This document shows positions 1-64,000 of a stretch of 64,000 nt of DNA, one piece after another. The stretch is from assembly GCF_014931565.1 (NCBI RefSeq), contig NZ_CP063353.1:3038001-3102000 (forward strand), written 5' to 3'. Both the position numbers and the translations under genes were made by a program. The notes below the pieces were generated by a model. The model was not told the origin of the DNA. It saw only the letters and a program-made list of their open reading frames with translations, and ran no database searches. Position 1 is the first letter of the stretch. Every line of letters starts with the position of its first letter. The stretch comes from Clostridium sp. 'deep sea' (lineage in GTDB: Bacteria; Bacillota; UBA994; PWPR01).

Positions 1-161
1 CTCCAGAGTACTGGGTAGCTGTTGTTAAGCCAAACAGAGTTATGTTTGAGCTAAGCGGAGTTCCTGAGGAGATAGCTCGCGAAGCGATTAGATTGGCATC
101 TCATAAGTTGCCAATAAAGTGTAAGTTTGTTAAACGTGAAGAACTGGGTGGTGAAGAATAA
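1..161 (+). CDS. rplP: 50S ribosomal protein L16, C-terminal fragment (cut by window start)
   Basis: Reading frame 3 gives a peptide starting [20 protein letters not shown] and running to the TAA at 159-161. This is the conserved C-terminus of L16, which helps form the A-site region of the 50S subunit near 5S rRNA. The start lies before the window. The last base of the stop is the first base of the rpmC ATG (TAATG), so the two genes are translationally coupled, as usual in the S10 operon. Confidence 0.95.
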
Positions 162-361
162 TGCGAGTAAATGAAATTCGCGTATTAAGTGATCAAGACC
201 TAGGAAAGAAACTTGATGATTTAAAAGAGGAATTGTTCAATTTACGGTTTCGTTCAGCCGTTGGGCAATTAGAAAACCCAATGCGCATTCGCACAGTGAG
301 AAAGTCTATTGCTCGTATTAAAACTGTTATGCGCGAGCGTGAACTGGGAATCAACCAGTAG
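161..361 (+). CDS. rpmC: 50S ribosomal protein L29
   Basis: This 66-residue protein has the typical L29 length and conserved core ([21 protein letters not shown]), an antiparallel helical hairpin that sits at the polypeptide exit tunnel beside L23 and is part of the docking site for trigger factor and SRP. It overlaps the rplP stop by one base and is followed after 22 bases by rpsQ, in the standard order rplP-rpmC-rpsQ. Confidence 0.97.
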
Positions 362-383
362 TTGAAGGGAGGCCGACCCGATA

Positions 384-638
384 ATGGAAAGAAATAATCG
401 TAAGGTGCGACAGGGAGTTGTATTAAGCGATAAGATGGATAAAACCGTTGTTGTCAATGTTGAACGGATTACCCGTCATCCTTTGTACGGCAAGAAAATG
501 AAGCGTAGTAAGAAGTATCATGCTCATGATGTTGAGAATGTTTGTCGTCAAGGTGATATAGTTGAAATAATGGAAACACGACCATTGAGTAAAACTAAGC
601 GTTGGCGTGTTGTCCGCATTGTTAAAAAAGCCGAGTAG
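384..638 (+). CDS. rpsQ: 30S ribosomal protein S17
   Basis: This 84-residue OB-fold protein has the S17 hallmarks [18 protein letters not shown] and a basic C-terminal tail. S17 is a primary 16S rRNA binder that nucleates 30S assembly. A Shine-Dalgarno sequence (AGGGAGG) precedes the ATG. It lies between rpmC and rplN as expected. Confidence 0.97.
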
Positions 639-658
639 GTTGAAGGGAGGAACACGCT

Positions 659-1027
659 GTGATTCAAAGCGAAAGCAGACTGCGTGTTGCAGATAACTCC
701 GGAGCTAAAGAAGTATTATGTATTCGTGTACTTGGAGGCTCTAAACGTCGGTACGCAAGCATCGGTGATATTATTGTCGCTACCGTTAAGGAAGCAACAC
801 CCGGCGGAGTTGTTAAGAAAGGTGAAGTAGTTAAGGCGGTTGTAGTCCGTACTAAGTACGGTGTTAGTCGAACAGACGGAAGTCTAATTAGATTTGACGA
901 TAACGCAGTCGTTATTCTTGACGACAATCATAACCCACGTGGCACACGTATATTTGGGCCTGTGGCACGTGAAATTCGAGAAAAGAATTTCATGAAAATT
1001 GTTTCACTCGCCCCCGAAGTATTTTAA
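659..1027 (+). CDS. rplN: 50S ribosomal protein L14
   Basis: The protein has 122 residues, the invariant L14 length, beginning [18 protein letters not shown] and containing the conserved [11 protein letters not shown] segment. L14 sits at the subunit interface, forms bridges to 16S rRNA and is the docking site of the silencing factor RsfS. The start is GTG at 659, preceded by GAAGGGAGG. No frameshift is seen. Confidence 0.97.
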
Positions 1028-1045
1028 TTGCTAGGAGGGAAAGCG

Positions 1046-1375
1046 ATGAGTCAGAAAAAACTTCATGTCAAAAAAGATGATAAAGTTCTTATTTTGGCAG
1101 GCAAAGATAAGGGCAAATCTGGTAAAGTGTTAAAAGCTATGCCAGCAGAGAACCGTGTTATTGTTGAAAGTGCCAGCAGAGAACCGTGTTATTGTTGACC
1201 AGGTAAAATGGGTCAAGATAGTGGAATTATTGAAAGAGAAGCTCCACTAAATGTATCAAACGTTATGCTTGTTTGCCCTAGCTGCAAAGAAGCTAGTCGC
1301 ACAGGCATGAAAATCCTAGAAGATGGTGCCAAAGTACGTTACTGCAAAAAATGCGGTCAAACGATTGATAAGTAG
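1046..1375 (+). pseudogene. rplX: 50S ribosomal protein L24, interrupted by an internal direct duplication
   Basis: The ATG at 1046 (after GGAGGGAAAGCG) begins a good L24: [20 protein letters not shown] with the KOW motif, up to NRVIVE near 1168. A 28-base direct repeat follows (copies at 1140-1167 and 1171-1198, offset 31). It yields nine nonsense residues and an in-frame TGA at 1196-1198. From 1199 the same frame resumes L24 sequence (PGKMGQDSGIIEREAPLNVS), including two CxxC pairs (CPSC and CKKC), and ends at TAG 1373-1375. Against the family, exactly ten codons (normally GVNxVKKHxxP-like) appear replaced, and overall length is kept. L24 initiates 50S assembly, so loss should be costly. 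A sequencing or assembly artefact, or a functional copy elsewhere, must be considered. Confidence 0.85.
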
Positions 1376-1400
1376 TAAATGACGGAAAGGAGGATCATCC

Positions 1401-1940
1401 GTGTCTAGGCTAAAAGAAAAATATATTTCTGAAGTTAAACCAGCAATGCAAGAGAAGTTTAACTACGACAATGTTATGGAAATTCCTAAGATTGAAAAGA
1501 TTTCTGTAAATATGGGTGTAGGTAGAGCTGTTGAAGACAAAAAGTTAATTGACTATGCTGTTGCAGATTTAGCAACAATCACTGGTCAAAAACCTGTTGT
1601 TAACAATGCAAGACGATCTGTATCAAACTTTAAGCTTCGTGCTGGTATGCCAATTGGATGTAAAGTTACACTTCGCGGTAAGCGAATGTATGACTTTTTA
1701 GATAAACTAATTAGTATTAACTTACCACGTGTAAGAGATTTTCGTGGTATTTCTCCTGAGGCCTTTGATGGTCGAGGAAACTATACTCTTGGTGTAAAAG
1801 AGCAACTCATATTCCCAGAAATCCGTTACGATCAAGTACAACATGTACAAGGTATGAATATTACAATCGTAACTACAGCGAAATCTGATGAGGAAGCTCA
1901 TGAGTTGTTAACCTTAATGGGTATGCCGTTTAAGAGATAA
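1401..1940 (+). CDS. rplE: 50S ribosomal protein L5
   Basis: The 179-residue protein matches L5, which binds 5S rRNA and contacts the P-site tRNA. Recognisable parts are the N-terminal [48 protein letters not shown] and the C-terminal [20 protein letters not shown]. The start is GTG at 1401 with AAAGGAGG upstream. It follows the damaged rplX by 25 bases and precedes the zinc-type S14 gene. Confidence 0.97.
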
Positions 1941-1952
1941 GGGGGTAGACTC

Positions 1953-2138
1953 GTGGCTAAGAAATCAATGATCGCCAAGCAAAAGCGTAAGCAAAAATTC
2001 ACTACCCGGGAATACAATCGCTGTAGAATATGTGGTAGACCGCGTGGTTATATGCGTAAATTCGGTATCTGCCGAATCTGTTTCCGTAAGCTGGCACATC
2101 AGGGTATGATCCCTGGCGTGAAAAAGGCCAGTTGGTAG
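1953..2138 (+). CDS. rpsZ: 30S ribosomal protein S14, zinc-binding (type Z)
   Basis: This short 61-residue S14 has two Cys pairs (CRICG and CRICF) forming a zinc ribbon, the C+ or type Z form common in Firmicutes, as opposed to the ~89-residue zinc-free form. S14 lies in the 30S head. The start is GTG at 1953 with a GGGGGTAG upstream. Position between rplE and rpsH is canonical for the spc operon. Confidence 0.97.
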
Positions 2139-2163
2139 GAGCATAGAAAAGGAGGCTGTTACC

Positions 2164-2562
2164 ATGGTAATGACTGACCCTATTGCTGATATGTTAACTA
2201 GAATACGTAATGCAGCTTCTGCTCTTCATAATAGTGTTGATGTTCCTGCATCAAACATGAAGAAGGCGATAGCTGAACTACTGTTACAAGAAGGATATAT
2301 TAAGGGTTTTGAAGTATTAGATAATAACAACCAAGGCACTATTCGTATTGCCTTAAAATATGGACCTAACCGTACTCAGGTTATTCACGGAATTAAAAGA
2401 ATTTCTAAGCCTGGCTTAAGAATTTACAGTCGTAAAAATGAAATTCCAAGAGTACTTGGTGGCTTAGGTATAGCTTTGATATCAACATCTCAAGGTTTAG
2501 TTACAGACAATAAGGCACGCGAACTTCGCTTAGGCGGAGAAGTAGTTTGCTATGTTTGGTAG
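2164..2562 (+). CDS. rpsH: 30S ribosomal protein S8
   Basis: The 132-residue protein opens [17 protein letters not shown], the S8 signature, and ends GGEVVCYVW as expected. S8 binds the central domain of 16S rRNA and in many bacteria represses its own spc operon by binding mRNA that mimics that site. Its ATG at 2164 follows an AAAGGAGG ribosome site. Confidence 0.97.
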
Positions 2563-2574
2563 GGGGGTGTCGAT

Positions 2575-3108
2575 ATGTCACGTATAGGAAGAAAACCTAT
2601 CACCATACCAAAAGGTGTAGAGGTTAAAAAAGATGGTAATACACTTGAAATAAAAGGACCTAAAGGTGTTCTAAAAGACACATTTAACCCTGATATGGAG
2701 ATTGTTATTGAAGAGAATATAATTTCAGTTAAACGTCCTAATGACCAAGTTAAAAACCGTGCTTTACATGGTTTAACAAGAAGCTTAATTGCTAATATGG
2801 TTGAAGGTGTTACAAAAGGTTTCGAAAAATCACTAGAGCTAAGAGGTGTTGGTTATCGTGCTGCTAAACAAGGTAAAAAACTTGTTTTAACAGTAGGTTA
2901 CTCTCATCCAGTTGAAATGGATCCACCAGCTGGGATTGAAGTTGAGGTTCCATCTAACACAAAGATCGTAGTAAAAGGAATAAATAAACAGGTAGTTGGC
3001 CAATTTGCGGCAGAAGTTCGCTCCGTACGCGCACCTGAGCCATATAAAGGCAAAGGTATTCGTTACGAAGGTGAGTATGTACGTCAAAAAGTCGGTAAGA
3101 CTGGCTAA
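2575..3108 (+). CDS. rplF: 50S ribosomal protein L6
   Basis: The 177-residue protein has the duplicated L6 fold: [17 protein letters not shown] at the start and the C-terminal [20 protein letters not shown] loop that contacts 23S rRNA near the sarcin-ricin loop. It follows rpsH by 12 bases with a GGGGGG ribosome site. Confidence 0.97.
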
Positions 3109-3141
3109 TTAATCCGTGGCGACGGAAAGGAGTAGTGTATT

Positions 3142-3510
3142 ATGCTACAAAAAGCGGATCGTAATAAACTTCGTAAGAAGCGCCATTATCGTATACGCAA
3201 TCGCGTTTTCGGTAATCCTGAGCGTCCACGGTTAAATGTATACCGTAGTAATAAACATATCTATGCTCAAATCATCGATGATGAAGTAGGTAAAACATTA
3301 TTATCGGTATCAACATTAAGCCCTGAAATTGCGTCTGTATGTAATAATGGTGGTAACGTAGAGGCAGCCCGTATGGTAGGTAAACTGATTGGCGAGAAAG
3401 CTGTAGCGCTTGGTGTGAGCAAAGTAGTATTTGATCGTGGTGGATATAAATACCATGGTCGTGTAGCTAACCTAGCAAGTGCTGCGCGCGAAGCTGGTCT
3501 TGAGTTTTAA
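3142..3510 (+). CDS. rplR: 50S ribosomal protein L18
   Basis: The 122-residue protein contains [20 protein letters not shown] and the conserved end [27 protein letters not shown], both diagnostic of L18, a 5S rRNA-binding protein of the central protuberance. A strong site (GGAAAGGAG) precedes the ATG. Confidence 0.97.
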
Positions 3511-3527
3511 CAGCGGGAGGATATAAG

Positions 3528-4046
3528 ATGGAAAAGCGCCAAAATAAACGTAGAAGAAACGATAAAGTTAAAAGTGATCTTTTAGAAAAGGTTATAGAGA
3601 TAAAGCCTGTATCTAAAACCGTAAAAGGTGGTAGAGTTAGAAGCTTTAGCGCTATTGTTGCTGTTGGTGATGGTAAAGGTAAAGTAGGAGTTGGCTTAGG
3701 CAAAGCTCGTGGTGTACCTGATGCTGTACGTAAAGCAATTGATACTGCTCGTAAAAACATGGTGGCTATCCCACTTGTTGGTACCACAATACCTCACCAG
3801 GTATTAGGTGTTTACGGTGCAGGAAAAGTTCTCTTAAAACCAGCCTCTGAAGGTACAGGAGTTATTGCCGGAAGTGCTGCTCGTGCTATCTTAGAATTAG
3901 TTGGTGTAAGAGATATTTTAACAAAGTCTCTAGGCTCACCTAACAAGATTAATATTGCGTATGCAACTATGCAAGGTTTGAAAGAACTTCAAACTGCTGA
4001 GCAAGTTTCAGCACTTCGCAATAAAGATATTGAGAGTTTACATTAA
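3528..4046 (+). CDS. rpsE: 30S ribosomal protein S5
   Basis: The 172-residue protein has the N-terminal double-stranded RNA-binding-like domain ([20 protein letters not shown]) and the C-terminal half with [19 protein letters not shown] and [14 protein letters not shown]5 contributes to decoding accuracy and mRNA helicase activity at the entry channel. It follows rplR by 17 bases. Confidence 0.97.
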
Positions 4047-4067
4047 GGTATAGCGGGAGGTAGTGAT

Positions 4068-4253
4068 ATGTCAACTCAATTAAAAATCACGCTGAAACGT
4101 AGCCTGATTGGTAATATACAAAAACAAAAAGATACTGTAAAAGCACTTGGTTTAAAAAAAATCCGCCAATCTGTGATTCATAATGATACACCACAGATTC
4201 GCGGAATGATTCACAAGGTTGCTCATTTAGTTACAGTAGAAGAGATTAACTAG
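4068..4253 (+). CDS. rpmD: 50S ribosomal protein L30
   Basis: The 61-residue protein shows the L30 pattern: [20 protein letters not shown], then [20 protein letters not shown]. It lies between rpsE and rplO, the standard order. The ATG is preceded by GCGGGAGG. Confidence 0.96.
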
Positions 4254-4273
4254 AGCAGCGGGAGGTGTAAACG

Positions 4274-4714
4274 ATGAAATTACATCAGTTAAAGCCTGCT
4301 AAGGGCTCTCGTGGCAAGCAAAAGCGTGTTGGAAGAGGTCCTGGTTCAGGTTATGGTACAACTGCTGGACGCGGTATGAATGGTCAAAATTCACGCTCAG
4401 GTGGTGGAGTATCAGTAGGATTTGAAGGTGGTCAAATGCCACTATCACGTTTGTTACCAAAGCGTGGGTTTACAAATATATTCCGTAAAGAATATGCTGC
4501 TATTAATTTAGATCAACTAAACATCTTTGAGAATGGCACTGTTGTAGATGTTGAGGTATTAAAATCTAGTGGCTTGGTCAAGAATGTAAAGCATGGGGTG
4601 AAAATCTTAGGCAGAGGCAAACTTGATAAGAAGTTAACAGTGAAGGTTCACGCATTCTCAAAATCTGCCACAGAAGCTATAAAGGCTGCTGGTGGAGAAG
4701 CAGAGGTGATATAA
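4274..4714 (+). CDS. rplO: 50S ribosomal protein L15
   Basis: The 146-residue protein begins with the glycine- and basic-rich extension typical of L15 ([20 protein letters not shown]) that penetrates the 50S core, then [20 protein letters not shown] and the globular C-terminal domain. Its stop abuts the secY start directly. Confidence 0.97.
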
Positions 4715-5971
4715 GTGATTAAGACATTACGCAATGCCTGGAAGATTCCTGATTTACGTAAACGTCTTTTATTCACACTAGGGATGTTATTTGTATTCAG
4801 GCTAGGTGCTCATATACCTGTGCCTGGAGTAAATAATGAGGCATTAAAAGATTTGTTTAGTCAAGGCAATCTACTTGGTTTTTTTGATGTAGTAGCAGGT
4901 GGTGCGCTTAAAGACTTTACAATATTTGCAATGTCGGTAACACCTTATATCACGGCATCTATTGTAATTCAGCTATTAACTTTAATTATTCCTTCTTGGG
5001 AGAGAATGATTAAAGAAGGTGGCCAAGAGGGTCGTAAAAAGCAAATGCGATATACCAGATATGCAACTGTTATTTTAGCGTTTATTCAAGCTTTAGCTGT
5101 TACATTAGGTATTCGCAGTTACTTGTTAAAACAATCATGGTCATCATATCTACTCATTGCCTTAACATTAGCTGCTGGTACAGCGTTCTTAATGTGGCTA
5201 GGTGAAAAGATACAAGAGCATGGAATAGGAAATGGTATTTCTTTAATTATTTTCACAGGTATTATTTCACGTTTGCCTATGTCTGTAGTGAATATGATTC
5301 GTAAAGTTAGGCTAAATGAAATGAGTATCTTTACTGTAATTGCTATTGTTTTAGGTGTAGTAGTAATGATTGCAGCAGTTATCTTAATACAAGAAGGACA
5401 AAGAAGAATTCCAGTGCAGTATGCTCGTAGAGTAGTTGGTCGTAAAGTTGTTGGTGGACAGAGTACCCACATTCCTTTACGTATTAACCAAGCGGGTGTT
5501 ATCCCTGTAATTTTTGCTTCATCAATCTTAATGTTCCCAGCCACTATTGCTACTTTTAGTAAGGCTGCTTGGTTAAAGAAAGTTGGCGAAGCTTTACAAA
5601 TGGGTGGTTGGTTGCATACCATACTTTACATGTTATTCATCTTTGGATTTACCTATTTCTATACATCAGTACAGTTTAATCCTCGTGATATTTCAGATAA
5701 TCTAAAGCAGCAGGGTGGTTTTGTACCTGGTATTAGACCTGGTAAACCAACAACAGATTATTTATCACGAGTTTCAGGAAGGTTAACATTTGTAGGTGCT
5801 ACATTCTTATGTGCATTAGTAATTATTCCTATAGTTATAAGTAGTGCTTTCAATATTCAAATTGGAATTGCTGGTACTAGTTTAATTATTATGGTAGGTG
5901 TAGCGTTAGACACTGTTAAACAGATTGAAAATCAGCTTATGATGCGCCATTATGGTGGATTTCTTAAATAA
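4715..5971 (+). CDS. secY: Protein translocase subunit SecY
   Basis: This 418-residue membrane protein forms the central channel of the Sec translocon with SecE and SecG. About ten hydrophobic segments are visible. Conserved parts include FRLGAHIPVPGVN near the N-terminus, the plug-region FFDVVAGGALKDFTIFAMSV and the cytosolic loop RRIPVQYARRVVGRKV that contacts ribosome and SecA. The start is GTG at 4715, immediately after the rplO stop, indicating coupled translation. Confidence 0.97.
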   Translation: MIKTLRNAWKIPDLRKRLLFTLGMLFVFRLGAHIPVPGVNNEALKDLFSQGNLLGFFDVVAGGALKDFTIFAMSVTPYITASIVIQLLTLIIPSWERMIKEGGQEGRKKQMRYTRYATVILAFIQALAVTLGIRSYLLKQSWSSYLLIALTLAAGTAFLMWLGEKIQEHGIGNGISLIIFTGIISRLPMSVVNMIRKVRLNEMSIFTVIAIVLGVVVMIAAVILIQEGQRRIPVQYARRVVGRKVVGGQSTHIPLRINQAGVIPVIFASSILMFPATIATFSKAAWLKKVGEALQMGGWLHTILYMLFIFGFTYFYTSVQFNPRDISDNLKQQGGFVPGIRPGKPTTDYLSRVSGRLTFVGATFLCALVIIPIVISSAFNIQIGIAGTSLIIMVGVALDTVKQIENQLMMRHYGGFLK

Positions 5972-5984
5972 GAGGTAAACAACT

Positions 5985-6629
5985 ATGAGAATAATTTTAG
6001 TTGGTCCCCCTGGGGCCGGTAAAGGTACTCAAGCAAAGAGTATCGCAGAAAAATATAATATACCTCACATATCAACTGGAGATATGTTCCGTAAAGCTTT
6101 ACGTGAACAAACACCAATGGGTCAAAAAGCTAAATTATATATGGATCGAGGAGAATTAGTTCCTGATGATGTAACTATTGGTTTAGTAAAAGAGAGATTA
6201 TCAGAAGCAGATTGCCAAAATGGTTATATGTTAGATGGTTATCCTCGCACAATTGCTCAGGCAGATGCGCTTGAAAAGTTGTTAACATCATGGAATAGCC
6301 AACTCGATCATGTTATTAATATATCTTCATCAGATAAAGTTGTAGTTGCTCGGTTAACCGGACGCAGATCCTGCCTTGAGTGTGGAGCTGTATACCATAT
6401 GTTATTTAACCCTCCTAAAAAGGATAGTTTATGTGACATATGTGGTCATGAGTTAGTACAACGAAAAGATGATAACGAAGAGACAGTAGTTAATAGGCTT
6501 AATGTTTATAAAAAGCAGACTGAGCCATTACTAAATTATTACCAAAAACGCAACTTACTTCGAGACATTAATGGCGAACAAAGCCTAGCTAAAGTTTTCG
6601 AAGAAATCTGTGAAGTCTTGGAGGGATAA
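5985..6629 (+). CDS. adk: Adenylate kinase with zinc-binding lid
   Basis: The 214-residue enzyme interconverts ATP + AMP and 2 ADP. The P-loop [10 protein letters not shown] is at residues 7-16, the AMP-binding HISTGDMFR follows, and the LID domain holds four Cys (CLECG and CDICG) that bind structural zinc, the Gram-positive form. Location secY-adk-map is standard for Firmicutes. Confidence 0.97.
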
Positions 6630-6634
6630 TAGTA

Positions 6635-7384
6635 GTGATCACTATTAAATCAGAACGTGAATTATCATATATGCGTGAAGCTGGTGAAGTGGTCGCACAA
6701 GCCTTAGACTTAATGAAAGAGAATGTTAAACCCGGAATTTCCACAAAAGAACTGGACGATATCGTTACAGATTTTATGGAAAAAGTAGGGGCTAGGCCCT
6801 CTTTCAAAGGGTATCAAGGTTTTCCCGCCGCAATTTGTGCGTCAGTTAATGAAGAATTAGTTCATGGCATACCAAGGCGAGATAAAATACTGCGTGAAGG
6901 CGATATTTGTAGTATTGATGTTGGTGCAGAAGTTAAGGGTTATCATGGAGATGCCGCTAAAACCTTTGCAGTAGGCGATATTACAGATGAAGCTAAACAT
7001 TTATTACAGATTACTGAAAAGGCGCTAATGGATGGTATCGCGGCTGCTACCTCCGGAGCACGTCTATCAGATATATCACATGCCGTTCAGGTTGAAGTAG
7101 AGAGTCATAATTACTCTGTACCACGTGAATATACAGGGCATGGTATTGGTCAAGAAATGCATGAGGATCCCCAGGTTCTTAATTACGGTCCACCCGGTAG
7201 AGGTATAAAACTAAAGCCTGGGCTAACGTTAGCAATCGAACCAATGGTAATTGCAGGTGACTATCGTGTTAAAGAACTTGATGATGGTTGGACTGTTGTA
7301 TCAGTCGACGGAAGTCTCTGCGCTCACTTTGAGCATACCATATGTGTTCGCGAGGGTCAGGCAGAAATCCTGACAAAACGCTGA
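6635..7384 (+). CDS. map: Methionine aminopeptidase, type I
   Basis: The 249-residue metalloprotease removes N-terminal Met from nascent proteins. The five dimetal ligands of the pita-bread fold are visible: the two Asp of SIDVGAEVKGYHGDAAKTF, His in GHGIGQEMHEDP, Glu in AIEPM and Glu in FEHT. The start is GTG at 6635, five bases after the adk stop. No KOW-domain gene lies between map and infA, unlike in some Firmicutes. Confidence 0.97.
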   Translation: MITIKSERELSYMREAGEVVAQALDLMKENVKPGISTKELDDIVTDFMEKVGARPSFKGYQGFPAAICASVNEELVHGIPRRDKILREGDICSIDVGAEVKGYHGDAAKTFAVGDITDEAKHLLQITEKALMDGIAAATSGARLSDISHAVQVEVESHNYSVPREYTGHGIGQEMHEDPQVLNYGPPGRGIKLKPGLTLAIEPMVIAGDYRVKELDDGWTVVSVDGSLCAHFEHTICVREGQAEILTKR

Positions 7385-7429
7385 TGCTTCGGAAGTTAAA
7401 TGAGAGAATCCAGGGGAGGGTTATGTAAA

Positions 7430-7648
7430 ATGGCTAATCAAAAAGCAATAGAAGTTGAAGGTAGAGTAGTGGAAGCTATGCCTAATGCCCGTTTTAGAGT
7501 AAAACTAGAAAACGGTCATGAAGTATTAGCAACAATCTCAGGTAAAATAAGAATGAATTATATTCGTATTCTTACAGGGGACCGTGTAAAGATTGAATTA
7601 TCGCCTTACGATTTGACACAAGGTCGGATAACATATCGTTACAAGTAG
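7430..7648 (+). CDS. infA: Translation initiation factor IF-1
   Basis: From ATG 7430 the product is the usual 72 residues: [20 protein letters not shown], then [20 protein letters not shown], an S1/OB fold that occupies the ribosomal A site during initiation. The open frame extends up to 7400, but the extra ten residues are not part of the family, and GGGGAGGG lies well placed before 7430. Confidence 0.96.
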
Positions 7649-7671
7649 TAACGTCACAGGAGGTGCTGTCG

Positions 7672-7785
7672 GTGAAAGTAAGACCGTCGGTAAAGAAGTT
7701 TTGTGAAAAATGCAAAATTATCCGCCGTAAAGGTAGGGTAATGGTTATATGTGAAAACCCAAAGCATAAACAACGCCAGGGTTAA
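7672..7785 (+). CDS. rpmJ: 50S ribosomal protein L36, zinc-binding
   Basis: A 37-residue frame from GTG 7672 reads [20 protein letters not shown], then [17 protein letters not shown]. The C-x2-C...C-x4-H zinc ribbon is intact, the typical C+ L36. CAGGAGG lies eight bases before the start. It sits between infA and rpsM as expected. Confidence 0.97.
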
Positions 7786-7800
7786 AGTGGAGGTGTAAGA

Positions 7801-8172
7801 ATGGCTCGTATATCAGGGGTTGACCTACCACGTGAAAAGCGGGTTGTAATTGGTCTTACCTATATATATGGTATTGGTAGATCTCGTGCTGAGGATATAT
7901 TAGAAAGCACAGGAGTAGATCCTTCTACTCGCGTACGTGATTTAACTGAGGAAGAAGTTAATAAAATACGTGATTTTATAGATGTAAATTATGTTGTTGA
8001 AGGTGATTTACGGCGTGATGTTACGCAGAGCGTAAAGCGTTTAATGGAAATTGGTTGCTACCGTGGCTTACGTCATAGACGTGGTTTACCGGTACGTGGA
8101 CAACGTACAAAAACAAACGCTCGAACCCGTAAAGGTCATAAAAAGACTGTAGGCATTCGACGTAAAAAGTAA
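7801..8172 (+). CDS. rpsM: 30S ribosomal protein S13
   Basis: The 123-residue protein begins [20 protein letters not shown] and ends with the basic tail [20 protein letters not shown], both diagnostic. S13 is in the 30S head and contacts P-site tRNA and L5. It follows rpmJ by 15 bases with a GTGGAGGTG ribosome site. Confidence 0.97.
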
Positions 8173-8186
8173 GGAGGAAGGGTGTT

Positions 8187-8585
8187 ATGGCAAGAAGAAG
8201 TCGAGGAAATAATCGTCGACGTCGACGCGAACGCAAAAATGTCGACTCAGGTATAGCGCATATCGTATCGACATTTAACAATACAATTGTTACGATAACA
8301 GATAAATCTGGTAATGCTCTGTCTTGGTCGAGTGCTGGAGCTCAAGGTTTTAAGGGTTCTAGAAAATCGACTCCATTTGCTGCAGGTGTAGCTGCAGAAG
8401 TGGCAGCAAAGGCATCAATGGAGCATGGAATGCGTACTGTAGACGTCCGCGTTAAAGGCCCTGGACCAGGTCGTGAGGCTGCAATTAGATCTTTGCAGGC
8501 TGCTGGCTTGGAAGTTAATTCCATTGCTGATGTAACTCCCATTCCACACAACGGTTGTCGTCCACCTAAACGACGCCGTGTGTAA
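8187..8585 (+). CDS. rpsK: 30S ribosomal protein S11
   Basis: The 132-residue protein has [20 protein letters not shown] and the C-terminal [15 protein letters not shown], typical of S11, which lies on the 30S platform near the E site. The N-terminus is very basic ([18 protein letters not shown]). AAGGAGGAAGG precedes the ATG. Confidence 0.97.
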
Positions 8586-8600
8586 TTAAGGAGGCTAACA

Positions 8601-9227
8601 ATGGCTAAATATACAGGACCAGTTTGTCGATTATGTCGACGTGAAGGCACAAAGTTATATCTTAAAGGTGATCGTTGCTATACAGCAAAATGCGCTTTTG
8701 AAAGACGTGCTTATGCCCCAGGTCAACATGGAAAAGGCAGAATCAAGGTTAGTGATTATGGTTTACAGCTTCGTGCTAAACAAAAAGCACGTCGCATATA
8801 TGGTGTTTTAGAGAAGCAGTTCCGTGCTTATTATGAAGAGGCTGCTAAGGTACGTGGAGTTACTGGTGAAGTATTAATACAGATTCTCGAAAGTCGTTTA
8901 GATAATATGGTATTTAGAGCTGGTTTTGCCGCCTCTAGAAGTCAAGCTAGACAACTTGTACGACATGGACATTTTACAGTAAATGGTAAAAAGGTTAACA
9001 TTCCTTCGTATCGTATGAAAGCTGAAGATGTAATTGACGTACGTGAAAAGAGCAGAAGTTCTGTAATAATGAAAGATATTGCCGAGGCTCTTCAGGATAG
9101 AACTATTCCTGAATGGTTAGATGTTGACAAGGCACAGTTGGCATGTAAGGTAGTACGCTTGCCAGAACGCGCAGAAATTAACATACCTGTGGAAGAACAT
9201 CTCATTGTAGAGCGTTATTCACGTTAA
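8601..9227 (+). CDS. rpsD: 30S ribosomal protein S4, zinc-containing form
   Basis: The 208-residue protein has an N-terminal Cys cluster ([18 protein letters not shown] and CAF), marking the zinc-positive S4, and an S4 RNA-binding domain around [21 protein letters not shown]4 starts 30S assembly and tunes decoding fidelity. It often represses its own operon. Confidence 0.97.
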
Positions 9228-9284
9228 TGTGTTAACACCCTCACATTGGTAGGCAACACATATTGTGATTCAGGAGGGTATGCT

Positions 9285-10232
9285 GTGATTGAAATGACAA
9301 AGCCGTCTATTACCAAAGTGAATGAAAATATTGAAGAAAATTACGCTTGCTATGTTATAGAACCACTCGAGAGAGGTTATGGTACAACATTAGGCAATTC
9401 TTTACGTAGGATATTACTGTCTTCTTTACCCGGAGCAGCAGTATCTAGAGTTCGTATTGATAGTGTGCTTCATGAGTTTTCAACAATCGAAGGTGTTGTA
9501 GAGGACGTTACAGAAATTATGCTGAATCTAAAACAATTGCGTTTGCATTTACATGGAGTTGAAGACGTTGTACGTATCAATATTGCAGCCGAAGGTCCTG
9601 GGGTAGTTACAGCTAATGATTTTACATCAGATAGTGATATAACTATACTCAACCCAGACCTGCATATTGCAACTCTTGAGCGTGGTGGACGTTTATTCAT
9701 GGAAGTAGATGTTGAGATGGGCAGAGGATATGTATCAGCTGTTATGAACAAAGCTGAAGACCAACCAATTGGTGTTATTCCTGTTGACTCAATTTTCTCT
9801 CCAGTAAGACGTGTAAGTTACAACGTAGAAAACACTCGTGTTGGGCAAGACATTAATAAACATAAGCTTACAATAGAATTGTGGACAGATGGAAGATTAT
9901 CTCCAGATGAAGCTTTAGGTTTAGGCGCACGCATTATGAGTGAGCACCTAGCATTGTTTATCAATATGTCTGATACAGCAAGAGACGCAGAAGTTCTCGT
10001 GGAGCAAGAAGAAGATACAATGAATCGTGTACTTGAAATGCCAATCGAAGAACTTGATCTCTCTGTTAGATCATACAATTGTTTAAAACGAGCAGGCATA
10101 AATACAGTACAAGAGCTTATACAGCGCTCTGAAGATGAAATGCTTAAGGTACGAAACTTAGGTAAGAAGTCCTTAACCGAAGTAAAACACAAGCTAGTTG
10201 AATTAAACTTAAGCATGCGTGATTCGGAGTAA
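9285..10232 (+). CDS. rpoA: RNA polymerase subunit alpha
   Basis: The GTG at 9285, eight bases after CAGGAGGG, gives 315 residues starting [20 protein letters not shown], close to the ~314 of other Firmicutes. An earlier in-frame start at 9246 would add 13 unrelated residues and is less likely. The N-terminal dimerisation domain ([20 protein letters not shown]) and C-terminal domain ([20 protein letters not shown]) that binds UP elements and activators are complete. Confidence 0.97.
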
Positions 10233-10255
10233 AGCAAAAAGGAGGGTAAGTGATC

Positions 10256-10594
10256 ATGGGCTATCGTAAACTAGGGCGTCGTTCATCGCATCGTAGATCT
10301 ATGTTAAGAAATTTAACAACTGACTTTTTGCGACACGGTCGTATTGAAACGACTGAAACACGTGCTAAAGAATTACGTCGAATAGCAGAAAAAATGATTA
10401 CGTTAGGCAAACGTGGGGATTTACACGCTCGCCGTCAAGCCTTAGCATATATTTATGATGAAGCAGTAGTTTCTCGTTTATTCGAGGAAATTGCTCCAAA
10501 ATATGCAGAAGTAAATGGTGGATATACACGTATCATTAAAGGTAATTTACGTAGAGGTGACTCAGCTCCTAGAGCAATTATTGAGTTAGTATAA
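10256..10594 (+). CDS. rplQ: 50S ribosomal protein L17
   Basis: The ATG at 10256 gives 112 residues beginning [20 protein letters not shown], the L17 hallmark. A GTG at 10250 is in frame but only three bases from GGAGGG, so 10256 is preferred. L17 lies near the tunnel exit. This is the last gene of the alpha operon and a terminator follows. Confidence 0.97.
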
Positions 10595-10600
10595 ATAAAT

Positions 10601-10637
10601 AAGTGGCTACTCACGAATACTGAGAAGCCACTTTTTT
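10601..10637 (+). terminator. Rho-independent terminator after rplQ
   Basis: The stem AAGTGGCT pairs with AGCCACTT, extended by CTCA/TGAG, and is followed by a run of six T. It closes the long ribosomal operon seven bases after the rplQ stop. Confidence 0.93.
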
Positions 10638-10672
10638 AATACATAAGATTCTGTTAGCTAATTTCCACATTA

Positions 10673-10776
10673 ATTACAACAGGGGTCAGGCCTCTTGCTT
10701 GTAAGAAAGTTATTGCTTTCAGTGTAAACTTAACTAATTGATTTAGAGAAAGGTAGCCCTGTTGAGGCCAGACCCC
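10673..10776. repeat. REP-like inverted repeat pair (REPIN-like element)
   Basis: GGGGTCAGGCCTC (10682-10694) and GAGGCCAGACCCC (10764-10776) are inverted with one mismatch, about 70 bases apart. The left end with its flank (10673-10694) matches the reverse complement of 21399-21420 at 20 of 22 positions. Such GGTC-AGACC type sequences are commonly linked to REP-associated tyrosine transposases, and a decayed gene of that family lies at 42.8 kb. The mobility link is inferred. Confidence 0.6.
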
Positions 10777-10978
10777 ACTGTGAGGTTAGCCAGACGTTTG
10801 GGGTTGATGTTTACTAGATACAAGATTTAAGTGTAGTGAACGACCTCTGTGTCGTTCAAGTAGCCAGCTGATAGTATCTTTAAAAGCTCACACTAAAAAC
10901 ACCAAGCCAAACACTAAGTCGGGACATTTCTTGACTTGAAAAAGGCTAAGTAAATTTACAGCTTTATGTTAATTTTAC
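10777..10978. other. Non-coding gap between the REP-like pair and the tandem array
   Basis: No plausible gene is seen. A perfect 7-bp hairpin (GAACGAC/GTCGTTC, 10838-10857) has no T-run. The remainder is unremarkable AT-rich DNA. Confidence 0.6.
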
Positions 10979-11975
10979 TTTGCAACGTGGTAGGAGGCTG
11001 TAACCGAATGATGTGTCCTGTATTAAAACTGGCAATCGCAACCGTGGCTTACGCAAACATTAGCAATCAAAGGCTCTGCGGAATAGATTTTCAATATACT
11101 CTGTATTAGTCAAAACGAGGATTTTATGATGGGTTTCCATAAAAACAAACACGGGATGACACAAGGCCATCCCCTACATGGGAACAATTTGCATGATACG
11201 GTTAGATACTTTGCACGTGGTGAGAGCCACAATCCGAATGATATGTTCCAGCTCGAACACTGGTATTTGCAAACCGTTGCTTACTTAAAAACCAGCAAGC
11301 CAAAGGCTTTGCGGAATAGATTTCAATATACTCTGTGTTAGTCAAAACAAGGATTTTATGATGGATTTCCATAAAAACAAACACGGGATGACACAAGGAC
11401 ATCCCCTACATGGGAACAATTTGTATGAAACCGTTAGATACATTGCACCATGGTAGGAGGCTGTAACCGAATGATGTGTCCTGTATTTAAAACTGGCAAT
11501 CGCAACCGTGGCTTACGCAAACATTAGCAATCAAAGGCTCTGCGGAATAGATTTTCAATATACTCTGTATTAGTCAAAACGAGGATTTTATGATGGGTTT
11601 CCATAAAAACAAATACGGGATGACACAAGGCCATCCCCTACATGGGAACAATTTGTATGATACGGTTAGATACTTTGCACCGTGGTGAGAGCCACAATCC
11701 GAATGATATGTTCCAGCGTCGCACACTGGTATTTGCAAACCGTTGCTTACTTAAAAACCAGCAAGCCAAAGGCTTTGCGGAATATATTTCAATATACTCT
11801 GTGTTAGTCAAAACGAGGATTTTATGATGGGTTTCCATAAAAACAAATACGGGATGACACAAGGCCATCCCCTACATGGGAACAATTTGCATGATACGGT
11901 TAGATACTTTGCACCGTTGTGAGAGCCACAATCCGAATGATGTGTCCCAGCAGCGAACATTGGCATTAGCAATCG
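10979..11975. repeat. Tandem array of ~232-bp units with alternating A/B subtypes
   Basis: Four full units start at 10979, 11210, 11442 and 11674 (lengths 231, 232, 232, 234), and a truncated fifth starts at 11908 and fades out near 11975. Units 1 and 3 share GGTAGGAGGCTGTAACCGAA, while units 2 and 4 share GTGAGAGCCACAATCCGAAT, so the array is A-B-A-B-partial B and grew by duplicating a ~464-bp dimer. Each unit carries two small hairpins: TTTTATG/CATAAAA and GGGATG/CATCCC. The period is not a multiple of three and short ORFs inside do not run through, so it is probably non-coding. Function is unknown. Confidence 0.9.
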
Positions 11976-12046
11976 GTATGTCAAACACTTACTCCCAATG
12001 ATTTTTACACTAATACTTCTGCCCACAAATATAAACAATTTAAAAA

Positions 12047-12075
12047 TTGTATTCAAAACAAATTTTCTTTATAAT
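12047..12075 (+). promoter_or_regulatory. Promoter of the ecfA1-ecfA2-ecfT-truA operon
   Basis: TTGTAT and TATAAT are separated by exactly 17 bases, ending 42 bases before the ecfA1 start, just after the tandem array. This suggests the ECF operon is transcribed separately from the alpha operon. Confidence 0.7.
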
Positions 12076-12117
12076 ATATAATGTTTAATTAGGAGCTAAA
12101 TAATAGGGGTTAAAAAA

Positions 12118-12954
12118 ATGAGCAATTTAATTATAGAGTGTAAAAACATTAACTTTAAATACGATAAAGAAGAACAGAACAAAGTTCTTAACAACATAAA
12201 TCTTACAATTAATGAGGGTGAATTTGTTTGTATAGTTGGAGCAAATGGCTCTGGTAAATCAACCTTAGCTAAAATGTTTAATGCTTTGCTATTGCCAGAT
12301 TCCGGTGAAGTGAACGTAGTAGGTTATAAAACTAGCGACGAAGCAAATACTCAAAAGATACGGCAAAAAGTTGGTATGGTTTTTCAAAATCCAGATAACC
12401 AAATAGTAGCAACTATAGTAGAAGAAGATGTTGCTTTTGGTCCTGAAAACCTAGGCATACCTCCACTAGAGATAAGAGAACGAGTAAACGAATCACTTAA
12501 AACAGTGGGTATGTATAATTACCGTATGCATGCACCCCATTTATTGTCGGGTGGTCAAAAGCAACGTATTGCTATTGCAGGGGTGTTAGCAATAACCCCG
12601 CAGGTAATAATACTAGATGAAGCAACAGCCATGTTAGATCCAAATGGACGAAAAGAAGTAATGGAGACCATTAAACAATTGCATAAAGAAAAAAACATAA
12701 CCGTTATTTTAATAACCCATCATATGGATGAGGTTGTAAATGCAGATAGAGTTTTAGTGATGTCTGGTGGAGAAATTCAAATAGATGATAACCCTGTAAA
12801 CGTATTTAGCTTAGGTCGAAAGCTAAAAAATTATGGTTTAGATTTGCCCCAAATAGCATCCTTAGCAGTAAGCCTAAAAGAGAACGGCTTAAACATTAAT
12901 ACAGGAATCCTAACTATAGAAGAGATGGTAAATGCCTTATGCCAATTAAACTAA
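12118..12954 (+). CDS. ecfA1: ECF transporter energy-coupling ATPase EcfA1
   Basis: The 278-residue ABC ATPase has Walker [10 protein letters not shown], signature LSGGQKQR and Walker [13 protein letters not shown]. With EcfA2 and EcfT it forms the shared module that powers vitamin and metal uptake by interchangeable S components. No S component lies nearby, typical of a group II (shared) ECF system. Its end overlaps the ecfA2 start by 16 bases. Confidence 0.95.
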
Positions 12955-13799
12955 AAAACGTAAGCTGTATATATAACCCCAAAACACCCTTTGAAGTATA
13001 TGCCTTAAAAGAAATAGATTTAGAAATAAGTGATGGCTCTTATGTAGCCATAATTGGGCAAACAGGTTCGGGTAAATCTACCTTAATACAGCATTTTAAT
13101 GGACTAATATTGCCAAGTTCTGGTTCAGTTACAGTAAATCAACTAGCTATGAGTGATAAAAAAAATAGACGCCAAATAAGAAAAGACGTTGGCATAGTAT
13201 TTCAGTACCCTGAGCATCAGCTATTCGAGGAAACTGTATTTAAAGATATAGCTTTTGGACCCACAAACATGGGTATGAGTAAAAACGAAATTGAAAAGGC
13301 TGTAATAAGCTCTCTTAAAGCTGTAGGATTAAGTGAAGACTTACTTGAAGAATCACCCTTCGATTTAAGCGGAGGGCAAATGCGAAGGGTTGCAATTGCT
13401 GGAGTGTTAGCTATGAGTCCTAAAATATTAGTGTTAGATGAGCCTACTGCTGGGCTTGACCCAAAGGCCAGACATGCTATATTACAAATGATAAATAAAA
13501 TACACCAAAAGCATAAAATAACAATTATTTTAGTTACCCACGATATGGAGCAGGCCGCAGCTTATGCTAGTAGAGTGGTGGTAATGAATAACGGAACTAT
13601 TGTATACGACGGAAAACCAAGAGAGGTATTTAAAAACATAAATGAACTTAAAGAGTTAGGCTTGGATGTACCTCCTGTAACCCTTTTGTGTTACAAGCTC
13701 AAGCAGCTAGGTTATAAAGTACCACAGCTACCTTTAACCATTAGCGAGGCTAAGGAAATAATACTAAAGAATATCGGGGTGAAAAGCAATGCTGAATAA
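12939..13799 (+). CDS. ecfA2: ECF transporter energy-coupling ATPase EcfA2
   Basis: The 286-residue ATPase has Walker [10 protein letters not shown], signature LSGGQMRRV and Walker [13 protein letters not shown]. Its [16 protein letters not shown] segment and C-terminal extension fit the EcfA2 partner of the heterodimer. It overlaps genes on both sides (16 and 11 bases), implying translational coupling and matched stoichiometry. Confidence 0.95.
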
Positions 13800-14595
13800 T
13801 ATTACAATTGGACAGTATATTCCCGGTAATTCAGCTGTGCATAAAATTGACCCTAGAGTGAAAATACTGCTAACAATCTTCTTTGTAGTGGTTCTATTTA
13901 TTGCCAAGGGTTTTTATTCGTACTTAACTATTGCGCTCTTTACAATGGCAATTATAGCAATCTCAAGGGTAGGTATAAAAGTAATACTAAAGGGCTTAAA
14001 GCCTTTAGTTATAATAATTGGCTTAACAGTAATACTACATGCTTTATTTAATAAAAATGGTGAGCTATTATGGAGCATTGGTCCTCTTAAAATATACTCC
14101 GAGGGTCTTTACTTTGGTTTGCTAATGGCAAGCAGATTAATACTACTAATAACCTTTACTTCACTGTTAACACTTACAACATCACCGATTGCTTTAACTG
14201 ATGGTATAGAGCGATTGTTATCGCCATTTAAACGCATTGGTTTACCCGCTCATGAGCTAGCAATGATGATGACCATAGCCTTAAGATTTATACCAACTTT
14301 GTTAGAAGAGGCTCAAAAAATAATGAAAGCCCAGCAGTCTCGAGGTGCAGATTTTGAAACAGGTAAATTAGTTGAAAGAGCCAAAGCCTTAATACCACTT
14401 TTAGTGCCACTTTTTGTGAGCGCTTTTAGAAGAGCAGATGATTTGGCAATGGCTATGGAAGCAAGGTGTTACCAAGGGGGAGAGGGTAGAACCCGAATGA
14501 AGATCCTAAAGCTAAGATTTATAGATTTTGTTTCGTTTGCAGTGATGATAGCTTTATGTACCTTAATACTCTATCTGAAATCGTATGCTATATGA
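13789..14595 (+). CDS. ecfT: ECF transporter transmembrane protein EcfT
   Basis: The 268-residue membrane protein has several hydrophobic segments and the two short coupling-helix motifs of EcfT, here QQSRGADFE and MEARCYQGG, the second a variant of the usual Ala-Arg-Gly. These insert into the ATPases. It overlaps ecfA2 by 11 bases and truA by four. Confidence 0.95.
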   Translation: MLNNITIGQYIPGNSAVHKIDPRVKILLTIFFVVVLFIAKGFYSYLTIALFTMAIIAISRVGIKVILKGLKPLVIIIGLTVILHALFNKNGELLWSIGPLKIYSEGLYFGLLMASRLILLITFTSLLTLTTSPIALTDGIERLLSPFKRIGLPAHELAMMMTIALRFIPTLLEEAQKIMKAQQSRGADFETGKLVERAKALIPLLVPLFVSAFRRADDLAMAMEARCYQGGEGRTRMKILKLRFIDFVSFAVMIALCTLILYLKSYAI

Positions 14596-15332
14596 GAAGT
14601 ATATTAATATCTATAAGCTATGATGGCACTGATTTTTGTGGCTGGCAAAGGCAAAGCAAAGATAGAACTGTTCAGCAAGTTATCGAAGATAACTTAAGCC
14701 GAGTATGTAAGGAAAAAGTCACTATAACAGGATGCAGTAGAACAGATGCAGGAGTTCATGCCCTTGACCAAAAGGCAACATTTAAAACAATCTGCAATAT
14801 ACCAACCAATAAATTTGCGTTAGTTTTAAATGCCGAACTTCCCAATGATATTTTAATTACAAACTGTGAAGAAGTAGACATAAATTTTCACCCTCGCCAT
14901 GAGGCAAAAAGTAAACAATATGAGTACCTTATTCAAAATAGCTTAGCCATAGACATAAGAGATTTAAGATATTGTTGGCATATAACACAACAGCTAAATA
15001 TTGCTGAAATGCAAAAGGCGTGCAGCTATTTTATAGGTGAACACGACTTTTCAACCTTTTGTGCCGCTGGTAGCAAGGTCATAAATCGAGTTCGCACTGT
15101 CTCTAAAGCTGAACTGACTGTAATAGAAAACAATAAATTGAAATTTACAATTGAAGGCAATGGTTTTTTATATAAAATGGTAAGAATTATGGTTGGTAGC
15201 TTAGTGAATGTAGGTTTAGGCAAAATTAAATCCACCGATTTACCTAATATCATCCTCTCTAAGTGTAGAGATAATGCCACGACTACTGCCCCTGCCAAGG
15301 GATTATGCCTAAAGAATATTGAATATAAATAG
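14592..15332 (+). CDS. truA: tRNA pseudouridine(38-40) synthase TruA
   Basis: The ATG at 14592 overlaps the ecfT stop as ATGA and gives 246 residues starting MRSILISISYDGTDFCGWQR, the TruA signature. The catalytic Asp is in the conserved GCSRTDAGVHA. The enzyme modifies the tRNA anticodon stem-loop. A longer frame begins at 14556 but would add 12 residues read from ecfT. Position between ecfT and rplM is standard in Firmicutes. Confidence 0.95.
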   Translation: MRSILISISYDGTDFCGWQRQSKDRTVQQVIEDNLSRVCKEKVTITGCSRTDAGVHALDQKATFKTICNIPTNKFALVLNAELPNDILITNCEEVDINFHPRHEAKSKQYEYLIQNSLAIDIRDLRYCWHITQQLNIAEMQKACSYFIGEHDFSTFCAAGSKVINRVRTVSKAELTVIENNKLKFTIEGNGFLYKMVRIMVGSLVNVGLGKIKSTDLPNIILSKCRDNATTTAPAKGLCLKNIEYK

Positions 15333-15470
15333 ATATAGCAGTGGACTAAGTGATGCCGCTATTGATTAATGTAACTGTAAATAGTTCATAATAGCTAATC
15401 TAATTTTAGGTGCTTTGTAAAACTAATATAAAAAAGATTTATAATTGTAACAAAAAATCGTTAAAAAAAC

Positions 15471-15499
15471 TTGACGTGAGCTCAAGTTTCTATTAAAAT
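15471..15499 (+). promoter_or_regulatory. Promoter of rplM-rpsI with an overlapping palindrome
   Basis: TTGACG and TAAAAT are spaced by 17 bases, about 87 bases before rplM. An inverted repeat AAACTTGA/TCAAGTTT (about 15467-15488) covers the -35 element. The ~85-base leader could hold the L13 autoregulatory element known in Firmicutes, but I could not assign its structure. Confidence 0.65.
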
Positions 15500-15585
15500 A
15501 ATTGGAGTGTCTTTTATTGCAATTGTTACTTGCCCCGTTGCAATTGTAGTGAAAATATAATTGAAGAAATAAAGGAGGGACGACC

Positions 15586-16023
15586 ATGCGTACTTATATG
15601 GCTAAACCAGCTGAGGTTGAGCATAAGTGGTATGTTGTGGACGTTGCCGGGCAAACTCTTGGTCGTGTGGCCAGTGAGATTGCTGTTATTTTACGCGGCA
15701 AGCACAAACCTGAATATACCCCCCATATCGATACTGGGGATTTTGTAATAGTAATTAACGCAGATAAAGTTGTTTTAACTGGTAATAAGTTAGAGCAAAA
15801 AGAATTCCAACGATACTCAGGATATCCAGGCGGACTTAAGAGAATTAAGTATGCTGAAATAATGGAAAAGACACCTGAAAGAGCAGTAGAAAAAGCAGTA
15901 AAAGGTATGTTACCTAAGAACAAATTAGGTCGCAAAATGATTAAAAAATTAAAAGTTTACGCTGGTGCGGAGCATCCTCACCAAGCGCAGCAGCCCGAAG
16001 CTTGGGAACTGCGTCGACAATAG
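15586..16023 (+). CDS. rplM: 50S ribosomal protein L13
   Basis: The 145-residue protein begins [20 protein letters not shown] and holds the L13 core ([20 protein letters not shown] and [20 protein letters not shown]). L13 is an early 50S assembly protein. AAAGGAGGG precedes the ATG. It pairs with rpsI as in nearly all bacteria. Confidence 0.97.
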
Positions 16024-16043
16024 GATAGGAGGGGAAGCTAATA

Positions 16044-16442
16044 ATGGCACAACAATTACAATATTGGGGAACCGGCCGAAGAAAAAAAGCTGTTGCTAGA
16101 GTTCGTTTAGTTCCTGGTAGTGGAAAAATTGTTATTAACGGCAAAGATATCAATGATTACTTTGGTTTAGAGACATTAAAAGTTATCTCTCGTCAACCAT
16201 TAGAGTTAACAAAAACATCTGGTATGTATGATGTATTTGTTAATGTTCATGGCGGTGGATTCTCTGGTCAAGCTGGTGCAATTCGTCACGGAATAGCTCG
16301 TGCGTTAATTGTAGCTGACAAAGAGAGTTATAGAAAGCCTCTTAAAAAAGCTGGCTTCTTAACAAGAGATTCACGCATGAAAGAGCGTAAAAAGCCTGGT
16401 CTTAAAAAGGCTCGTCGTGCTCCACAGTTCTCTAAGCGTTAA
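16044..16442 (+). CDS. rpsI: 30S ribosomal protein S9
   Basis: The 132-residue protein starts [20 protein letters not shown] and ends [12 protein letters not shown]. The C-terminal SKR tail reaches the P-site tRNA anticodon. It follows rplM by 20 bases and is closed by a terminator. Confidence 0.97.
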
Positions 16443-16458
16443 GATTTCAAATATAACA

Positions 16459-16491
16459 AAACCCCGAAACTATATAGTTACGGGGTTTTTT
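16459..16491 (+). terminator. Rho-independent terminator after rpsI
   Basis: AACCCCG-A-AACT pairs with AGTT-A-CGGGGTT around an ATAT loop, followed by six T. It ends the rplM-rpsI transcript. Confidence 0.93.
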
Positions 16492-16492
16492 A

Positions 16493-16794
16493 CTATTGGT
16501 TTTAGCCTTTTGAGCCGAGGAACTGTGCATCATAAAATCATTAGTTATGTTTAAATGATTAGTAAATTATAGAAAAATATCTTAAATAAAAGTTAAGTTG
16601 AAATACACTAATATGGTTATCAAAGGCAACTGGCTTAATGGCTTCTTGCCAATATTTGTAGAGCATAAACTAATTAAATACATAATAGAACTCTTAGAGT
16701 ATCATAAATAGTTATCTGTAATAAACAAATTGCTTAGGAAAAATTTTGAACAGTACAACCCCTAAATTATTCACTTTAGGGATATTTTATATTT
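16493..16794. other. Non-coding gap before the putative metalloprotease gene
   Basis: No gene is supported. A small hairpin, CCCTAAA/TTTAGGG at about 16761-16782 followed by an AT-rich stretch, lies just before the ribosome site of the next gene and might act as a weak terminator or leader structure. Confidence 0.5.
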
Positions 16795-16809
16795 AAGGAG
16801 TGTGTGCAA

Positions 16810-17991
16810 ATGTTTAATAAGAAATTCGTTATCGGAGCAATAATCATTATTATAGTTTTATTAGTGATTGTAGCTAATAACATCAACTACTCTGCTACAT
16901 CTAGTAAAGATATAAATCCAACTATCTTATTTCAAACTAGCAAGAGTAGTGATGAAGTTAATTACACAATTAGCATTAATAAAATGATAGATACGTATAT
17001 TATTGCTAGCGCATTATACCTGGATTTTGATAGTAGAATAATACTGCCTAATACCGAAGAACATTCAATCTATAAAAAAGCCAAAGAATTCTTTATACCA
17101 TATAAAAATCACAGTTTTATTAAGTCTATGCATAAATATGTTAATAATGGCGATGTGAATGGAGATGTTATTGGAGTTTTATTGTCCTATAGTCCTACAG
17201 CCTCTTTAAATAAACTACATAATGTTGATGATAAGTATAAAAGGTACTTATTTAAGGAAGATAAAGACATTGAAATTTTTATAAGAGGTCTTAAAGACTT
17301 TTATAAAGATAGCAATGCAAATAAATTTTTTAGTTGTAATAAAGCATTGGATAGAAAAGTAAAAACCTATATTCAAAAGAATACTAAAGAGAGTAAAATA
17401 ATTGAATTAATAAAATCTACAGAAGAATATGTAAATACTAAAAATAAATACTTTGGAGAATTACCTGTAGCGTATGAAACAGTACTAACAATTTTTAGAC
17501 CGTCAATGGCAAGTTTTTATTCATATGAGACAAAGAATGGATTTAAAATAATATCTTTTCAATCACCAAATGATATTTCTCAAAACCCATACAAACTAGA
17601 TATTTGCAATTTCGTTGAAAATGTCATTCACGAATTTCTTCATTCATACATAAACGAACCAATATATAATATAACAATCAGTAATTGCAAAGATATAAGC
17701 AAATACTATACTAGTATCGTTAATAACAAAATGTATAGTAGTATGCCACTAACTAGACAGATAGATGAATATATAGTGAGAGCTATTGAAGGTAGAATCT
17801 ACAGTCAAACGTTTGGGGAGGAATATGCTAAAAAAACAATTATTAATAAAGAAATTGAATTTGGGGGATTTGAGAGATTAGGTGAAATTTATAACATGCT
17901 AAGTAATTATGAAAAAGACAGAGATAAATATCTAGCCATAGATGATTTTTTACCTCAACTAGTGGAGGAATTAACTAGACGGGCTGAATAG
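16810..17991 (+). CDS. Membrane-anchored HExxH protein, putative metallopeptidase (DUF4932-like)
   Basis: The ATG at 16810 lies nine bases after AAGGAG. A GTG at 16804 is also possible. The 393-residue product has one N-terminal membrane segment (residues ~7-24) and a large, Lys- and Ile-rich outer part. Residues 274-278 read HEFLH within NVIHEFLHSYINEP, the zinc-binding HExxH motif, and about 40-50 residues on RQIDEYIVRAIEGRIY offers a possible third Glu ligand, a gluzincin-like layout. This resembles DUF4932-type predicted proteases, from memory. Substrate is unknown. The gene stands alone between two gaps. Confidence 0.6.
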   Translation: MFNKKFVIGAIIIIIVLLVIVANNINYSATSSKDINPTILFQTSKSSDEVNYTISINKMIDTYIIASALYLDFDSRIILPNTEEHSIYKKAKEFFIPYKNHSFIKSMHKYVNNGDVNGDVIGVLLSYSPTASLNKLHNVDDKYKRYLFKEDKDIEIFIRGLKDFYKDSNANKFFSCNKALDRKVKTYIQKNTKESKIIELIKSTEEYVNTKNKYFGELPVAYETVLTIFRPSMASFYSYETKNGFKIISFQSPNDISQNPYKLDICNFVENVIHEFLHSYINEPIYNITISNCKDISKYYTSIVNNKMYSSMPLTRQIDEYIVRAIEGRIYSQTFGEEYAKKTIINKEIEFGGFERLGEIYNMLSNYEKDRDKYLAIDDFLPQLVEELTRRAE

Positions 17992-18156
17992 GTATTTACA
18001 AGCTAAGATAAAAACGCAGCTATTTATGTTTAGCAATTATAATTAAAAATATTAGTGAATTGTGAATTATATTACAATTATTAACAAGGCTGTGTTAATC
18101 CATAAGCCTCAAGATGTATTTCCTTAAGGCTTGTAGTAAGTCATAGGCACAACTTT

Positions 18157-18182
18157 GTAGGGGCGAATCTCGTGTTCGCCTG
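18157..18182. repeat. Dispersed palindromic repeat, copy 1
   Basis: GTAGGGGCGAATCTCGTGTT followed by CGCC forms a hairpin (GGCGAA/TTCGCC). A close, partly degenerate copy lies at about 63329-63360. Sequences of this GTAGGGGCGAACCTxGTGTTCGCC type recur in many genomes (general recollection). No open frame is associated. The rest of the 18.0-18.3 kb gap holds only a weak AAGCCT/AGGCTT inverted repeat. Confidence 0.6.
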
Positions 18183-18305
18183 TGTCTTGAACTACTTGAA
18201 ATTATAGTAAAGAACCTCCCACTCAAAAAGTCAGTTCAACCTTATTGGTTTCAAGCTTCCTGTTGTATGCTACAATACAAATACCTAATTAATGGAGGGG
18301 AATTT

Positions 18306-19181
18306 ATGATTAAGCCACTACTAACAACAGGAGACACAGTGGGCATAATAGCTTGCTCCGACGGAATGAAGGAAAATCAAAGAATCATATTGACAAATGT
18401 AATTAAGCAATTAAGCAATATAGGTTTAAAAATAGAGTTAGCTAAAACGATTTTTAGAGTACAGGCAGAACTTAGTGGAACAGCACAGGAGAGAGCACAT
18501 GAGTTAATGAAGCTTTTTACAAATAAAAACATTAAAGCCATCTTTGATATTTCGGGTGGAGATTCAGCAAATCAAATACTACCATACTTAAACTATCAAG
18601 CAATACAACAAAACGCTAAACCTTATTTTGGTATAAGTGACCTTACAGTTTTACTAAATGCATTAACTACCTGTAGTAACATACCAACCTATCACTATAT
18701 GATAAGAAACCTAGTTGATGAATATGCGGATAGGCAGCTACTGCTGTTCCAAAATAGCTTTATGATAGGCAAAGATGATATCTATAATATTAACTATAAT
18801 TGGGTAAATGGCAATGAAATGCAGGGTATGGTTATAGGCGGTAATATTAGATGCTTTCTTAAGTTAGCTGGTACAAAGTACCTACCTAATGCAAATGGTA
18901 AAATATTATTTTTAGAGAGCTTGGGTGGTAGTGTCAACAGAATAGGTTCTTTATTAGCACAGCTAAAGCAAATGAATTATTTACAAAAAATAAGCGGTAT
19001 AATACTAGGTACTTTTTCACAGCTTGAGTTAGAACAAACTCAACCAACAAAAGAGGAAATGGTATTAAATATAACTAGTGATCTTAATATACCGATTATT
19101 AGAACAAGTGAATTAGGTCACGGTAAAAATGCTCATTGTCTTGTAATTGGTAAACAATACTCATTTAGAAAGAAAAAATAA
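18306..19181 (+). CDS. LD-carboxypeptidase, peptidase family S66 (MccF-like)
   Basis: The ATG at 18306, after GGAGGGG, gives 291 residues beginning MIKPLLTTGDTVGIIACSDG. S66 enzymes cleave L,D bonds in muropeptides or detoxify microcin C-like compounds. Visible landmarks are FDISGGDSANQILPYL, the nucleophile Ser in GISDLT, the Glu in FLESLGGSVNRIG and the His in ELGHGKNAHCLVIG, giving the Ser-Glu-His arrangement. A frame start at 18267 is poorly supported. Whether the role is wall recycling or immunity cannot be told, since no microcin genes adjoin. Confidence 0.88.
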   Translation: MIKPLLTTGDTVGIIACSDGMKENQRIILTNVIKQLSNIGLKIELAKTIFRVQAELSGTAQERAHELMKLFTNKNIKAIFDISGGDSANQILPYLNYQAIQQNAKPYFGISDLTVLLNALTTCSNIPTYHYMIRNLVDEYADRQLLLFQNSFMIGKDDIYNINYNWVNGNEMQGMVIGGNIRCFLKLAGTKYLPNANGKILFLESLGGSVNRIGSLLAQLKQMNYLQKISGIILGTFSQLELEQTQPTKEEMVLNITSDLNIPIIRTSELGHGKNAHCLVIGKQYSFRKKK

Positions 19182-19302
19182 TAGTACATATCACTATATT
19201 TGCAATACATAAATAATATTATTTAATTTCCATATATTGACTTTTACTAAAGCTAACTATACAATTTTAAAAAGGGGTGTAGTAATATAGGAGGCTGTAA
19301 AA

Positions 19303-19590
19303 ATGAAAAAATATATATCTATGTTTTTAATAACTTCAATTTTAGTGTTAAACTTTGCAGTTGTTGCCCAAGCTAACCCATTTATTCCACCATTTGATCC
19401 TATGACAATGCTGTTTTATAAAGGACTTAATGATGATGGTGTAATGGTAACCATAATATGTGAAGCTATAGACTTTCAATTAGAGGTTTGGAATAACAAT
19501 GTTAAAAATGGACCAGTGTATTTTGAAAGTGGCCCTAATTTAGGTGAAATTGCTGGAGACATTAGATACGGAACAGTTTATTGGCGTTAA
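19303..19590 (+). CDS. Small secreted protein of unknown function
   Basis: The 95-residue product has a clear signal peptide (residues 1-~24, MKKYISMFLITSILVLNFAV then AQA) followed by NPFIPPFDPMTMLFYKGLND. The mature part is about 70 residues, acidic and aromatic, with a single Cys. An excellent ribosome site (AGGAGG) precedes the ATG. I recognise no family. Confidence 0.7.
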   Translation: MKKYISMFLITSILVLNFAVVAQANPFIPPFDPMTMLFYKGLNDDGVMVTIICEAIDFQLEVWNNNVKNGPVYFESGPNLGEIAGDIRYGTVYWR

Positions 19591-19884
19591 TAAATTATAG
19601 ACTTAACAAAAATTTAAATTATATAACTTAAAGTAAGGTAAAATATAATAAAAACAGTTACAATATACAGACAACAAAGTTATATTTAACTTATTAATAT
19701 ACAAAATCGTACTACACTCCTCTAAACAATCCTTAGTAAATCCAATAAGACCTACCATTTTAACTCAGCCTAGTGCAATCTAGCTTTATATATAAAACAG
19801 ATAAAAATAGAAATAATTTACATAAAAATAGATATTGATTTTATATTAAGAAAATTGAAGAATAAGTTTAAAAGAGGGTAATGA
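19591..19884. other. AT-rich gap without recognised features
   Basis: Nearly 300 bases of very AT-rich sequence follow the small secreted protein. I see no convincing terminator hairpin, RNA gene or ORF. Confidence 0.5.
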
Positions 19885-20409
19885 ATGAAAACAGTCTATA
19901 AAAAAAGAATAAGAACAACTATCTTAACTATCCTTACGTTGTTTATTTTATTATATAATATTCCTTTTAATATTAATAAGAAGATTAAAGCCATAGAAAT
20001 AAAGCTAGATGACCCTAACTATATGGAGAAGAGAACTATTAATATTGTAGGAAAATATCATTTTAACTTATTTATCAGCGATATTTTTAGAGGTCGAATA
20101 AATGCCTTTGAGTATGGACCAACAACTGAAGAATTGCGTGATTTTAAGTTTCGAGAATACTCATGCTGTTTAAACTATAAGTATAAAACTTCTATTAGAC
20201 CTGGTGGATGTTATAATTACGATATAACTCCTTTAGGATCACTTTATGCTATGCCACTTATGAAAAAAACAGTAATAAGAATACGGGATTACAATGAAAA
20301 TGGTAAAAGAGGTGGATGGCCTTTAGGTAACTATTTTTTGGTGGCGAATGCTAATAACCGTGAAGAGGCCTTAAAAATATTAGAGAAATATAAAATATCA
20401 ACTAACTAA
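19885..20409 (+). CDS. Hypothetical protein with N-terminal membrane anchor
   Basis: The 174-residue protein has a hydrophobic segment at residues ~11-27, then a soluble domain with several Cys (YSCCLNYKYKTSIRPGGCYN) and aromatic motifs. GAGGG lies six bases before the ATG. No family is recognised. It likely lies at the outer membrane face. The neighbouring stalk-domain gene is convergent. Confidence 0.65.
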   Translation: MKTVYKKRIRTTILTILTLFILLYNIPFNINKKIKAIEIKLDDPNYMEKRTINIVGKYHFNLFISDIFRGRINAFEYGPTTEELRDFKFREYSCCLNYKYKTSIRPGGCYNYDITPLGSLYAMPLMKKTVIRIRDYNENGKRGGWPLGNYFLVANANNREEALKILEKYKISTN

Positions 20410-20469
20410 AAAGTATTTAATAATATGTTTCCGGTATTTATAATTCTTTGATTAGCAAAATTAAAGCTA

Positions 20470-21225
20470 CTAATAATCAACAATTATACTAAGAAAATAA
20501 TTGTTAAGAGACTCTACTTCAGTATTACAACAAACATTAATCACTTCATTTTCAGCTAACGTATCTATCTCAAAATATTTTTTATTAAAATTACCTTTAG
20601 CAAAATATCCAATTTTACAATCATGCTTCTGCTTACCAGAGATGTTTTTTAAGCTCAAAAAAATATTAGTGTTTTGGTCGTTAACAGGTAAGCAGTAAGA
20701 TATAAGCCTAAAATAGGGTGTTGTTTTATCTTTTTCAGGATAGTTGCCATCAAAATATATAATATAATTTTTAGGGCTCTGTATTCTCTTATCATGAATG
20801 CATAGCTCCTTCCATTCACTATTCCAACTAACTTGCAAATCACAACTATCAATTAAAACCCTTATAGGAATAAACATTAGTTCAAAAACACCATTAAATT
20901 TAGCTGGAGCAACATCCATTATGTGGGTTTTACCATTAATGTAAGCGGTTTTACATCCTATGGCAAGTTTAATCTCATTACCTAAAAACCTAAAAGTTCT
21001 TTGTTTAGTTTCTTTATCATAACCTACATAGTTAACATTTAAAGCCTGCATAGCAATAGACATTGGTATCATTAGTCTATTGCTATCTTTGTCGATGTAA
21101 TAATTTCGATTAGATTTTAGTGCTAAAACAATACAATCATCAACTTTAAGTTTTGGCATTTCTTCTGCATTAGCTAAAGGGGCTAACAATAATATTATAG
21201 CTAAAGTAAAAAACATTTTTTTCAC
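20470..21225 (-). CDS. Secreted stalk-domain protein (copper amine oxidase N-terminal-like domain)
   Basis: The 251-residue product starts at GTG 21225 with AGAGGGA upstream and has a signal peptide ending in LLLAPLANA. Residues ~35-135 show the repeat typical of the 'copper amine oxidase N-terminal' stalk domain: YYIDKDSNRLMIPMSIAMQA, then FNGVFELMFIPIRVLIDSCD and VSWNSEWKELCIHD. In Firmicutes this domain is non-catalytic and occurs in many surface proteins. The C-terminal ~110 residues are unrecognised. Confidence 0.75.
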   Translation of the reverse strand: MKKMFFTLAIILLLAPLANAEEMPKLKVDDCIVLALKSNRNYYIDKDSNRLMIPMSIAMQALNVNYVGYDKETKQRTFRFLGNEIKLAIGCKTAYINGKTHIMDVAPAKFNGVFELMFIPIRVLIDSCDLQVSWNSEWKELCIHDKRIQSPKNYIIYFDGNYPEKDKTTPYFRLISYCLPVNDQNTNIFLSLKNISGKQKHDCKIGYFAKGNFNKKYFEIDTLAENEVINVCCNTEVESLNNYFLSIIVDY

Positions 21226-21578
21226 ATTAATTCCCTCTGTTTCTTTTTTTCATAAATATACCATAAAATACAATATATAAACAGAGGTATGGATCAAAAA
21301 CTTTATCATAAATGAGTGGTCATTAGAGTATAAAACAAAATGATATACTATTACGAACGGAGAACCATCTACTTCGTATGTTTTGGAGTGAGCAGGCAGA
21401 GGTCTGACCCTTGTTGTAATTTAAGCATGTAGTAATGACTTATATTAAATTGTCAGTAATTAAGTTGTTTAAGGCATTAATTGGCTTACTTATCATAATA
21501 CCTATTCCCATCTCATAAAATTGTAAAGTAATTATATCTATAACGAATTTATTAATAGTTCGTTCTTCAATGGAGTGA
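21226..21578. other. Divergent intergenic region with a REP-like copy
   Basis: This gap separates the minus-strand stalk protein from the amidase. GAGGTCTGACCCTTGTTGTAAT-like sequence at 21399-21420 is the inverted counterpart of the element at 10673-10694 (20 of 22 positions). No gene is seen and divergent promoters were not assigned with confidence. Confidence 0.55.
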
Positions 21579-22286
21579 GTGAGATTGTTAAAAAAACTAA
21601 AAGTCATATTTTTAATCTTTATGATGTTAGTGTTGTTATTATTATCACGCGACTACTACGTTGCGCAGGTTTCTGGAGAAATGTTTAGTTGGGGAGAAAT
21701 GGTTATTGTCATAGATGCAGGGCATGGGGGTATAGACTCGGGTTGTACGGGCAACGGCTTACTCGAAAAAGATATTACATTAGCTTTAAGCAATGAAACA
21801 GCACGGCTTTTAAGAGCCTGTGGTATCATGACAGTTTGTACGCGAGTGGATGATGTTGCCTTAAAGGAAAAAAACGATGATATAACATATCGTAACCGCT
21901 GGCGGCTTGATTTAGCCCGTAGAGTAGAGATAGCTCAAGAAGCAAATGCCAACGCCTTAATATCTATTCATATTAATAGTATTAGAAGCAGTAAATGGCG
22001 TGGAGCACAAGTATTTTATGACCCAGAGAAAAAAGACAGTAAATACTTAGCAGATATTATTCAAAAGCAGCTTAACAAAGTAACCAATGGAAAACGACTT
22101 AGTAATACAGGAGATTATTATGTAACAAGAGAATCAAACATGCCTAGTGTTATCGTAGAAGCTGGCTTTTTATCTAACTCTAGTGAAGCAAAGCTTTTGG
22201 CAGATTTAGGGTACCAAAAACAAATAGCTTGGGCCATTGTTAGTGGTATTTTAAATTGGCTAGATAACAACGTTATTCATCAATAA
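21579..22286 (+). CDS. cwlD: N-acetylmuramoyl-L-alanine amidase, CwlD-like (Amidase_3)
   Basis: The 235-residue protein has one N-terminal membrane segment (residues ~9-24) and a zinc amidase domain. Zinc ligands are visible in VIDAGHGGIDSG, SIHINS and the catalytic Glu of VIVEAGFLSN. CwlD acts with PdaA to make muramic-delta-lactam of the spore cortex. Length and architecture fit CwlD, but generic Amidase_3 proteins look alike. The start is GTG at 21579. Confidence 0.82.
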   Translation: MRLLKKLKVIFLIFMMLVLLLLSRDYYVAQVSGEMFSWGEMVIVIDAGHGGIDSGCTGNGLLEKDITLALSNETARLLRACGIMTVCTRVDDVALKEKNDDITYRNRWRLDLARRVEIAQEANANALISIHINSIRSSKWRGAQVFYDPEKKDSKYLADIIQKQLNKVTNGKRLSNTGDYYVTRESNMPSVIVEAGFLSNSSEAKLLADLGYQKQIAWAIVSGILNWLDNNVIHQ

Positions 22287-22306
22287 TACCTACAAAAATA
22301 TAAGCT

Positions 22307-22340
22307 AAAACCTTGCTTTATGGCAAGGTTTTTATTTTTT
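22307..22340 (+). terminator. Rho-independent terminator after cwlD
   Basis: A perfect 10-bp stem (AAAACCTTGC/GCAAGGTTTT) with a six-base loop is followed by a T-rich tract. It insulates the peptide cluster from the amidase gene. Confidence 0.92.
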
Positions 22341-22370
22341 AGAAAAATAAAAATAATATTAGAAAGTATA

Positions 22371-22399
22371 TTGTTAAATGTAAAATAATAACTTATAAT
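22371..22399 (+). promoter_or_regulatory. Promoter of the RiPP cluster
   Basis: TTGTTA and a consensus TATAAT are 17 bases apart, about 130 bases before the first precursor. The transcript would start near 22407, so the upstream arm of the flanking inverted repeat (22457-22473) would be in the RNA. Confidence 0.65.
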
Positions 22400-22456
22400 G
22401 GTTATATAAGACTAATTAACTATTAAATTATAGTTTATTATATTTATTATGTTAAG

Positions 22457-22682
22457 AAGTCTCAGTATCTATAATATTAAGATTTTTTATATTTATTATT
22501 ATCAAAAATACTTACGAAAGGAGTGAAAACTATGAAGTACAAAACTCCTAGCTTAATTAGTATTGAAGAGATATCTAGAGGATGTAGTGGTGGTAACTGC
22601 TGTAATGGCAAGCCAGGTCAAGAGCTAGAACAAAGATAGTTAATAACAACTTAATTTAAGCTAATATAGATGGCTGAGACTT
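22457..22682 (+). repeat. Inverted arms enclosing precursor gene 1
   Basis: AAGTCTCAGTATCTATA (22457-22473) can pair with TATAGATGGCTGAGACTT (22665-22682): nine perfect pairs, a one-base bulge beside a G-U pair, then seven more pairs. A short T-run follows the downstream arm. The two arms enclose the whole precursor gene. The copy around precursor 2 has the same layout. Confidence 0.7.
22532..22639 (+). CDS. Cys-rich RiPP precursor peptide 1
   Basis: The 35-residue ORF begins MKYKTPSLISIEEISRG and continues CSGGNCCNGKPGQELEQR. GAAAGGAG lies about eight bases upstream. It matches precursor 2 (25567-25677) in leader (MKYxxP...S-EE-SRG) and core (C-x-x-G-x-CCNGKP), with three Cys at 18, 23 and 24. 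Followed by PqqD-like and radical SAM genes, it is very likely a modified peptide substrate. The modified residues and cleavage site are unknown. Cys thioether links are a plausible guess for a SPASM enzyme. Confidence 0.85.
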   Translation: MKYKTPSLISIEEISRGCSGGNCCNGKPGQELEQR

Positions 22683-22783
22683 TTTATATTTATATAAGAA
22701 TCTTCAAACCAGAATTATTAAAGTAACTAAAATAGAGCTTTTTACTCTATTAATAAAATTATCATACAATTAGGAGGGCGAAA

Positions 22784-23047
22784 ATGGATATTAGTTTAAG
22801 CGATAAATTTAAGTGGATTTTAAAAGAAAGCGGAGGTTATATTTATAGCTTTGAAGATAAAAGTGTTAAAGTTATTAATGAAACAGGGGTCTATATTTTA
22901 CAAAACATAACAAATTGCAGTATGGAAGAGTTAGCAGATAATATGACTGAACGTTATAAAGATACTAAGAGAGAAGACCTATACAGAGATATAAATAGCT
23001 TTATAAACCAATTGCAGTCGGAGGGTTATTTATGCGTAAACAAATAG
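22784..23047 (+). CDS. PqqD-like RiPP recognition protein
   Basis: The 87-residue protein has the PqqD pattern: KSVKVINETGVYILQNITNC followed by SMEELADNMTERYKD and a final helix DINSFINQLQSEGYLCVNK. PqqD-type domains bind the leader peptide and present it to the radical SAM enzyme. The ATG follows TTAGGAGGG. Its end overlaps the next gene by 16 bases, so the two are likely made together. Confidence 0.88.
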   Translation: MDISLSDKFKWILKESGGYIYSFEDKSVKVINETGVYILQNITNCSMEELADNMTERYKDTKREDLYRDINSFINQLQSEGYLCVNK

Positions 23048-24087
23048 ACAGACTTTACATAACCCTTACAAATCAATGTAATATGAGATGTCCACATTGC
23101 TGGATATCAGCAGGTGAGGCTCATGATGAAAGAAAAATTGAGTTTAGGGAGTATAAAAACGTAATTGATTCTTTATTAAATTATGGTCTTAAAACAATTA
23201 AAGTAACTGGTGGAGAGCCACTCATCAAAAAAGACTTAGTTAAATCATTATTAGCCTATTGTAATGAAAAATCTTTAAGCTTTAACGTAGAAACAAATGG
23301 CTTACTTATAGATGATGAATATCTTGAGTTATTTAAAAATGCTAAAGATATAGAGCTAGGCTTAAGCTTAGATTTTCCCAATGACATGCATGATAGCTTT
23401 AGAAAGTTTCCAGATGCATTTAACATTATAAAAAATGTTTTAATTAAGCTCAATAAAAATAATATATCAAACTCAGTCGTAATGACTGTTCATAAAGGCA
23501 ACTATCACTTTATGGAGCAGCTTGCCGACTTAGTAATAGGTGAGTTTGGTGGTACATTTGTTAAGTACCTAGTTTGTAGAGAATCTGGAAGAGCAGAAAC
23601 AGAAATGCTTAATGAGTTATTAAATCCTAGTGAAATAATCAATTTCTATAAAGAAGTGATTAGAATAGCCCATAAATACCCCAAAAAAATAACGGCTATG
23701 ATTCCAACCGCATTCCAAGAAATAGATAGCGAATTAATTGTTGGAACATGTGATTTTGATAAAATAATTAGTGTTTTACCAGATGGCTCTATAGCATTAT
23801 GTGGCATTGGTATTAACAACCCCGAAACTGTCTTAGGTAAAATTAGTGTAGATTCTATTTCAAATATCGTTGAAAACAACATGCTTTTAGAGAAAATAAG
23901 AAGTCAGAACAAAGTATATACCGGAGTATGTGGGGTTTGTATTTTTAACAAAGTTTGTGCCAATATTTGTCCTGCAAGCTCTTACTCGTCATATAATACC
24001 TATTTTGGGCCATATCCTATTTGCCAAAAACTATATGAAGCTGGTTTATTCCCTCAAGAATATGTTATTGGTGAAGCAGCTGTATGA
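23032..24087 (+). CDS. Radical SAM/SPASM peptide maturase
   Basis: The 351-residue enzyme has the radical SAM [4Fe-4S] motif C16-NMR-C20-PH-C23 and the SAM-binding VTGGEPL at ~59-65. The C-terminal SPASM region has many Cys (GTCDF, ALCGIG, GVCGVCIFNKVCANICPASS and PICQKL) to hold auxiliary clusters. SPASM enzymes make thioether, C-C or related links in peptides. It overlaps the PqqD-like gene and the next gene (ATGA). This is the presumed catalyst acting on the two Cys-rich precursors. Confidence 0.92.
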   Translation: MRKQIDRLYITLTNQCNMRCPHCWISAGEAHDERKIEFREYKNVIDSLLNYGLKTIKVTGGEPLIKKDLVKSLLAYCNEKSLSFNVETNGLLIDDEYLELFKNAKDIELGLSLDFPNDMHDSFRKFPDAFNIIKNVLIKLNKNNISNSVVMTVHKGNYHFMEQLADLVIGEFGGTFVKYLVCRESGRAETEMLNELLNPSEIINFYKEVIRIAHKYPKKITAMIPTAFQEIDSELIVGTCDFDKIISVLPDGSIALCGIGINNPETVLGKISVDSISNIVENNMLLEKIRSQNKVYTGVCGVCIFNKVCANICPASSYSSYNTYFGPYPICQKLYEAGLFPQEYVIGEAAV

Positions 24088-24986
24088 TAGAACTAGATAC
24101 CTTATACCTCAGATTTGCAGACAGTATAGCTATTAACGAACACTTAATAATAAAGGGTATTAAAGAAGCCAAAGAGCTAAGTGCTAAAAACATCAAGTTT
24201 TTTGGTAACTCTACCAGAGATAAAGAGCTTTTTAAACGACTAGTAAAACAAATTGTGGCGTTAAATATGGCTGTTGAAATAGACATTAATATAACTGATA
24301 TTGATTTAGAGTTAGTAGAATTCATTAAAGAGCATGCCGCCTCAGTTAAATTTGGTTTAAATATAACGCCCCCCTATAACTTAAATGATATAAACATTAA
24401 TTGTAAGGGTTTATTAGTAAATATAAATATCAACAACAATAATATTAATTTTATACCAGATATTATAGATAGCTATATCTATAAACATGGCTTTAGAAGA
24501 GTAAAGCTTTACTTTAATCTACATAGTCTTGATTACGATAAATATCAAAATTTAGTAAAGTATATCTTACAACACTACAGTGAATATGGAGATAAGTTAT
24601 ATACTGCCATTCCCTATGTCTTTTTAGAGCAGCGTAATCTAAAACTAGCACGCAGAGTATGTAATTATCATAAAGTAGTAGGTCTGTTTACGGACGGTGT
24701 AATTACTGCATGTGGTATTAAAAGAAGTAGATCTGATGAATCTTATAATTTGAAACAAAAAAGCTTACTACAAATAATTACTTCGCATGAAAAAATAATA
24801 AAATTACACCAAATGAAACCCAGTGATTTAGTAGGTGTTTGTAAAATTTGTGTATTTAAAAATTACTGTGGCAATATTTGCCCAGCAGCAGTATATAACC
24901 ATAGTGGTGCTTTTAACAAGTCATTTAGAGATTGTCAGCTACTATACGATAAGGGGTTATTTCCAAATGAATATCTTACAGTCTAA
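24084..24986 (+). CDS. SPASM protein lacking the radical SAM motif (pseudo-maturase)
   Basis: The 300-residue protein parallels the preceding maturase: both open with an x-LY-x-x-(T/A) strand and end in a near-identical SPASM tail (GVCKICVFKNYCGNICPAAV, then RDCQLLYDKGLFPNEY). Where the maturase has CNMRCPHC this protein has no Cys at all (RFADSIAINEH), and GGEP is replaced by GNST. It probably cannot bind the SAM cluster but could bind auxiliary clusters. It starts at ATG 24084 overlapping the previous stop. A structural or substrate-binding partner role is inferred. Confidence 0.8.
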   Translation: MIELDTLYLRFADSIAINEHLIIKGIKEAKELSAKNIKFFGNSTRDKELFKRLVKQIVALNMAVEIDINITDIDLELVEFIKEHAASVKFGLNITPPYNLNDININCKGLLVNININNNNINFIPDIIDSYIYKHGFRRVKLYFNLHSLDYDKYQNLVKYILQHYSEYGDKLYTAIPYVFLEQRNLKLARRVCNYHKVVGLFTDGVITACGIKRSRSDESYNLKQKSLLQIITSHEKIIKLHQMKPSDLVGVCKICVFKNYCGNICPAAVYNHSGAFNKSFRDCQLLYDKGLFPNEYLTV

Positions 24987-25470
24987 TTCTTTGTTACCTT
25001 TAGAAACAAAAAATTGTTTAGACATAAATATAGATCACGAGTGGTTTATTACAAAAAGCTATAACATTAACATGCAAAACTTAAGTGAACTGCAACGATT
25101 TGTTATGGAATTTAAAAGGCAAGATTTAAACAACCTTGTTGAATGTTACTGGGGTAATAAACAGGTTAAGTATGGAATTTGTTATAAGTACTCAACTGTT
25201 TTGTGTGCATTATTATTAAAGAACTTTGCAAAAAAAGATATATATGTATTGATATGTCACGATACAGGGCATAATTTTTATAACTCTATTCATGCATCTG
25301 TAATATATTTATTAAATGATCAATGGATTGAAATTGATTTAACGAAAGAAAAAGCTGAATTAGCTGTTAGCACAATACCTCTTGAGGCAATGGCAGATAG
25401 AGTAATATGCTTATTTAACAATAATACCAGCTTTATTAACATAAACAAAAATTTAAGCTATCAAGTTTAA
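24967..25470 (+). CDS. Transglutaminase-like cysteine protein, candidate leader peptidase
   Basis: Using the ATG at 24967, 20 bases before the previous stop, the product is 167 residues. An open frame extends to 24835 inside the preceding gene but is unlikely. The transglutaminase/papain core pattern is visible: C72 in YGICYKYSTVLCALLL, H109 in NSIHASVIYLL and D124 in DQWIEIDLT. In lasso-peptide systems a protein of this fold (B2) cuts the leader. The same role is proposed here by analogy. Confidence 0.65.
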   Translation: MNILQSNSLLPLETKNCLDINIDHEWFITKSYNINMQNLSELQRFVMEFKRQDLNNLVECYWGNKQVKYGICYKYSTVLCALLLKNFAKKDIYVLICHDTGHNFYNSIHASVIYLLNDQWIEIDLTKEKAELAVSTIPLEAMADRVICLFNNNTSFININKNLSYQV

Positions 25471-25490
25471 CTAATGAGTATGCGTTTATA

Positions 25491-25709
25491 AAGTCTCTGG
25501 TATCTATTAAGTGTATTATAGTAGTTAATTTTATTAACCAAATTACATAGGAAAGGAGGGATAAATGTGAAATACAACGTACCTAGAATTAAATCTTTAG
25601 AAGAAGTATCAAGAGGTTGTGGTGCAGGAGATTGTTGTAATGGTAAACCAACAGAGCCCGAGCAGAAATTTAATTAAAGTCTAACTTAATAAATAGATAC
25701 TAGAGACTT
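25491..25709 (+). repeat. Inverted arms enclosing precursor gene 2
   Basis: AAGTCTCTGGTATCTATT (25491-25508) and AATAGATACTAGAGACTT (25692-25709) pair along all 18 bases, with one G-U, and eight T follow including the last two arm bases. The loop would contain the entire precursor gene. The downstream arm plus T-run may also act as a terminator. Compared with precursor 1, the base changes in the arms compensate each other. Confidence 0.75.
25567..25677 (+). CDS. Cys-rich RiPP precursor peptide 2
   Basis: The start is GTG at 25567, six bases after AAAGGAGGG. The 36-residue peptide starts MKYNVPRIKSLEEVSRG and continues CGAGDCCNGKPTEPEQKFN. It is a paralog of precursor 1 with all three Cys and CCNGKP kept while flanking residues differ, a pattern of selection on the core. 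It lies between the maturation genes and the ABC exporter. Confidence 0.85.
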   Translation: MKYNVPRIKSLEEVSRGCGAGDCCNGKPTEPEQKFN

Positions 25710-25754
25710 TTTTTTTATAAGTCTAGTAAAACCAAAATTATGAGGAATATTATA

Positions 25755-26684
25755 ATGGAAAATATATTTAAGATAAAAAATGTTTGTAAAACATATAAAA
25801 ATGGTGTACAAGCTAATAATAATATTTGTTTAAACATTGATAAAGGCGAAATATTTGGTTTATTTGGCCCAAATGGTGCGGGAAAAACTACCCTTATTAA
25901 ACAAATAACTACCCTAATAAAGCCTACGTCAGGTACTATTGATATATTTGGTAAAGACCTTTATGAGAATATTCCTTTAGCTATTAACAATATTTCTTAT
26001 TTAGGACAAGCTACAGCTGCTTTCTCAACATATAGATTCGAAGATGTTATTTTACATGCTGGTATGCATAGGGGATTATCTAAAAAAGAAACTATAAAGC
26101 AAACAAATTATTTAATCGATAGATTTAATATGAATAAAAAAAGAAAAAGACTAAGATATCAGTTATCAGGGGGAGAGCGTAAGCTTTCTATGTTATTGGC
26201 TACTTTTATAGGTAATAATCCAATCTTAATATTAGATGAGCCCACTAATCAACTTGACCCACGACACAGAGCGAAGGTTTGGCAATATCTTATAGAACTA
26301 AATAAAGAGCAAAATACAACAATTGTTTTAGTAACTCACAATGTAATAGAAGCAGAAAATGTGATAAATAGAGTAGCTATTATTGATGACGGCAAGATTT
26401 GCGCTAATGGTTCACAGGGTGAATTAAAAAAACAGGTAAGTGACGAGGTAAAAATTATAGTTACATTTAAAGGTCAAGTTGATTTAAGTAACATTAAAAA
26501 TGAATACAAACAAATCCAAAAAGATAAGTATTGCATTTATACCGATAGCTCTAATATGTCTGTTGTATTCGACTCCCTAGTTAAATCAGTAGGTTTAACA
26601 AAAATCGACGATTTTAGAGTAACCACACCAACCCTAGAGGATGTTTATACTAAACTAACAAGGAGAGAGTGGGATGGAAAATAA
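25755..26684 (+). CDS. ABC transporter ATP-binding protein, likely peptide export
   Basis: The 309-residue ATPase (from ATG 25755 with GAGG upstream; ATG 25740 is an alternative) has Walker A GPNGAGKTT, signature LSGGERK and Walker B ILILDEPTNQLD, plus a C-terminal extension usual in ABC-2 drug or bacteriocin transporters. It overlaps the permease gene by 11 bases. Its place after precursor 2 suggests export of, or immunity to, the mature peptide. Confidence 0.88.
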   Translation: MENIFKIKNVCKTYKNGVQANNNICLNIDKGEIFGLFGPNGAGKTTLIKQITTLIKPTSGTIDIFGKDLYENIPLAINNISYLGQATAAFSTYRFEDVILHAGMHRGLSKKETIKQTNYLIDRFNMNKKRKRLRYQLSGGERKLSMLLATFIGNNPILILDEPTNQLDPRHRAKVWQYLIELNKEQNTTIVLVTHNVIEAENVINRVAIIDDGKICANGSQGELKKQVSDEVKIIVTFKGQVDLSNIKNEYKQIQKDKYCIYTDSSNMSVVFDSLVKSVGLTKIDDFRVTTPTLEDVYTKLTRREWDGK

Positions 26685-27450
26685 TAAAATTAAAAAATTC
26701 TTTATAGACTACTGGTGGATACTAAAAGGTAAACTGTATGATATGCGTCTTGAGTGGAAATTTTACATAATACTAATTTCTCTATCTCCATTAAGCTACT
26801 TATTTTTCCTATGGTTTTATGGAGGCATGGGTGATTATAGTAAAAATCTCTATATAGTAACTGGTTCGGTGGCTAATAGTGCTGTAACAGCAGCAATGCT
26901 TGGGTTAGGGCAAAGCATTGGTTCTTTGCGTTTAAGCCACGTTATGGAATACTACGCTACTTATCCTATTTCCAAACTATCTTTTATACTTGCTTTAGCT
27001 AGTAAGGGCGTGATATTTTCTATTCCATCAGCAATTATAATATTAGTAATAGGTGGTCCAGTATTAGGGGTTCCAGTTATATCGAACCTTATTCCAATCT
27101 TTATTGTTTACTTTGCTGGTGCCTTTAGCTTAGCTGGATTGGGTGCAATCATTGGTTTTTATGGGTCTACCCCTTACTCATCCAGTATGATAACTCAAAT
27201 AGTTAGTCCCTTAATAGTTTTATTTGCTCCTGTTTATTTTCCACTATTTAAATTGCCAAGATTTTTGCAAATAAGCTCACATGTAATTCCAACTACCTAT
27301 GTAGCGAGGGGCATGCGTCAGGCTATAACTACCCCTTATAGTACAGGCTATTGGTTAAATATTTTAATACTTTTAGGCTTCACTATAGTTGGTTTAGTAG
27401 CCAGTGTTTATAAAACATCTTGGCGTGTTACATCAACAGAAGCCAAATAA
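26674..27450 (+). CDS. ABC-2 type permease, likely peptide export
   Basis: The 258-residue protein has about six hydrophobic segments and the ABC-2 layout (long cytosolic start IKKFFIDYWWILKGKLYDMR, then membrane pairs). It lacks a peptidase domain, so leader removal must be done by another protein such as the transglutaminase-like neighbour. It overlaps the ATPase gene and ends the cluster before a terminator. Confidence 0.87.
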   Translation: MENNKIKKFFIDYWWILKGKLYDMRLEWKFYIILISLSPLSYLFFLWFYGGMGDYSKNLYIVTGSVANSAVTAAMLGLGQSIGSLRLSHVMEYYATYPISKLSFILALASKGVIFSIPSAIIILVIGGPVLGVPVISNLIPIFIVYFAGAFSLAGLGAIIGFYGSTPYSSSMITQIVSPLIVLFAPVYFPLFKLPRFLQISSHVIPTTYVARGMRQAITTPYSTGYWLNILILLGFTIVGLVASVYKTSWRVTSTEAK

Positions 27451-27796
27451 ACAATAAAACTATTGTTAAATGAGTAGCAGACATTTAACTTTTGTACAAA
27501 TTACCCCAATATAAATTGAGTGAAAATAATTGCTTGGTATACTTTAAATAAACTTACATACTTATATTATTATAGAACTGATAAATCTTACAATTATAAG
27601 AGTCAGTTCTTTTTAATGTCAAGTGAAGTATAAAATTTACTCAAAATAATATAATAATTCTGAAAAATCAGAAAAAAACAGCAGGAATTTTAACTTCATT
27701 CTATAATATAATATATGTTAAAACTTCCATAATTTATAAATATTCAATACTATGAATATATATAAGCGGAAAGATAAAAAAACAGGAGGTAATGTG
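27451..27796. other. Gap holding the RiPP cluster terminator
   Basis: Apart from the terminator at 27574-27614 the region is AT-rich. A promoter for the next gene is expected but none is convincing. Confidence 0.5.
27574..27614 (+). terminator. Rho-independent terminator after the ABC exporter
   Basis: AGAACTGA (27574-27581) pairs with TCAGTTCT (27603-27610), with extra CTT/AAG pairs inside, and T's follow. It lies 124 bases after the permease stop and closes the peptide cluster. Confidence 0.8.
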
Positions 27797-29107
27797 TTGA
27801 AAAAAATTATTATTATGGGCGCTGCTGGTAGAGATTTTCATAACTTTAACGTAAGATATCGTGATAATGAGGATTATCAGGTAGTTGCATTTACAGCAAC
27901 TCAAATTCCAGATATTGATGGCAGAAAATATCCTGCAGAATTAGCTGGAAAACTTTATCCTAATGGCATTCCTATATATGATGAGGAAATGTTACCACAA
28001 TTAATCAAGGAGCATAATATTGAGGAAGTAGTTTTTGCTTATAGTGACGTTCCGTATGACTATTTAGGTCATCGTTTATCTATAGTCAATGGTTCTGGTG
28101 CCGACTTTACCTTCTTAAATCCAGAGTCTACAATGATAAAATCTGTTAAACCTTTAGTAGCTGTTTGTGCAGTAAGAACTGGTGTTGGTAAAAGTCAAAC
28201 TACTAGAGCAGTATGCAAAAAGCTTAAAGAAATGGGTCATAATGTGGTTGCAATTCGTCACCCAATGCCTTATGGTGACTTAGTTAAACAAGCAGTTCAA
28301 AGATTTGCTACTTATGCTGATTTAGATGTACATGAGTGTACTATTGAAGAGCGTGAAGAGTACGAACCTCATATCGATAAAGGCATTATTGTTTATTCTG
28401 GTGTTGATTACGAGGCAATTTTACGTGAGGCTGAAAAAGAGGCCGATGTAATTGTTTGGGATGGTGGAAATAATGATACCCCATTTTATAAACCAGACCT
28501 GCTAATTACTTTAGTAGACCCCCATAGAGCTGGTAATGAACTTGCTTATTACCCAGGCGAAACAAACCTACGAATCGCCGATGTTTGTTTAATTAATAAA
28601 GTTGATACTGCCAGATTTGATGATATTAATACTGTACGTGAAAATATAAGTATGGCTAATCCGCAAGCAGTTGTCATAGATGGTGCGTCTCCAATCTTTG
28701 TTAATAATTCAGAAGAGATTAGAGGTAAACGTGTTTTAGTAATTGAAGATGGTCCAACCCTAACACATGGTGAAATGACTTATGGAGCTGGTGTTGTTGC
28801 TGCTAAAAAGTTTGGTGCTGGTGAATTAGTAGACCCAAGACCTTACGCTAAAGGGACTTTAGCAGAAACATTTAAAAAATATAGTCATATAACTGAGATT
28901 TTACCTGCCATGGGTTATGGCGAAAAACAAATGAAAGATCTACAAGAAACAATTGATTCAATTCCTTGTGATTTAGTAATAGCGGCTACTCCTATAGATT
29001 TAACTCGAGTTATAAAAGTTAATAAACCAATGTTAAGAGTTTACTATGAACTCGAAGAAATTGGCGAACCAAAACTCTGTGAAGTACTAAAGAAATTCCA
29101 AAAATAA
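27797..29107 (+). CDS. GTPase of the cyclic 2,3-diphosphoglycerate synthetase family
   Basis: The TTG at 27797, seven bases after AGGAGG, gives 436 residues (GTG 27794 is also possible; a start at 27752 is unlikely). The N-terminal domain has a Rossmann-like IIIMGAAGRDFHNFNVRYR. A P-loop VRTGVGKSQTTRAV is at residues ~128-141, with DPHRAGNE and LINKVDTA downstream. The family resembles archaeal cyclic 2,3-diphosphoglycerate synthetase and is widespread in anaerobic Firmicutes, where its true reaction is uncertain. Confidence 0.8.
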   Translation: MKKIIIMGAAGRDFHNFNVRYRDNEDYQVVAFTATQIPDIDGRKYPAELAGKLYPNGIPIYDEEMLPQLIKEHNIEEVVFAYSDVPYDYLGHRLSIVNGSGADFTFLNPESTMIKSVKPLVAVCAVRTGVGKSQTTRAVCKKLKEMGHNVVAIRHPMPYGDLVKQAVQRFATYADLDVHECTIEEREEYEPHIDKGIIVYSGVDYEAILREAEKEADVIVWDGGNNDTPFYKPDLLITLVDPHRAGNELAYYPGETNLRIADVCLINKVDTARFDDINTVRENISMANPQAVVIDGASPIFVNNSEEIRGKRVLVIEDGPTLTHGEMTYGAGVVAAKKFGAGELVDPRPYAKGTLAETFKKYSHITEILPAMGYGEKQMKDLQETIDSIPCDLVIAATPIDLTRVIKVNKPMLRVYYELEEIGEPKLCEVLKKFQK

Positions 29108-29177
29108 CTGCGTTACATATTTTTACACAAATAACAAAATCGAAGTTTCAAAATCTTGACAAACATAATAAATTATT

Positions 29178-29208
29178 ATAGACTTTCAACAAGTCTATTT
29201 TTTTTTGT
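29178..29208 (+). terminator. Rho-independent terminator upstream of the fab operon
   Basis: TAGACTT and AAGTCTA form a perfect 7-bp stem with a TCAAC-type loop followed by nine T. It most likely ends the GTPase transcript 70 bases after its stop. Confidence 0.85.
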
Positions 29209-29214
29209 TCCAAT

Positions 29215-29246
29215 ACTTTGATATTCAAACTATTGGAATTTCAAAT
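29215..29246 (+). promoter_or_regulatory. FabT-like operator and promoter of the fatty-acid operon
   Basis: ACTTTGATATTCAAACT (29215-29231) is a near-perfect palindrome that matches the FabT box form (TTTGA-n3-TCAAA). It overlaps a plausible promoter, TTGATA (29218-29223), 17 bases, TCAAAT (29241-29246). The first gene downstream encodes a FabT-like MarR regulator, so feedback control by acyl-ACP-bound FabT is likely. Confidence 0.7.
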
Positions 29247-29268
29247 AATAACAAAGCGGAGTGTGTAC

Positions 29269-29760
29269 ATGGATAATAGAGATACAAGGATTGACTTAAT
29301 TAATACTTATTTAGTACGGCTATTTAATCAAATATTAGCTATAGAAGAAAAATCTTTAACAGATGCAGGACTAACTAATTTATCTATGACAGAAATGCAT
29401 ACTATTGAGGCGGTTGGTTTCCATGAACCTTGCACTATGTCAATCATAGCAAAGTATTTACGTATAACTCTGGGTACACTAACAACATCTATAAATCGCT
29501 TAGTTAAAAAGGGTTATGTAACAAGATACAGAGACAGTGAAGACAGGCGCAAAGTACTTGTTGAGCTTACTCAAAAGGGTAAAGAAGCAGATATAGTTCA
29601 TTCTGAGTTTCATAAAAGAATGGTTGGTCAAATGACTGACGATTTAAAGCTTCAGGATAAAGTGGTTTTAATGAGAAGTCTACGTAATCTTAAACATTTT
29701 TTTGACAAAGAATATAGAGATGTAAGTGGATTTAGTATTAAAAATGAAAATATAGAGTAA
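29269..29760 (+). CDS. fabT: MarR-family fatty-acid synthesis repressor FabT
   Basis: The ATG at 29269 gives 163 residues. The winged-helix region (CTMSIIAKYLRITLGTLTTS, then RDSEDRRKVLVELTQKGKEA) is typical MarR. Position at the head of the fab cluster, with an operator-like palindrome before it, fits FabT, which represses the genes when bound to long-chain acyl-ACP. A frame start at 29218 lies inside the operator and is discarded. Confidence 0.85.
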   Translation: MDNRDTRIDLINTYLVRLFNQILAIEEKSLTDAGLTNLSMTEMHTIEAVGFHEPCTMSIIAKYLRITLGTLTTSINRLVKKGYVTRYRDSEDRRKVLVELTQKGKEADIVHSEFHKRMVGQMTDDLKLQDKVVLMRSLRNLKHFFDKEYRDVSGFSIKNENIE

Positions 29761-29776
29761 AAGGGGATCAAAAATA

Positions 29777-30742
29777 GTGAGAGCAGCTATTACAGGTTGG
29801 GGCGGTTATGTACCAGATAATAAGGTCAATAACCATTTTCTATCTACCATCGTAGATACAAGTGATGAGTGGATTAGAACCAGAACTGGCATAAAAAATA
29901 GATTCATATCAACAGGTGAGAATACATCTCATTTAGCAATTGAGGCCTCTAAGCAGGCATTAGTAAATAGTAACTTAAAAGCAAAAGAGCTAGATTTAAT
30001 AATAGTAGCAACAGTAACCCCCGATAGCTACACTCCAGCAACTGCCTGTTTGGTCCAGGCAGCTTTAGGTGCGTCAAAAGCTGTAGCTTTTGACGTAACT
30101 GCTGGTTGTTCAGGGTTTATTTATGGTATGAACATTGCCAAAAATTTTATTGAAAATGGAAATGTACAAAATGCCTTAGTAATTGGAGCAGAGACATTGT
30201 CTAAGGTAACCAACTGGCAAGATCGTAATACCTGCGTGTTATTTGGAGATGGTGCAGGTGCAGTAATATTACAGGCCTCAAGATTACAAGGAATACTTGC
30301 TAGTGATTTGGGAACAGCAGGAGATGTTGACGGTTTATTAACTATTCCAGCAGCGCCTTTGCGAAACCCATTTATAAAAGGTGAAATTAAAAATAGCTAT
30401 ATTACCATGCAAGGACAAAAGGTATTTAAATTTGCTGTTAAAGCAATGCGTAAGAGCATAGAAAAAGTTCTTGATGATGCAAAATTAACTTTAAAAGACA
30501 TAAAGTATGTAATACCACATCAAGCCAATAATAGAATAATAGATTATGTTGCTAAAAAAATGAAAGCAGATAACAAAAAATTCTATAAAAATATTGAAAA
30601 TATTGGTAATACATCTGCTGCAACAATACCAATAGCTTTCAACCAAATGATATCACAAGGCTTATTAAATAAAGGAGACAAAGTAATTATGGTTGGCTTC
30701 GGAGGAGGCCTAACTTGGGGGGCGGTGTTAGTAGAACTATAA
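29777..30742 (+). CDS. fabH: 3-oxoacyl-ACP synthase III (KAS III)
   Basis: The 321-residue condensing enzyme joins an acyl-CoA primer to malonyl-ACP to start fatty-acid synthesis. The catalytic triad is visible: C111 in VTAGCSGFIYG, H248 in IPHQANNRI and N278 in NIGNTSAATIP. The start is GTG at 29777 with AAGGGGAT upstream. Confidence 0.96.
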   Translation: MRAAITGWGGYVPDNKVNNHFLSTIVDTSDEWIRTRTGIKNRFISTGENTSHLAIEASKQALVNSNLKAKELDLIIVATVTPDSYTPATACLVQAALGASKAVAFDVTAGCSGFIYGMNIAKNFIENGNVQNALVIGAETLSKVTNWQDRNTCVLFGDGAGAVILQASRLQGILASDLGTAGDVDGLLTIPAAPLRNPFIKGEIKNSYITMQGQKVFKFAVKAMRKSIEKVLDDAKLTLKDIKYVIPHQANNRIIDYVAKKMKADNKKFYKNIENIGNTSAATIPIAFNQMISQGLLNKGDKVIMVGFGGGLTWGAVLVEL

Positions 30743-30802
30743 AACTTACAAACCAAAACAAAGCAAATAAAACATTAACTTAAATATAAGGAGTATTAAA
30801 AA

Positions 30803-31033
30803 ATGACATTTGATAAAGTAAGAGAAATCTTAGTAGAGAACCTTGGTGTGAGTGAAGATGAAGTTGCCATACAGAGTCATATTCAAAATGATTTAGGTGC
30901 TGACTCATTAGATATCGTTGAAATCGTTATGAGTGTAGAAGATGTTTTTGGCGTTGCTGTGGAAGAAGACCATATTCGCAGTGTTAAAACCGTACAAGAC
31001 TTAGTAACATACATCGATAGCCACAAAAACTAA
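30803..31033 (+). CDS. acpP: Acyl carrier protein
   Basis: The 76-residue acidic protein has GADSLDIVEIVM, with S35 as the phosphopantetheine attachment site. It carries the growing chain through the enzymes of this operon. AAGGAG precedes the ATG and fabK follows closely. Confidence 0.96.
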   Translation: MTFDKVREILVENLGVSEDEVAIQSHIQNDLGADSLDIVEIVMSVEDVFGVAVEEDHIRSVKTVQDLVTYIDSHKN

Positions 31034-31044
31034 GTGGTGTAAAA

Positions 31045-31995
31045 ATGTTAAATAGCATATGTGAATTACTAGATATAAAATACCCTATTATACAAGGTGG
31101 TATGGCATGGATTTCTGATGCTAACCTATCTTCAGCAGTATCTAATGCAGGTGGTTTAGGAGTTATTGCCGCTGGCAATCATAACGCAGAGTGGCTCAGG
31201 GCTGAAATAAAAAAGGCCCGCAACTTAACTTCTAAACCCCTTGGGGTAAACATAATGCTACTTAGTCCACATGTTAATGAGGTAGCTCAAGTAGTATGCG
31301 AAGAAAAGGTTGATGTAGTTATAACAGGAGCAGGAAATCCGGGTACTTACCTTAACATGTGGAAAGAAGCCGGTATTAAAGTAATACCAGTTATTCCATC
31401 TGTAGCACTAGCAAGAAGACTAGAGCAAAAGGGAGTAGATGCCGTAATATGTGAAGGCATGGAAGCCGGAGGTCATATTGGTTCCTTAACAACTATGGCA
31501 TTAGTGCCCCAAATAGTTGATGCAGTAAATATCCCTGTAATAGCAGCGGGAGGAATAGCAGATAGCCGTGGTGTTTTAGCTGTTTTAGCTTTAGGAGCAA
31601 CCGGCGTGCAAATTGGTACTCGTTTTTTAGTAGCAAAAGAATGCAATATTCACTCAAATTATAAAGAAAAAGTAATAAAATCTCGAGATAGAGATACTGT
31701 AATAACTGGTGTAAGCACAGGTCACCCTGTAAGGTCACTAAAAAACAAACTTACTCGTGAATATCAAAAGCTTGAAAAAAGTGGAGCAAGTCATGAAGAA
31801 CTAAACAAATTAGGACAAGGTAGCTTACGAAAAGCTGCTATTGAAGGTGACATGAATTTTGGCTCTCCTATGGCAGGTCAAATCGCTGCTTTAGTAACAA
31901 AAGAACAGAGTGTGCAAGAAATTATACATGACCTTATTGAAAATATCCCCAGTGTTTTAACCAAAATAATGGAGGTAAATAAATGGGCAAAATAG
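31045..31995 (+). CDS. fabK: Enoyl-ACP reductase II, FMN-dependent
   Basis: The 316-residue protein opens with LDIKYPIIQGGMAWISDANL and carries GMEAGGHIGSLTTMALVPQI and VIAAGGIADSRGV, the FMN TIM-barrel signatures of FabK and nitronate monooxygenase relatives. Its place between acpP and fabD identifies it as FabK, the last reduction of each cycle and the triclosan-insensitive alternative to FabI. It overlaps fabD by 13 bases. Confidence 0.94.
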   Translation: MLNSICELLDIKYPIIQGGMAWISDANLSSAVSNAGGLGVIAAGNHNAEWLRAEIKKARNLTSKPLGVNIMLLSPHVNEVAQVVCEEKVDVVITGAGNPGTYLNMWKEAGIKVIPVIPSVALARRLEQKGVDAVICEGMEAGGHIGSLTTMALVPQIVDAVNIPVIAAGGIADSRGVLAVLALGATGVQIGTRFLVAKECNIHSNYKEKVIKSRDRDTVITGVSTGHPVRSLKNKLTREYQKLEKSGASHEELNKLGQGSLRKAAIEGDMNFGSPMAGQIAALVTKEQSVQEIIHDLIENIPSVLTKIMEVNKWAK

Positions 31996-32915
31996 CTGTA
32001 TTATTTCCTGGCCAAGGGTCACAGTATGTAGGCATGGGGCAGGATATATATCAAAATCTTCAGCAAAGTAAACAGATATTTGACCTTGCAGACAAAAGCC
32101 TTAACTATAAACTTTCCGATTTGTGTTTTAATGGTCCGGAAGAAGACCTAAAAAAAACAGAGATAACCCAGCCTGCAATGCTAACAGTTTGTATGGCATT
32201 GTATGAAGCCTTAAAGGAAAAAGAAATTACGGTTAAAGCTACAGCTGGGTTAAGCTTAGGTGAATATTGCTCGCTAGTTGCTGCTGGCATTATAAGCTTT
32301 GAAGAAGCGGTAGTTTTAGTTCAAAAACGAGGCAAATATATGCAGGAGGCAGTACCTTTTGGGGTTGGCACTATGGCAGCAATAATAGGCTTAGATGCTG
32401 ATGCAATAAATAACATTTGTCAGCAAGTTGAGGGTGTTGTAGAGGTTGCTAACTACAATTGCCCGGGTCAAATTGTTATTGGCGGAGAAATTGAGTCAGT
32501 AGAAAAGGCCTGTAAATTATGCCTAGAAAAGGGAGCAAAAAAAGCAGTTAGATTAGCTGTTAGTGCCCCATTTCATACCTCAATGTTACAGCCTGCCAAA
32601 GAGTTACTAGCTGAGGAATTAACTAAAGTAAACATAAACAAAGCTACGATGCCTGTTGTATCAAGTGTAACAGGTGATTTTATTAGTAATAAAACAGTAA
32701 TAAGAGATCTATTAGCATTACAAGTATGTAGTAGCGTGCAGTGGGAGAAGGCTATGCGTACTTTACTAAATGAAGGCTTTGATACCTTTATTGAAGTGGG
32801 TCCAGGAAAAACCCTAAGAAGTTTTATGAGAAGAATAGATAAAAAGGCCAAAGTCATTAACGTATATAACATCGAAACCCTCAATAAAGCTATTGAAACA
32901 CTGGAGGCAAATTAA
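31983..32915 (+). CDS. fabD: Malonyl-CoA:ACP transacylase
   Basis: The 310-residue enzyme has FPGQGSQYVGMG, the active-site serine S91 in GLSLGEYCSL and the catalytic His in SAPFHTSML. It loads malonyl onto ACP. Both ends overlap neighbouring genes (13 bases with fabK, one base with fabG). Confidence 0.96.
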   Translation: MGKIAVLFPGQGSQYVGMGQDIYQNLQQSKQIFDLADKSLNYKLSDLCFNGPEEDLKKTEITQPAMLTVCMALYEALKEKEITVKATAGLSLGEYCSLVAAGIISFEEAVVLVQKRGKYMQEAVPFGVGTMAAIIGLDADAINNICQQVEGVVEVANYNCPGQIVIGGEIESVEKACKLCLEKGAKKAVRLAVSAPFHTSMLQPAKELLAEELTKVNINKATMPVVSSVTGDFISNKTVIRDLLALQVCSSVQWEKAMRTLLNEGFDTFIEVGPGKTLRSFMRRIDKKAKVINVYNIETLNKAIETLEAN

Positions 32916-33649
32916 TGAAGCAAATAGCTATTATAACAGGCGCTAGCCGAGGCATTGGTCAAGCTATCGCTATACATTTAAGTAAAATGGGCATGAATAT
33001 TGCCCTTAATTTTTATGGAAAAGATGATGAAATAACTGAAACCCTAAAGCTTTGTGAGCAAAATGGGTCAGAATGTATTATAAATAACAGCGATATTAGC
33101 AATTTTAACAATGCTAAAGAATTAATCACACAAACCCATAAACACTTTGGCAGAATTGATGTATTAGTAAATAACGCTGGTATTACCAGAGATAATTTAT
33201 TAATGCGAATGAGCGAGGCTGAGTTTGATTCAGTTTTAGCTGTTAACTTAAAGGGTGCTTTTAACTGTACTAAACACATCAGTAGAATTATGTTAAAACA
33301 ACGCAGTGGATCAATTGTAAACATTGCCTCTGTTGTGGGTATAACTGGTAACTTGGGGCAAGCAAACTATGCTGCCTCTAAAGCAGGCTTAATTGGTTTC
33401 ACAAAGTCTGTAGCTAAAGAATTTTCCTCAAGAGGAGTAAGAGCTAATGCCATTGCACCTGGGTTTATTGAAACCTCTATGACTGAGGTACTATCTACAG
33501 AAATAAGGAATGAGATGTTAAAAAATATCCCCCTTAAACGTTACGGAAAACCTAGTGATGTAGCAGAAGCTGTAGGTTTTTTAGTAAGCGATTCTGCCTC
33601 TTACATTACAGGACAAGTACTGTGTGTAGATGGCGGAATGGTGATGTAG
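32915..33649 (+). CDS. fabG: 3-oxoacyl-ACP reductase
   Basis: The 244-residue short-chain dehydrogenase has the cofactor motif GASRGIGQA, NNAGITRDNLLMRM, and the Ser-Tyr-Lys triad ending in YAASK. It performs the NADPH-dependent first reduction of the elongation cycle. Its ATG overlaps the fabD stop. Confidence 0.96.
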   Translation: MKQIAIITGASRGIGQAIAIHLSKMGMNIALNFYGKDDEITETLKLCEQNGSECIINNSDISNFNNAKELITQTHKHFGRIDVLVNNAGITRDNLLMRMSEAEFDSVLAVNLKGAFNCTKHISRIMLKQRSGSIVNIASVVGITGNLGQANYAASKAGLIGFTKSVAKEFSSRGVRANAIAPGFIETSMTEVLSTEIRNEMLKNIPLKRYGKPSDVAEAVGFLVSDSASYITGQVLCVDGGMVM

Positions 33650-33658
33650 GAGGTAAAC

Positions 33659-34897
33659 ATGAAAAGAAGAGTGGTAGTAACTGGAATAGGAATAATTTCT
33701 CCTGTAGGTAATGACCTAAAGAGCTTTTGGCAATCTATTAGTACTGGAAAGAATGGCATGGACTTTATTAAGCGGTTTGATATAACCGACTTTCCAGTTA
33801 AAATAGCAGCTGAGGTTAAGGATTTTGATCCTACTGAATATATGGGAAAAAAAGATGCTAGACGTATGGATAGATTTTGCCAGTTTGCCTTAGCTGCTGC
33901 AAAGCAGGCTTGGCAGGATTGTAAGCTGTGTGATAATCCACCACAGGCAGATAGAGCAGGTGTAATATTTGGTAGTGGAATAGGTGGATTAGAGACTATT
34001 GAAAAACAGGCATTAAGATTAAATAAGTTTGGGCCCAAAAAAGTTTCACCATTTTTTATACCAATGAGTATCATAAACATGGCTGCTGGTTATATAGCAA
34101 TTGCTCTTAATCTTAAAGGAGTAAATTCTTCTGTACAAACTGCCTGTGCTACTGGCAGTACGGCTATAGGCGAAGCCATGCAAAAAATACAAAATAACGA
34201 TGTAGATGTAATAGTTGCAGGTGGTGCAGAGGCAACCATTACTCCGCTTGCTATAGCTGGTTTTCAGGTAATGAATGCCTTAAATGATGGCGATAATCCA
34301 GATAGAGCTTCTATTCCATTTGATAAAGAACGTAGTGGCTTTGTGATGGGTGAAGGCTCAGCAGCCCTAGTTTTAGAGTCGCTAGAGCATGCTCAAGCTA
34401 GGGGTGCAAAAATTTATGGTGAGGTTGTAGGTTATGGGTCTACTGCTGATGCCTATCATATAACAGCCCCATCACCAGAGGCCGAAGGAGCAACTAATGC
34501 TATTAACTTGGCCCTTAAAAGTGCAGACATATCGGCAAAAGATATAGGCTATATTAATGCCCATGGCACCAGTACTCCTATGAATGATAAATTAGAGACC
34601 CTAGCAATAAAAAAAGCGTTTGGAGATTATGCAGCTAAAGTTCCTGTTAGCTCTACTAAATCAATGACAGGTCATCTATTGGGTGCTGCTGGCGCAGTAG
34701 AGGCGGCTGTATGCCTTAAAGCTCTACAAGAGGGCATATTACCACCTACAATTAATTACCAAGTTAGTGACCCCGAATGTGATTTAGATTATATTGCAAA
34801 TGAGCCCCGTAAGCAGCAAATTAAATACGCATTATCTAACTCATTAGGCTTTGGGGGACATAATGTTACCCTAGTGTTTAAACGTTGGGAGAACTAA
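33659..34897 (+). CDS. fabF: 3-oxoacyl-ACP synthase II (KAS II)
   Basis: The 412-residue condensing enzyme has C163 in QTACATGSTAIG and the two catalytic His in NAHGTSTPMND and MTGHLLGAAGAVE. It elongates acyl-ACP with malonyl-ACP. AGGAGG lies just before its ATG. fabZ starts two bases after its stop. Confidence 0.96.
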   Translation: MKRRVVVTGIGIISPVGNDLKSFWQSISTGKNGMDFIKRFDITDFPVKIAAEVKDFDPTEYMGKKDARRMDRFCQFALAAAKQAWQDCKLCDNPPQADRAGVIFGSGIGGLETIEKQALRLNKFGPKKVSPFFIPMSIINMAAGYIAIALNLKGVNSSVQTACATGSTAIGEAMQKIQNNDVDVIVAGGAEATITPLAIAGFQVMNALNDGDNPDRASIPFDKERSGFVMGEGSAALVLESLEHAQARGAKIYGEVVGYGSTADAYHITAPSPEAEGATNAINLALKSADISAKDIGYINAHGTSTPMNDKLETLAIKKAFGDYAAKVPVSSTKSMTGHLLGAAGAVEAAVCLKALQEGILPPTINYQVSDPECDLDYIANEPRKQQIKYALSNSLGFGGHNVTLVFKRWEN

Positions 34898-34899
34898 AA

Positions 34900-35325
34900 A
34901 TGTTTAATAAAGAACAAATAAAACAAATAATACCTCACAGACACCCTTTTTTGCTCATAGATGAAATTACAGATTTAATCCCAGGTAAAGTGGCTGTAGG
35001 TAAAAAACATGTAAAAATAGATGAATACTATTTTCAAGGACATTTTCCACAAGAGCCGGTAATGCCAGGGGTATTAATAATAGAGGCCCTAGCTCAAACC
35101 GGTGCTGTAGCCTTATTAAGTATGCCAGAGTTTAAGGGCAAAATAGCCTATTTTGGCGGTATAAAAAAGGCCAGATTTAAAGACAAAGTTATGCCTGGAG
35201 ATACCTTAGAGCTATCAACAGAACTAACCTCCATGAAAGGTCGAGTGGGTATAGGTAAAGGCATTGCTAAAGTAAATGGTAAAATAGTAGCTACTGCAGA
35301 GCTTACCTTTGCAGTAGGAGAATAA
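34900..35325 (+). CDS. fabZ: 3-hydroxyacyl-ACP dehydratase
   Basis: The ATG at 34900 gives 141 residues starting MFNKEQIKQIIPHRHPFLLI. The active-site His is in GHFPQEPVMPGV and Glu in LIIEALAQTGA. It is the last gene of the cluster: acetyl-CoA carboxylase genes, often downstream, are absent here. GGGAG sits eight bases before the start. Confidence 0.96.
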   Translation: MFNKEQIKQIIPHRHPFLLIDEITDLIPGKVAVGKKHVKIDEYYFQGHFPQEPVMPGVLIIEALAQTGAVALLSMPEFKGKIAYFGGIKKARFKDKVMPGDTLELSTELTSMKGRVGIGKGIAKVNGKIVATAELTFAVGE

Positions 35326-35333
35326 GGTTTACA

Positions 35334-35372
35334 AAAGGGCTGTTGCTAATAAACTAAGCAATAGCCCTTTAG
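35334..35372 (+). terminator. Rho-independent terminator after fabZ
   Basis: AAAGGGCT-GTTGCT pairs with AGCAAT-AGCCCTTT, a long stem ending the fab operon eight bases after fabZ. The T-run is short (AGTTT), so termination may be partial. Confidence 0.8.
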
Positions 35373-35663
35373 TTTATATCTTAGTAAACATTACATAAAA
35401 CACTACAATAAACTTATAGTTAATAACAATTAATGACCCATAAAATTCAGTGTAAGCAAATTAAATAAGTAATTAATCATTCATCTATTTTATGGTATAA
35501 TAAAACTTTACAACGACTAATTTTAAGGCTTTAACATTGCTCATATGATAAACTTTGCAAAAGCAGATTATATCACTGCTATTTGGGTAAAGTTATAAAT
35601 GAGGCAGGAATTTATATGTTAACACCTAATAAAGTATATAGAGTTATGTAGGAGGATTAGGCT

Positions 35664-37073
35664 ATGCAATCAATATCACGTCAGCAAATAAATAAAATAA
35701 TTGAAGACTTACAAAATAAACTTAAACAAGAGCCAGAGAATGCAATGTATTTGCATGATTTAGGTGTAGCGTATATGCATTTACAAGAGTGGGATAAAGC
35801 TCTAGATAGCCTTACAGAAAGCTTACAATATGTTAATGGCAAAGAGGCTGTTAGTTCACTTTACCATCGCGGTACAGCATATGCTGAACAGGGTGATATA
35901 GATAAAGCTATTAAAGAATGGAAACAGGTAATTAGAATAGATGAGCACAATGTATTTGCCCACTATTCATTAGCGAAAGGTTATGCTTTTAAAAAACTAT
36001 ATGACGCAGCAATTATGCATTTAAAAAAGGCAGATAGATATAACCCTAATCGTTCATTAAAACTCATTCATCAAACTTTAGCGAGAGTATACACCTTAAA
36101 AGGTAATTATCAAGAAGCAATTAAAGCTTTGCATAAAATTCTCGATATAGATAAAGAAGATATAAAAGTTTTACATGAAATAAGTATGCTTTACTTGCAT
36201 ATAAATGAATTGAATAAGGCATTAAACTACTGCAAAAAAGAACTTAAATTAGGTAGCGAAGACCCCTCTGTTTATTATAATATGGGGTTGGCACATTTAG
36301 GACTTAATAAAGCCAATAAAGCAATAGAAAATTTTGAGAAAGCTTTAGTGAACGGCTTAACAGATATTAATATAAGAGTTAACTTAGGAGAAGCATACGC
36401 ACGTGAGGGTAAAATTGATGAAGCAATAAGAGCATGGGAGCAGGTATTAGCTATTGATCCTAAAAACCTTTATGCTAGCTACAATATTGGTATGCTTTTT
36501 TATGATCACGGACTATATGAACGGGCTATTAAAGCTTGGGATAAAACCCTAAAAATAGACCCAAGCTACTTACCAGCAGTTGTTAGCACTGGTTCAGCTT
36601 ACTTGGTTTTAGGAAGCTATGACTTAGCAGAACAATATATGCTCAAAGCAAGAGAGCAGGCTCCAGAAAATCCTGCAATTATTGGTAATTTAGCTGAAAT
36701 ACTTTTAATGTTAAAAAAGCCGCAAGAGGCACTAGAGCAGGCTCATATAGCTGCCAGATTACAGCAAACTAATCCACTTGTATTTGTTCTTTCGGGCTGT
36801 GCCTATGCTATGCTTGAGCAGTGGGAGCAGGCAGCTATTGCTTGGCAACAGGGTTATGATATAGATGAAAATGTGTTTACATTAACAAACACCTTAATAA
36901 CTAAATGTCTTACCCAAAAACACCTTAATAACGTAATGAAAAATGGTGGAGAAGAAGGCAGTGTGGTTAACTTAATTAAAGTTGCTATAGAATCAGAGTC
37001 TAAAAACAAAAAAAATAAAGAAAAAACAGGAAAAGGTGTTTCAGAAATCTTAAATAAATTTATTAAGCGATAA
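35664..37073 (+). CDS. Tetratricopeptide repeat protein
   Basis: The 469-residue protein is made almost wholly of TPR units, about ten to eleven, such as HDLGVAYMHLQEWDKALDSL, HYSLAKGYAFKKLYDAAIMH and YYNMGLAHLGLNKANKAIEN. No signal peptide or membrane segment is seen, so it is likely a cytosolic scaffold. AGGAGG precedes the ATG. Position before cdaA is only neighbourhood, since a terminator lies between them. Confidence 0.9.
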   Translation: MQSISRQQINKIIEDLQNKLKQEPENAMYLHDLGVAYMHLQEWDKALDSLTESLQYVNGKEAVSSLYHRGTAYAEQGDIDKAIKEWKQVIRIDEHNVFAHYSLAKGYAFKKLYDAAIMHLKKADRYNPNRSLKLIHQTLARVYTLKGNYQEAIKALHKILDIDKEDIKVLHEISMLYLHINELNKALNYCKKELKLGSEDPSVYYNMGLAHLGLNKANKAIENFEKALVNGLTDINIRVNLGEAYAREGKIDEAIRAWEQVLAIDPKNLYASYNIGMLFYDHGLYERAIKAWDKTLKIDPSYLPAVVSTGSAYLVLGSYDLAEQYMLKAREQAPENPAIIGNLAEILLMLKKPQEALEQAHIAARLQQTNPLVFVLSGCAYAMLEQWEQAAIAWQQGYDIDENVFTLTNTLITKCLTQKHLNNVMKNGGEEGSVVNLIKVAIESESKNKKNKEKTGKGVSEILNKFIKR

Positions 37074-37093
37074 ACGCGATAAACGCGTTTTTA
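37074..37093 (+). terminator. Short terminator after the TPR gene
   Basis: An AACGCG...CGCGTT hairpin with a small loop overlaps the TPR stop and is followed by TTTTAAA. The stem is short, so readthrough into cdaA is possible. Confidence 0.6.
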
Positions 37094-37116
37094 AATAACT
37101 GTTAGGGGTAATTGTT

Positions 37117-37944
37117 ATGGGAGAAATTTTAGGAATATTAAAAAATTTTTCATTAATTGATTTTCTCGATATAATTATTGTTGCTTATATAGCATATAGA
37201 GTTATGTTGGTATTTAAACAAACAAGGGCTGTGCCTTTAATAAAAGGTATTGTAGCCCTTGCTGTGATTACAGCTATAAGTGAAATTGCTCAACTTACAA
37301 CACTAAGTTGGCTTTTAAACAATGTTTGGACAGTAGGATTATTAGCTATTGTTATACTATTTCAACCCGAACTAAGAAGAGCACTCGAACAGTTTGGCAG
37401 AACAGGTTTGTTACCAACTAGTTTTAGGACCAGACCAGATACCAATATATCAGAGGCTATAGAAGAGGTTGCAAAATCAACAGTCATTTTATCTAAAAAT
37501 AAAATAGGGGCACTTATTGTATGGGAACGTGAAACAGGAATGCGTGACTATATGGAAACTGGCATTGCTATAGATAGTTTGGTTAGTAGTTCCTTGCTTA
37601 TTAATATGTTTATACCAAAAACACCGCTTCATGATGGCGCTGTTATGATAAGAAAAGGGCGTATAGTATCTGCTGCTTGTTATTTGCCTTTAACATCAAA
37701 TAATGAACTAAGTACCGAGCTTGGTACACGCCACCGAGCAGCTATAGGTATTACAGAAAACACAGATGCTTTAGCTATAATAGTTTCGGAGGAAACAGGT
37801 GGAATATCATTAGCAGTAGACGGTCAACTAAAACGTTATATAGATTCTAAAACATTAGCAGATTTACTCCAGCAGTATCTTATGCAAGAGCCACATGAGA
37901 GAAGACTAGATAAGCTATGGAGAGCTTCTTCCAATGGAAAATAA
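37117..37944 (+). CDS. cdaA: Diadenylate cyclase CdaA (c-di-AMP synthase)
   Basis: The 275-residue protein has three N-terminal membrane segments (to residue ~80) and a DAC domain with DGA at 173-175 (LHDGAVMIRKGRI) and RHR at 205-207 (GTRHRAAIGITE). It makes c-di-AMP from two ATP. The classic cdaA-cdaR-glmM order follows, interrupted by a micro-ORF. Confidence 0.96.
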   Translation: MGEILGILKNFSLIDFLDIIIVAYIAYRVMLVFKQTRAVPLIKGIVALAVITAISEIAQLTTLSWLLNNVWTVGLLAIVILFQPELRRALEQFGRTGLLPTSFRTRPDTNISEAIEEVAKSTVILSKNKIGALIVWERETGMRDYMETGIAIDSLVSSSLLINMFIPKTPLHDGAVMIRKGRIVSAACYLPLTSNNELSTELGTRHRAAIGITENTDALAIIVSEETGGISLAVDGQLKRYIDSKTLADLLQQYLMQEPHERRLDKLWRASSNGK

Positions 37945-38032
37945 AAACAATAATAACTTAACTAAAATAATAGCCATTATATTAGCAATAGTTTTATGGT
38001 TTTTTGTAAGAGTAAAGCTAAATTTAAAGTGA
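37934..38032 (+). CDS. CdaR-like micro-ORF (single membrane segment)
   Basis: A 32-residue frame overlaps the cdaA end by 11 bases: MENKNNNNLTKIIAIILAIV then LWFFVRVKLNLK. It resembles the N-terminal membrane segment of the following CdaR (LLKIFALFFAFFLWIYVQ), including the L-W-[FI]-[FY]-V end. It may be the remnant of an earlier cdaR copy, or a real small membrane protein. There is no good ribosome site apart from coupling to cdaA. Confidence 0.45.
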   Translation: MENKNNNNLTKIIAIILAIVLWFFVRVKLNLK

Positions 38033-38176
38033 ACTTTTTAACTTGTTTTACGTATATATTACAGATAGATTAAATAATGAAGAAAACACTTAATATCTAG
38101 AGATAATATTTGAGAAAGCAATATAGATATACTATACTAAAATAAACTTAAAGCTACATGTTGGAGGAGTGTAAGA

Positions 38177-39088
38177 ATGAAAAGCAAAGGCTTTAATATT
38201 AAACAAGGTACATTACTAAAAATATTTGCACTATTTTTTGCTTTTTTTCTTTGGATTTATGTTCAAGCTCAACAAGTAGAACCTATAGATAACACCACTC
38301 AAAGCTTTACCAAGGTAGAAATAGAATGGATGACAGATCCAAATTACGATGTGGTAGCTGTTACTAATCAATATGTAGATATAATAGTAAGAGGGCAATC
38401 CTCAAAAATTAGTAACATAAAAGATGGTGACATCACTATGAAATTAGATTTGCGATCGTATAAAGATGGTAAATATAATATTAAGTTAACGCCGCAATTA
38501 CCATTTGGAGTTAAACTTACTAGTATTACGCCAGATAATATTGATATAGTACTAGATAAATGGATTACGGAAGAAAAACAATTAGAGATAGAATACCTAA
38601 ATGAATTACCTAGTGAACTAATAATTGAAGAGGTAGTTTTGGAGCCTAAAACAGTTAAAGTTAGAGGCACGCGTGGTGAGATGGAAAAAATAAAAAAAGT
38701 AGTAGTTCCATATAACTTAGAGTTGCAAGGTATATCAGCTGTAGAAATAAAGCCAGAAGCCAGAGATTCTAGTAATAAAACAATAGATAAAGTATTAATT
38801 AATCAAAATGTAAATGTAAACTTAAAAATTAAATACAGAAAGTGGTTGCCAGTAAAAGCCACATTCAATGGTGAATTACCTGAGGATATAACATACACAA
38901 TAAAACCAGCCAGAATAGAAGTATTTGGTCAAAAGGCTGAGCTAGATGTAATAACAGAAGTATTTACAACAGAGATAGATATAAGTGATATTAAAAAAGG
39001 CGATGTTATAGAAAAAGAGATTGCTTTTCAAGATAACTTAGAGCCTAGCTCACCAGATTATAAGACTGTAAATATTACTTTTGAATAA
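38177..39088 (+). CDS. cdaR: CdaA regulatory protein CdaR (YbbR-like)
   Basis: The 303-residue protein has one membrane segment (residues ~14-32) followed by about three YbbR repeats outside the cell, e.g. YVDIIVRGQSSKISNIKDGD and ITPDNIDIVLDKW. CdaR binds and tunes CdaA. TTGGAGGAG precedes the ATG. glmM follows after 15 bases. Confidence 0.92.
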   Translation: MKSKGFNIKQGTLLKIFALFFAFFLWIYVQAQQVEPIDNTTQSFTKVEIEWMTDPNYDVVAVTNQYVDIIVRGQSSKISNIKDGDITMKLDLRSYKDGKYNIKLTPQLPFGVKLTSITPDNIDIVLDKWITEEKQLEIEYLNELPSELIIEEVVLEPKTVKVRGTRGEMEKIKKVVVPYNLELQGISAVEIKPEARDSSNKTIDKVLINQNVNVNLKIKYRKWLPVKATFNGELPEDITYTIKPARIEVFGQKAELDVITEVFTTEIDISDIKKGDVIEKEIAFQDNLEPSSPDYKTVNITFE

Positions 39089-39103
39089 TAGGAGGTACTG
39101 TTT

Positions 39104-40456
39104 TTGAAAAGACAATACTTTGGAACAGATGGCGTGCGTGGTGTAGCTAATGGCTCACTGCTCACGCCTGAATTTGTACTAGCACTTGGTCAGGCAATAG
39201 CGAATACCTTACCTAGTACAGAAAATGGATTTATACTAATAGGCAGAGATAGCAGAGTATCAGGACTTATGTTAGAGTCAGCATTAGTTGCGGGTATAAC
39301 ATCGATGGGAAGAAAACCAGTGTGTTTAGGCATTGTACCAACCCCAGCAGTATCTTATTTAACAGCCACTACTAAAGCAGATTTAGGAATAATGATTTCT
39401 GCTTCACATAACCCAGTTCCAGATAATGGAATTAAACTATTCAACAAAACAGGCCATAAATTAGCAGATGACCTTGAGCTTAAACTAGAGCAAGAGCTAA
39501 GTAATAGATTAGCTGGTAAAACAACATCAAAACGAGTGACTGGAACAAACATACCTTTACCAGAGTCTAATAAAGAGTTAGTAAACCTCTATATAGATTA
39601 TTTAATAAATAAGCTACCAGTAAATCTTAATGGCATGAATATTGTTTGTGATGCTGCCTTTGGTGCAGCAGCACCTTGGGTTAATACAGTATTTACAAAA
39701 GCTGGTGCCAACTTAACTACCATTAATGGTGAAGCACTTGGCTCAAAAATTAACGTTAATTGTGGCTCTACAAACATACATCAGTTACAGCAAAAAGTGT
39801 TAAAAAATAAGGCAGATTTAGGTTTAGCATTCGACGGAGATGCAGATAGATTGATTGCCGTTGATAATAAAGGTAACAAAATTGATGGTGATTCTATATT
39901 ATATACTCTGGCGACTCATTTGTTTAAACAAAACAAACTTAAAGAGTCAGCTATAGTAGGCACTGTAATGAGTAATATGGGTCTTGAAAAATCACTTCAA
40001 GAACAGGGTATTGCCCTTATACGTGCTAAAGTAGGAGACCGTTATGTTTGGCAACAAATGCAGAGTAAAAATATCATATTAGGGGGGGAGCAATCGGGGC
40101 ATATTATTAATAGTGAATGGGCGATAACCGGTGATGGCATGTTAAATGGTTTACAGTTAGCCGCAGTTATTAAACAGAGTGGTAAAACCTTGGCAGAACT
40201 AACTTCTGGTATGCAGGTTTATCCTCAGTGTTTGATTAATGTTGAAGTTGCTAATAAACAGCAAACAATGAATAACAAAAAACTATTGAATAACAAAGCC
40301 AAGGCTGAACAAGAACTACAAGATAAAGGTCGAATAGTATTAAGACCGTCTGGAACTCAACAGCTAATAAGAGTAATGGTTGAGGCCCAAAGTGAAGAAC
40401 TAGCAGTAAAAACTGCTAAAAAAATTGCTACAGTTGTTGAAGAGGTAAGTAAATAA
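39104..40456 (+). CDS. glmM: Phosphoglucosamine mutase
   Basis: The 450-residue enzyme converts glucosamine-6-P to glucosamine-1-P for peptidoglycan. S101 in MISASHNPVPDNGIK is the phosphoserine. FDGDADR binds the metal and RPSGTQQLIRVM the phosphate. The start is TTG at 39104 after AGGAGG. GlmM and CdaA are known to interact, matching their linkage here. Confidence 0.96.
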   Translation: MKRQYFGTDGVRGVANGSLLTPEFVLALGQAIANTLPSTENGFILIGRDSRVSGLMLESALVAGITSMGRKPVCLGIVPTPAVSYLTATTKADLGIMISASHNPVPDNGIKLFNKTGHKLADDLELKLEQELSNRLAGKTTSKRVTGTNIPLPESNKELVNLYIDYLINKLPVNLNGMNIVCDAAFGAAAPWVNTVFTKAGANLTTINGEALGSKINVNCGSTNIHQLQQKVLKNKADLGLAFDGDADRLIAVDNKGNKIDGDSILYTLATHLFKQNKLKESAIVGTVMSNMGLEKSLQEQGIALIRAKVGDRYVWQQMQSKNIILGGEQSGHIINSEWAITGDGMLNGLQLAAVIKQSGKTLAELTSGMQVYPQCLINVEVANKQQTMNNKKLLNNKAKAEQELQDKGRIVLRPSGTQQLIRVMVEAQSEELAVKTAKKIATVVEEVSK

Positions 40457-40588
40457 CTGTACTAAAATTAAATATTATTTAATACAATATTTAGGTAGTA
40501 AATTATTAAGAACATTTAAATTATCAAAATAGTATAGTATCTATTAAGTTACTAGGCTTTTTAGCTCTTTAGCTTTATGGTGATACTT

Positions 40589-40718
40589 AAGCGCCCGGAC
40601 TCTTTTAAGAGTTGACGAGGAGAGGGTTTATCGAATAGTCGGCGGGTGCCCTCCGGGTTGTCATACCCGTTAACGGCAGACAAAACTGTAGGTAACTACA
40701 GCCTAAAACTGACCAGGT
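40589..40718 (+). ncRNA. glmS ribozyme-riboswitch
   Basis: The conserved ribozyme core is visible: AGCGCC with the expected cleavage site before GCGCC at 40590/40591, then GTTGACGAGGAGAGGGTTTA, TCGGCGGGTGCCCTCCGGG and the 3' hairpin TGTAGGTAACTACA. The RNA cuts itself when glucosamine-6-P binds, lowering glmS mRNA. It sits directly before glmS. Details follow the RF00234 family from memory. Confidence 0.95.
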
Positions 40719-40742
40719 GACATTATTTTGGAGGTTAAAAAT

Positions 40743-42563
40743 TTGTGCGGAATAATTGGATACACAGGCCCTAAACAGGCCGCTAAAATATTAATAGATG
40801 GATTACAAATACTAGAGTATAGAGGTTATGATTCAGCAGGAGTAGCAGTACTTCATAATGAAAACCTAAAGGTTATAAAAAAAGAGGGCAAGGTAAGTAA
40901 ACTGGCAGAGGTATTAGAGGTAGCTGATTCAACAGGTAACTGTGGTATAGCACATACCCGTTGGGCAACCCATGGTAAACCTTCGGATGTAAATTCTCAC
41001 CCCCATACTGATTGCAATAATAACTTTGCTATAATTCACAACGGAATAGTAGAAAACTATTTAGAGCTAAAAGAAGAGCTGATAAAAAAAGGTCATAAAT
41101 TTGATTCGGAAACAGATACCGAAGTTATAGCTCACTTAGTAGAGCAACTATATGCTGGAGATTTGTTTAACGCTGTAAGAGCTGTAGCAAATAAACTTGA
41201 GGGAGCTTATGCAATTGCAGTAGTAAGCACCTATGAGCCTAATAAAATAGTAGCAGTTCGCCAAGAAACACCCCTGTTAATAGGTTTAGGTGAAGGAGAA
41301 AAAATACTAGCCTCTGATCCCTCAGCATTGGTTAAATATACCAAGAAGTTTTGGCGCTTAGAGAATGGTGAGATGGCAGTAATAACTCCAGATAAAGCCC
41401 AAGCTTATATAACAGCAACGGGTGAAAAAATTGAAAAGCAAATTCAAGAAATTGATTGGAATATAGAAGAAGCTCAACGTAGTGGTTTTAACCACTATAT
41501 GCGTAAAGAAATAGAAGAACAGCCAGAAGTAATTGAAAACACTCTGAGGGGGCGTTTTAATGATGATGGCACTATATCTTTACCTGAGTTAGATAATATA
41601 AAAGATGTGTTAAAAGATGCTCAAAAAATTCATATTGTGGCCTGTGGTACATCATATCATGCAGGTATAGTAGGCAAATATCTATTTGAGAATTTAGCGA
41701 AAATACCTGTAGAAGTGGATGTAGCAAGTGAGTATCGTTATAGAAACCCACTTTTAGCTAAAGGTGATGTTGTATTAGTAATAAGCCAATCTGGCGAAAC
41801 AGCAGATACCTTAGCAGTTGTAAGATTAGCAAAAAAACTTAATATACCTGTATTAGGTATAGTGAATGTTGTAAATAGTAGCATTGCAGCAGAATGTGAC
41901 GCAGTGACCTACTTACACGCTGGACCAGAGATAGGAGTTGCTTCTACAAAAGCCTATGTTTCTCAGTTGGTATTACTAACATTAATAACCTTATATTTAA
42001 AAGATATTCGTAAGGTAGCTATAGATACTACTCAAATAGTAAAAGACATACCAAAGCTAAGTAAATACGCAGCTGAACTATTAAAACAAGAGAACCAAAT
42101 AGAGAATATTGCACAAACAATGAGAAATAACGCAAACTGTTTCTTTATTGGTAGATTATTAGACTATGCTGTAGTATTAGAAGGAGCCCTAAAACTAAAA
42201 GAAATCTCTTATATCCATGCCGAAGCAAAGGCAGCAGGCGAGTTAAAACATGGTCCATTAGCACTAGTTGAACCAGGTACACCAATAGTGACAGTTGTAA
42301 CTCAAGATAGCATAAGAGATAAAATGCATAGCAGTATAATGGAGGTAAAAGCTCGTGGTGGTAACATTATACTAATAACCGACAAGCCTAACAAAGCTCA
42401 AGAGATTGCTAATACAGTAATAGCAATACCAAAAGTATCATCTTGGCTTTCACCCATACTAAGTGTTATACCACAACAATTACTCTCATACCACGCCTCA
42501 GTAATACGTGGTATAAACCCAGATCGACCAAGAAACTTGGCAAAAAGTGTAACTGTGGAGTAG
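40743..42563 (+). CDS. glmS: Glutamine-fructose-6-phosphate aminotransferase
   Basis: The TTG at 40743 gives 606 residues beginning M-CGIIGYTG. The Cys must directly follow Met because it becomes the N-terminal nucleophile of the glutaminase domain, so the in-frame TTG at 40728 is wrong. GGAGG is eight bases upstream. Two SIS sugar-isomerase domains follow (ISQSGETADTLAVVRLAK) and the end reads LAKSVTVE, as in the family. Confidence 0.97.
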   Translation: MCGIIGYTGPKQAAKILIDGLQILEYRGYDSAGVAVLHNENLKVIKKEGKVSKLAEVLEVADSTGNCGIAHTRWATHGKPSDVNSHPHTDCNNNFAIIHNGIVENYLELKEELIKKGHKFDSETDTEVIAHLVEQLYAGDLFNAVRAVANKLEGAYAIAVVSTYEPNKIVAVRQETPLLIGLGEGEKILASDPSALVKYTKKFWRLENGEMAVITPDKAQAYITATGEKIEKQIQEIDWNIEEAQRSGFNHYMRKEIEEQPEVIENTLRGRFNDDGTISLPELDNIKDVLKDAQKIHIVACGTSYHAGIVGKYLFENLAKIPVEVDVASEYRYRNPLLAKGDVVLVISQSGETADTLAVVRLAKKLNIPVLGIVNVVNSSIAAECDAVTYLHAGPEIGVASTKAYVSQLVLLTLITLYLKDIRKVAIDTTQIVKDIPKLSKYAAELLKQENQIENIAQTMRNNANCFFIGRLLDYAVVLEGALKLKEISYIHAEAKAAGELKHGPLALVEPGTPIVTVVTQDSIRDKMHSSIMEVKARGGNIILITDKPNKAQEIANTVIAIPKVSSWLSPILSVIPQQLLSYHASVIRGINPDRPRNLAKSVTVE

Positions 42564-42608
42564 GTAAGACTGTTTAACATAAAAACCCTATTAATAAAAA
42601 TTAAAAAT

Positions 42609-42641
42609 AAGGCCTCTAAATAAAAGTTTAGAGGCCTTTTT
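42609..42641 (+). terminator. Rho-independent terminator after glmS
   Basis: AAGGCCTCTAAA pairs with TTTAGAGGCCTT, a 12-bp perfect stem with a six-base loop and T-run, 45 bases after the glmS stop. Confidence 0.94.
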
Positions 42642-42671
42642 AATTAATTATTAATTAGTTATAATTTATTA

Positions 42672-43089
42672 CATAGCAGGGTAATGCAATGATATGAACA
42701 AAAGGTAAAAAAACCTTTTTTAGCAACAAAACGTAGGGGAGCCCATTGGGCGTCAGTCGTCAAACATGCAATTATTTTAGATAGGAATATTAGTTGATAG
42801 CGAGTAAATTATGAACAAACCAAAACGAAAACATAATAGATTAAAAAATTACGATTATTCCCAAGCAGGGTATTACTTTATAACGATTTGTACAAAAGAT
42901 AAAAAAAACCCTTTTTGGAAACAAAGCGTAGGGGAGCCCATTGGGCGTCAGTTGTCAAACCTGCAATTATCTAAGATAGGAATATTAGTTGATAAATCAA
43001 TCAATAACATAACAAATAATTTTTAACATATTAAAATTGATAAATATAGAATATTGCCGAACCATGTACAATTAATTATAATATTATAG
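42672..43089 (+). pseudogene. Decayed REP-associated (Y1, IS200-like) transposase
   Basis: An ORF at 42811-43026 reads RKHNRLKNYDYSQAGYYFIT ICTKDKK, the family's N-terminus. A TAA at 43024-43026 interrupts it, and the same frame continues KYRILPNHVQLII to TAG 43087-43089. The family motif is NHVHLII, so the second His of the catalytic HUH pair is now Gln. The rest of the gene, including the catalytic Tyr, is missing. Upstream, 42672-42799 is a diverged duplicate of ~42860-42995 (shared TAGGGGAGCCCATTGGGCGT), giving a scrambled remnant. Confidence 0.8.
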
Positions 43090-43169
43090 TCAATAAAAAG
43101 TTTACGCATTAAAAATTAGGTAAATCTATACAAATAGTATTTACTTTATGCAAACATCAAGGAGTACTT

Positions 43170-44366
43170 ATGAATGAAAAAAAACTGTTAATAGCAATAC
43201 TAATGCTTATAGTAATTATAGCTTGTTTTGTTATTTACAGAGCCAATATTACCTATGAAATGAAAGGTTGTATGACGTACTCTGAGTTAACTAGGCTTGT
43301 TAAAAAAGAATTAATAACTTTTAAGCAATACGAGTATCCTAATGACATGATAGAGTATTTAGCAAAATATAAAATTGTAATGACAGGTGAAACCCATTAC
43401 ATAAAAGAAAATGGTTTAGTATTAACTAACCTAATGATAAAGCTTCATGAAAAAAGTAATTTTAATACTTTATTAATAGAAATGCCACATTGCTTTAACT
43501 GGGTATACGAAGACTATGTTGCTGGATTACTTAAAGAAGTTGATGAGAAAAAAATGTTTTTAGAGTTACACCGTATAGATATCTTAAAAGACTATAACTT
43601 AACTCATGAATCTAAAATTAAAGTACATACTATAGATATTAATCATCAAAAACTCTACTTTACTAACAGTTTAAAATTTATGAATTCTATCTTAAAATCT
43701 AAATATATTGAAGATCAACTAACTAAGTACACAAACCATATGGATAATGAACTATATCTTAAAGCCTTAAAAACAACACTTTTAGAAATAAAAAGTAATC
43801 AAAGCATACTAACAGAGCAACTCACAGATAATTGGTATAATAGGTTATATAAAATGATTGAAGTAGAGATTTTAAGCCACAATTGTAGAAATCTCATTGA
43901 AATAGGCAAAAAAGAGCAAAGATACTATGAAAGAGAAGAGTATATTAAAAAAACTGTAGATCAGTATTTGCAAAATACAACTAAAATTATGTTACATATG
44001 GGTTCTCAACATATAAAAAATAATTCAAATACCTTTGACATAGAGTGGGTGGGTGAATATTTAAGCAATAGAAACTTACATGCTAAAAATAGTACCTATA
44101 GCATACGTTTATGTTATAGCAAAGGAAGTAATTACAGAGGTAATTATAATTTATTGAAACTAAGATTAAAAAATAATTTACCAGTGCTTATGGCAAAGTT
44201 AATTAAAAATAAGTCTGGATTTTTACCACTTCAAAACAAAGATTTTGATAATAATTTGTGGTTCTACATTAACAAACAACCGTTACAAGTTAAAAATTAT
44301 TATGATGGTATATTGATGATGCCAGTGGGTACCTATGACAATACAATAATAGAAAACTATAATTAA
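43170..44366 (+). CDS. Membrane-anchored protein of the ChaN/erythromycin-esterase-like fold (tentative)
   Basis: The 398-residue protein has one N-terminal membrane segment (residues ~5-23). Its outer part has MTGETHYIKENG (G73-E-T-H76), LLIEMPHCFNWVYEDY and IMLHMGSQHIKNN, the spacing of motifs seen in the EreA/ChaN/Tiki superfamily of esterases, heme-binding proteins and proteases. The exact function is unknown. CAAGGAG precedes the ATG. Confidence 0.55.
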   Translation: MNEKKLLIAILMLIVIIACFVIYRANITYEMKGCMTYSELTRLVKKELITFKQYEYPNDMIEYLAKYKIVMTGETHYIKENGLVLTNLMIKLHEKSNFNTLLIEMPHCFNWVYEDYVAGLLKEVDEKKMFLELHRIDILKDYNLTHESKIKVHTIDINHQKLYFTNSLKFMNSILKSKYIEDQLTKYTNHMDNELYLKALKTTLLEIKSNQSILTEQLTDNWYNRLYKMIEVEILSHNCRNLIEIGKKEQRYYEREEYIKKTVDQYLQNTTKIMLHMGSQHIKNNSNTFDIEWVGEYLSNRNLHAKNSTYSIRLCYSKGSNYRGNYNLLKLRLKNNLPVLMAKLIKNKSGFLPLQNKDFDNNLWFYINKQPLQVKNYYDGILMMPVGTYDNTIIENYN

Positions 44367-44404
44367 GGTAGCAATTAAAATATTAAAAAAGGTTAATAAA
44401 AGTT

Positions 44405-45283
44405 ATGTTATTAAATGTACAGCAAAAAGATAAAATAGTAATTAATAAATTTATTTGTGAAGATAACATTTTTAAAAAAAGATATACTACTGAATATCTT
44501 ACTGCTAAATTAAATAAGTTTTATACAGTAAAAAACTATGCAGCATTTTTCCACAAACGTGCTAATGAAATATTAAGTTATGGTATTTATCATTTATTTG
44601 CAGAAAATAATGAAGACCTTTATAACAAGTCATTTTATACACATGTAAGACTGAACTATCTTCATCATCTAGCTATCAAAGATGAACAAAAGTATGTAGG
44701 TGGTTGTGACACTTATCATATGAGAGGAATGAAAAAAGCAATAATCCTGGAGGATAATAAGCTTATAAATGTTTATTTTAAAAAATATCCACAGTTAAGC
44801 CAATCTAGTTTATTCAACAATAAGTCACAACATAATTTTATATATTATGTATTTAATAAAACCGAAGATAAAAATTTGGTCTTAAATCAAATTGAAAAGG
44901 CTATAAGTGCAGCTAGTACTAAGTATGAAAAATATTATTTTTCTTGCTTGTTAAATTTACTTGTAGAAAATAAAGAGCAATACTTTAATGATTTAAAAAA
45001 ACTAACACCTCTTTACTTAAGAGTAAGTAGTGATGATAAAACATTAAACAAATTTTATTGTGAAGATGCATTATTTTTAGCTAAGCTTGGTATGAAAGTA
45101 TTTAGTATGAAATATTCTGATTTCAATAGTATTTTGTACATCACTGCTAAATTACTAATTTCTAAAAAACGAGATGAAAATGATTACCTAAATATATTAA
45201 ATAATTTTAGTGAAATAAAAGAACTAATGATAAGTTTGCCACTTAACTATGAGTTATCAATTTTTCAAAAAGAAGAACTTTAA
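44405..45283 (+). CDS. Hypothetical protein, possible Imm49-like immunity protein
   Basis: The 292-residue protein is probably all-helical and cytosolic, with no signal or membrane segment. It is rich in Lys, Asn, Tyr and Leu. The layout faintly recalls Imm49-type immunity proteins, but I see no decisive motif. It is convergent with the large hydrophobic-core protein at 45.4-48.6 kb and shares its bidirectional terminator, which makes a toxin-antidote pair thinkable but unproven. The ribosome site is weak. Confidence 0.5.
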   Translation: MLLNVQQKDKIVINKFICEDNIFKKRYTTEYLTAKLNKFYTVKNYAAFFHKRANEILSYGIYHLFAENNEDLYNKSFYTHVRLNYLHHLAIKDEQKYVGGCDTYHMRGMKKAIILEDNKLINVYFKKYPQLSQSSLFNNKSQHNFIYYVFNKTEDKNLVLNQIEKAISAASTKYEKYYFSCLLNLLVENKEQYFNDLKKLTPLYLRVSSDDKTLNKFYCEDALFLAKLGMKVFSMKYSDFNSILYITAKLLISKKRDENDYLNILNNFSEIKELMISLPLNYELSIFQKEEL

Positions 45284-45298
45284 GTCTAAAGAAATAAA

Positions 45299-45333
45299 AA
45301 CATACCCAATAACTGTAGTTATTAGGTATGTTA
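45299..45333. terminator. Bidirectional terminator between convergent genes
   Basis: AACATACC-C-AATAACT pairs with AGTTATT-A-GGTATGTT, a long hairpin with A-rich left and T-rich right flanks. It can stop both the 44.4-kb gene and the minus-strand 45.4-kb gene. Confidence 0.8.
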
Positions 45334-45368
45334 TATTTGTTTAAAAAAAGTTACAGTCTTTTTAGTAG

Positions 45369-48300
45369 TTATAATTTTACCTGTTTTAGCTCAAGCCATA
45401 GTGGTTTAGAGTGGTTAATATTACCGGCATAGAATAATAGTGAATCAGGTTTGGCTGCATTTTTAAAGAGTTGTTCACAAACATAACCATACGAAATACA
45501 TAAAGTATTTTGACTGAATTTTGGAGCAATTAAGGCTAGTGTATTATCTTCTTTTTGATTAACATATAGCCACTTATTTCTTGCTATTTCACTATTATTT
45601 AATACTTCTTCCCAAGGTCTAAAATTAAACTTATTAAACCAACACATAAAATCTTCTACTGTAGGAACAATAATATCCTTAACATAAGGAGAATAAAGTT
45701 GAACATAATTAGTAAACAGCATTCTCCTCATAATGAAATGACATTTATCGTTTAAATCTTTTTGAGTATTAAGTCTGTGTTCGTCTTTTTCTAAATCTTC
45801 TATAGCTAAATAGCTGTTTAATTCACGTGCATATAATGCATATACTTTTTTATTATAAGTTGGCATAATATCTGTGGCTATTTCAATATTATGAACCATA
45901 TAAGGCTCATTAGAAGAGATTATGAGTCTATTATTTTTGGATAACTTATCAGCTGATATCCTCCAAACATCTTCTCTAAAGAACCTATTTCGTAAAGGGC
46001 TAACTATTGTACTTCCATCAAATAAAGAAATACAATCACTCATGTTAGAAACAAAGGTTTCTGGTCTATATTCTTTTTCAATGTCATACTCACCCTCTTG
46101 ATTAGATAATGTAATAGAAACCTTTCTGTTTAGGTAATCAGTATTATTCATATTAATAAATCTACTACAAAGCCTTAAATAAATGGGTTTGTCTATTTTA
46201 CTTAAATTAAACTCTATACTAAACTTACTTACTTTGGTATTGTTACTAACAGTATGCCAACTACCGTCAAAAATTTTCCATGGTTCAAGGGCAGACTTTT
46301 CCTTACAAAACTTTGCATTACCAATAATAGCTAAATTCTTATTAGCAAAATCTCCAACACTGTTATAATTTAAAATGTTACCAAAGTCAAAGAAGATATA
46401 ATCTATGGCTTCTTTTTCAGCATATACTGCATTTCTTTCTAAAGGCAAATCTCCAAAAAATTCATTCTTAAACCTTTCCAAATAGCTAATAATATTACTG
46501 ACAAGTGTATAATTAATACGTTTTTTATTTAATTTGCTATAACAAATTAACTGCCTACAAACTCTTCTTAATTCGTCTTTAATATTTTGTACTCTTTTCC
46601 ATAAACCGTACTTGTTATTAATGAACAAAAGAATCTCTTCTAAGTATTCTTCACCATATGTTGCAACTAAATGATTATATTCATCGGGAATAACTGACAT
46701 CCAGTTATAGGTATCAAAACTTATAGAGCATAAATAGTTTTTAAAATCAGCTATATCCCATAAGCAGTTTACATAATGAAGTAACTCTGAATTATTTCTG
46801 TAATCATCGCTATGTATTAACTTAAAATAAGCCTTTATTAAAGTAGCATATTTATCAATTTCATTAAACACAGGTAATTCAAGGGACTTATTAACAGCTG
46901 TTTTAATTTCATTTATGTATTCAGCTATGCTAGCTGTATCTACACCTTTTATTTGCGTAACTGATAGTTCAGGCATATAGTCATCTAAACAAGATATATA
47001 CTTCATAATAATTTTTTCAATTATGTTATTATCATATAGTTCCTCAGTTAAATTATTTACATTTTTGCCAAGCTGAATAATTTCATTAAAAGTTTGCTGT
47101 TGTTTATTTAATACACAAAATTCTGGGGTTCTTAAAATAAACTCAACTAAACTAAGGCTACCTTCTGCCCAGTATATTGGTGATATATACTCTTTTAATC
47201 TATTGATAGGCGACAAATAGGTATCAGCATACTCAGCTAAAAATGGAATATATTCATCAATACCATTTTCTTTTATACCTTGAATACACTCGGGTATACC
47301 ATCAGCTAAATGTTTTGATTTTAACATTGGTTTTATGGTAGAGCAGTTAATAAAATTATAAAATCCTTTAATCTGCATCTCATATGGCATATCATTATTA
47401 AAGTTTTCATGGTAAGTTAACATTTCATTTCTATTATTAAAGTAGTCTTCATCTAAGAGGATATCAAACATATTATCTAAAGATTTTTTTATCACTGAAA
47501 TATTTTTATCAATATGTGCTAAGTCATTTTTAATATCTACAAAGTTTTCTATAATTGTTTGTTCTATATGATTTAAATACTTAAATACATTCTTAAAATT
47601 ATGTTGTATCATATCACCTAATTGAGCAATTTGATCAATAATCATTTCCTCTGGAGTTTTTTTGTTTCTGTTAATAAAATATGATGTTATAGATGTAATA
47701 CCTCCAATTAAACTAGCAGCCACCCCTATAAGTCCAAGTGGCCCAGCAGCACACCCAATTAGTGAAATCCCTACACTAAGAGTTGCGCCAATAATAACAC
47801 CAGCACAATTAAACGCCTCTTCTACTTCTTCATTGCCTGTTGCACCTGCTATTAAACCTCCTAATTCAGTAATACCAGTTATAATGCTAGATGTATTGTT
47901 GATAAAGTCTTGAGCATCACTTACTTTTTGGCTTTTCTCCCAATCATCAAAAAAGTCATTAGCCTTTTCATTTAAAGATTTTATTTTAGTTATTTTAGTT
48001 TTTGAAGTTTCTTGTTGTATACCTAAAATATCATTTACTAAATCATCATAAATCTCTTGAGCGTCAACATCTTCATCATTAACACATTTTAAATGTCCCT
48101 CAATATACTTTTTGAATTTATCTAAATCACCATTATATTTAACAAATAATTCAGACAACATAGCCATGTCTAAAGCCTTAGGATTACCTGTTATTAATAT
48201 TAATTCGTTAACTTTTTTATGAGTAATTTCAATACATTCAACGAGTGCAGTCTTAATTTTGTTTAAAAGAATAACTTCAACATTTAAATAAAAATTTAAC

Positions 48301-48599
48301 AAATGTTCAAGTATTTTAACATATAAATTTAAATTATAAAACGATGGTATCGAAACAAAATTGTACTTTTCCACATCACTAACGGATGTAATTGCCTTAT
48401 TAATACTTGGCATTGAAGATGCAATACAGTTTCTTATAATTCGTTCTTTACATTGGTGGTTTTGCTCATTTTTATCAAGATATTTGGCTATTAAAAGGGC
48501 CCTATAAATAAACCTATCACACTCTAATGTTTCTTGATTTTTTTTAATGTAATGCTGTTGAATAGTGCTGTTTAAAAATTTTCCTTGCTCTTGAGTCAT
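45369..48599 (-). CDS. Large protein with glycine-rich hydrophobic core, paralog A (unknown function)
   Basis: The 1,076-residue protein has no signal peptide. Residues 1-~230 are helical. ~236-309 hold two hydrophobic stretches rich in Gly and Ala (IITGITELGGLIAGATG and AGVIIGATLSVGISLIG...ITSITSYFI). ~315-385 look coiled-coil (IDQIAQLGDMIQHNFKNVFK). The rest is helical, then apparently beta-rich, with a C-terminal segment (YALYARELNSYLAIEDLEKD) suggesting a trefoil or lectin-like module. AGGAGG lies seven bases before the ATG. It is paralogous to 58716-61940. A pore-forming or membrane-active role is only a hypothesis. Confidence 0.75.
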   Translation of the reverse strand: MTQEQGKFLNSTIQQHYIKKNQETLECDRFIYRALLIAKYLDKNEQNHQCKERIIRNCIASSMPSINKAITSVSDVEKYNFVSIPSFYNLNLYVKILEHLLNFYLNVEVILLNKIKTALVECIEITHKKVNELILITGNPKALDMAMLSELFVKYNGDLDKFKKYIEGHLKCVNDEDVDAQEIYDDLVNDILGIQQETSKTKITKIKSLNEKANDFFDDWEKSQKVSDAQDFINNTSSIITGITELGGLIAGATGNEEVEEAFNCAGVIIGATLSVGISLIGCAAGPLGLIGVAASLIGGITSITSYFINRNKKTPEEMIIDQIAQLGDMIQHNFKNVFKYLNHIEQTIIENFVDIKNDLAHIDKNISVIKKSLDNMFDILLDEDYFNNRNEMLTYHENFNNDMPYEMQIKGFYNFINCSTIKPMLKSKHLADGIPECIQGIKENGIDEYIPFLAEYADTYLSPINRLKEYISPIYWAEGSLSLVEFILRTPEFCVLNKQQQTFNEIIQLGKNVNNLTEELYDNNIIEKIIMKYISCLDDYMPELSVTQIKGVDTASIAEYINEIKTAVNKSLELPVFNEIDKYATLIKAYFKLIHSDDYRNNSELLHYVNCLWDIADFKNYLCSISFDTYNWMSVIPDEYNHLVATYGEEYLEEILLFINNKYGLWKRVQNIKDELRRVCRQLICYSKLNKKRINYTLVSNIISYLERFKNEFFGDLPLERNAVYAEKEAIDYIFFDFGNILNYNSVGDFANKNLAIIGNAKFCKEKSALEPWKIFDGSWHTVSNNTKVSKFSIEFNLSKIDKPIYLRLCSRFINMNNTDYLNRKVSITLSNQEGEYDIEKEYRPETFVSNMSDCISLFDGSTIVSPLRNRFFREDVWRISADKLSKNNRLIISSNEPYMVHNIEIATDIMPTYNKKVYALYARELNSYLAIEDLEKDEHRLNTQKDLNDKCHFIMRRMLFTNYVQLYSPYVKDIIVPTVEDFMCWFNKFNFRPWEEVLNNSEIARNKWLYVNQKEDNTLALIAPKFSQNTLCISYGYVCEQLFKNAAKPDSLLFYAGNINHSKPLWLELKQVKL

Positions 48600-48885
48600 T
48601 TTGATACCTCCTAATTAATAAAATACACATTGATATACTATTAGTATTATTTAAAAATTAGTACAAGTATTTTCCAGTAAGGGTCATTATAATAAAAATA
48701 ACTTACAAATAGATAACTATAAAATATTTGTTTATAACCATATGATAATAAATTTACTTGCTTAATTACAGTTTAAAATACTTTAGTATCTATATGATAT
48801 TGACTATCATTATCATATATGATATGTTTTAGTTGCTAAAACAAATTAACTAGGTATTATAAACTTAAAACGGAGGAATTATACA
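48600..48885. other. Divergent regulatory region
   Basis: The region separates paralog A (minus strand) from the Fur-like block (plus strand). Besides the operator/promoter at 48796-48828, only AT-rich DNA is seen. Confidence 0.6.
48796..48828 (+). promoter_or_regulatory. Fur-box-like operator overlapping a promoter
   Basis: GATATTGACTATCATTATC (48796-48814) matches the 19-base Fur consensus GATAATGATAATCATTATC at 16 positions. It overlaps TTGACT (48800-48805), a 17-base spacer and TATGTT (48823-48828). Iron-bound Fur would block this promoter, giving expression of the block downstream under iron shortage. Confidence 0.75.
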
Positions 48886-49716
48886 GTGAAAAATTTAAAA
48901 GTAATGATGGCCTACTTTTCTGGTACTAATAACACAAAAAAAATTGCAGATATAATTACAAAAAAATTAGAAGATATTAATGTGTCAATAACTGTAATTG
49001 ACATTACTGCAAAATCTATTAGAGAAGAAGATATATCGATTAGTGATTATGATGCCTTTATTTTTGGCTTTCCTATTTACTCCTTAAGGGCACCACGTGT
49101 ATGTAGAAATTGGCTAAAAAAGCTTAATGGTCAAGGAAAAAAATGTTCAGTTTTTTTTACATATGGAGGTTTTGGAAAAGATCCAGCTCATTATTATATA
49201 AAAGAGCTATTGGATAAACAAAATTTTAAGCTTGTTTCTACAGCAGAGTTTTTAGGAGCTCATACATTTAATTACAGCGGATGGCAAGCAGCTACAGAGC
49301 GTCCTAATAAATCAGATTTTAAGCTTGCTGAAGAATATACAGTTGCTACAGTTAAAAGATTTACTGGAGAAGATCCAGGAGAACTTAGAAAGTTTAAAAA
49401 ACCAAAGTATAGTAAAATACAATTAAATATGGCAGAAAAATATAGATTTAACTTAATAAAACAGCTTCCAACAAGAGTTACCGAAAGTTGTTGTATGTGT
49501 GGAATTTGTGAAAGTATTTGTCCAACAAATGCTATGAATGCAAAGAAAGGTACTGCTAATCCTAAGGCCTGTATTGCATGCTTTAAATGCATTGCAAATT
49601 GTCCTGAGAAAGTAATAAAAACAAATGATCTATCTCATGCTTGGTCTCAAAAATTAAAATTTCATAAAACAACAAAAGAAGAAATAGACAATTCAAAAGG
49701 TATAATTTATCTATAA
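48886..49716 (+). CDS. Flavodoxin-ferredoxin fusion (EFR1 family)
   Basis: The 276-residue protein has an N-terminal flavodoxin-like domain (AYFSGTNNTKKIADIITKKL) and a C-terminal pair of [4Fe-4S] sites: C202, C205, C208, C212 and C229, C232, C235, C239. Such proteins pass electrons in anaerobes. It is the first gene after the Fur-like operator, so a role in reducing ferric complexes is plausible but inferred. GGAGG precedes the GTG start at 48886. Confidence 0.9.
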   Translation: MKNLKVMMAYFSGTNNTKKIADIITKKLEDINVSITVIDITAKSIREEDISISDYDAFIFGFPIYSLRAPRVCRNWLKKLNGQGKKCSVFFTYGGFGKDPAHYYIKELLDKQNFKLVSTAEFLGAHTFNYSGWQAATERPNKSDFKLAEEYTVATVKRFTGEDPGELRKFKKPKYSKIQLNMAEKYRFNLIKQLPTRVTESCCMCGICESICPTNAMNAKKGTANPKACIACFKCIANCPEKVIKTNDLSHAWSQKLKFHKTTKEEIDNSKGIIYL

Positions 49717-49745
49717 GAAAAAAAACACCTGTGAGGTAAGTTAAA

Positions 49746-50192
49746 ATGAATGATTGCTCTAAAATAATTGAGAAGATGGCAGCTGTTCAATATAGAATTA
49801 ATCTAAATGATAAAAAACCTAAGAATTTTGGTACAAGTCAGCTTTTATATCATTCTGAGATTCATTTTATTGATGCAATCGGAACTAGTAAAGAAATAAA
49901 TGCTTCTCAGTTATCAAGTAAACTAGATATAACAAATGGGGCAGTGACACAAGTTTCTCAAAAACTATTACAGAAGAAATTACTAGAAAAATATAAAAAA
50001 GAAACAAACAAAAAAGAAGTGTATTTTAAATTAACAGTAGAAGGTAAAATTGCATATGAAAATCATAAACTATTTCATCAAGAACTAAATGATAAAATAG
50101 TTGCATATCTAAAAGAATTAAGTCAAGAACAAATTAATGGAATATTAGGACTTATAACTATTGCTGAAAATCATTTACCTCGACTTTCATAA
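49746..50192 (+). CDS. MarR-family transcription regulator
   Basis: The 148-residue protein has a winged helix (INASQLSSKLDITNGAVTQV, LLEKYKKETNKKEVYFKLTV, then EGKIAYENH). It lies 29 bases after the EFR1 gene, so it is probably co-transcribed. The ligand is unknown. It could respond to redox state or to small molecules handled by the downstream exporters. Confidence 0.85.
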   Translation: MNDCSKIIEKMAAVQYRINLNDKKPKNFGTSQLLYHSEIHFIDAIGTSKEINASQLSSKLDITNGAVTQVSQKLLQKKLLEKYKKETNKKEVYFKLTVEGKIAYENHKLFHQELNDKIVAYLKELSQEQINGILGLITIAENHLPRLS

Positions 50193-50259
50193 TTAAAAGC
50201 TATAGAGTTAGTTAGTAAAAATAAGGAACAATTATTAAAACAGAAAGAGGGGACAAAGT

Positions 50260-50997
50260 ATGGAAATAATTAAATTAAAGTTATCTGCTACAATGTGTTA
50301 TCTAATTCCAATTAAAAATAAGTATTTACTTGTAGACACAGGATATGAAAAAGATAAAGCCTTGTTTTATAAAAGCTTATCAAATTTAAATATTAGTATT
50401 AATGATATTGCTTATGTTTTGTTAACTCATCACCATGATGATCATGCAGGTTTATTAAATGAAATTAAAACTTGTAATAAATCTTGCCGAATTATTATGC
50501 ATGAAAAATGTGTAGCTCTTCTTGAAAAGGGAAAAAATAATATGTCTTCTGGTGGTGGTTATATTAACAGGAGAGTTAATATGATGATTAAAATATTTAA
50601 GAAGATGAATAAAGAATGGGATTTTACTTTTCCAGCTTATAAAATAGATAGTAATGATATTATTATTAGCGATCAAACAACATTAAGAGAAATTGGCATA
50701 GATATTCCTGGAAAAATTATTTATACACCGGGTCACACAGTTGATTCAATTTCATTATTACTTGATAATGGGATTTGCTTTGTAGGTGATGCTGCTGCAA
50801 ATATGCTAGGATTTATGGGAACAAAATATTGTGTTATTTTTATTGCTGATTTAAAACAATATTATCAAAGCTGGGAGAAGCTTATTAATCAAAATGTTAA
50901 GATGATATATCCTGCACATGGAGAAATTTTTGGAATTGAAAAACTTAAGAAAAATATCTACAAGAATAAAAAAGACAATATGGTAAAAGCAGACTAA
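50260..50997 (+). CDS. Metallo-beta-lactamase-fold hydrolase
   Basis: The 245-residue protein has the metal motif HHHDDH at 57-62 (HxHxDH), GHTVDSISLLLDNG for the next ligand, GDAA and AHGE toward the end, so the dinuclear site is complete. The family includes glyoxalase II-like thioesterases and quorum-lactone enzymes. The substrate here is unknown. AGAGGGGA lies before the ATG. Confidence 0.85.
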   Translation: MEIIKLKLSATMCYLIPIKNKYLLVDTGYEKDKALFYKSLSNLNISINDIAYVLLTHHHDDHAGLLNEIKTCNKSCRIIMHEKCVALLEKGKNNMSSGGGYINRRVNMMIKIFKKMNKEWDFTFPAYKIDSNDIIISDQTTLREIGIDIPGKIIYTPGHTVDSISLLLDNGICFVGDAAANMLGFMGTKYCVIFIADLKQYYQSWEKLINQNVKMIYPAHGEIFGIEKLKKNIYKNKKDNMVKAD

Positions 50998-51116
50998 CTA
51001 TAGATTAGTTTTAAGTTCTGCTAGCTGTTCCCATGTGTCCAGAGTTAAATAATAATGGTAATCATATTTAATATATAAATAGCCATTGATAAACTGTTAA
51101 AGAAGGTGAGTTAGAT

Positions 51117-52088
51117 TTGAATGACATTAAAAAAGATTCATTTTTTCTTAATAAGATGGCTACTTTAAATAAGACAACAAAAAACTATACTATACATACA
51201 ATTTTGCCTAAATACGGAAAAGGTACAATTACAATTTTCAATATTATACCAGGCTTAAAAGTAGTATTTAATGATTTAATGTTACAAGGCAAGATTGTTA
51301 ACTGCTTTTCGAAATATAAGACGGTTTCCCAAGGTTATTTAAAAATTGAGTATTGTTTAAAGGGAAGTCTCTTGAGCAGTAATCAAGAGAACAAAGTATT
51401 TTTAGGTAGTAAAGGTATAGCTATGTACTATCAAGGAACTGGAAATGTTAGGGCAATGGTGCCTTATGATAAACATTATGAAAGCATTACATTTTTAGGA
51501 TACAGTAATGAAATAATAAAAGTATTTAAAGAAATATTTCAAGTAGATAAAAATTTTTTTGCTGATTTTTATAAAATGATTAATAAGGGTAAAGCAATAG
51601 TTGTTAAATATAATAGTACAGTAAAAAGTCTTTTAAATGAGATAAAACAAGCTATTTACAATAATGATAATGAAATTATGAGATTAAAAGCGATTGAATT
51701 AGTATTCTATGAAGTAAAAAATTTTGATAAAAACAAAAGATTTAATGTAGTTTATTATAATCGTTCTACAATTGATAAGGTGATAATTATTAAAAGCTAT
51801 ATAATAAAGAATTTAGATAAAAAGATTACTATAAATTATATCTGTGATAGATTTAATATTTCAGCTAACACACTGAAAGGGTGCTTTAAACAAACGTTTT
51901 TAACTAGTATATACGCCTATATTAAACAAGCTAGAATGGAAAAAGGGAAAGAATCATTAGAAAATAGTGATAAAAGTATAATGAAAATTGCCTTAGATTG
52001 TGGATATAGTAATCATCATAGTTTTGCTAAAGCATTTAAACAACATTACAATATTACCCCAAGTGATGTAAGAAATTTACATCAATGA
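51117..52088 (+). CDS. AraC-family transcription regulator
   Basis: The 323-residue protein ends in the double helix-turn-helix typical of AraC (INYICDRFNISANTLKGCFK, then IALDCGYSNHHSFAKAFKQH and YNITPSDVRN). The N-terminal ~200 residues would bind the signal. In yersiniabactin-type loci an AraC protein (YbtA) senses the metallophore, and this one lies before similar transport genes. The start is TTG at 51117 with AAGGTGAG upstream. Confidence 0.87.
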   Translation: MNDIKKDSFFLNKMATLNKTTKNYTIHTILPKYGKGTITIFNIIPGLKVVFNDLMLQGKIVNCFSKYKTVSQGYLKIEYCLKGSLLSSNQENKVFLGSKGIAMYYQGTGNVRAMVPYDKHYESITFLGYSNEIIKVFKEIFQVDKNFFADFYKMINKGKAIVVKYNSTVKSLLNEIKQAIYNNDNEIMRLKAIELVFYEVKNFDKNKRFNVVYYNRSTIDKVIIIKSYIIKNLDKKITINYICDRFNISANTLKGCFKQTFLTSIYAYIKQARMEKGKESLENSDKSIMKIALDCGYSNHHSFAKAFKQHYNITPSDVRNLHQ

Positions 52089-52182
52089 TAGTGCAAAAAC
52101 GCTGTAGAATACATTAGGATTAAGTCTTATATTCTATTATAAAATTAAGCGTAGAGTTTTTAATGATTAATTATCTGTTTGG

Positions 52183-52224
52183 AACCCTGGTTGCTCTGAA
52201 TGAGTAAACAGGGTTATTTTTTTT
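52183..52224 (+). terminator. Rho-independent terminator after araC-like gene
   Basis: AACCCTG pairs with CAGGGTT and eight T follow. It splits the block in two, so the transporter genes below need their own promoter or readthrough. Confidence 0.88.
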
Positions 52225-52246
52225 ATGTTAATATTCAAAAGAATAG

Positions 52247-52266
52247 AAGTTAGTTGAAACTAACTT
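52247..52266 (+). promoter_or_regulatory. Perfect inverted repeat before the NikB-like gene
   Basis: AAGTTAGT and ACTAACTT flank a four-base centre, 19 bases before the start of the permease gene. It could be an operator for the AraC or MarR protein, or an RNA hairpin. Its role is not known. Confidence 0.45.
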
Positions 52267-52284
52267 AATCCATTAGGAGGTTAA

Positions 52285-53229
52285 GTGTTGATTAGATATA
52301 TAAGAAAAAGACTTATTAGTTTAATAATAGTTTTAATAGGAGTAACTATCCTTTCATTTGTATTTTCAAATATATCCACTATTGATCCTGCTGAGGCACT
52401 AGCAAGACGTAACATGGTAAATCCTACACTTGATCAAATAGAACAAATACGAGAGGAAATGGGACTGAATTTACCATTACATAAGCAATATCTCAGCTGG
52501 GTAAGTCAATGTATAAAAGGTAACTTAGGTATATCATTAATTACAAGAAATCCTGTTAGTGTAGACATAGCTAAAAAATTGCCAGCTACATTAATGATGG
52601 TTGCAGCTTCTTTTATATGGATTATTACAATAACATTTCCCATGAGTATATTGTCTGCTATTAAAAAAGATAGTTTTTTTGATCATTTATTGAGAATGAT
52701 AACCATTATTGGAATGTCTGTACCTAGCTTTTGGTTAGGGTTTATAATGCTTATTACGTTTGCTGTAATATTTCCAGTTTTTAATGTAGTAGATTATGGT
52801 AATTTAAAAAGTTTAATATTACCCTCATTAACACTTGCTATTCCTATTATATCAACTTCTATAAGACTATTTAGGGCTACTATAATTTCAAATATGAATA
52901 AAGACTTTGTAACATATGCAAAAGCAAGAGGGATTTCAAGCGCAAATATAATTTGCAGACATGTTTTAAAAAACTCCCTACCACCTATGGTAACTGTTTT
53001 ATGTCAAAACTTAGGATACATGATAGCAGGAAGTGCAATTATGGAGAATGTTTTTTCTTGGCCAGGAATTGGCAGTCATTTAGTAGATGCAATTATAGGT
53101 AGAGATTTGCCTACAATAAATGGTTGTGTTTTAGTTATAGCAGTTATTTTTGTTTTATGTAATCTTGTTGCAGATATCTTAAGTATTATAATTAATCCCA
53201 AAATGCTTAATGAAAAGGGCGAGTTTTAA
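52285..53229 (+). CDS. ABC permease, NikB/DppB-type
   Basis: The 314-residue protein starts MLIRYIRKRLISLIIVLIGV and has about six membrane segments, with the coupling loop DFVTYAKARGISSANIICRH and SAIMENVFSWPGIGSHLVDA, typical of nickel/peptide importers. It needs a second permease (NikC) and two ATPases (NikDE), none of which lies nearby. TAGGAGG precedes the GTG at 52285 (TTG 52288 also possible). Confidence 0.88.
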   Translation: MLIRYIRKRLISLIIVLIGVTILSFVFSNISTIDPAEALARRNMVNPTLDQIEQIREEMGLNLPLHKQYLSWVSQCIKGNLGISLITRNPVSVDIAKKLPATLMMVAASFIWIITITFPMSILSAIKKDSFFDHLLRMITIIGMSVPSFWLGFIMLITFAVIFPVFNVVDYGNLKSLILPSLTLAIPIISTSIRLFRATIISNMNKDFVTYAKARGISSANIICRHVLKNSLPPMVTVLCQNLGYMIAGSAIMENVFSWPGIGSHLVDAIIGRDLPTINGCVLVIAVIFVLCNLVADILSIIINPKMLNEKGEF

Positions 53230-53315
53230 TGGTTTAACATGTTAATAAAATTTATGATTCTACCCAACAGTCATTTATTTTTAATAAAAAACTTTAAACA
53301 AGAAAGGAAAAAATA

Positions 53316-54959
53316 ATGATAAAAAAATTAACAACAATAATGGTAGCTGTGTTAATGATGTTAACACTAGTAGCTGGTTGCTCTAACACACATAGTAGGG
53401 ACATATCTCAAGTTGGGGCTGGCAAACTTAAAGAAATCACTTTATGTGAAAGCTGGAGATTTGAGAAAGGATTCCCTACTGTTATAACTCCTGAAAATAG
53501 TACTAATCAGGGAATTGCTTATTATTTGGGAAACTTTTATGAAACATTAGTTAATTCTGAAAATGGAAAGATTGTTCAAGGGCTTGCTAAATCTTGGAGT
53601 GTTTCAAAAGACGGACTAGTGTATACATTCGGTCTTAAAAAAGGGGTGAAATTCTCAGATGGAGCAGATTTTAATGCAGAAGTTGTTAAAAAAAACTTAG
53701 AAATGATACCAAAGCTATTAGGAAAATATAACGGATCTTTTGGTTTAGTCACTACACTTTTTAAAGAAGTTAAAGTTATTGATGAATACACCGTTAAAGT
53801 TTATCTTAGTTCACCTTACTATGGAGCATTGCAAGATTTTGCAATGTTAAATCCAATGAGTATAATGTCTCCAAATGCATTTAATGAAGATGGAACTTTA
53901 TCGGATAAGTTATTAACATCAACTATGGGTACCGGGCCATATATGTTTTATGATGAGACTAATGGAAACATGTATACTTTTATACGAAATAAATACTACT
54001 GGGGTGAAAAACCCGAAGTTGATAAATTTAATATTAAAGTTATTCCAGATAATCAATCGAAGGCCTTAGCACTAAGAAGTGGTGAAATAGATATGATTTT
54101 TGGATCACGTAAGATATCTTATAATACATTTAAAGAATTCTCAGATAATAAATGTTATATTGCCAAAAAATCCAATTCACCTTTTATGACTAGATATTTA
54201 GGTTTCAATTTAACTGAAGATCCATTTAACGATAAAAATGTTAGATTAGCTATTAGTCATGCAATTGATAAACAAAACATTTGTGATAATTTATTATATG
54301 GTATTGACACAAAGGCAGATACACTATTAAGTACATCATGGACTTATTGTGATGTGGAAATACAGCCATATGAATATAATATTGAAAAGGCTAAAAAAAT
54401 ACTGGAAGATTCAGGGTGGAAGGATTCTGATCAAGATGGTATAAGAGAAAAAGATGGCAAAAAATTAGAAGGCGAAATTATCTATAAAACTGGAAATGCA
54501 ACCGTAGATGAAATAGTTTTATTAATTGAGTCGTATCTAAAGAAAATTGGCATGAATATAAAAATAAAGGGATTTGATTTTTTGTCTCGTATTGCAGAAA
54601 TTCAAAAGGGAAATTTCAGTATGGCATATGAGGAAACTTATGGTATACCTTATGATCCGTTCACATTTGTGGTAAACATGAATTCAGATATAGCAAAAAA
54701 TATACCAGCTCAAGGACTTGCTCATATTAAAGATAGTAATAAGATAATAATGGAATTATCATCCTTGGTAGATGAAAATGAAGTTCAGGATAAATATAAA
54801 TTTATACTAAATGAAATTCATAAAAATGTTTCGTTTGTTCCAATTTCATATAAGAAGGAACTAGTTATTTTCAATTCTGAAAAAATAGCTGATTATGAGT
54901 ATAATGGTCAACCTTCTAATGTAGATATATCTGGTGTGAAATTTAAAATAAACCAATAA
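53316..54959 (+). CDS. Substrate-binding lipoprotein, NikA/DppA-type
   Basis: The 547-residue protein has a lipoprotein signal with lipobox LVAGC (C22). It belongs to the SBP_bac_5 class: GLAKSWSVSKDGLVYTFGLK, FSDGADFNAEVVKKNLEMIP and GTGPYMFYDETNG. Such proteins bind peptides, nickel or metal-metallophore complexes. It follows the NikB-like permease by 86 bases and presumably works with it. A ligand cannot be read from sequence. Confidence 0.9.
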   Translation: MIKKLTTIMVAVLMMLTLVAGCSNTHSRDISQVGAGKLKEITLCESWRFEKGFPTVITPENSTNQGIAYYLGNFYETLVNSENGKIVQGLAKSWSVSKDGLVYTFGLKKGVKFSDGADFNAEVVKKNLEMIPKLLGKYNGSFGLVTTLFKEVKVIDEYTVKVYLSSPYYGALQDFAMLNPMSIMSPNAFNEDGTLSDKLLTSTMGTGPYMFYDETNGNMYTFIRNKYYWGEKPEVDKFNIKVIPDNQSKALALRSGEIDMIFGSRKISYNTFKEFSDNKCYIAKKSNSPFMTRYLGFNLTEDPFNDKNVRLAISHAIDKQNICDNLLYGIDTKADTLLSTSWTYCDVEIQPYEYNIEKAKKILEDSGWKDSDQDGIREKDGKKLEGEIIYKTGNATVDEIVLLIESYLKKIGMNIKIKGFDFLSRIAEIQKGNFSMAYEETYGIPYDPFTFVVNMNSDIAKNIPAQGLAHIKDSNKIIMELSSLVDENEVQDKYKFILNEIHKNVSFVPISYKKELVIFNSEKIADYEYNGQPSNVDISGVKFKINQ

Positions 54960-55002
54960 ATAAAATTTAATGATATAGATATAACAAGGAGGAACCAATT
55001 GA

Positions 55003-64000: not shown

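Follow-up and report, generated by a model that had tools for sequence, protein, structure and literature searches.

A rare candidate RiPP operon pairing a radical SAM/SPASM enzyme with a pseudo-radical-SAM twin in Clostridium sp. 'deep sea'

The window, by which we mean the whole 64,000-nucleotide stretch of DNA that was analysed, contains a gene cluster in which a first precursor, a PqqD-type gene, a radical SAM (rSAM) gene, a pseudo-rSAM gene, a transglutaminase-like gene, a second precursor and a DrrAB-type ABC pair follow one another, all on the forward strand. The features are as follows.

22371..22399 (+): promoter-like site TTGTTA-17-TATAAT, 10/12 consensus positions
22532..22639 (+): precursor peptide 1, MKYKTPSLISIEEISRGCSGGNCCNGKPGQELEQR, 35 aa; ATG start; RBS AAAGGAG; paralogue of precursor 2
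22784..23047 (+): PqqD-type RiPP recognition element (RRE), 87 aa; Pfam PF05402, E 1.7e-11
23032..24087 (+): radical SAM/SPASM peptide maturase, 351 aa; Pfam PF04055, E 2.9e-24; SPASM PF13186, E 1.3e-4
24084..24986 (+): pseudo-radical-SAM paralogue, 300 aa; CxxxCxxC and GGE absent; SPASM motif intact
24967..25470 (+): putative transglutaminase-like cysteine enzyme, 167 aa; candidate for leader removal; Pfam DUF553, weak, E 0.0048
25567..25677 (+): precursor peptide 2, MKYNVPRIKSLEEVSRGCGAGDCCNGKPTEPEQKFN, 36 aa; GTG start; RBS AAAGGAGGG
25740..26684 (+): ABC transporter ATPase, DrrA-type; Pfam ABC_tran, E 7.4e-28
26674..27450 (+): ABC-2 type permease; Pfam ABC2_membrane_3, E 1e-12
27574..27614 (+): terminator-like hairpin AGAACTGA...TCAGTTCT followed by T5; inverted repeat, -14.3 kcal/mol, fold z -3.4

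Every gene named in a preliminary description of this DNA is found at the locus. The four enzyme genes overlap consecutively by 16, 4 and 20 nt and are bracketed by the two precursors, as that description held; the ABC pair, which it also placed inside the bracket, lies downstream of precursor 2. A promoter and a terminator had further been assigned to the two ends. The terminator-like hairpin is indeed located 3' of the ABC genes, but promoter-like sites are equally common in shuffled sequence (32 found, 33.3 expected), so that the promoter-like site is by itself no evidence. Hairpins 3' of both precursors are no more stable than those of shuffles (z -1.06 and +0.80), and attenuation is therefore not claimed.

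The six-gene set has been kept together in two genomes distant from each other, and only these two were seen to carry it. The second is a distant Bacillota MAG (L056), which has the same six genes in identical order at 26–51% identity. Neither a genome of the same genus nor any of about 400 genomes sampled from the phylum has the gene set; the nearest rSAM among them reaches 32% identity. Loci whose rSAMs are similar were examined as possible instances of this system, and the six-gene set was present in 0 of the 7 for which genes were listed (L022, L023, L024, L026, L057, L058 and L060). Scans of IMG/VR with single sequences and with paralogue alignments returned nothing, or generic rSAMs at 22–32% identity. 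Plasmids searched with the twin and the transglutaminase-like protein gave no match, and a defence library returned matches of a generic kind only, to rSAMs and ATPases.

The two precursors are paralogous peptides of about 35 residues, as first described, with 21/35 residues identical (BLASTP E 9e-15) and good ribosome-binding sites. Codons differ at 12 of the 21 identical residues, so that it is the peptide and not the DNA that is conserved; both predicted precursors are selected at the peptide level. They share the core motif G-C-x2-G-x-C-C-N-G-K-P, with three cysteines per core, which has no second occurrence in the 3.83-Mb genome. No curated NCBIfam family or precursor model matches either peptide. 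Short precursor genes lie beside modifying enzymes at this locus, as expected of a RiPP system.

A search for the core motif beside PqqD/SPASM genes in other genomes had been proposed; the pattern searches yielded no confirmed precursor. The CCNGKP pattern has 8 other matches in 299 genomes of the phylum, none of them precursor-like when read in frame. A precursor profile run against 85,000 genomes gave 114 pattern matches, 0 of them confirmed, and no matches in IMG/VR. In the MAG genome the same profile gave two matches at E 0.1, both due to chance. The candidate precursor of the MAG was instead located by position and motif: across six frames of its 84.5-kb contig there is a single C-x-N-G-K, in a small ORF 136 nt 5' of the PqqD gene, comparable with the 144-nt gap between precursor 1 and the PqqD gene in the window. 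The candidate core reads C-W-N-G-K and has only C-x-N-G-K in common with the window core; no YxxP leader, start or RBS is recognisable in this ORF.

The PqqD-type protein is 38% identical to its L056 counterpart and scores 17.7 bits against the NCBIfam PqqD model (cut-off 46). The predicted leaders, Y3xxP6xL8 in precursor 1 and Y3xxP6xI8 in precursor 2, both fit Y-x-x-P-x-[L/I], a motif recognised by discrete RREs. In its wider form, [Y/W]xxPx[L/V/I/A/F/Y], this is the motif bound by the discrete RREs of lasso systems, and it is also found in PQQ and LPP precursors (PMC13381572; see also PMC12710340 for the RRE-bound leader motif). The YxxPx[L/I] leader is common to lasso, PQQ and LPP systems and therefore not diagnostic of lasso.

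The active rSAM carries CNMRCPHC at residues 16–23, GGE at residue 60 and a complete seven-Cys SPASM motif, and is 40% identical to the L056 rSAM across 350 columns. Its best sequence matches among solved structures are 5wgg (E 3.6e-17; 'Radical SAM domain protein', which we take to be the SCIFF maturase CteB) and 6efn (SkfB; E 2.4e-16). Both entries are peptide maturases. The best NCBIfam model is ScmF, at 168.2 bits against a cut-off of 400; the L056 rSAM scores 147.9 bits against the same model. The remaining curated cut-offs are likewise not reached by the window enzyme (PapB, 96 bits against 340; SCIFF, 65.3 against 425; AlbA, 69.5 against 850; SkfB, 71.4 against 300), CcpM is also matched far under its cut-off, and the PqqE model is absent from the best 25 NCBIfam models.

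The preliminary description called the neighbouring paralogue a dead SPASM partner. A catalytically dead partner is indeed predicted in both genomes, but it is the rSAM motifs CxxxCxxC and GGE that are missing from the window and L056 twins, while all seven SPASM cysteines are retained at canonical spacing in both. The twin is thus a predicted pseudo-radical-SAM protein that keeps the binding sites for two auxiliary Fe-S clusters and not that for the SAM cluster. Its reading frame opens just 3 codons 5' of its ATG. In a phylogenetic tree the two rSAMs and the two pseudo-rSAMs of the window and L056 group together (support 95/94) and are separate from the ScmE/ScmF rows; judged by this grouping, the twin and the active rSAM arose from one lineage. 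The N-terminal part of the modelled twin matches PqqE, SkfB and SuiB, but the whole model has a mean pLDDT of only 51, and we therefore claim no fold from it alone. The twin could be a mere passenger; its retention in two genomes argues against this.

That same retention bears on whether the locus is an ordinary sactipeptide or ranthipeptide system, in which Cys thioethers are made by the rSAM without any need of the pseudo-rSAM. Such a system would be in keeping with CteB and SkfB as nearest solved structures, with three cysteines per core and with the PapB, CcpM and SCIFF maturase models among the sub-cut-off matches. We nevertheless consider it unlikely, given a pseudo-rSAM that keeps its seven SPASM cysteines in both genomes, a best model, ScmF, that is no such maturase, and precursors that match no model. 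The CteB and SkfB systems also act on Cys-containing cores, but they have other precursors, whereas our locus has a discrete RRE and a dead twin and reaches none of their cut-offs.

The closest curated likeness is to SynChlorMet (ScmE/ScmF, TIGR04250/TIGR04251), in which a PqqD-type protein is accompanied by a tandem pair of related rSAM/SPASM genes; the C-terminal signature CQ-x-x-Y-x-x-G-[LI]-F-P is shared as well. A SynChlorMet cassette in decay, with one rSAM partner degenerating, would account for ScmF as the best model and for the C-terminal ScmF match of the twin (40.9 bits), and two rSAMs also occur in SCM-like cassettes (L057, L058). We regard this as very improbable. Both scores lie far under the 400-bit cut-off, and the neighbouring genes differ: none of the SCM-like loci examined showed the transglutaminase-like gene, the ABC-2 genes or CCNGKP precursors. 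One rSAM of our locus is predicted to be catalytically dead. No ScmE partner was found at the locus, the twin scoring 22 bits for ScmE and branching with the window rSAM. The motif loss, moreover, is common to two distant genomes, so that it is old and has been retained.

Dead rSAM/SPASM partners as such are already known, since a pseudo-SAM/SPASM family, TIGR04347, has been named in NCBIfam; this family is haloarchaeal. The GeoRSP system (TIGR04303) has a PqqD-type protein and a SPASM protein that has no usable rSAM cluster, and an rSAM/SPASM maturase in common with our locus. However, the locus rSAM reaches just 80.6 bits where the cut-off is 400, and with matches admitted up to E 1 the twin hits neither TIGR04347 nor any GeoRSP model. 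Among the papers searched, none dealt with SynChlorMet or GeoRSP systems and none combined pseudoenzyme, SPASM and RiPP.

The 167-aa protein had been described as transglutaminase-like and B2-like. Its L056 homologue has a weak Transglut_core match (E 0.038), which is sub-threshold, as is the DUF553 match in the window, and C72, H109 and D124 are kept in both proteins. This suggests a wider transglutaminase/papain-like type. The lasso B2 assignment found no support in the sequence: hhalign against three Bacillota B2 proteins gave a probability of 0.1%, and PF13471 (lasso B2 peptidase) has no match in the protein and none genome-wide at E <= 1e-6. A low-confidence model (mean pLDDT 48) places the conserved Cys, His and Asp at helix 68–86, strand 108–116 and strand 119–124 and resembles LapG, vasohibin and NTAQ1; as the model is weak, no fold is claimed from it alone. 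In VIA-align the same model matches arylamine N-acyltransferases, the amide synthase GdmF, NTAQ1 and peptidases at similar Z. These matches would also suit a protein that forms an amide bond or macrocycle, with the leader cut by host proteases. This role appears doubtful to us, as the gene set holds no other peptidase candidate and a transglutaminase-like domain can cut the leader beside the RRE in lasso systems (PMC10885120). Lasso systems with discrete B1/B2 proteins resemble our locus in their discrete RRE and YxxPx[L/I] leader, and their small transglutaminase-like cysteine enzyme has a putative counterpart here. They differ in that the locus enzyme cannot be aligned with Bacillota B2 proteins and in that an rSAM replaces the cyclase; no asparagine-synthetase-like cyclase is present among the locus genes.

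The ABC genes complete the cluster. The ATPase, 41% identical to its L056 counterpart, matches the DrrA subfamily model at E 3.5e-57 (194 bits, cut-off 312) and possibly starts at 25755 instead, where the RBS is better. The permease is 51% identical to that of L056. With the exporter, the locus shows a PQQ-like logic of PqqD, rSAM and peptidase, and no separate immunity gene was recognised. Together with the short CC-N-G-K core, whose vicinal Cys pair suits metal or redox chemistry, this would fit a cofactor derived from a peptide, or a peptide that binds metal, instead of an antibacterial product. We judge such a product improbable: the two precursor variants and the extreme rarity across the same-genus and roughly 400 phylum genomes better fit a niche product, and no cofactor-using partner enzyme was recognised at the locus. 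In the PQQ system itself (PqqA-PqqD-PqqE), PqqD likewise serves as the trans-acting RRE of an rSAM/SPASM enzyme, but the core differs and the other PQQ genes are absent from our locus.

Taken together, no curated NCBIfam class fits the gene set, in agreement with the initial impression that it matches no described RiPP class. We consider it likely that the locus is a RiPP operon guided by leader peptides, and that its class is absent from the libraries we searched. The leaders of both precursors would be bound by the PqqD-type RRE, and the rSAM/SPASM enzyme would modify the core, most likely by Cys-derived thioether crosslinks, as its family and the core composition suggest. The twin is probably complexed with the active rSAM and may help to place the substrate or to transfer electrons. 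The transglutaminase-like Cys/His/Asp enzyme would cut the leader near S-R-G/C, and the DrrAB-type ABC-2 transporter may export the product or protect the producer. Judged on sequence, this rare operon very probably serves to make, trim and export a small Cys-rich modified peptide. The idea of a complete system for making and exporting such a peptide is supported by its full cassette of precursors, RRE, rSAM, cysteine-enzyme candidate and exporter and by the six-gene unit kept in L056; the 'dead SPASM' and lasso 'B2-like' wording is not supported.

More tentatively, and with somewhat less than even confidence, we hypothesise that the maturase is an obligate heterodimer of the active rSAM/SPASM enzyme and an auxiliary-cluster-only twin, the latter giving substrate placement or an electron path, and that it defines a new RiPP class with a CCNGKP core and a lasso/PQQ-type leader. 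Single maturases provide these functions in cis; if our hypothesis is true, the twin would do so separately. It has long been asked what the auxiliary Fe-S clusters do in SPASM enzymes. At this locus the clusters seem to have been separated by nature, with a SAM-cluster site and auxiliary sites in the rSAM and only auxiliary sites in the twin. If both proteins cooperate, auxiliary-cluster function would be directly testable by mutating the clusters in one subunit. The CCNGKP core, combined with a lasso-type leader, rSAM chemistry and a transglutaminase-like enzyme, points to an uncharted peptide product.

The locus is a compact run of genes on the forward strand, arranged as follows:

22532-27450 (+): precursor 1, PqqD, active radical SAM/SPASM enzyme (rSAM, 23032-24087), pseudo-radical-SAM paralogue of rSAM (the twin, 24084-24986), transglutaminase-like protein, precursor 2, ABC ATPase, ABC-2 permease

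Overlaps of 16, 4 and 20 nt link the four enzyme genes, an arrangement seen in translationally coupled operons. As the preliminary description had proposed, the precursors are paralogues; they share 60% identity (BLASTP E 9e-15). Different codons are used at 12 of the 21 residues identical between them, and therefore the peptide was kept while the DNA drifted. Both contain the invariant core S-R-G-C-x2-G-x-C-C-N-G-K-P, and the core motif occurs at only two places in the 3.83-Mb genome, namely these precursors. The same description had placed the ABC genes between the precursors and a promoter at the operon start. Both ABC genes come after precursor 2, outside the bracketed stretch, and the promoter-like site is no more frequent than expected by chance. 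A perfect 12/12 sigma-70 promoter match (TTGACA-18-TATAAT) is located at 27593-27622 (-), where it overlaps the operon's terminator hairpin and points back into the operon.

The leader of each precursor reads Y3-x-x-P6-x-[L/I]8, which fits the motif [Y/W]xxPx[L/V/I/A/F/Y] bound by discrete lasso RiPP recognition elements (RREs; PMC13381572). PQQ precursors carry this motif too, and the LPP system requires YxxP (PMC13381572). A broad RRE survey describes the same motif group, with one sactipeptide RRE among its members (PMC12710340).

Pfam searches clearly identified PqqD (PF05402, E 1.7e-11) and both the radical SAM (PF04055, E 2.9e-24) and SPASM (E 1.3e-4) domains of rSAM. The closest solved chains to rSAM are 5wgg (the SCIFF maturase CteB) and 6efn (SkfB). 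No listed NCBIfam model exceeded its own cut-off for rSAM, the top one being ScmF of the SynChlorMet cassette with 168 bits vs a cut-off of 400, and the precursors matched no NCBIfam model. The operon is outside every curated class tested.

The operon is real, rare and of RiPP type. No full-length relative of the twin was found in the 149 nearest genomes (one of the same genus) or in 398 genomes of the phylum, and the nearest rSAM among these is 32% identical and lies within a PqqD plus two-rSAM locus. This locus type (L022, 5314-7779), which holds the nearest sampled relatives of rSAM within its phylum, carries an MFS-like gene, assigned by eye, then PqqD and two intact rSAM/SPASM genes in tandem; three congeneric genomes (G188, G212 and G305) contain matches to it. 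A pattern search of ~85,000 species genomes, which requires near-exact short stretches, found no precursor relatives.

When an alignment of rSAM and SPASM tails was run against these 85,000 genomes, six relatives emerged, one of them close. The close one (L056) lies on contig JAMCWA010000084.1 of a MAG assigned to Bacillota, isolate FK_Sedi_B_Bin.70, whose name suggests a sediment origin. Its order and orientation match the window: PqqD (38% identity), rSAM (40%), twin (29%), transglutaminase-like protein (26%), ABC ATPase (41%) and permease (51%). With these six genes present in both, the locus is no longer an isolated oddity but a conserved unit shared by two distant bacteria. A search of 299 additional genomes around the MAG yielded the MAG itself and partial matches only, in loci resembling the PqqD plus two-rSAM locus.

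No YxxP-type leader was found in the MAG. Located 136 nt ahead of the MAG's PqqD is a small ORF whose end reads ...SNNKPCWNGKSGSSGLGSVGDV; at the corresponding place in the window, precursor 1 precedes PqqD by 144 nt. Across all six frames, the 84.5-kb contig contains C-x-N-G-K in this ORF alone, which is also the single place in the 3.1-Mb MAG genome with one particular DNA form of C-[C/W]-N-G-K. Since the window's genome likewise has one copy of this DNA pattern, at a site away from the locus, isolated chance matches are to be expected. Because the motif was chosen post hoc, after being seen, and the ORF has no convincing start, it is only a candidate precursor. With the contig at 4x coverage, a frameshift could account for the missing leader.

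The twin gave no match in Pfam. CxxxCxxC and GGE are absent from it in both genomes, and the SAM [4Fe-4S] cluster should therefore not bind. In the window, only three codons of open frame precede its start, which leaves no room for a hidden motif there. The partner had been called a dead SPASM protein; its SPASM motif is intact, with the full pattern C-x11-G-x4-C ... C-x2-C-x5-C-x3-C-x17-C kept in both twins at the cysteine spacing of the active enzyme. The N-terminal half of the twin model, of moderate confidence (poor in the C-terminal part), matches PqqE, SkfB and SuiB (Foldseek, E 1e-5 to 2e-3). In a tree of 13 rSAM sequences, the two twins pair together (100/100), and the two rSAMs and two twins form one supported set (95/94) that excludes ScmE, ScmF and others. 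The simplest history is that rSAM duplicated in this lineage and one copy lost the SAM cluster while long retaining the auxiliary-cluster ligands. Such retention over the divergence between the window and the MAG argues that the twin has a function needing the auxiliary clusters or their fold.

The 167-aa transglutaminase-like protein has a sub-threshold Pfam match to DUF553 ('transglutaminase-like'), and in its MAG homologue the same stretch matches Transglut_core, again below threshold. Both genomes conserve Cys72, His109 and Asp124, which a weak model places on one helix and two strands, ordered as expected of transglutaminase/papain-like enzymes. Many structural matches belong to this group (LapG, vasohibins, NTAQ1, peptide:N-glycanase and arylamine N-acyltransferases), although Z stays below 5 throughout. 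A role in acyl transfer or amide formation is possible. Lasso leader peptidases contain a transglutaminase-like domain (PMC10885120), and by analogy a peptidase is plausible. The proposed likeness to lasso B2 was not supported: comparison with three Bacillota lasso B2 proteins showed no relation.

Elsewhere, L071 (1085-3293) encodes a lasso-type B2 protein flanked by two PqqD-like ORFs, assigned by eye. A radical-SAM-like gene follows immediately downstream, and the cluster may be of mixed lasso and rSAM type. Two Bacillota genomes (L026, 6318-12940; L023, 2264-6894) carry another rSAM cassette, which comprises an rSAM, a 312- or 336-aa protein that matches nothing in Pfam, an SDR enzyme and an ABC-2 pair of DrrAB-like type; L026 adds a PqqD-like ORF, again by eye, and an Rce1-like (CAAX-type) membrane protease. 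This cassette seems to be a separate, uncharacterised system. The window also encodes a 395-aa DUF4932 protein (16804-17991 (+), E 2.4e-19) and two paralogous proteins of ~1075 aa each (45369-48599 (-) and 58716-61940 (-)). The latter have a glycine-rich hydrophobic stretch around residue 250. No Pfam family reaches significance for them, with one HEPN_Swt1 match below threshold; the genes between them resemble two ABC exporters and a peptide permease with its substrate-binding protein.

Judging from motif and domain, PqqD would capture the leader. rSAM would modify the core with the twin as partner. A Cys-derived thioether is tentatively the most likely product. The transglutaminase-like protein would then remove the leader, and the ABC-2 pair, on the evidence of its family, would export the product, which may act as an antibacterial, a signal, a metal-binding peptide or a cofactor. 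The main value of the system is that it may allow the role of SPASM auxiliary clusters to be tested in a separate subunit.

Follow-up and report, generated by a model that had tools for sequence, protein, structure and literature searches.

We found that a maturase of one peptide-modification cassette family was duplicated once, and that one of the two copies shed the loop carrying the SAM/4Fe-4S site together with the SAM-binding motifs. In three genomes this dead copy has kept the half-barrel fold, seven SPASM cysteines and its operon position. On balance, we expect that it works as the dedicated partner of the active maturase, with a role that involves clusters, thiols or electrons. A more specific proposal is that it is a dedicated non-catalytic iron-sulfur subunit, in which a paralogue without a SAM site supplies auxiliary clusters in trans for short Cx4-5CC peptides of a class not yet described. 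We regard this version as tentative, with the chances slightly against it. The window, i.e., the whole 64,000-nucleotide stretch of DNA from Clostridium sp. 'deep sea' that was analysed, contains the following features of the cassette.

22532..22639, + strand: precursor peptide 1, MKYKTPSLISIEEISRGCSGGNCCNGKPGQELEQR (open reading frame, strong Shine-Dalgarno sequence, recurring consensus)
22784..23047, + strand: PqqD-like RiPP recognition element, or RRE (Pfam PqqD, 1.7e-11)
23032..24087, + strand: active-type radical SAM/SPASM peptide maturase (Pfam Radical_SAM, 2.9e-24; SPASM, 1.3e-4)
24084..24986, + strand: radical SAM pseudoenzyme lacking the cysteines of the SAM site, with intact SPASM tail (sequence, alignments, AlphaFold2 model)
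24660..24935, + strand: SPASM region of the pseudoenzyme (motif scan)
24967..25470, + strand: transglutaminase/papain-like protein (alignment of four members, Pfam, weak fold matches)
25567..25677, + strand: precursor peptide 2, MKYNVPRIKSLEEVSRGCGAGDCCNGKPTEPEQKFN, GTG start (open reading frame, strong ribosome site, recurring consensus)
25740..26684, + strand: ABC transporter ATPase for export or immunity (Pfam ABC_tran, 7.4e-28; equivalent position in loci L032 and L121)
26674..27450, + strand: ABC-2 type permease (Pfam ABC2_membrane_3, 1e-12; equivalent position in L032 and L121)

The coordinates given for the pseudoenzyme gene in a preliminary description are correct: an ATG at 24084 and a stop at 24986 delimit 300 codons for amino acids, and the start shares bases with the maturase stop in an ATGA overlap. 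Judging by its sequence, the protein is a paralogue of the preceding maturase (23032-24087), with 27% identity over residues 35-298 (BLASTP, E 3e-23). The maturase itself has CxxxCxxC at residues 16-23, GGEP at residue 60 and a seven-cysteine SPASM motif from residue 240. The preliminary description had noticed that the CxxxCxxC stretch of the second protein is free of cysteine and that GGEP has become GNST, and a motif scan bore out both points. Alignment with the maturase further reveals that the CxxxCxxC loop was deleted and not mutated, with roughly 20 residues gone after strand 1, and that a second deletion of about 20 residues follows strand 4.

The auxiliary-cluster tail was also described as retained, and indeed all seven SPASM cysteines are present, in the arrangement C193-x11-G-x4-C210, C253-x2-C256-x5-C262-x3-C266, C284 (codons at 24660, 24711, 24840, 24849, 24867, 24879 and 24933). 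The protein has eight cysteines in total, the eighth of which, C107, is not conserved. Alignment with PapB (PMC10470005) and with TrnC/CteB suggests that C193, C210 and C266 would hold the Aux I cluster and C253, C256, C262 and C284 the Aux II cluster. The corresponding PapB ligands are C352, C370 and C421, and C408, C411, C417 and C440, respectively (PMC10470005). Two orthologues with 29-31% identity exhibit both the loss of the catalytic motifs and the kept cysteines, so the combination exceeds chance.

Pfam has no match for the pseudoenzyme, either with PF04055 (Radical_SAM) or with PF13186 (SPASM), and NCBIfam TIGR04085 gives 23.6 bits against a cut-off of 27. ScmF is the top NCBIfam model for either protein, at 40.9 bits for the pseudoenzyme and 168.2 bits for the maturase (E 3.3e-49); both stay below the 400-bit equivalog cut-off, and neither protein reaches the 400 bits required of ScmE or ScmF members. 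Because Pfam is empty and all SPASM-type NCBIfam matches are sub-threshold, standard annotation would miss the identity of the pseudoenzyme. The CxxxCxxC signature of the radical SAM superfamily is absent from all three partners, and the SPASM pattern Cx9-15Gx4C...Cx2Cx5Cx3C...C is found in all three. By descent and by its partial TIM-barrel fold, as judged from the tree and an AlphaFold2 model, the pseudoenzyme belongs to the superfamily.

This single-chain model, built with 14 related sequences, has a mean pLDDT of 86.6 and a pTM of 0.84, and it informs on the fold only, being silent on clusters. Its structural neighbours are CteB (Z 18.8, 3.4 Å, 266 residues), TigE (18.8, 3.8 Å, 278 residues), PqqE (18.2, 4.2 Å, 277 residues), SuiB (17.7) and anSME (16.9). 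Matches to the first four have Z of 17-19 over 266-281 residues, and all five span residues 1 to about 290. The model thus confidently predicts a radical SAM half-barrel with a SPASM domain, although its input alignment favours this fold since some of the family sequences are active enzymes. A sequence search of the PDB with a partner profile yielded no match at E 0.01.

The same order of six genes, namely PqqD-like RRE, maturase, partner without the SAM-site cysteines, transglutaminase-like protease, ABC ATPase and permease, occurs in the window and in two genomes of another class in the same phylum. An initial scan of genome contigs with a two-row alignment had found no relative. A scan with a four-row alignment, using one genome per species, detected JAMCWA010000084.1 (L032), a Bacillota metagenome-assembled genome. 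Its RRE is 38% identical to that of the window over 76 residues, its maturase is 40% identical, and the product of the gene after the maturase shares 29% identity with the window partner (E 6e-48). This protein lacks CxxxCxxC, has all seven SPASM cysteines, and is followed by protease, ATPase and permease as in the window. A search of 154 genomes of the L032 class gave the third complete cassette (genome G436, locus L121). Phylum samples of 398 and 397 genomes, which overlap, and a class of 7 genomes contained no further partner, and the partner is therefore rare; three copies were found, including one or more from metagenome-assembled genomes. Scans of viral contigs and a tblastn search of plasmids with the partner revealed no relatives. 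Plasmid matches of the maturase were distant radical SAM proteins without a dead neighbour, as judged from the neighbourhood of one Rhizobium locus.

One related cassette dispenses with the partner. In genome G409 (L122:7450-9470, minus strand), an RRE, a maturase, a protease and two ABC exporters occur with no partner, so a partner is not a constant requirement of this family's chemistry. The L122 precursor differs in its ending, DCKCGCCFIVGQ (DCKCGCC), and has a WxxP leader.

The three partners group as a single clade (support 100/100) in a maximum-likelihood tree, nested with the cassette maturases, including that of L122 (95/93); branches are long and leave the exact branching point among the maturases unfixed. 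The tree therefore indicates a single duplication and a single loss of the catalytic loop. Identity among the partners is 42-50% in the SPASM half and 21-33% in the barrel (Fisher p 3e-4, 5e-5 and 5e-3), while the two halves are alike in the maturases of the same genomes (41/42, 40/38 and 47/53%). Among positions present in all six proteins, the partners have 20 invariant positions in the barrel and 38 in the SPASM half, versus 49 and 36 in the maturases (Fisher p 0.01). Thus, constraint on the SPASM half is as strong in the dead protein as in the live enzyme, and the barrel of the dead protein is relaxed. The only cysteines conserved among the partners are the seven of the SPASM motif (3/3). 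This pattern is hard to reconcile with a functionless duplicate in decay: the catalytic site is gone, as decay would predict, but the frame is intact in all three genomes, with about 30% identity between copies, a constant position, seven kept cysteines and a SPASM half conserved as well as in active enzymes. We consider decay the least likely of the explanations that we weighed. The constraint on the SPASM half could also reflect structural binding of Zn or Fe-S with no part in the reaction.

The suggestion in the preliminary description that the protein is a pseudoenzyme partner is strengthened in part, in that the protein is conserved, lacks the SAM site, has an intact SPASM motif, adjoins an active maturase in all three cassettes found and is under selection focused on the SPASM half; heterodimerisation with the maturase and presentation of substrate through an iron-sulfur tail, as also suggested there, are predictions. 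The ATGA overlap points to translational coupling, and therefore to a joint complex of the two proteins. It thereby speaks against an immunity or sensor protein whose cluster binds the finished cysteine-rich peptide, so as to protect the producer or to sense the product. The shared operon with export genes and the ability of a cluster to bind thiols would suit such a role, but the partner is derived from the maturase and an ABC exporter is already there. We consider this explanation very improbable.

Several known systems resemble the window pair. Cooperating pairs of active radical SAM proteins in RiPP clusters are already known. In thuricin CD biosynthesis, a sactipeptide system, the two radical SAM proteins TrnC and TrnD form a tight complex, and a predicted model places the precursor between them (PMC12093266). 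A TrnD mutant in the RS cluster still gives full product, and double mutants in its auxiliary-cluster cysteines abolish activity (PMC12093266). Thus, as in the window, there are two radical SAM/SPASM-type proteins per RiPP cluster, and in TrnC/TrnD only one needs its SAM cluster although the auxiliary-cluster cysteines of the second are required. However, TrnD is a SAM-cleaving protein with CxxxCxxC and a TWITCH tail of only three cysteines, whereas the loop of the window partner is wholly absent and its seven-cysteine SPASM motif is complete. TrnC/TrnD-type pairs have CxxxCxxC in both proteins, and the second window protein lacks it. By this comparison, the window pair resembles a TrnC/TrnD-type partnership at its end point.

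The same precedent could be taken to mean that the partner is a structural chaperone that serves only to hold the leader or core peptide in place or to make the maturase more stable, with metal centres that are structural. The published model of TrnC/TrnD/TrnA has TrnD bound mainly to the leader (PMC12093266), and the barrel fold of the partner is predicted to be retained. However, constraint falls on the SPASM half and not on the barrel, leaders are already bound by the RRE, and the three-cysteine arrangement of Aux I is kept. A purely structural role therefore seems rather doubtful to us.

In the ranthipeptide maturase PapB, Aux I has three cysteines and binds a substrate thiol, and Aux II has four (PMC10470005). 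Each turnover requires an electron to leave one molecule and enter a SAM cluster, possibly that of another molecule, with intermolecular transfer via AC2 (PMC10470005). Both PapB clusters map one to one on the window partner, but PapB is a single active protein, and the form of it without an RS cluster was made by mutation in the laboratory. The partner might then be a natural RS-less PapB, i.e., a dedicated electron shuttle that docks transiently on the maturase, makes no contact with the precursor and passes one electron from Aux II to the SAM cluster per turnover. It keeps both auxiliary-cluster motifs with the RS cluster gone, and PapB needs intermolecular transfer, possibly between radical SAM molecules, for which a one-electron carrier suffices (PMC10470005). 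On the other hand, known systems use general carriers such as flavodoxin and FMN, a 300-amino-acid barrel is costly for a shuttle, and there would be no need for an Aux I that has an open site. We think this explanation unlikely, albeit the strongest of the rivals.

Given the TrnC/TrnD and PapB precedents, and given that the seven cysteines map one to one on the PapB clusters, we favour a complex of maturase and partner with clusters that hold thiols and/or relay electrons. The two proteins would form a hetero-oligomer, to which the PqqD-like RRE would deliver the precursor's YxxPx(I/L) leader. The maturase would generate the radical and cross-link one core cysteine (RGCxxGxCCxG) as a thioether. 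Aux I of the partner would have an open site because it has only three cysteine ligands, and Aux I and Aux II might hold another precursor thiol and/or accept and return the electron freed per cross-link. The transglutaminase-like protease would then cut off the leader, and the ABC transporter would export the product.

The precursors are 31-36 amino acids long across cassettes, with the consensus YxxPx(I/L)xxLExxxR(G/N)C..GxCCxG. Those of the window share it with precursors that adjoin cassettes in L121 and L126, and precursors adjoin the cassette in all three genomes. Just downstream of the L032 and L121 cassettes are, respectively, MEKKRYVPPEIKDLRFVARNCNSNGSCCPGHE, and MKKRRYSAPSIAPLEMIARGCATGSCCGGQN with MKKRPYTTPRIASLETITRGCATGHCCGGKN. 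The DNA pattern for CCNGKP occurs genome-wide only at the two precursor sites, and the precursors have no match in the family libraries used (Pfam, NCBIfam). The window leaders carry YxxPx(L/I), which discrete RREs bind in lasso-type systems (PMC13381572, PMC10368454); the peptidase that removes the leader in those systems is homologous to transglutaminase. This motif, the parallel in the peptidase and the recurrence of the small genes suggest that these genes encode the maturase substrates. The window is like lasso B1/B2 leader processing in its YxxPx(L/I) leader, separate PqqD-like RRE and transglutaminase-like cysteine protease, but modification falls to a radical SAM protein and there is no lasso cyclase; the asparagine-synthetase-like C protein of lasso clusters is absent from the cassette genes.

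The transglutaminase-like protein is the probable leader peptidase. A Cys-His-Asp set is conserved in the four aligned members (C71, H108 and D123 in the translation from 24970). Pfam Transglut_core matches two of the four, at best with 3.8e-4. The predicted structure has a pLDDT of 65, and its matches are LapG, arylamine N-acetyltransferases, transglutaminase and papain-like proteases at Z of at most 7.4.

In the partial literature that we searched, we found no description of a SPASM-complete partner of a peptide maturase that lacks the SAM site. The role of SPASM auxiliary clusters is an open question because their removal from the catalytic protein damages it. A set of auxiliary clusters that is complete by motif and located on a separate non-catalytic protein offers a natural test of this role via one subunit. 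In addition, thuricin CD, a known instance of two radical SAM proteins working together, now has a counterpart in which one member is fully dead, and the cassette indicates a family of very short peptides with three cysteines that lies outside the family libraries used.

Other arrangements bear partial resemblance to the window. The SynChlorMet cassette also combines a PqqD-like gene (ScmD) with two radical SAM/SPASM-type genes (ScmE and ScmF), but the window proteins score 41-168 bits against 400 and the second one has no radical SAM site. The haloarchaeal TIGR04347 family, or 'pseudo-SAM/SPASM', is likewise a named degenerate radical SAM/SPASM protein beside a radical SAM/SPASM gene and a candidate RiPP. 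With this profile (cut-off 525 bits), the window pseudoenzyme gave nothing and the L032 partner 12.8 bits. We rejected the family as a precedent: the one member examined (L135:1366-2577, between a TIGR04053 radical SAM gene and a candidate RiPP) has retained GGEP as well as CxxxCxxC, the latter at residue 49, and lacks the seven-cysteine SPASM motif, a mirror image of the partner. The family name may thus mislead.

At L015 (7314-9779), L017 and L016, a PqqD-like gene is followed by two tandem radical SAM/SPASM maturases (368 and 363 amino acids). Both members are intact at L015 and L017, which were rejected as cases of a dead partner, and the second is broken at L016. Frames without CxxxCxxC at L019 and L016 were also discarded, being fragments of broken enzymes or of intact ones split between frames. 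At L018 (10222-10317, minus strand), a possible precursor, MMKKYEKPILVALHEVASDCGICNTGGQAVA, lies near a radical SAM/SPASM maturase, ABC genes and a 336-amino-acid protein of no assigned role. The window genome has a second, unrelated-looking radical SAM/SPASM protein (G000:C1:1338157-1339125, L024; 475-amino-acid frame, 27% identity to the maturase), with an additional SPASM-like frame close by.

An Rfam search around the precursors gave no match to a known RNA element. Inverted-repeat arms of about 20 nucleotides enclose each precursor gene (22453-22682 and 25490-25710). The arms of the second unit (25490-25508 and 25692-25710) are 95% complementary and are followed by a T run, and the first unit is bulged. 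Both repeats share the core AAGTCTC..TATCTAT, which was not seen around the precursors of the relatives. These repeats could form a transcript-wide stem or be the ends of a duplicated unit.
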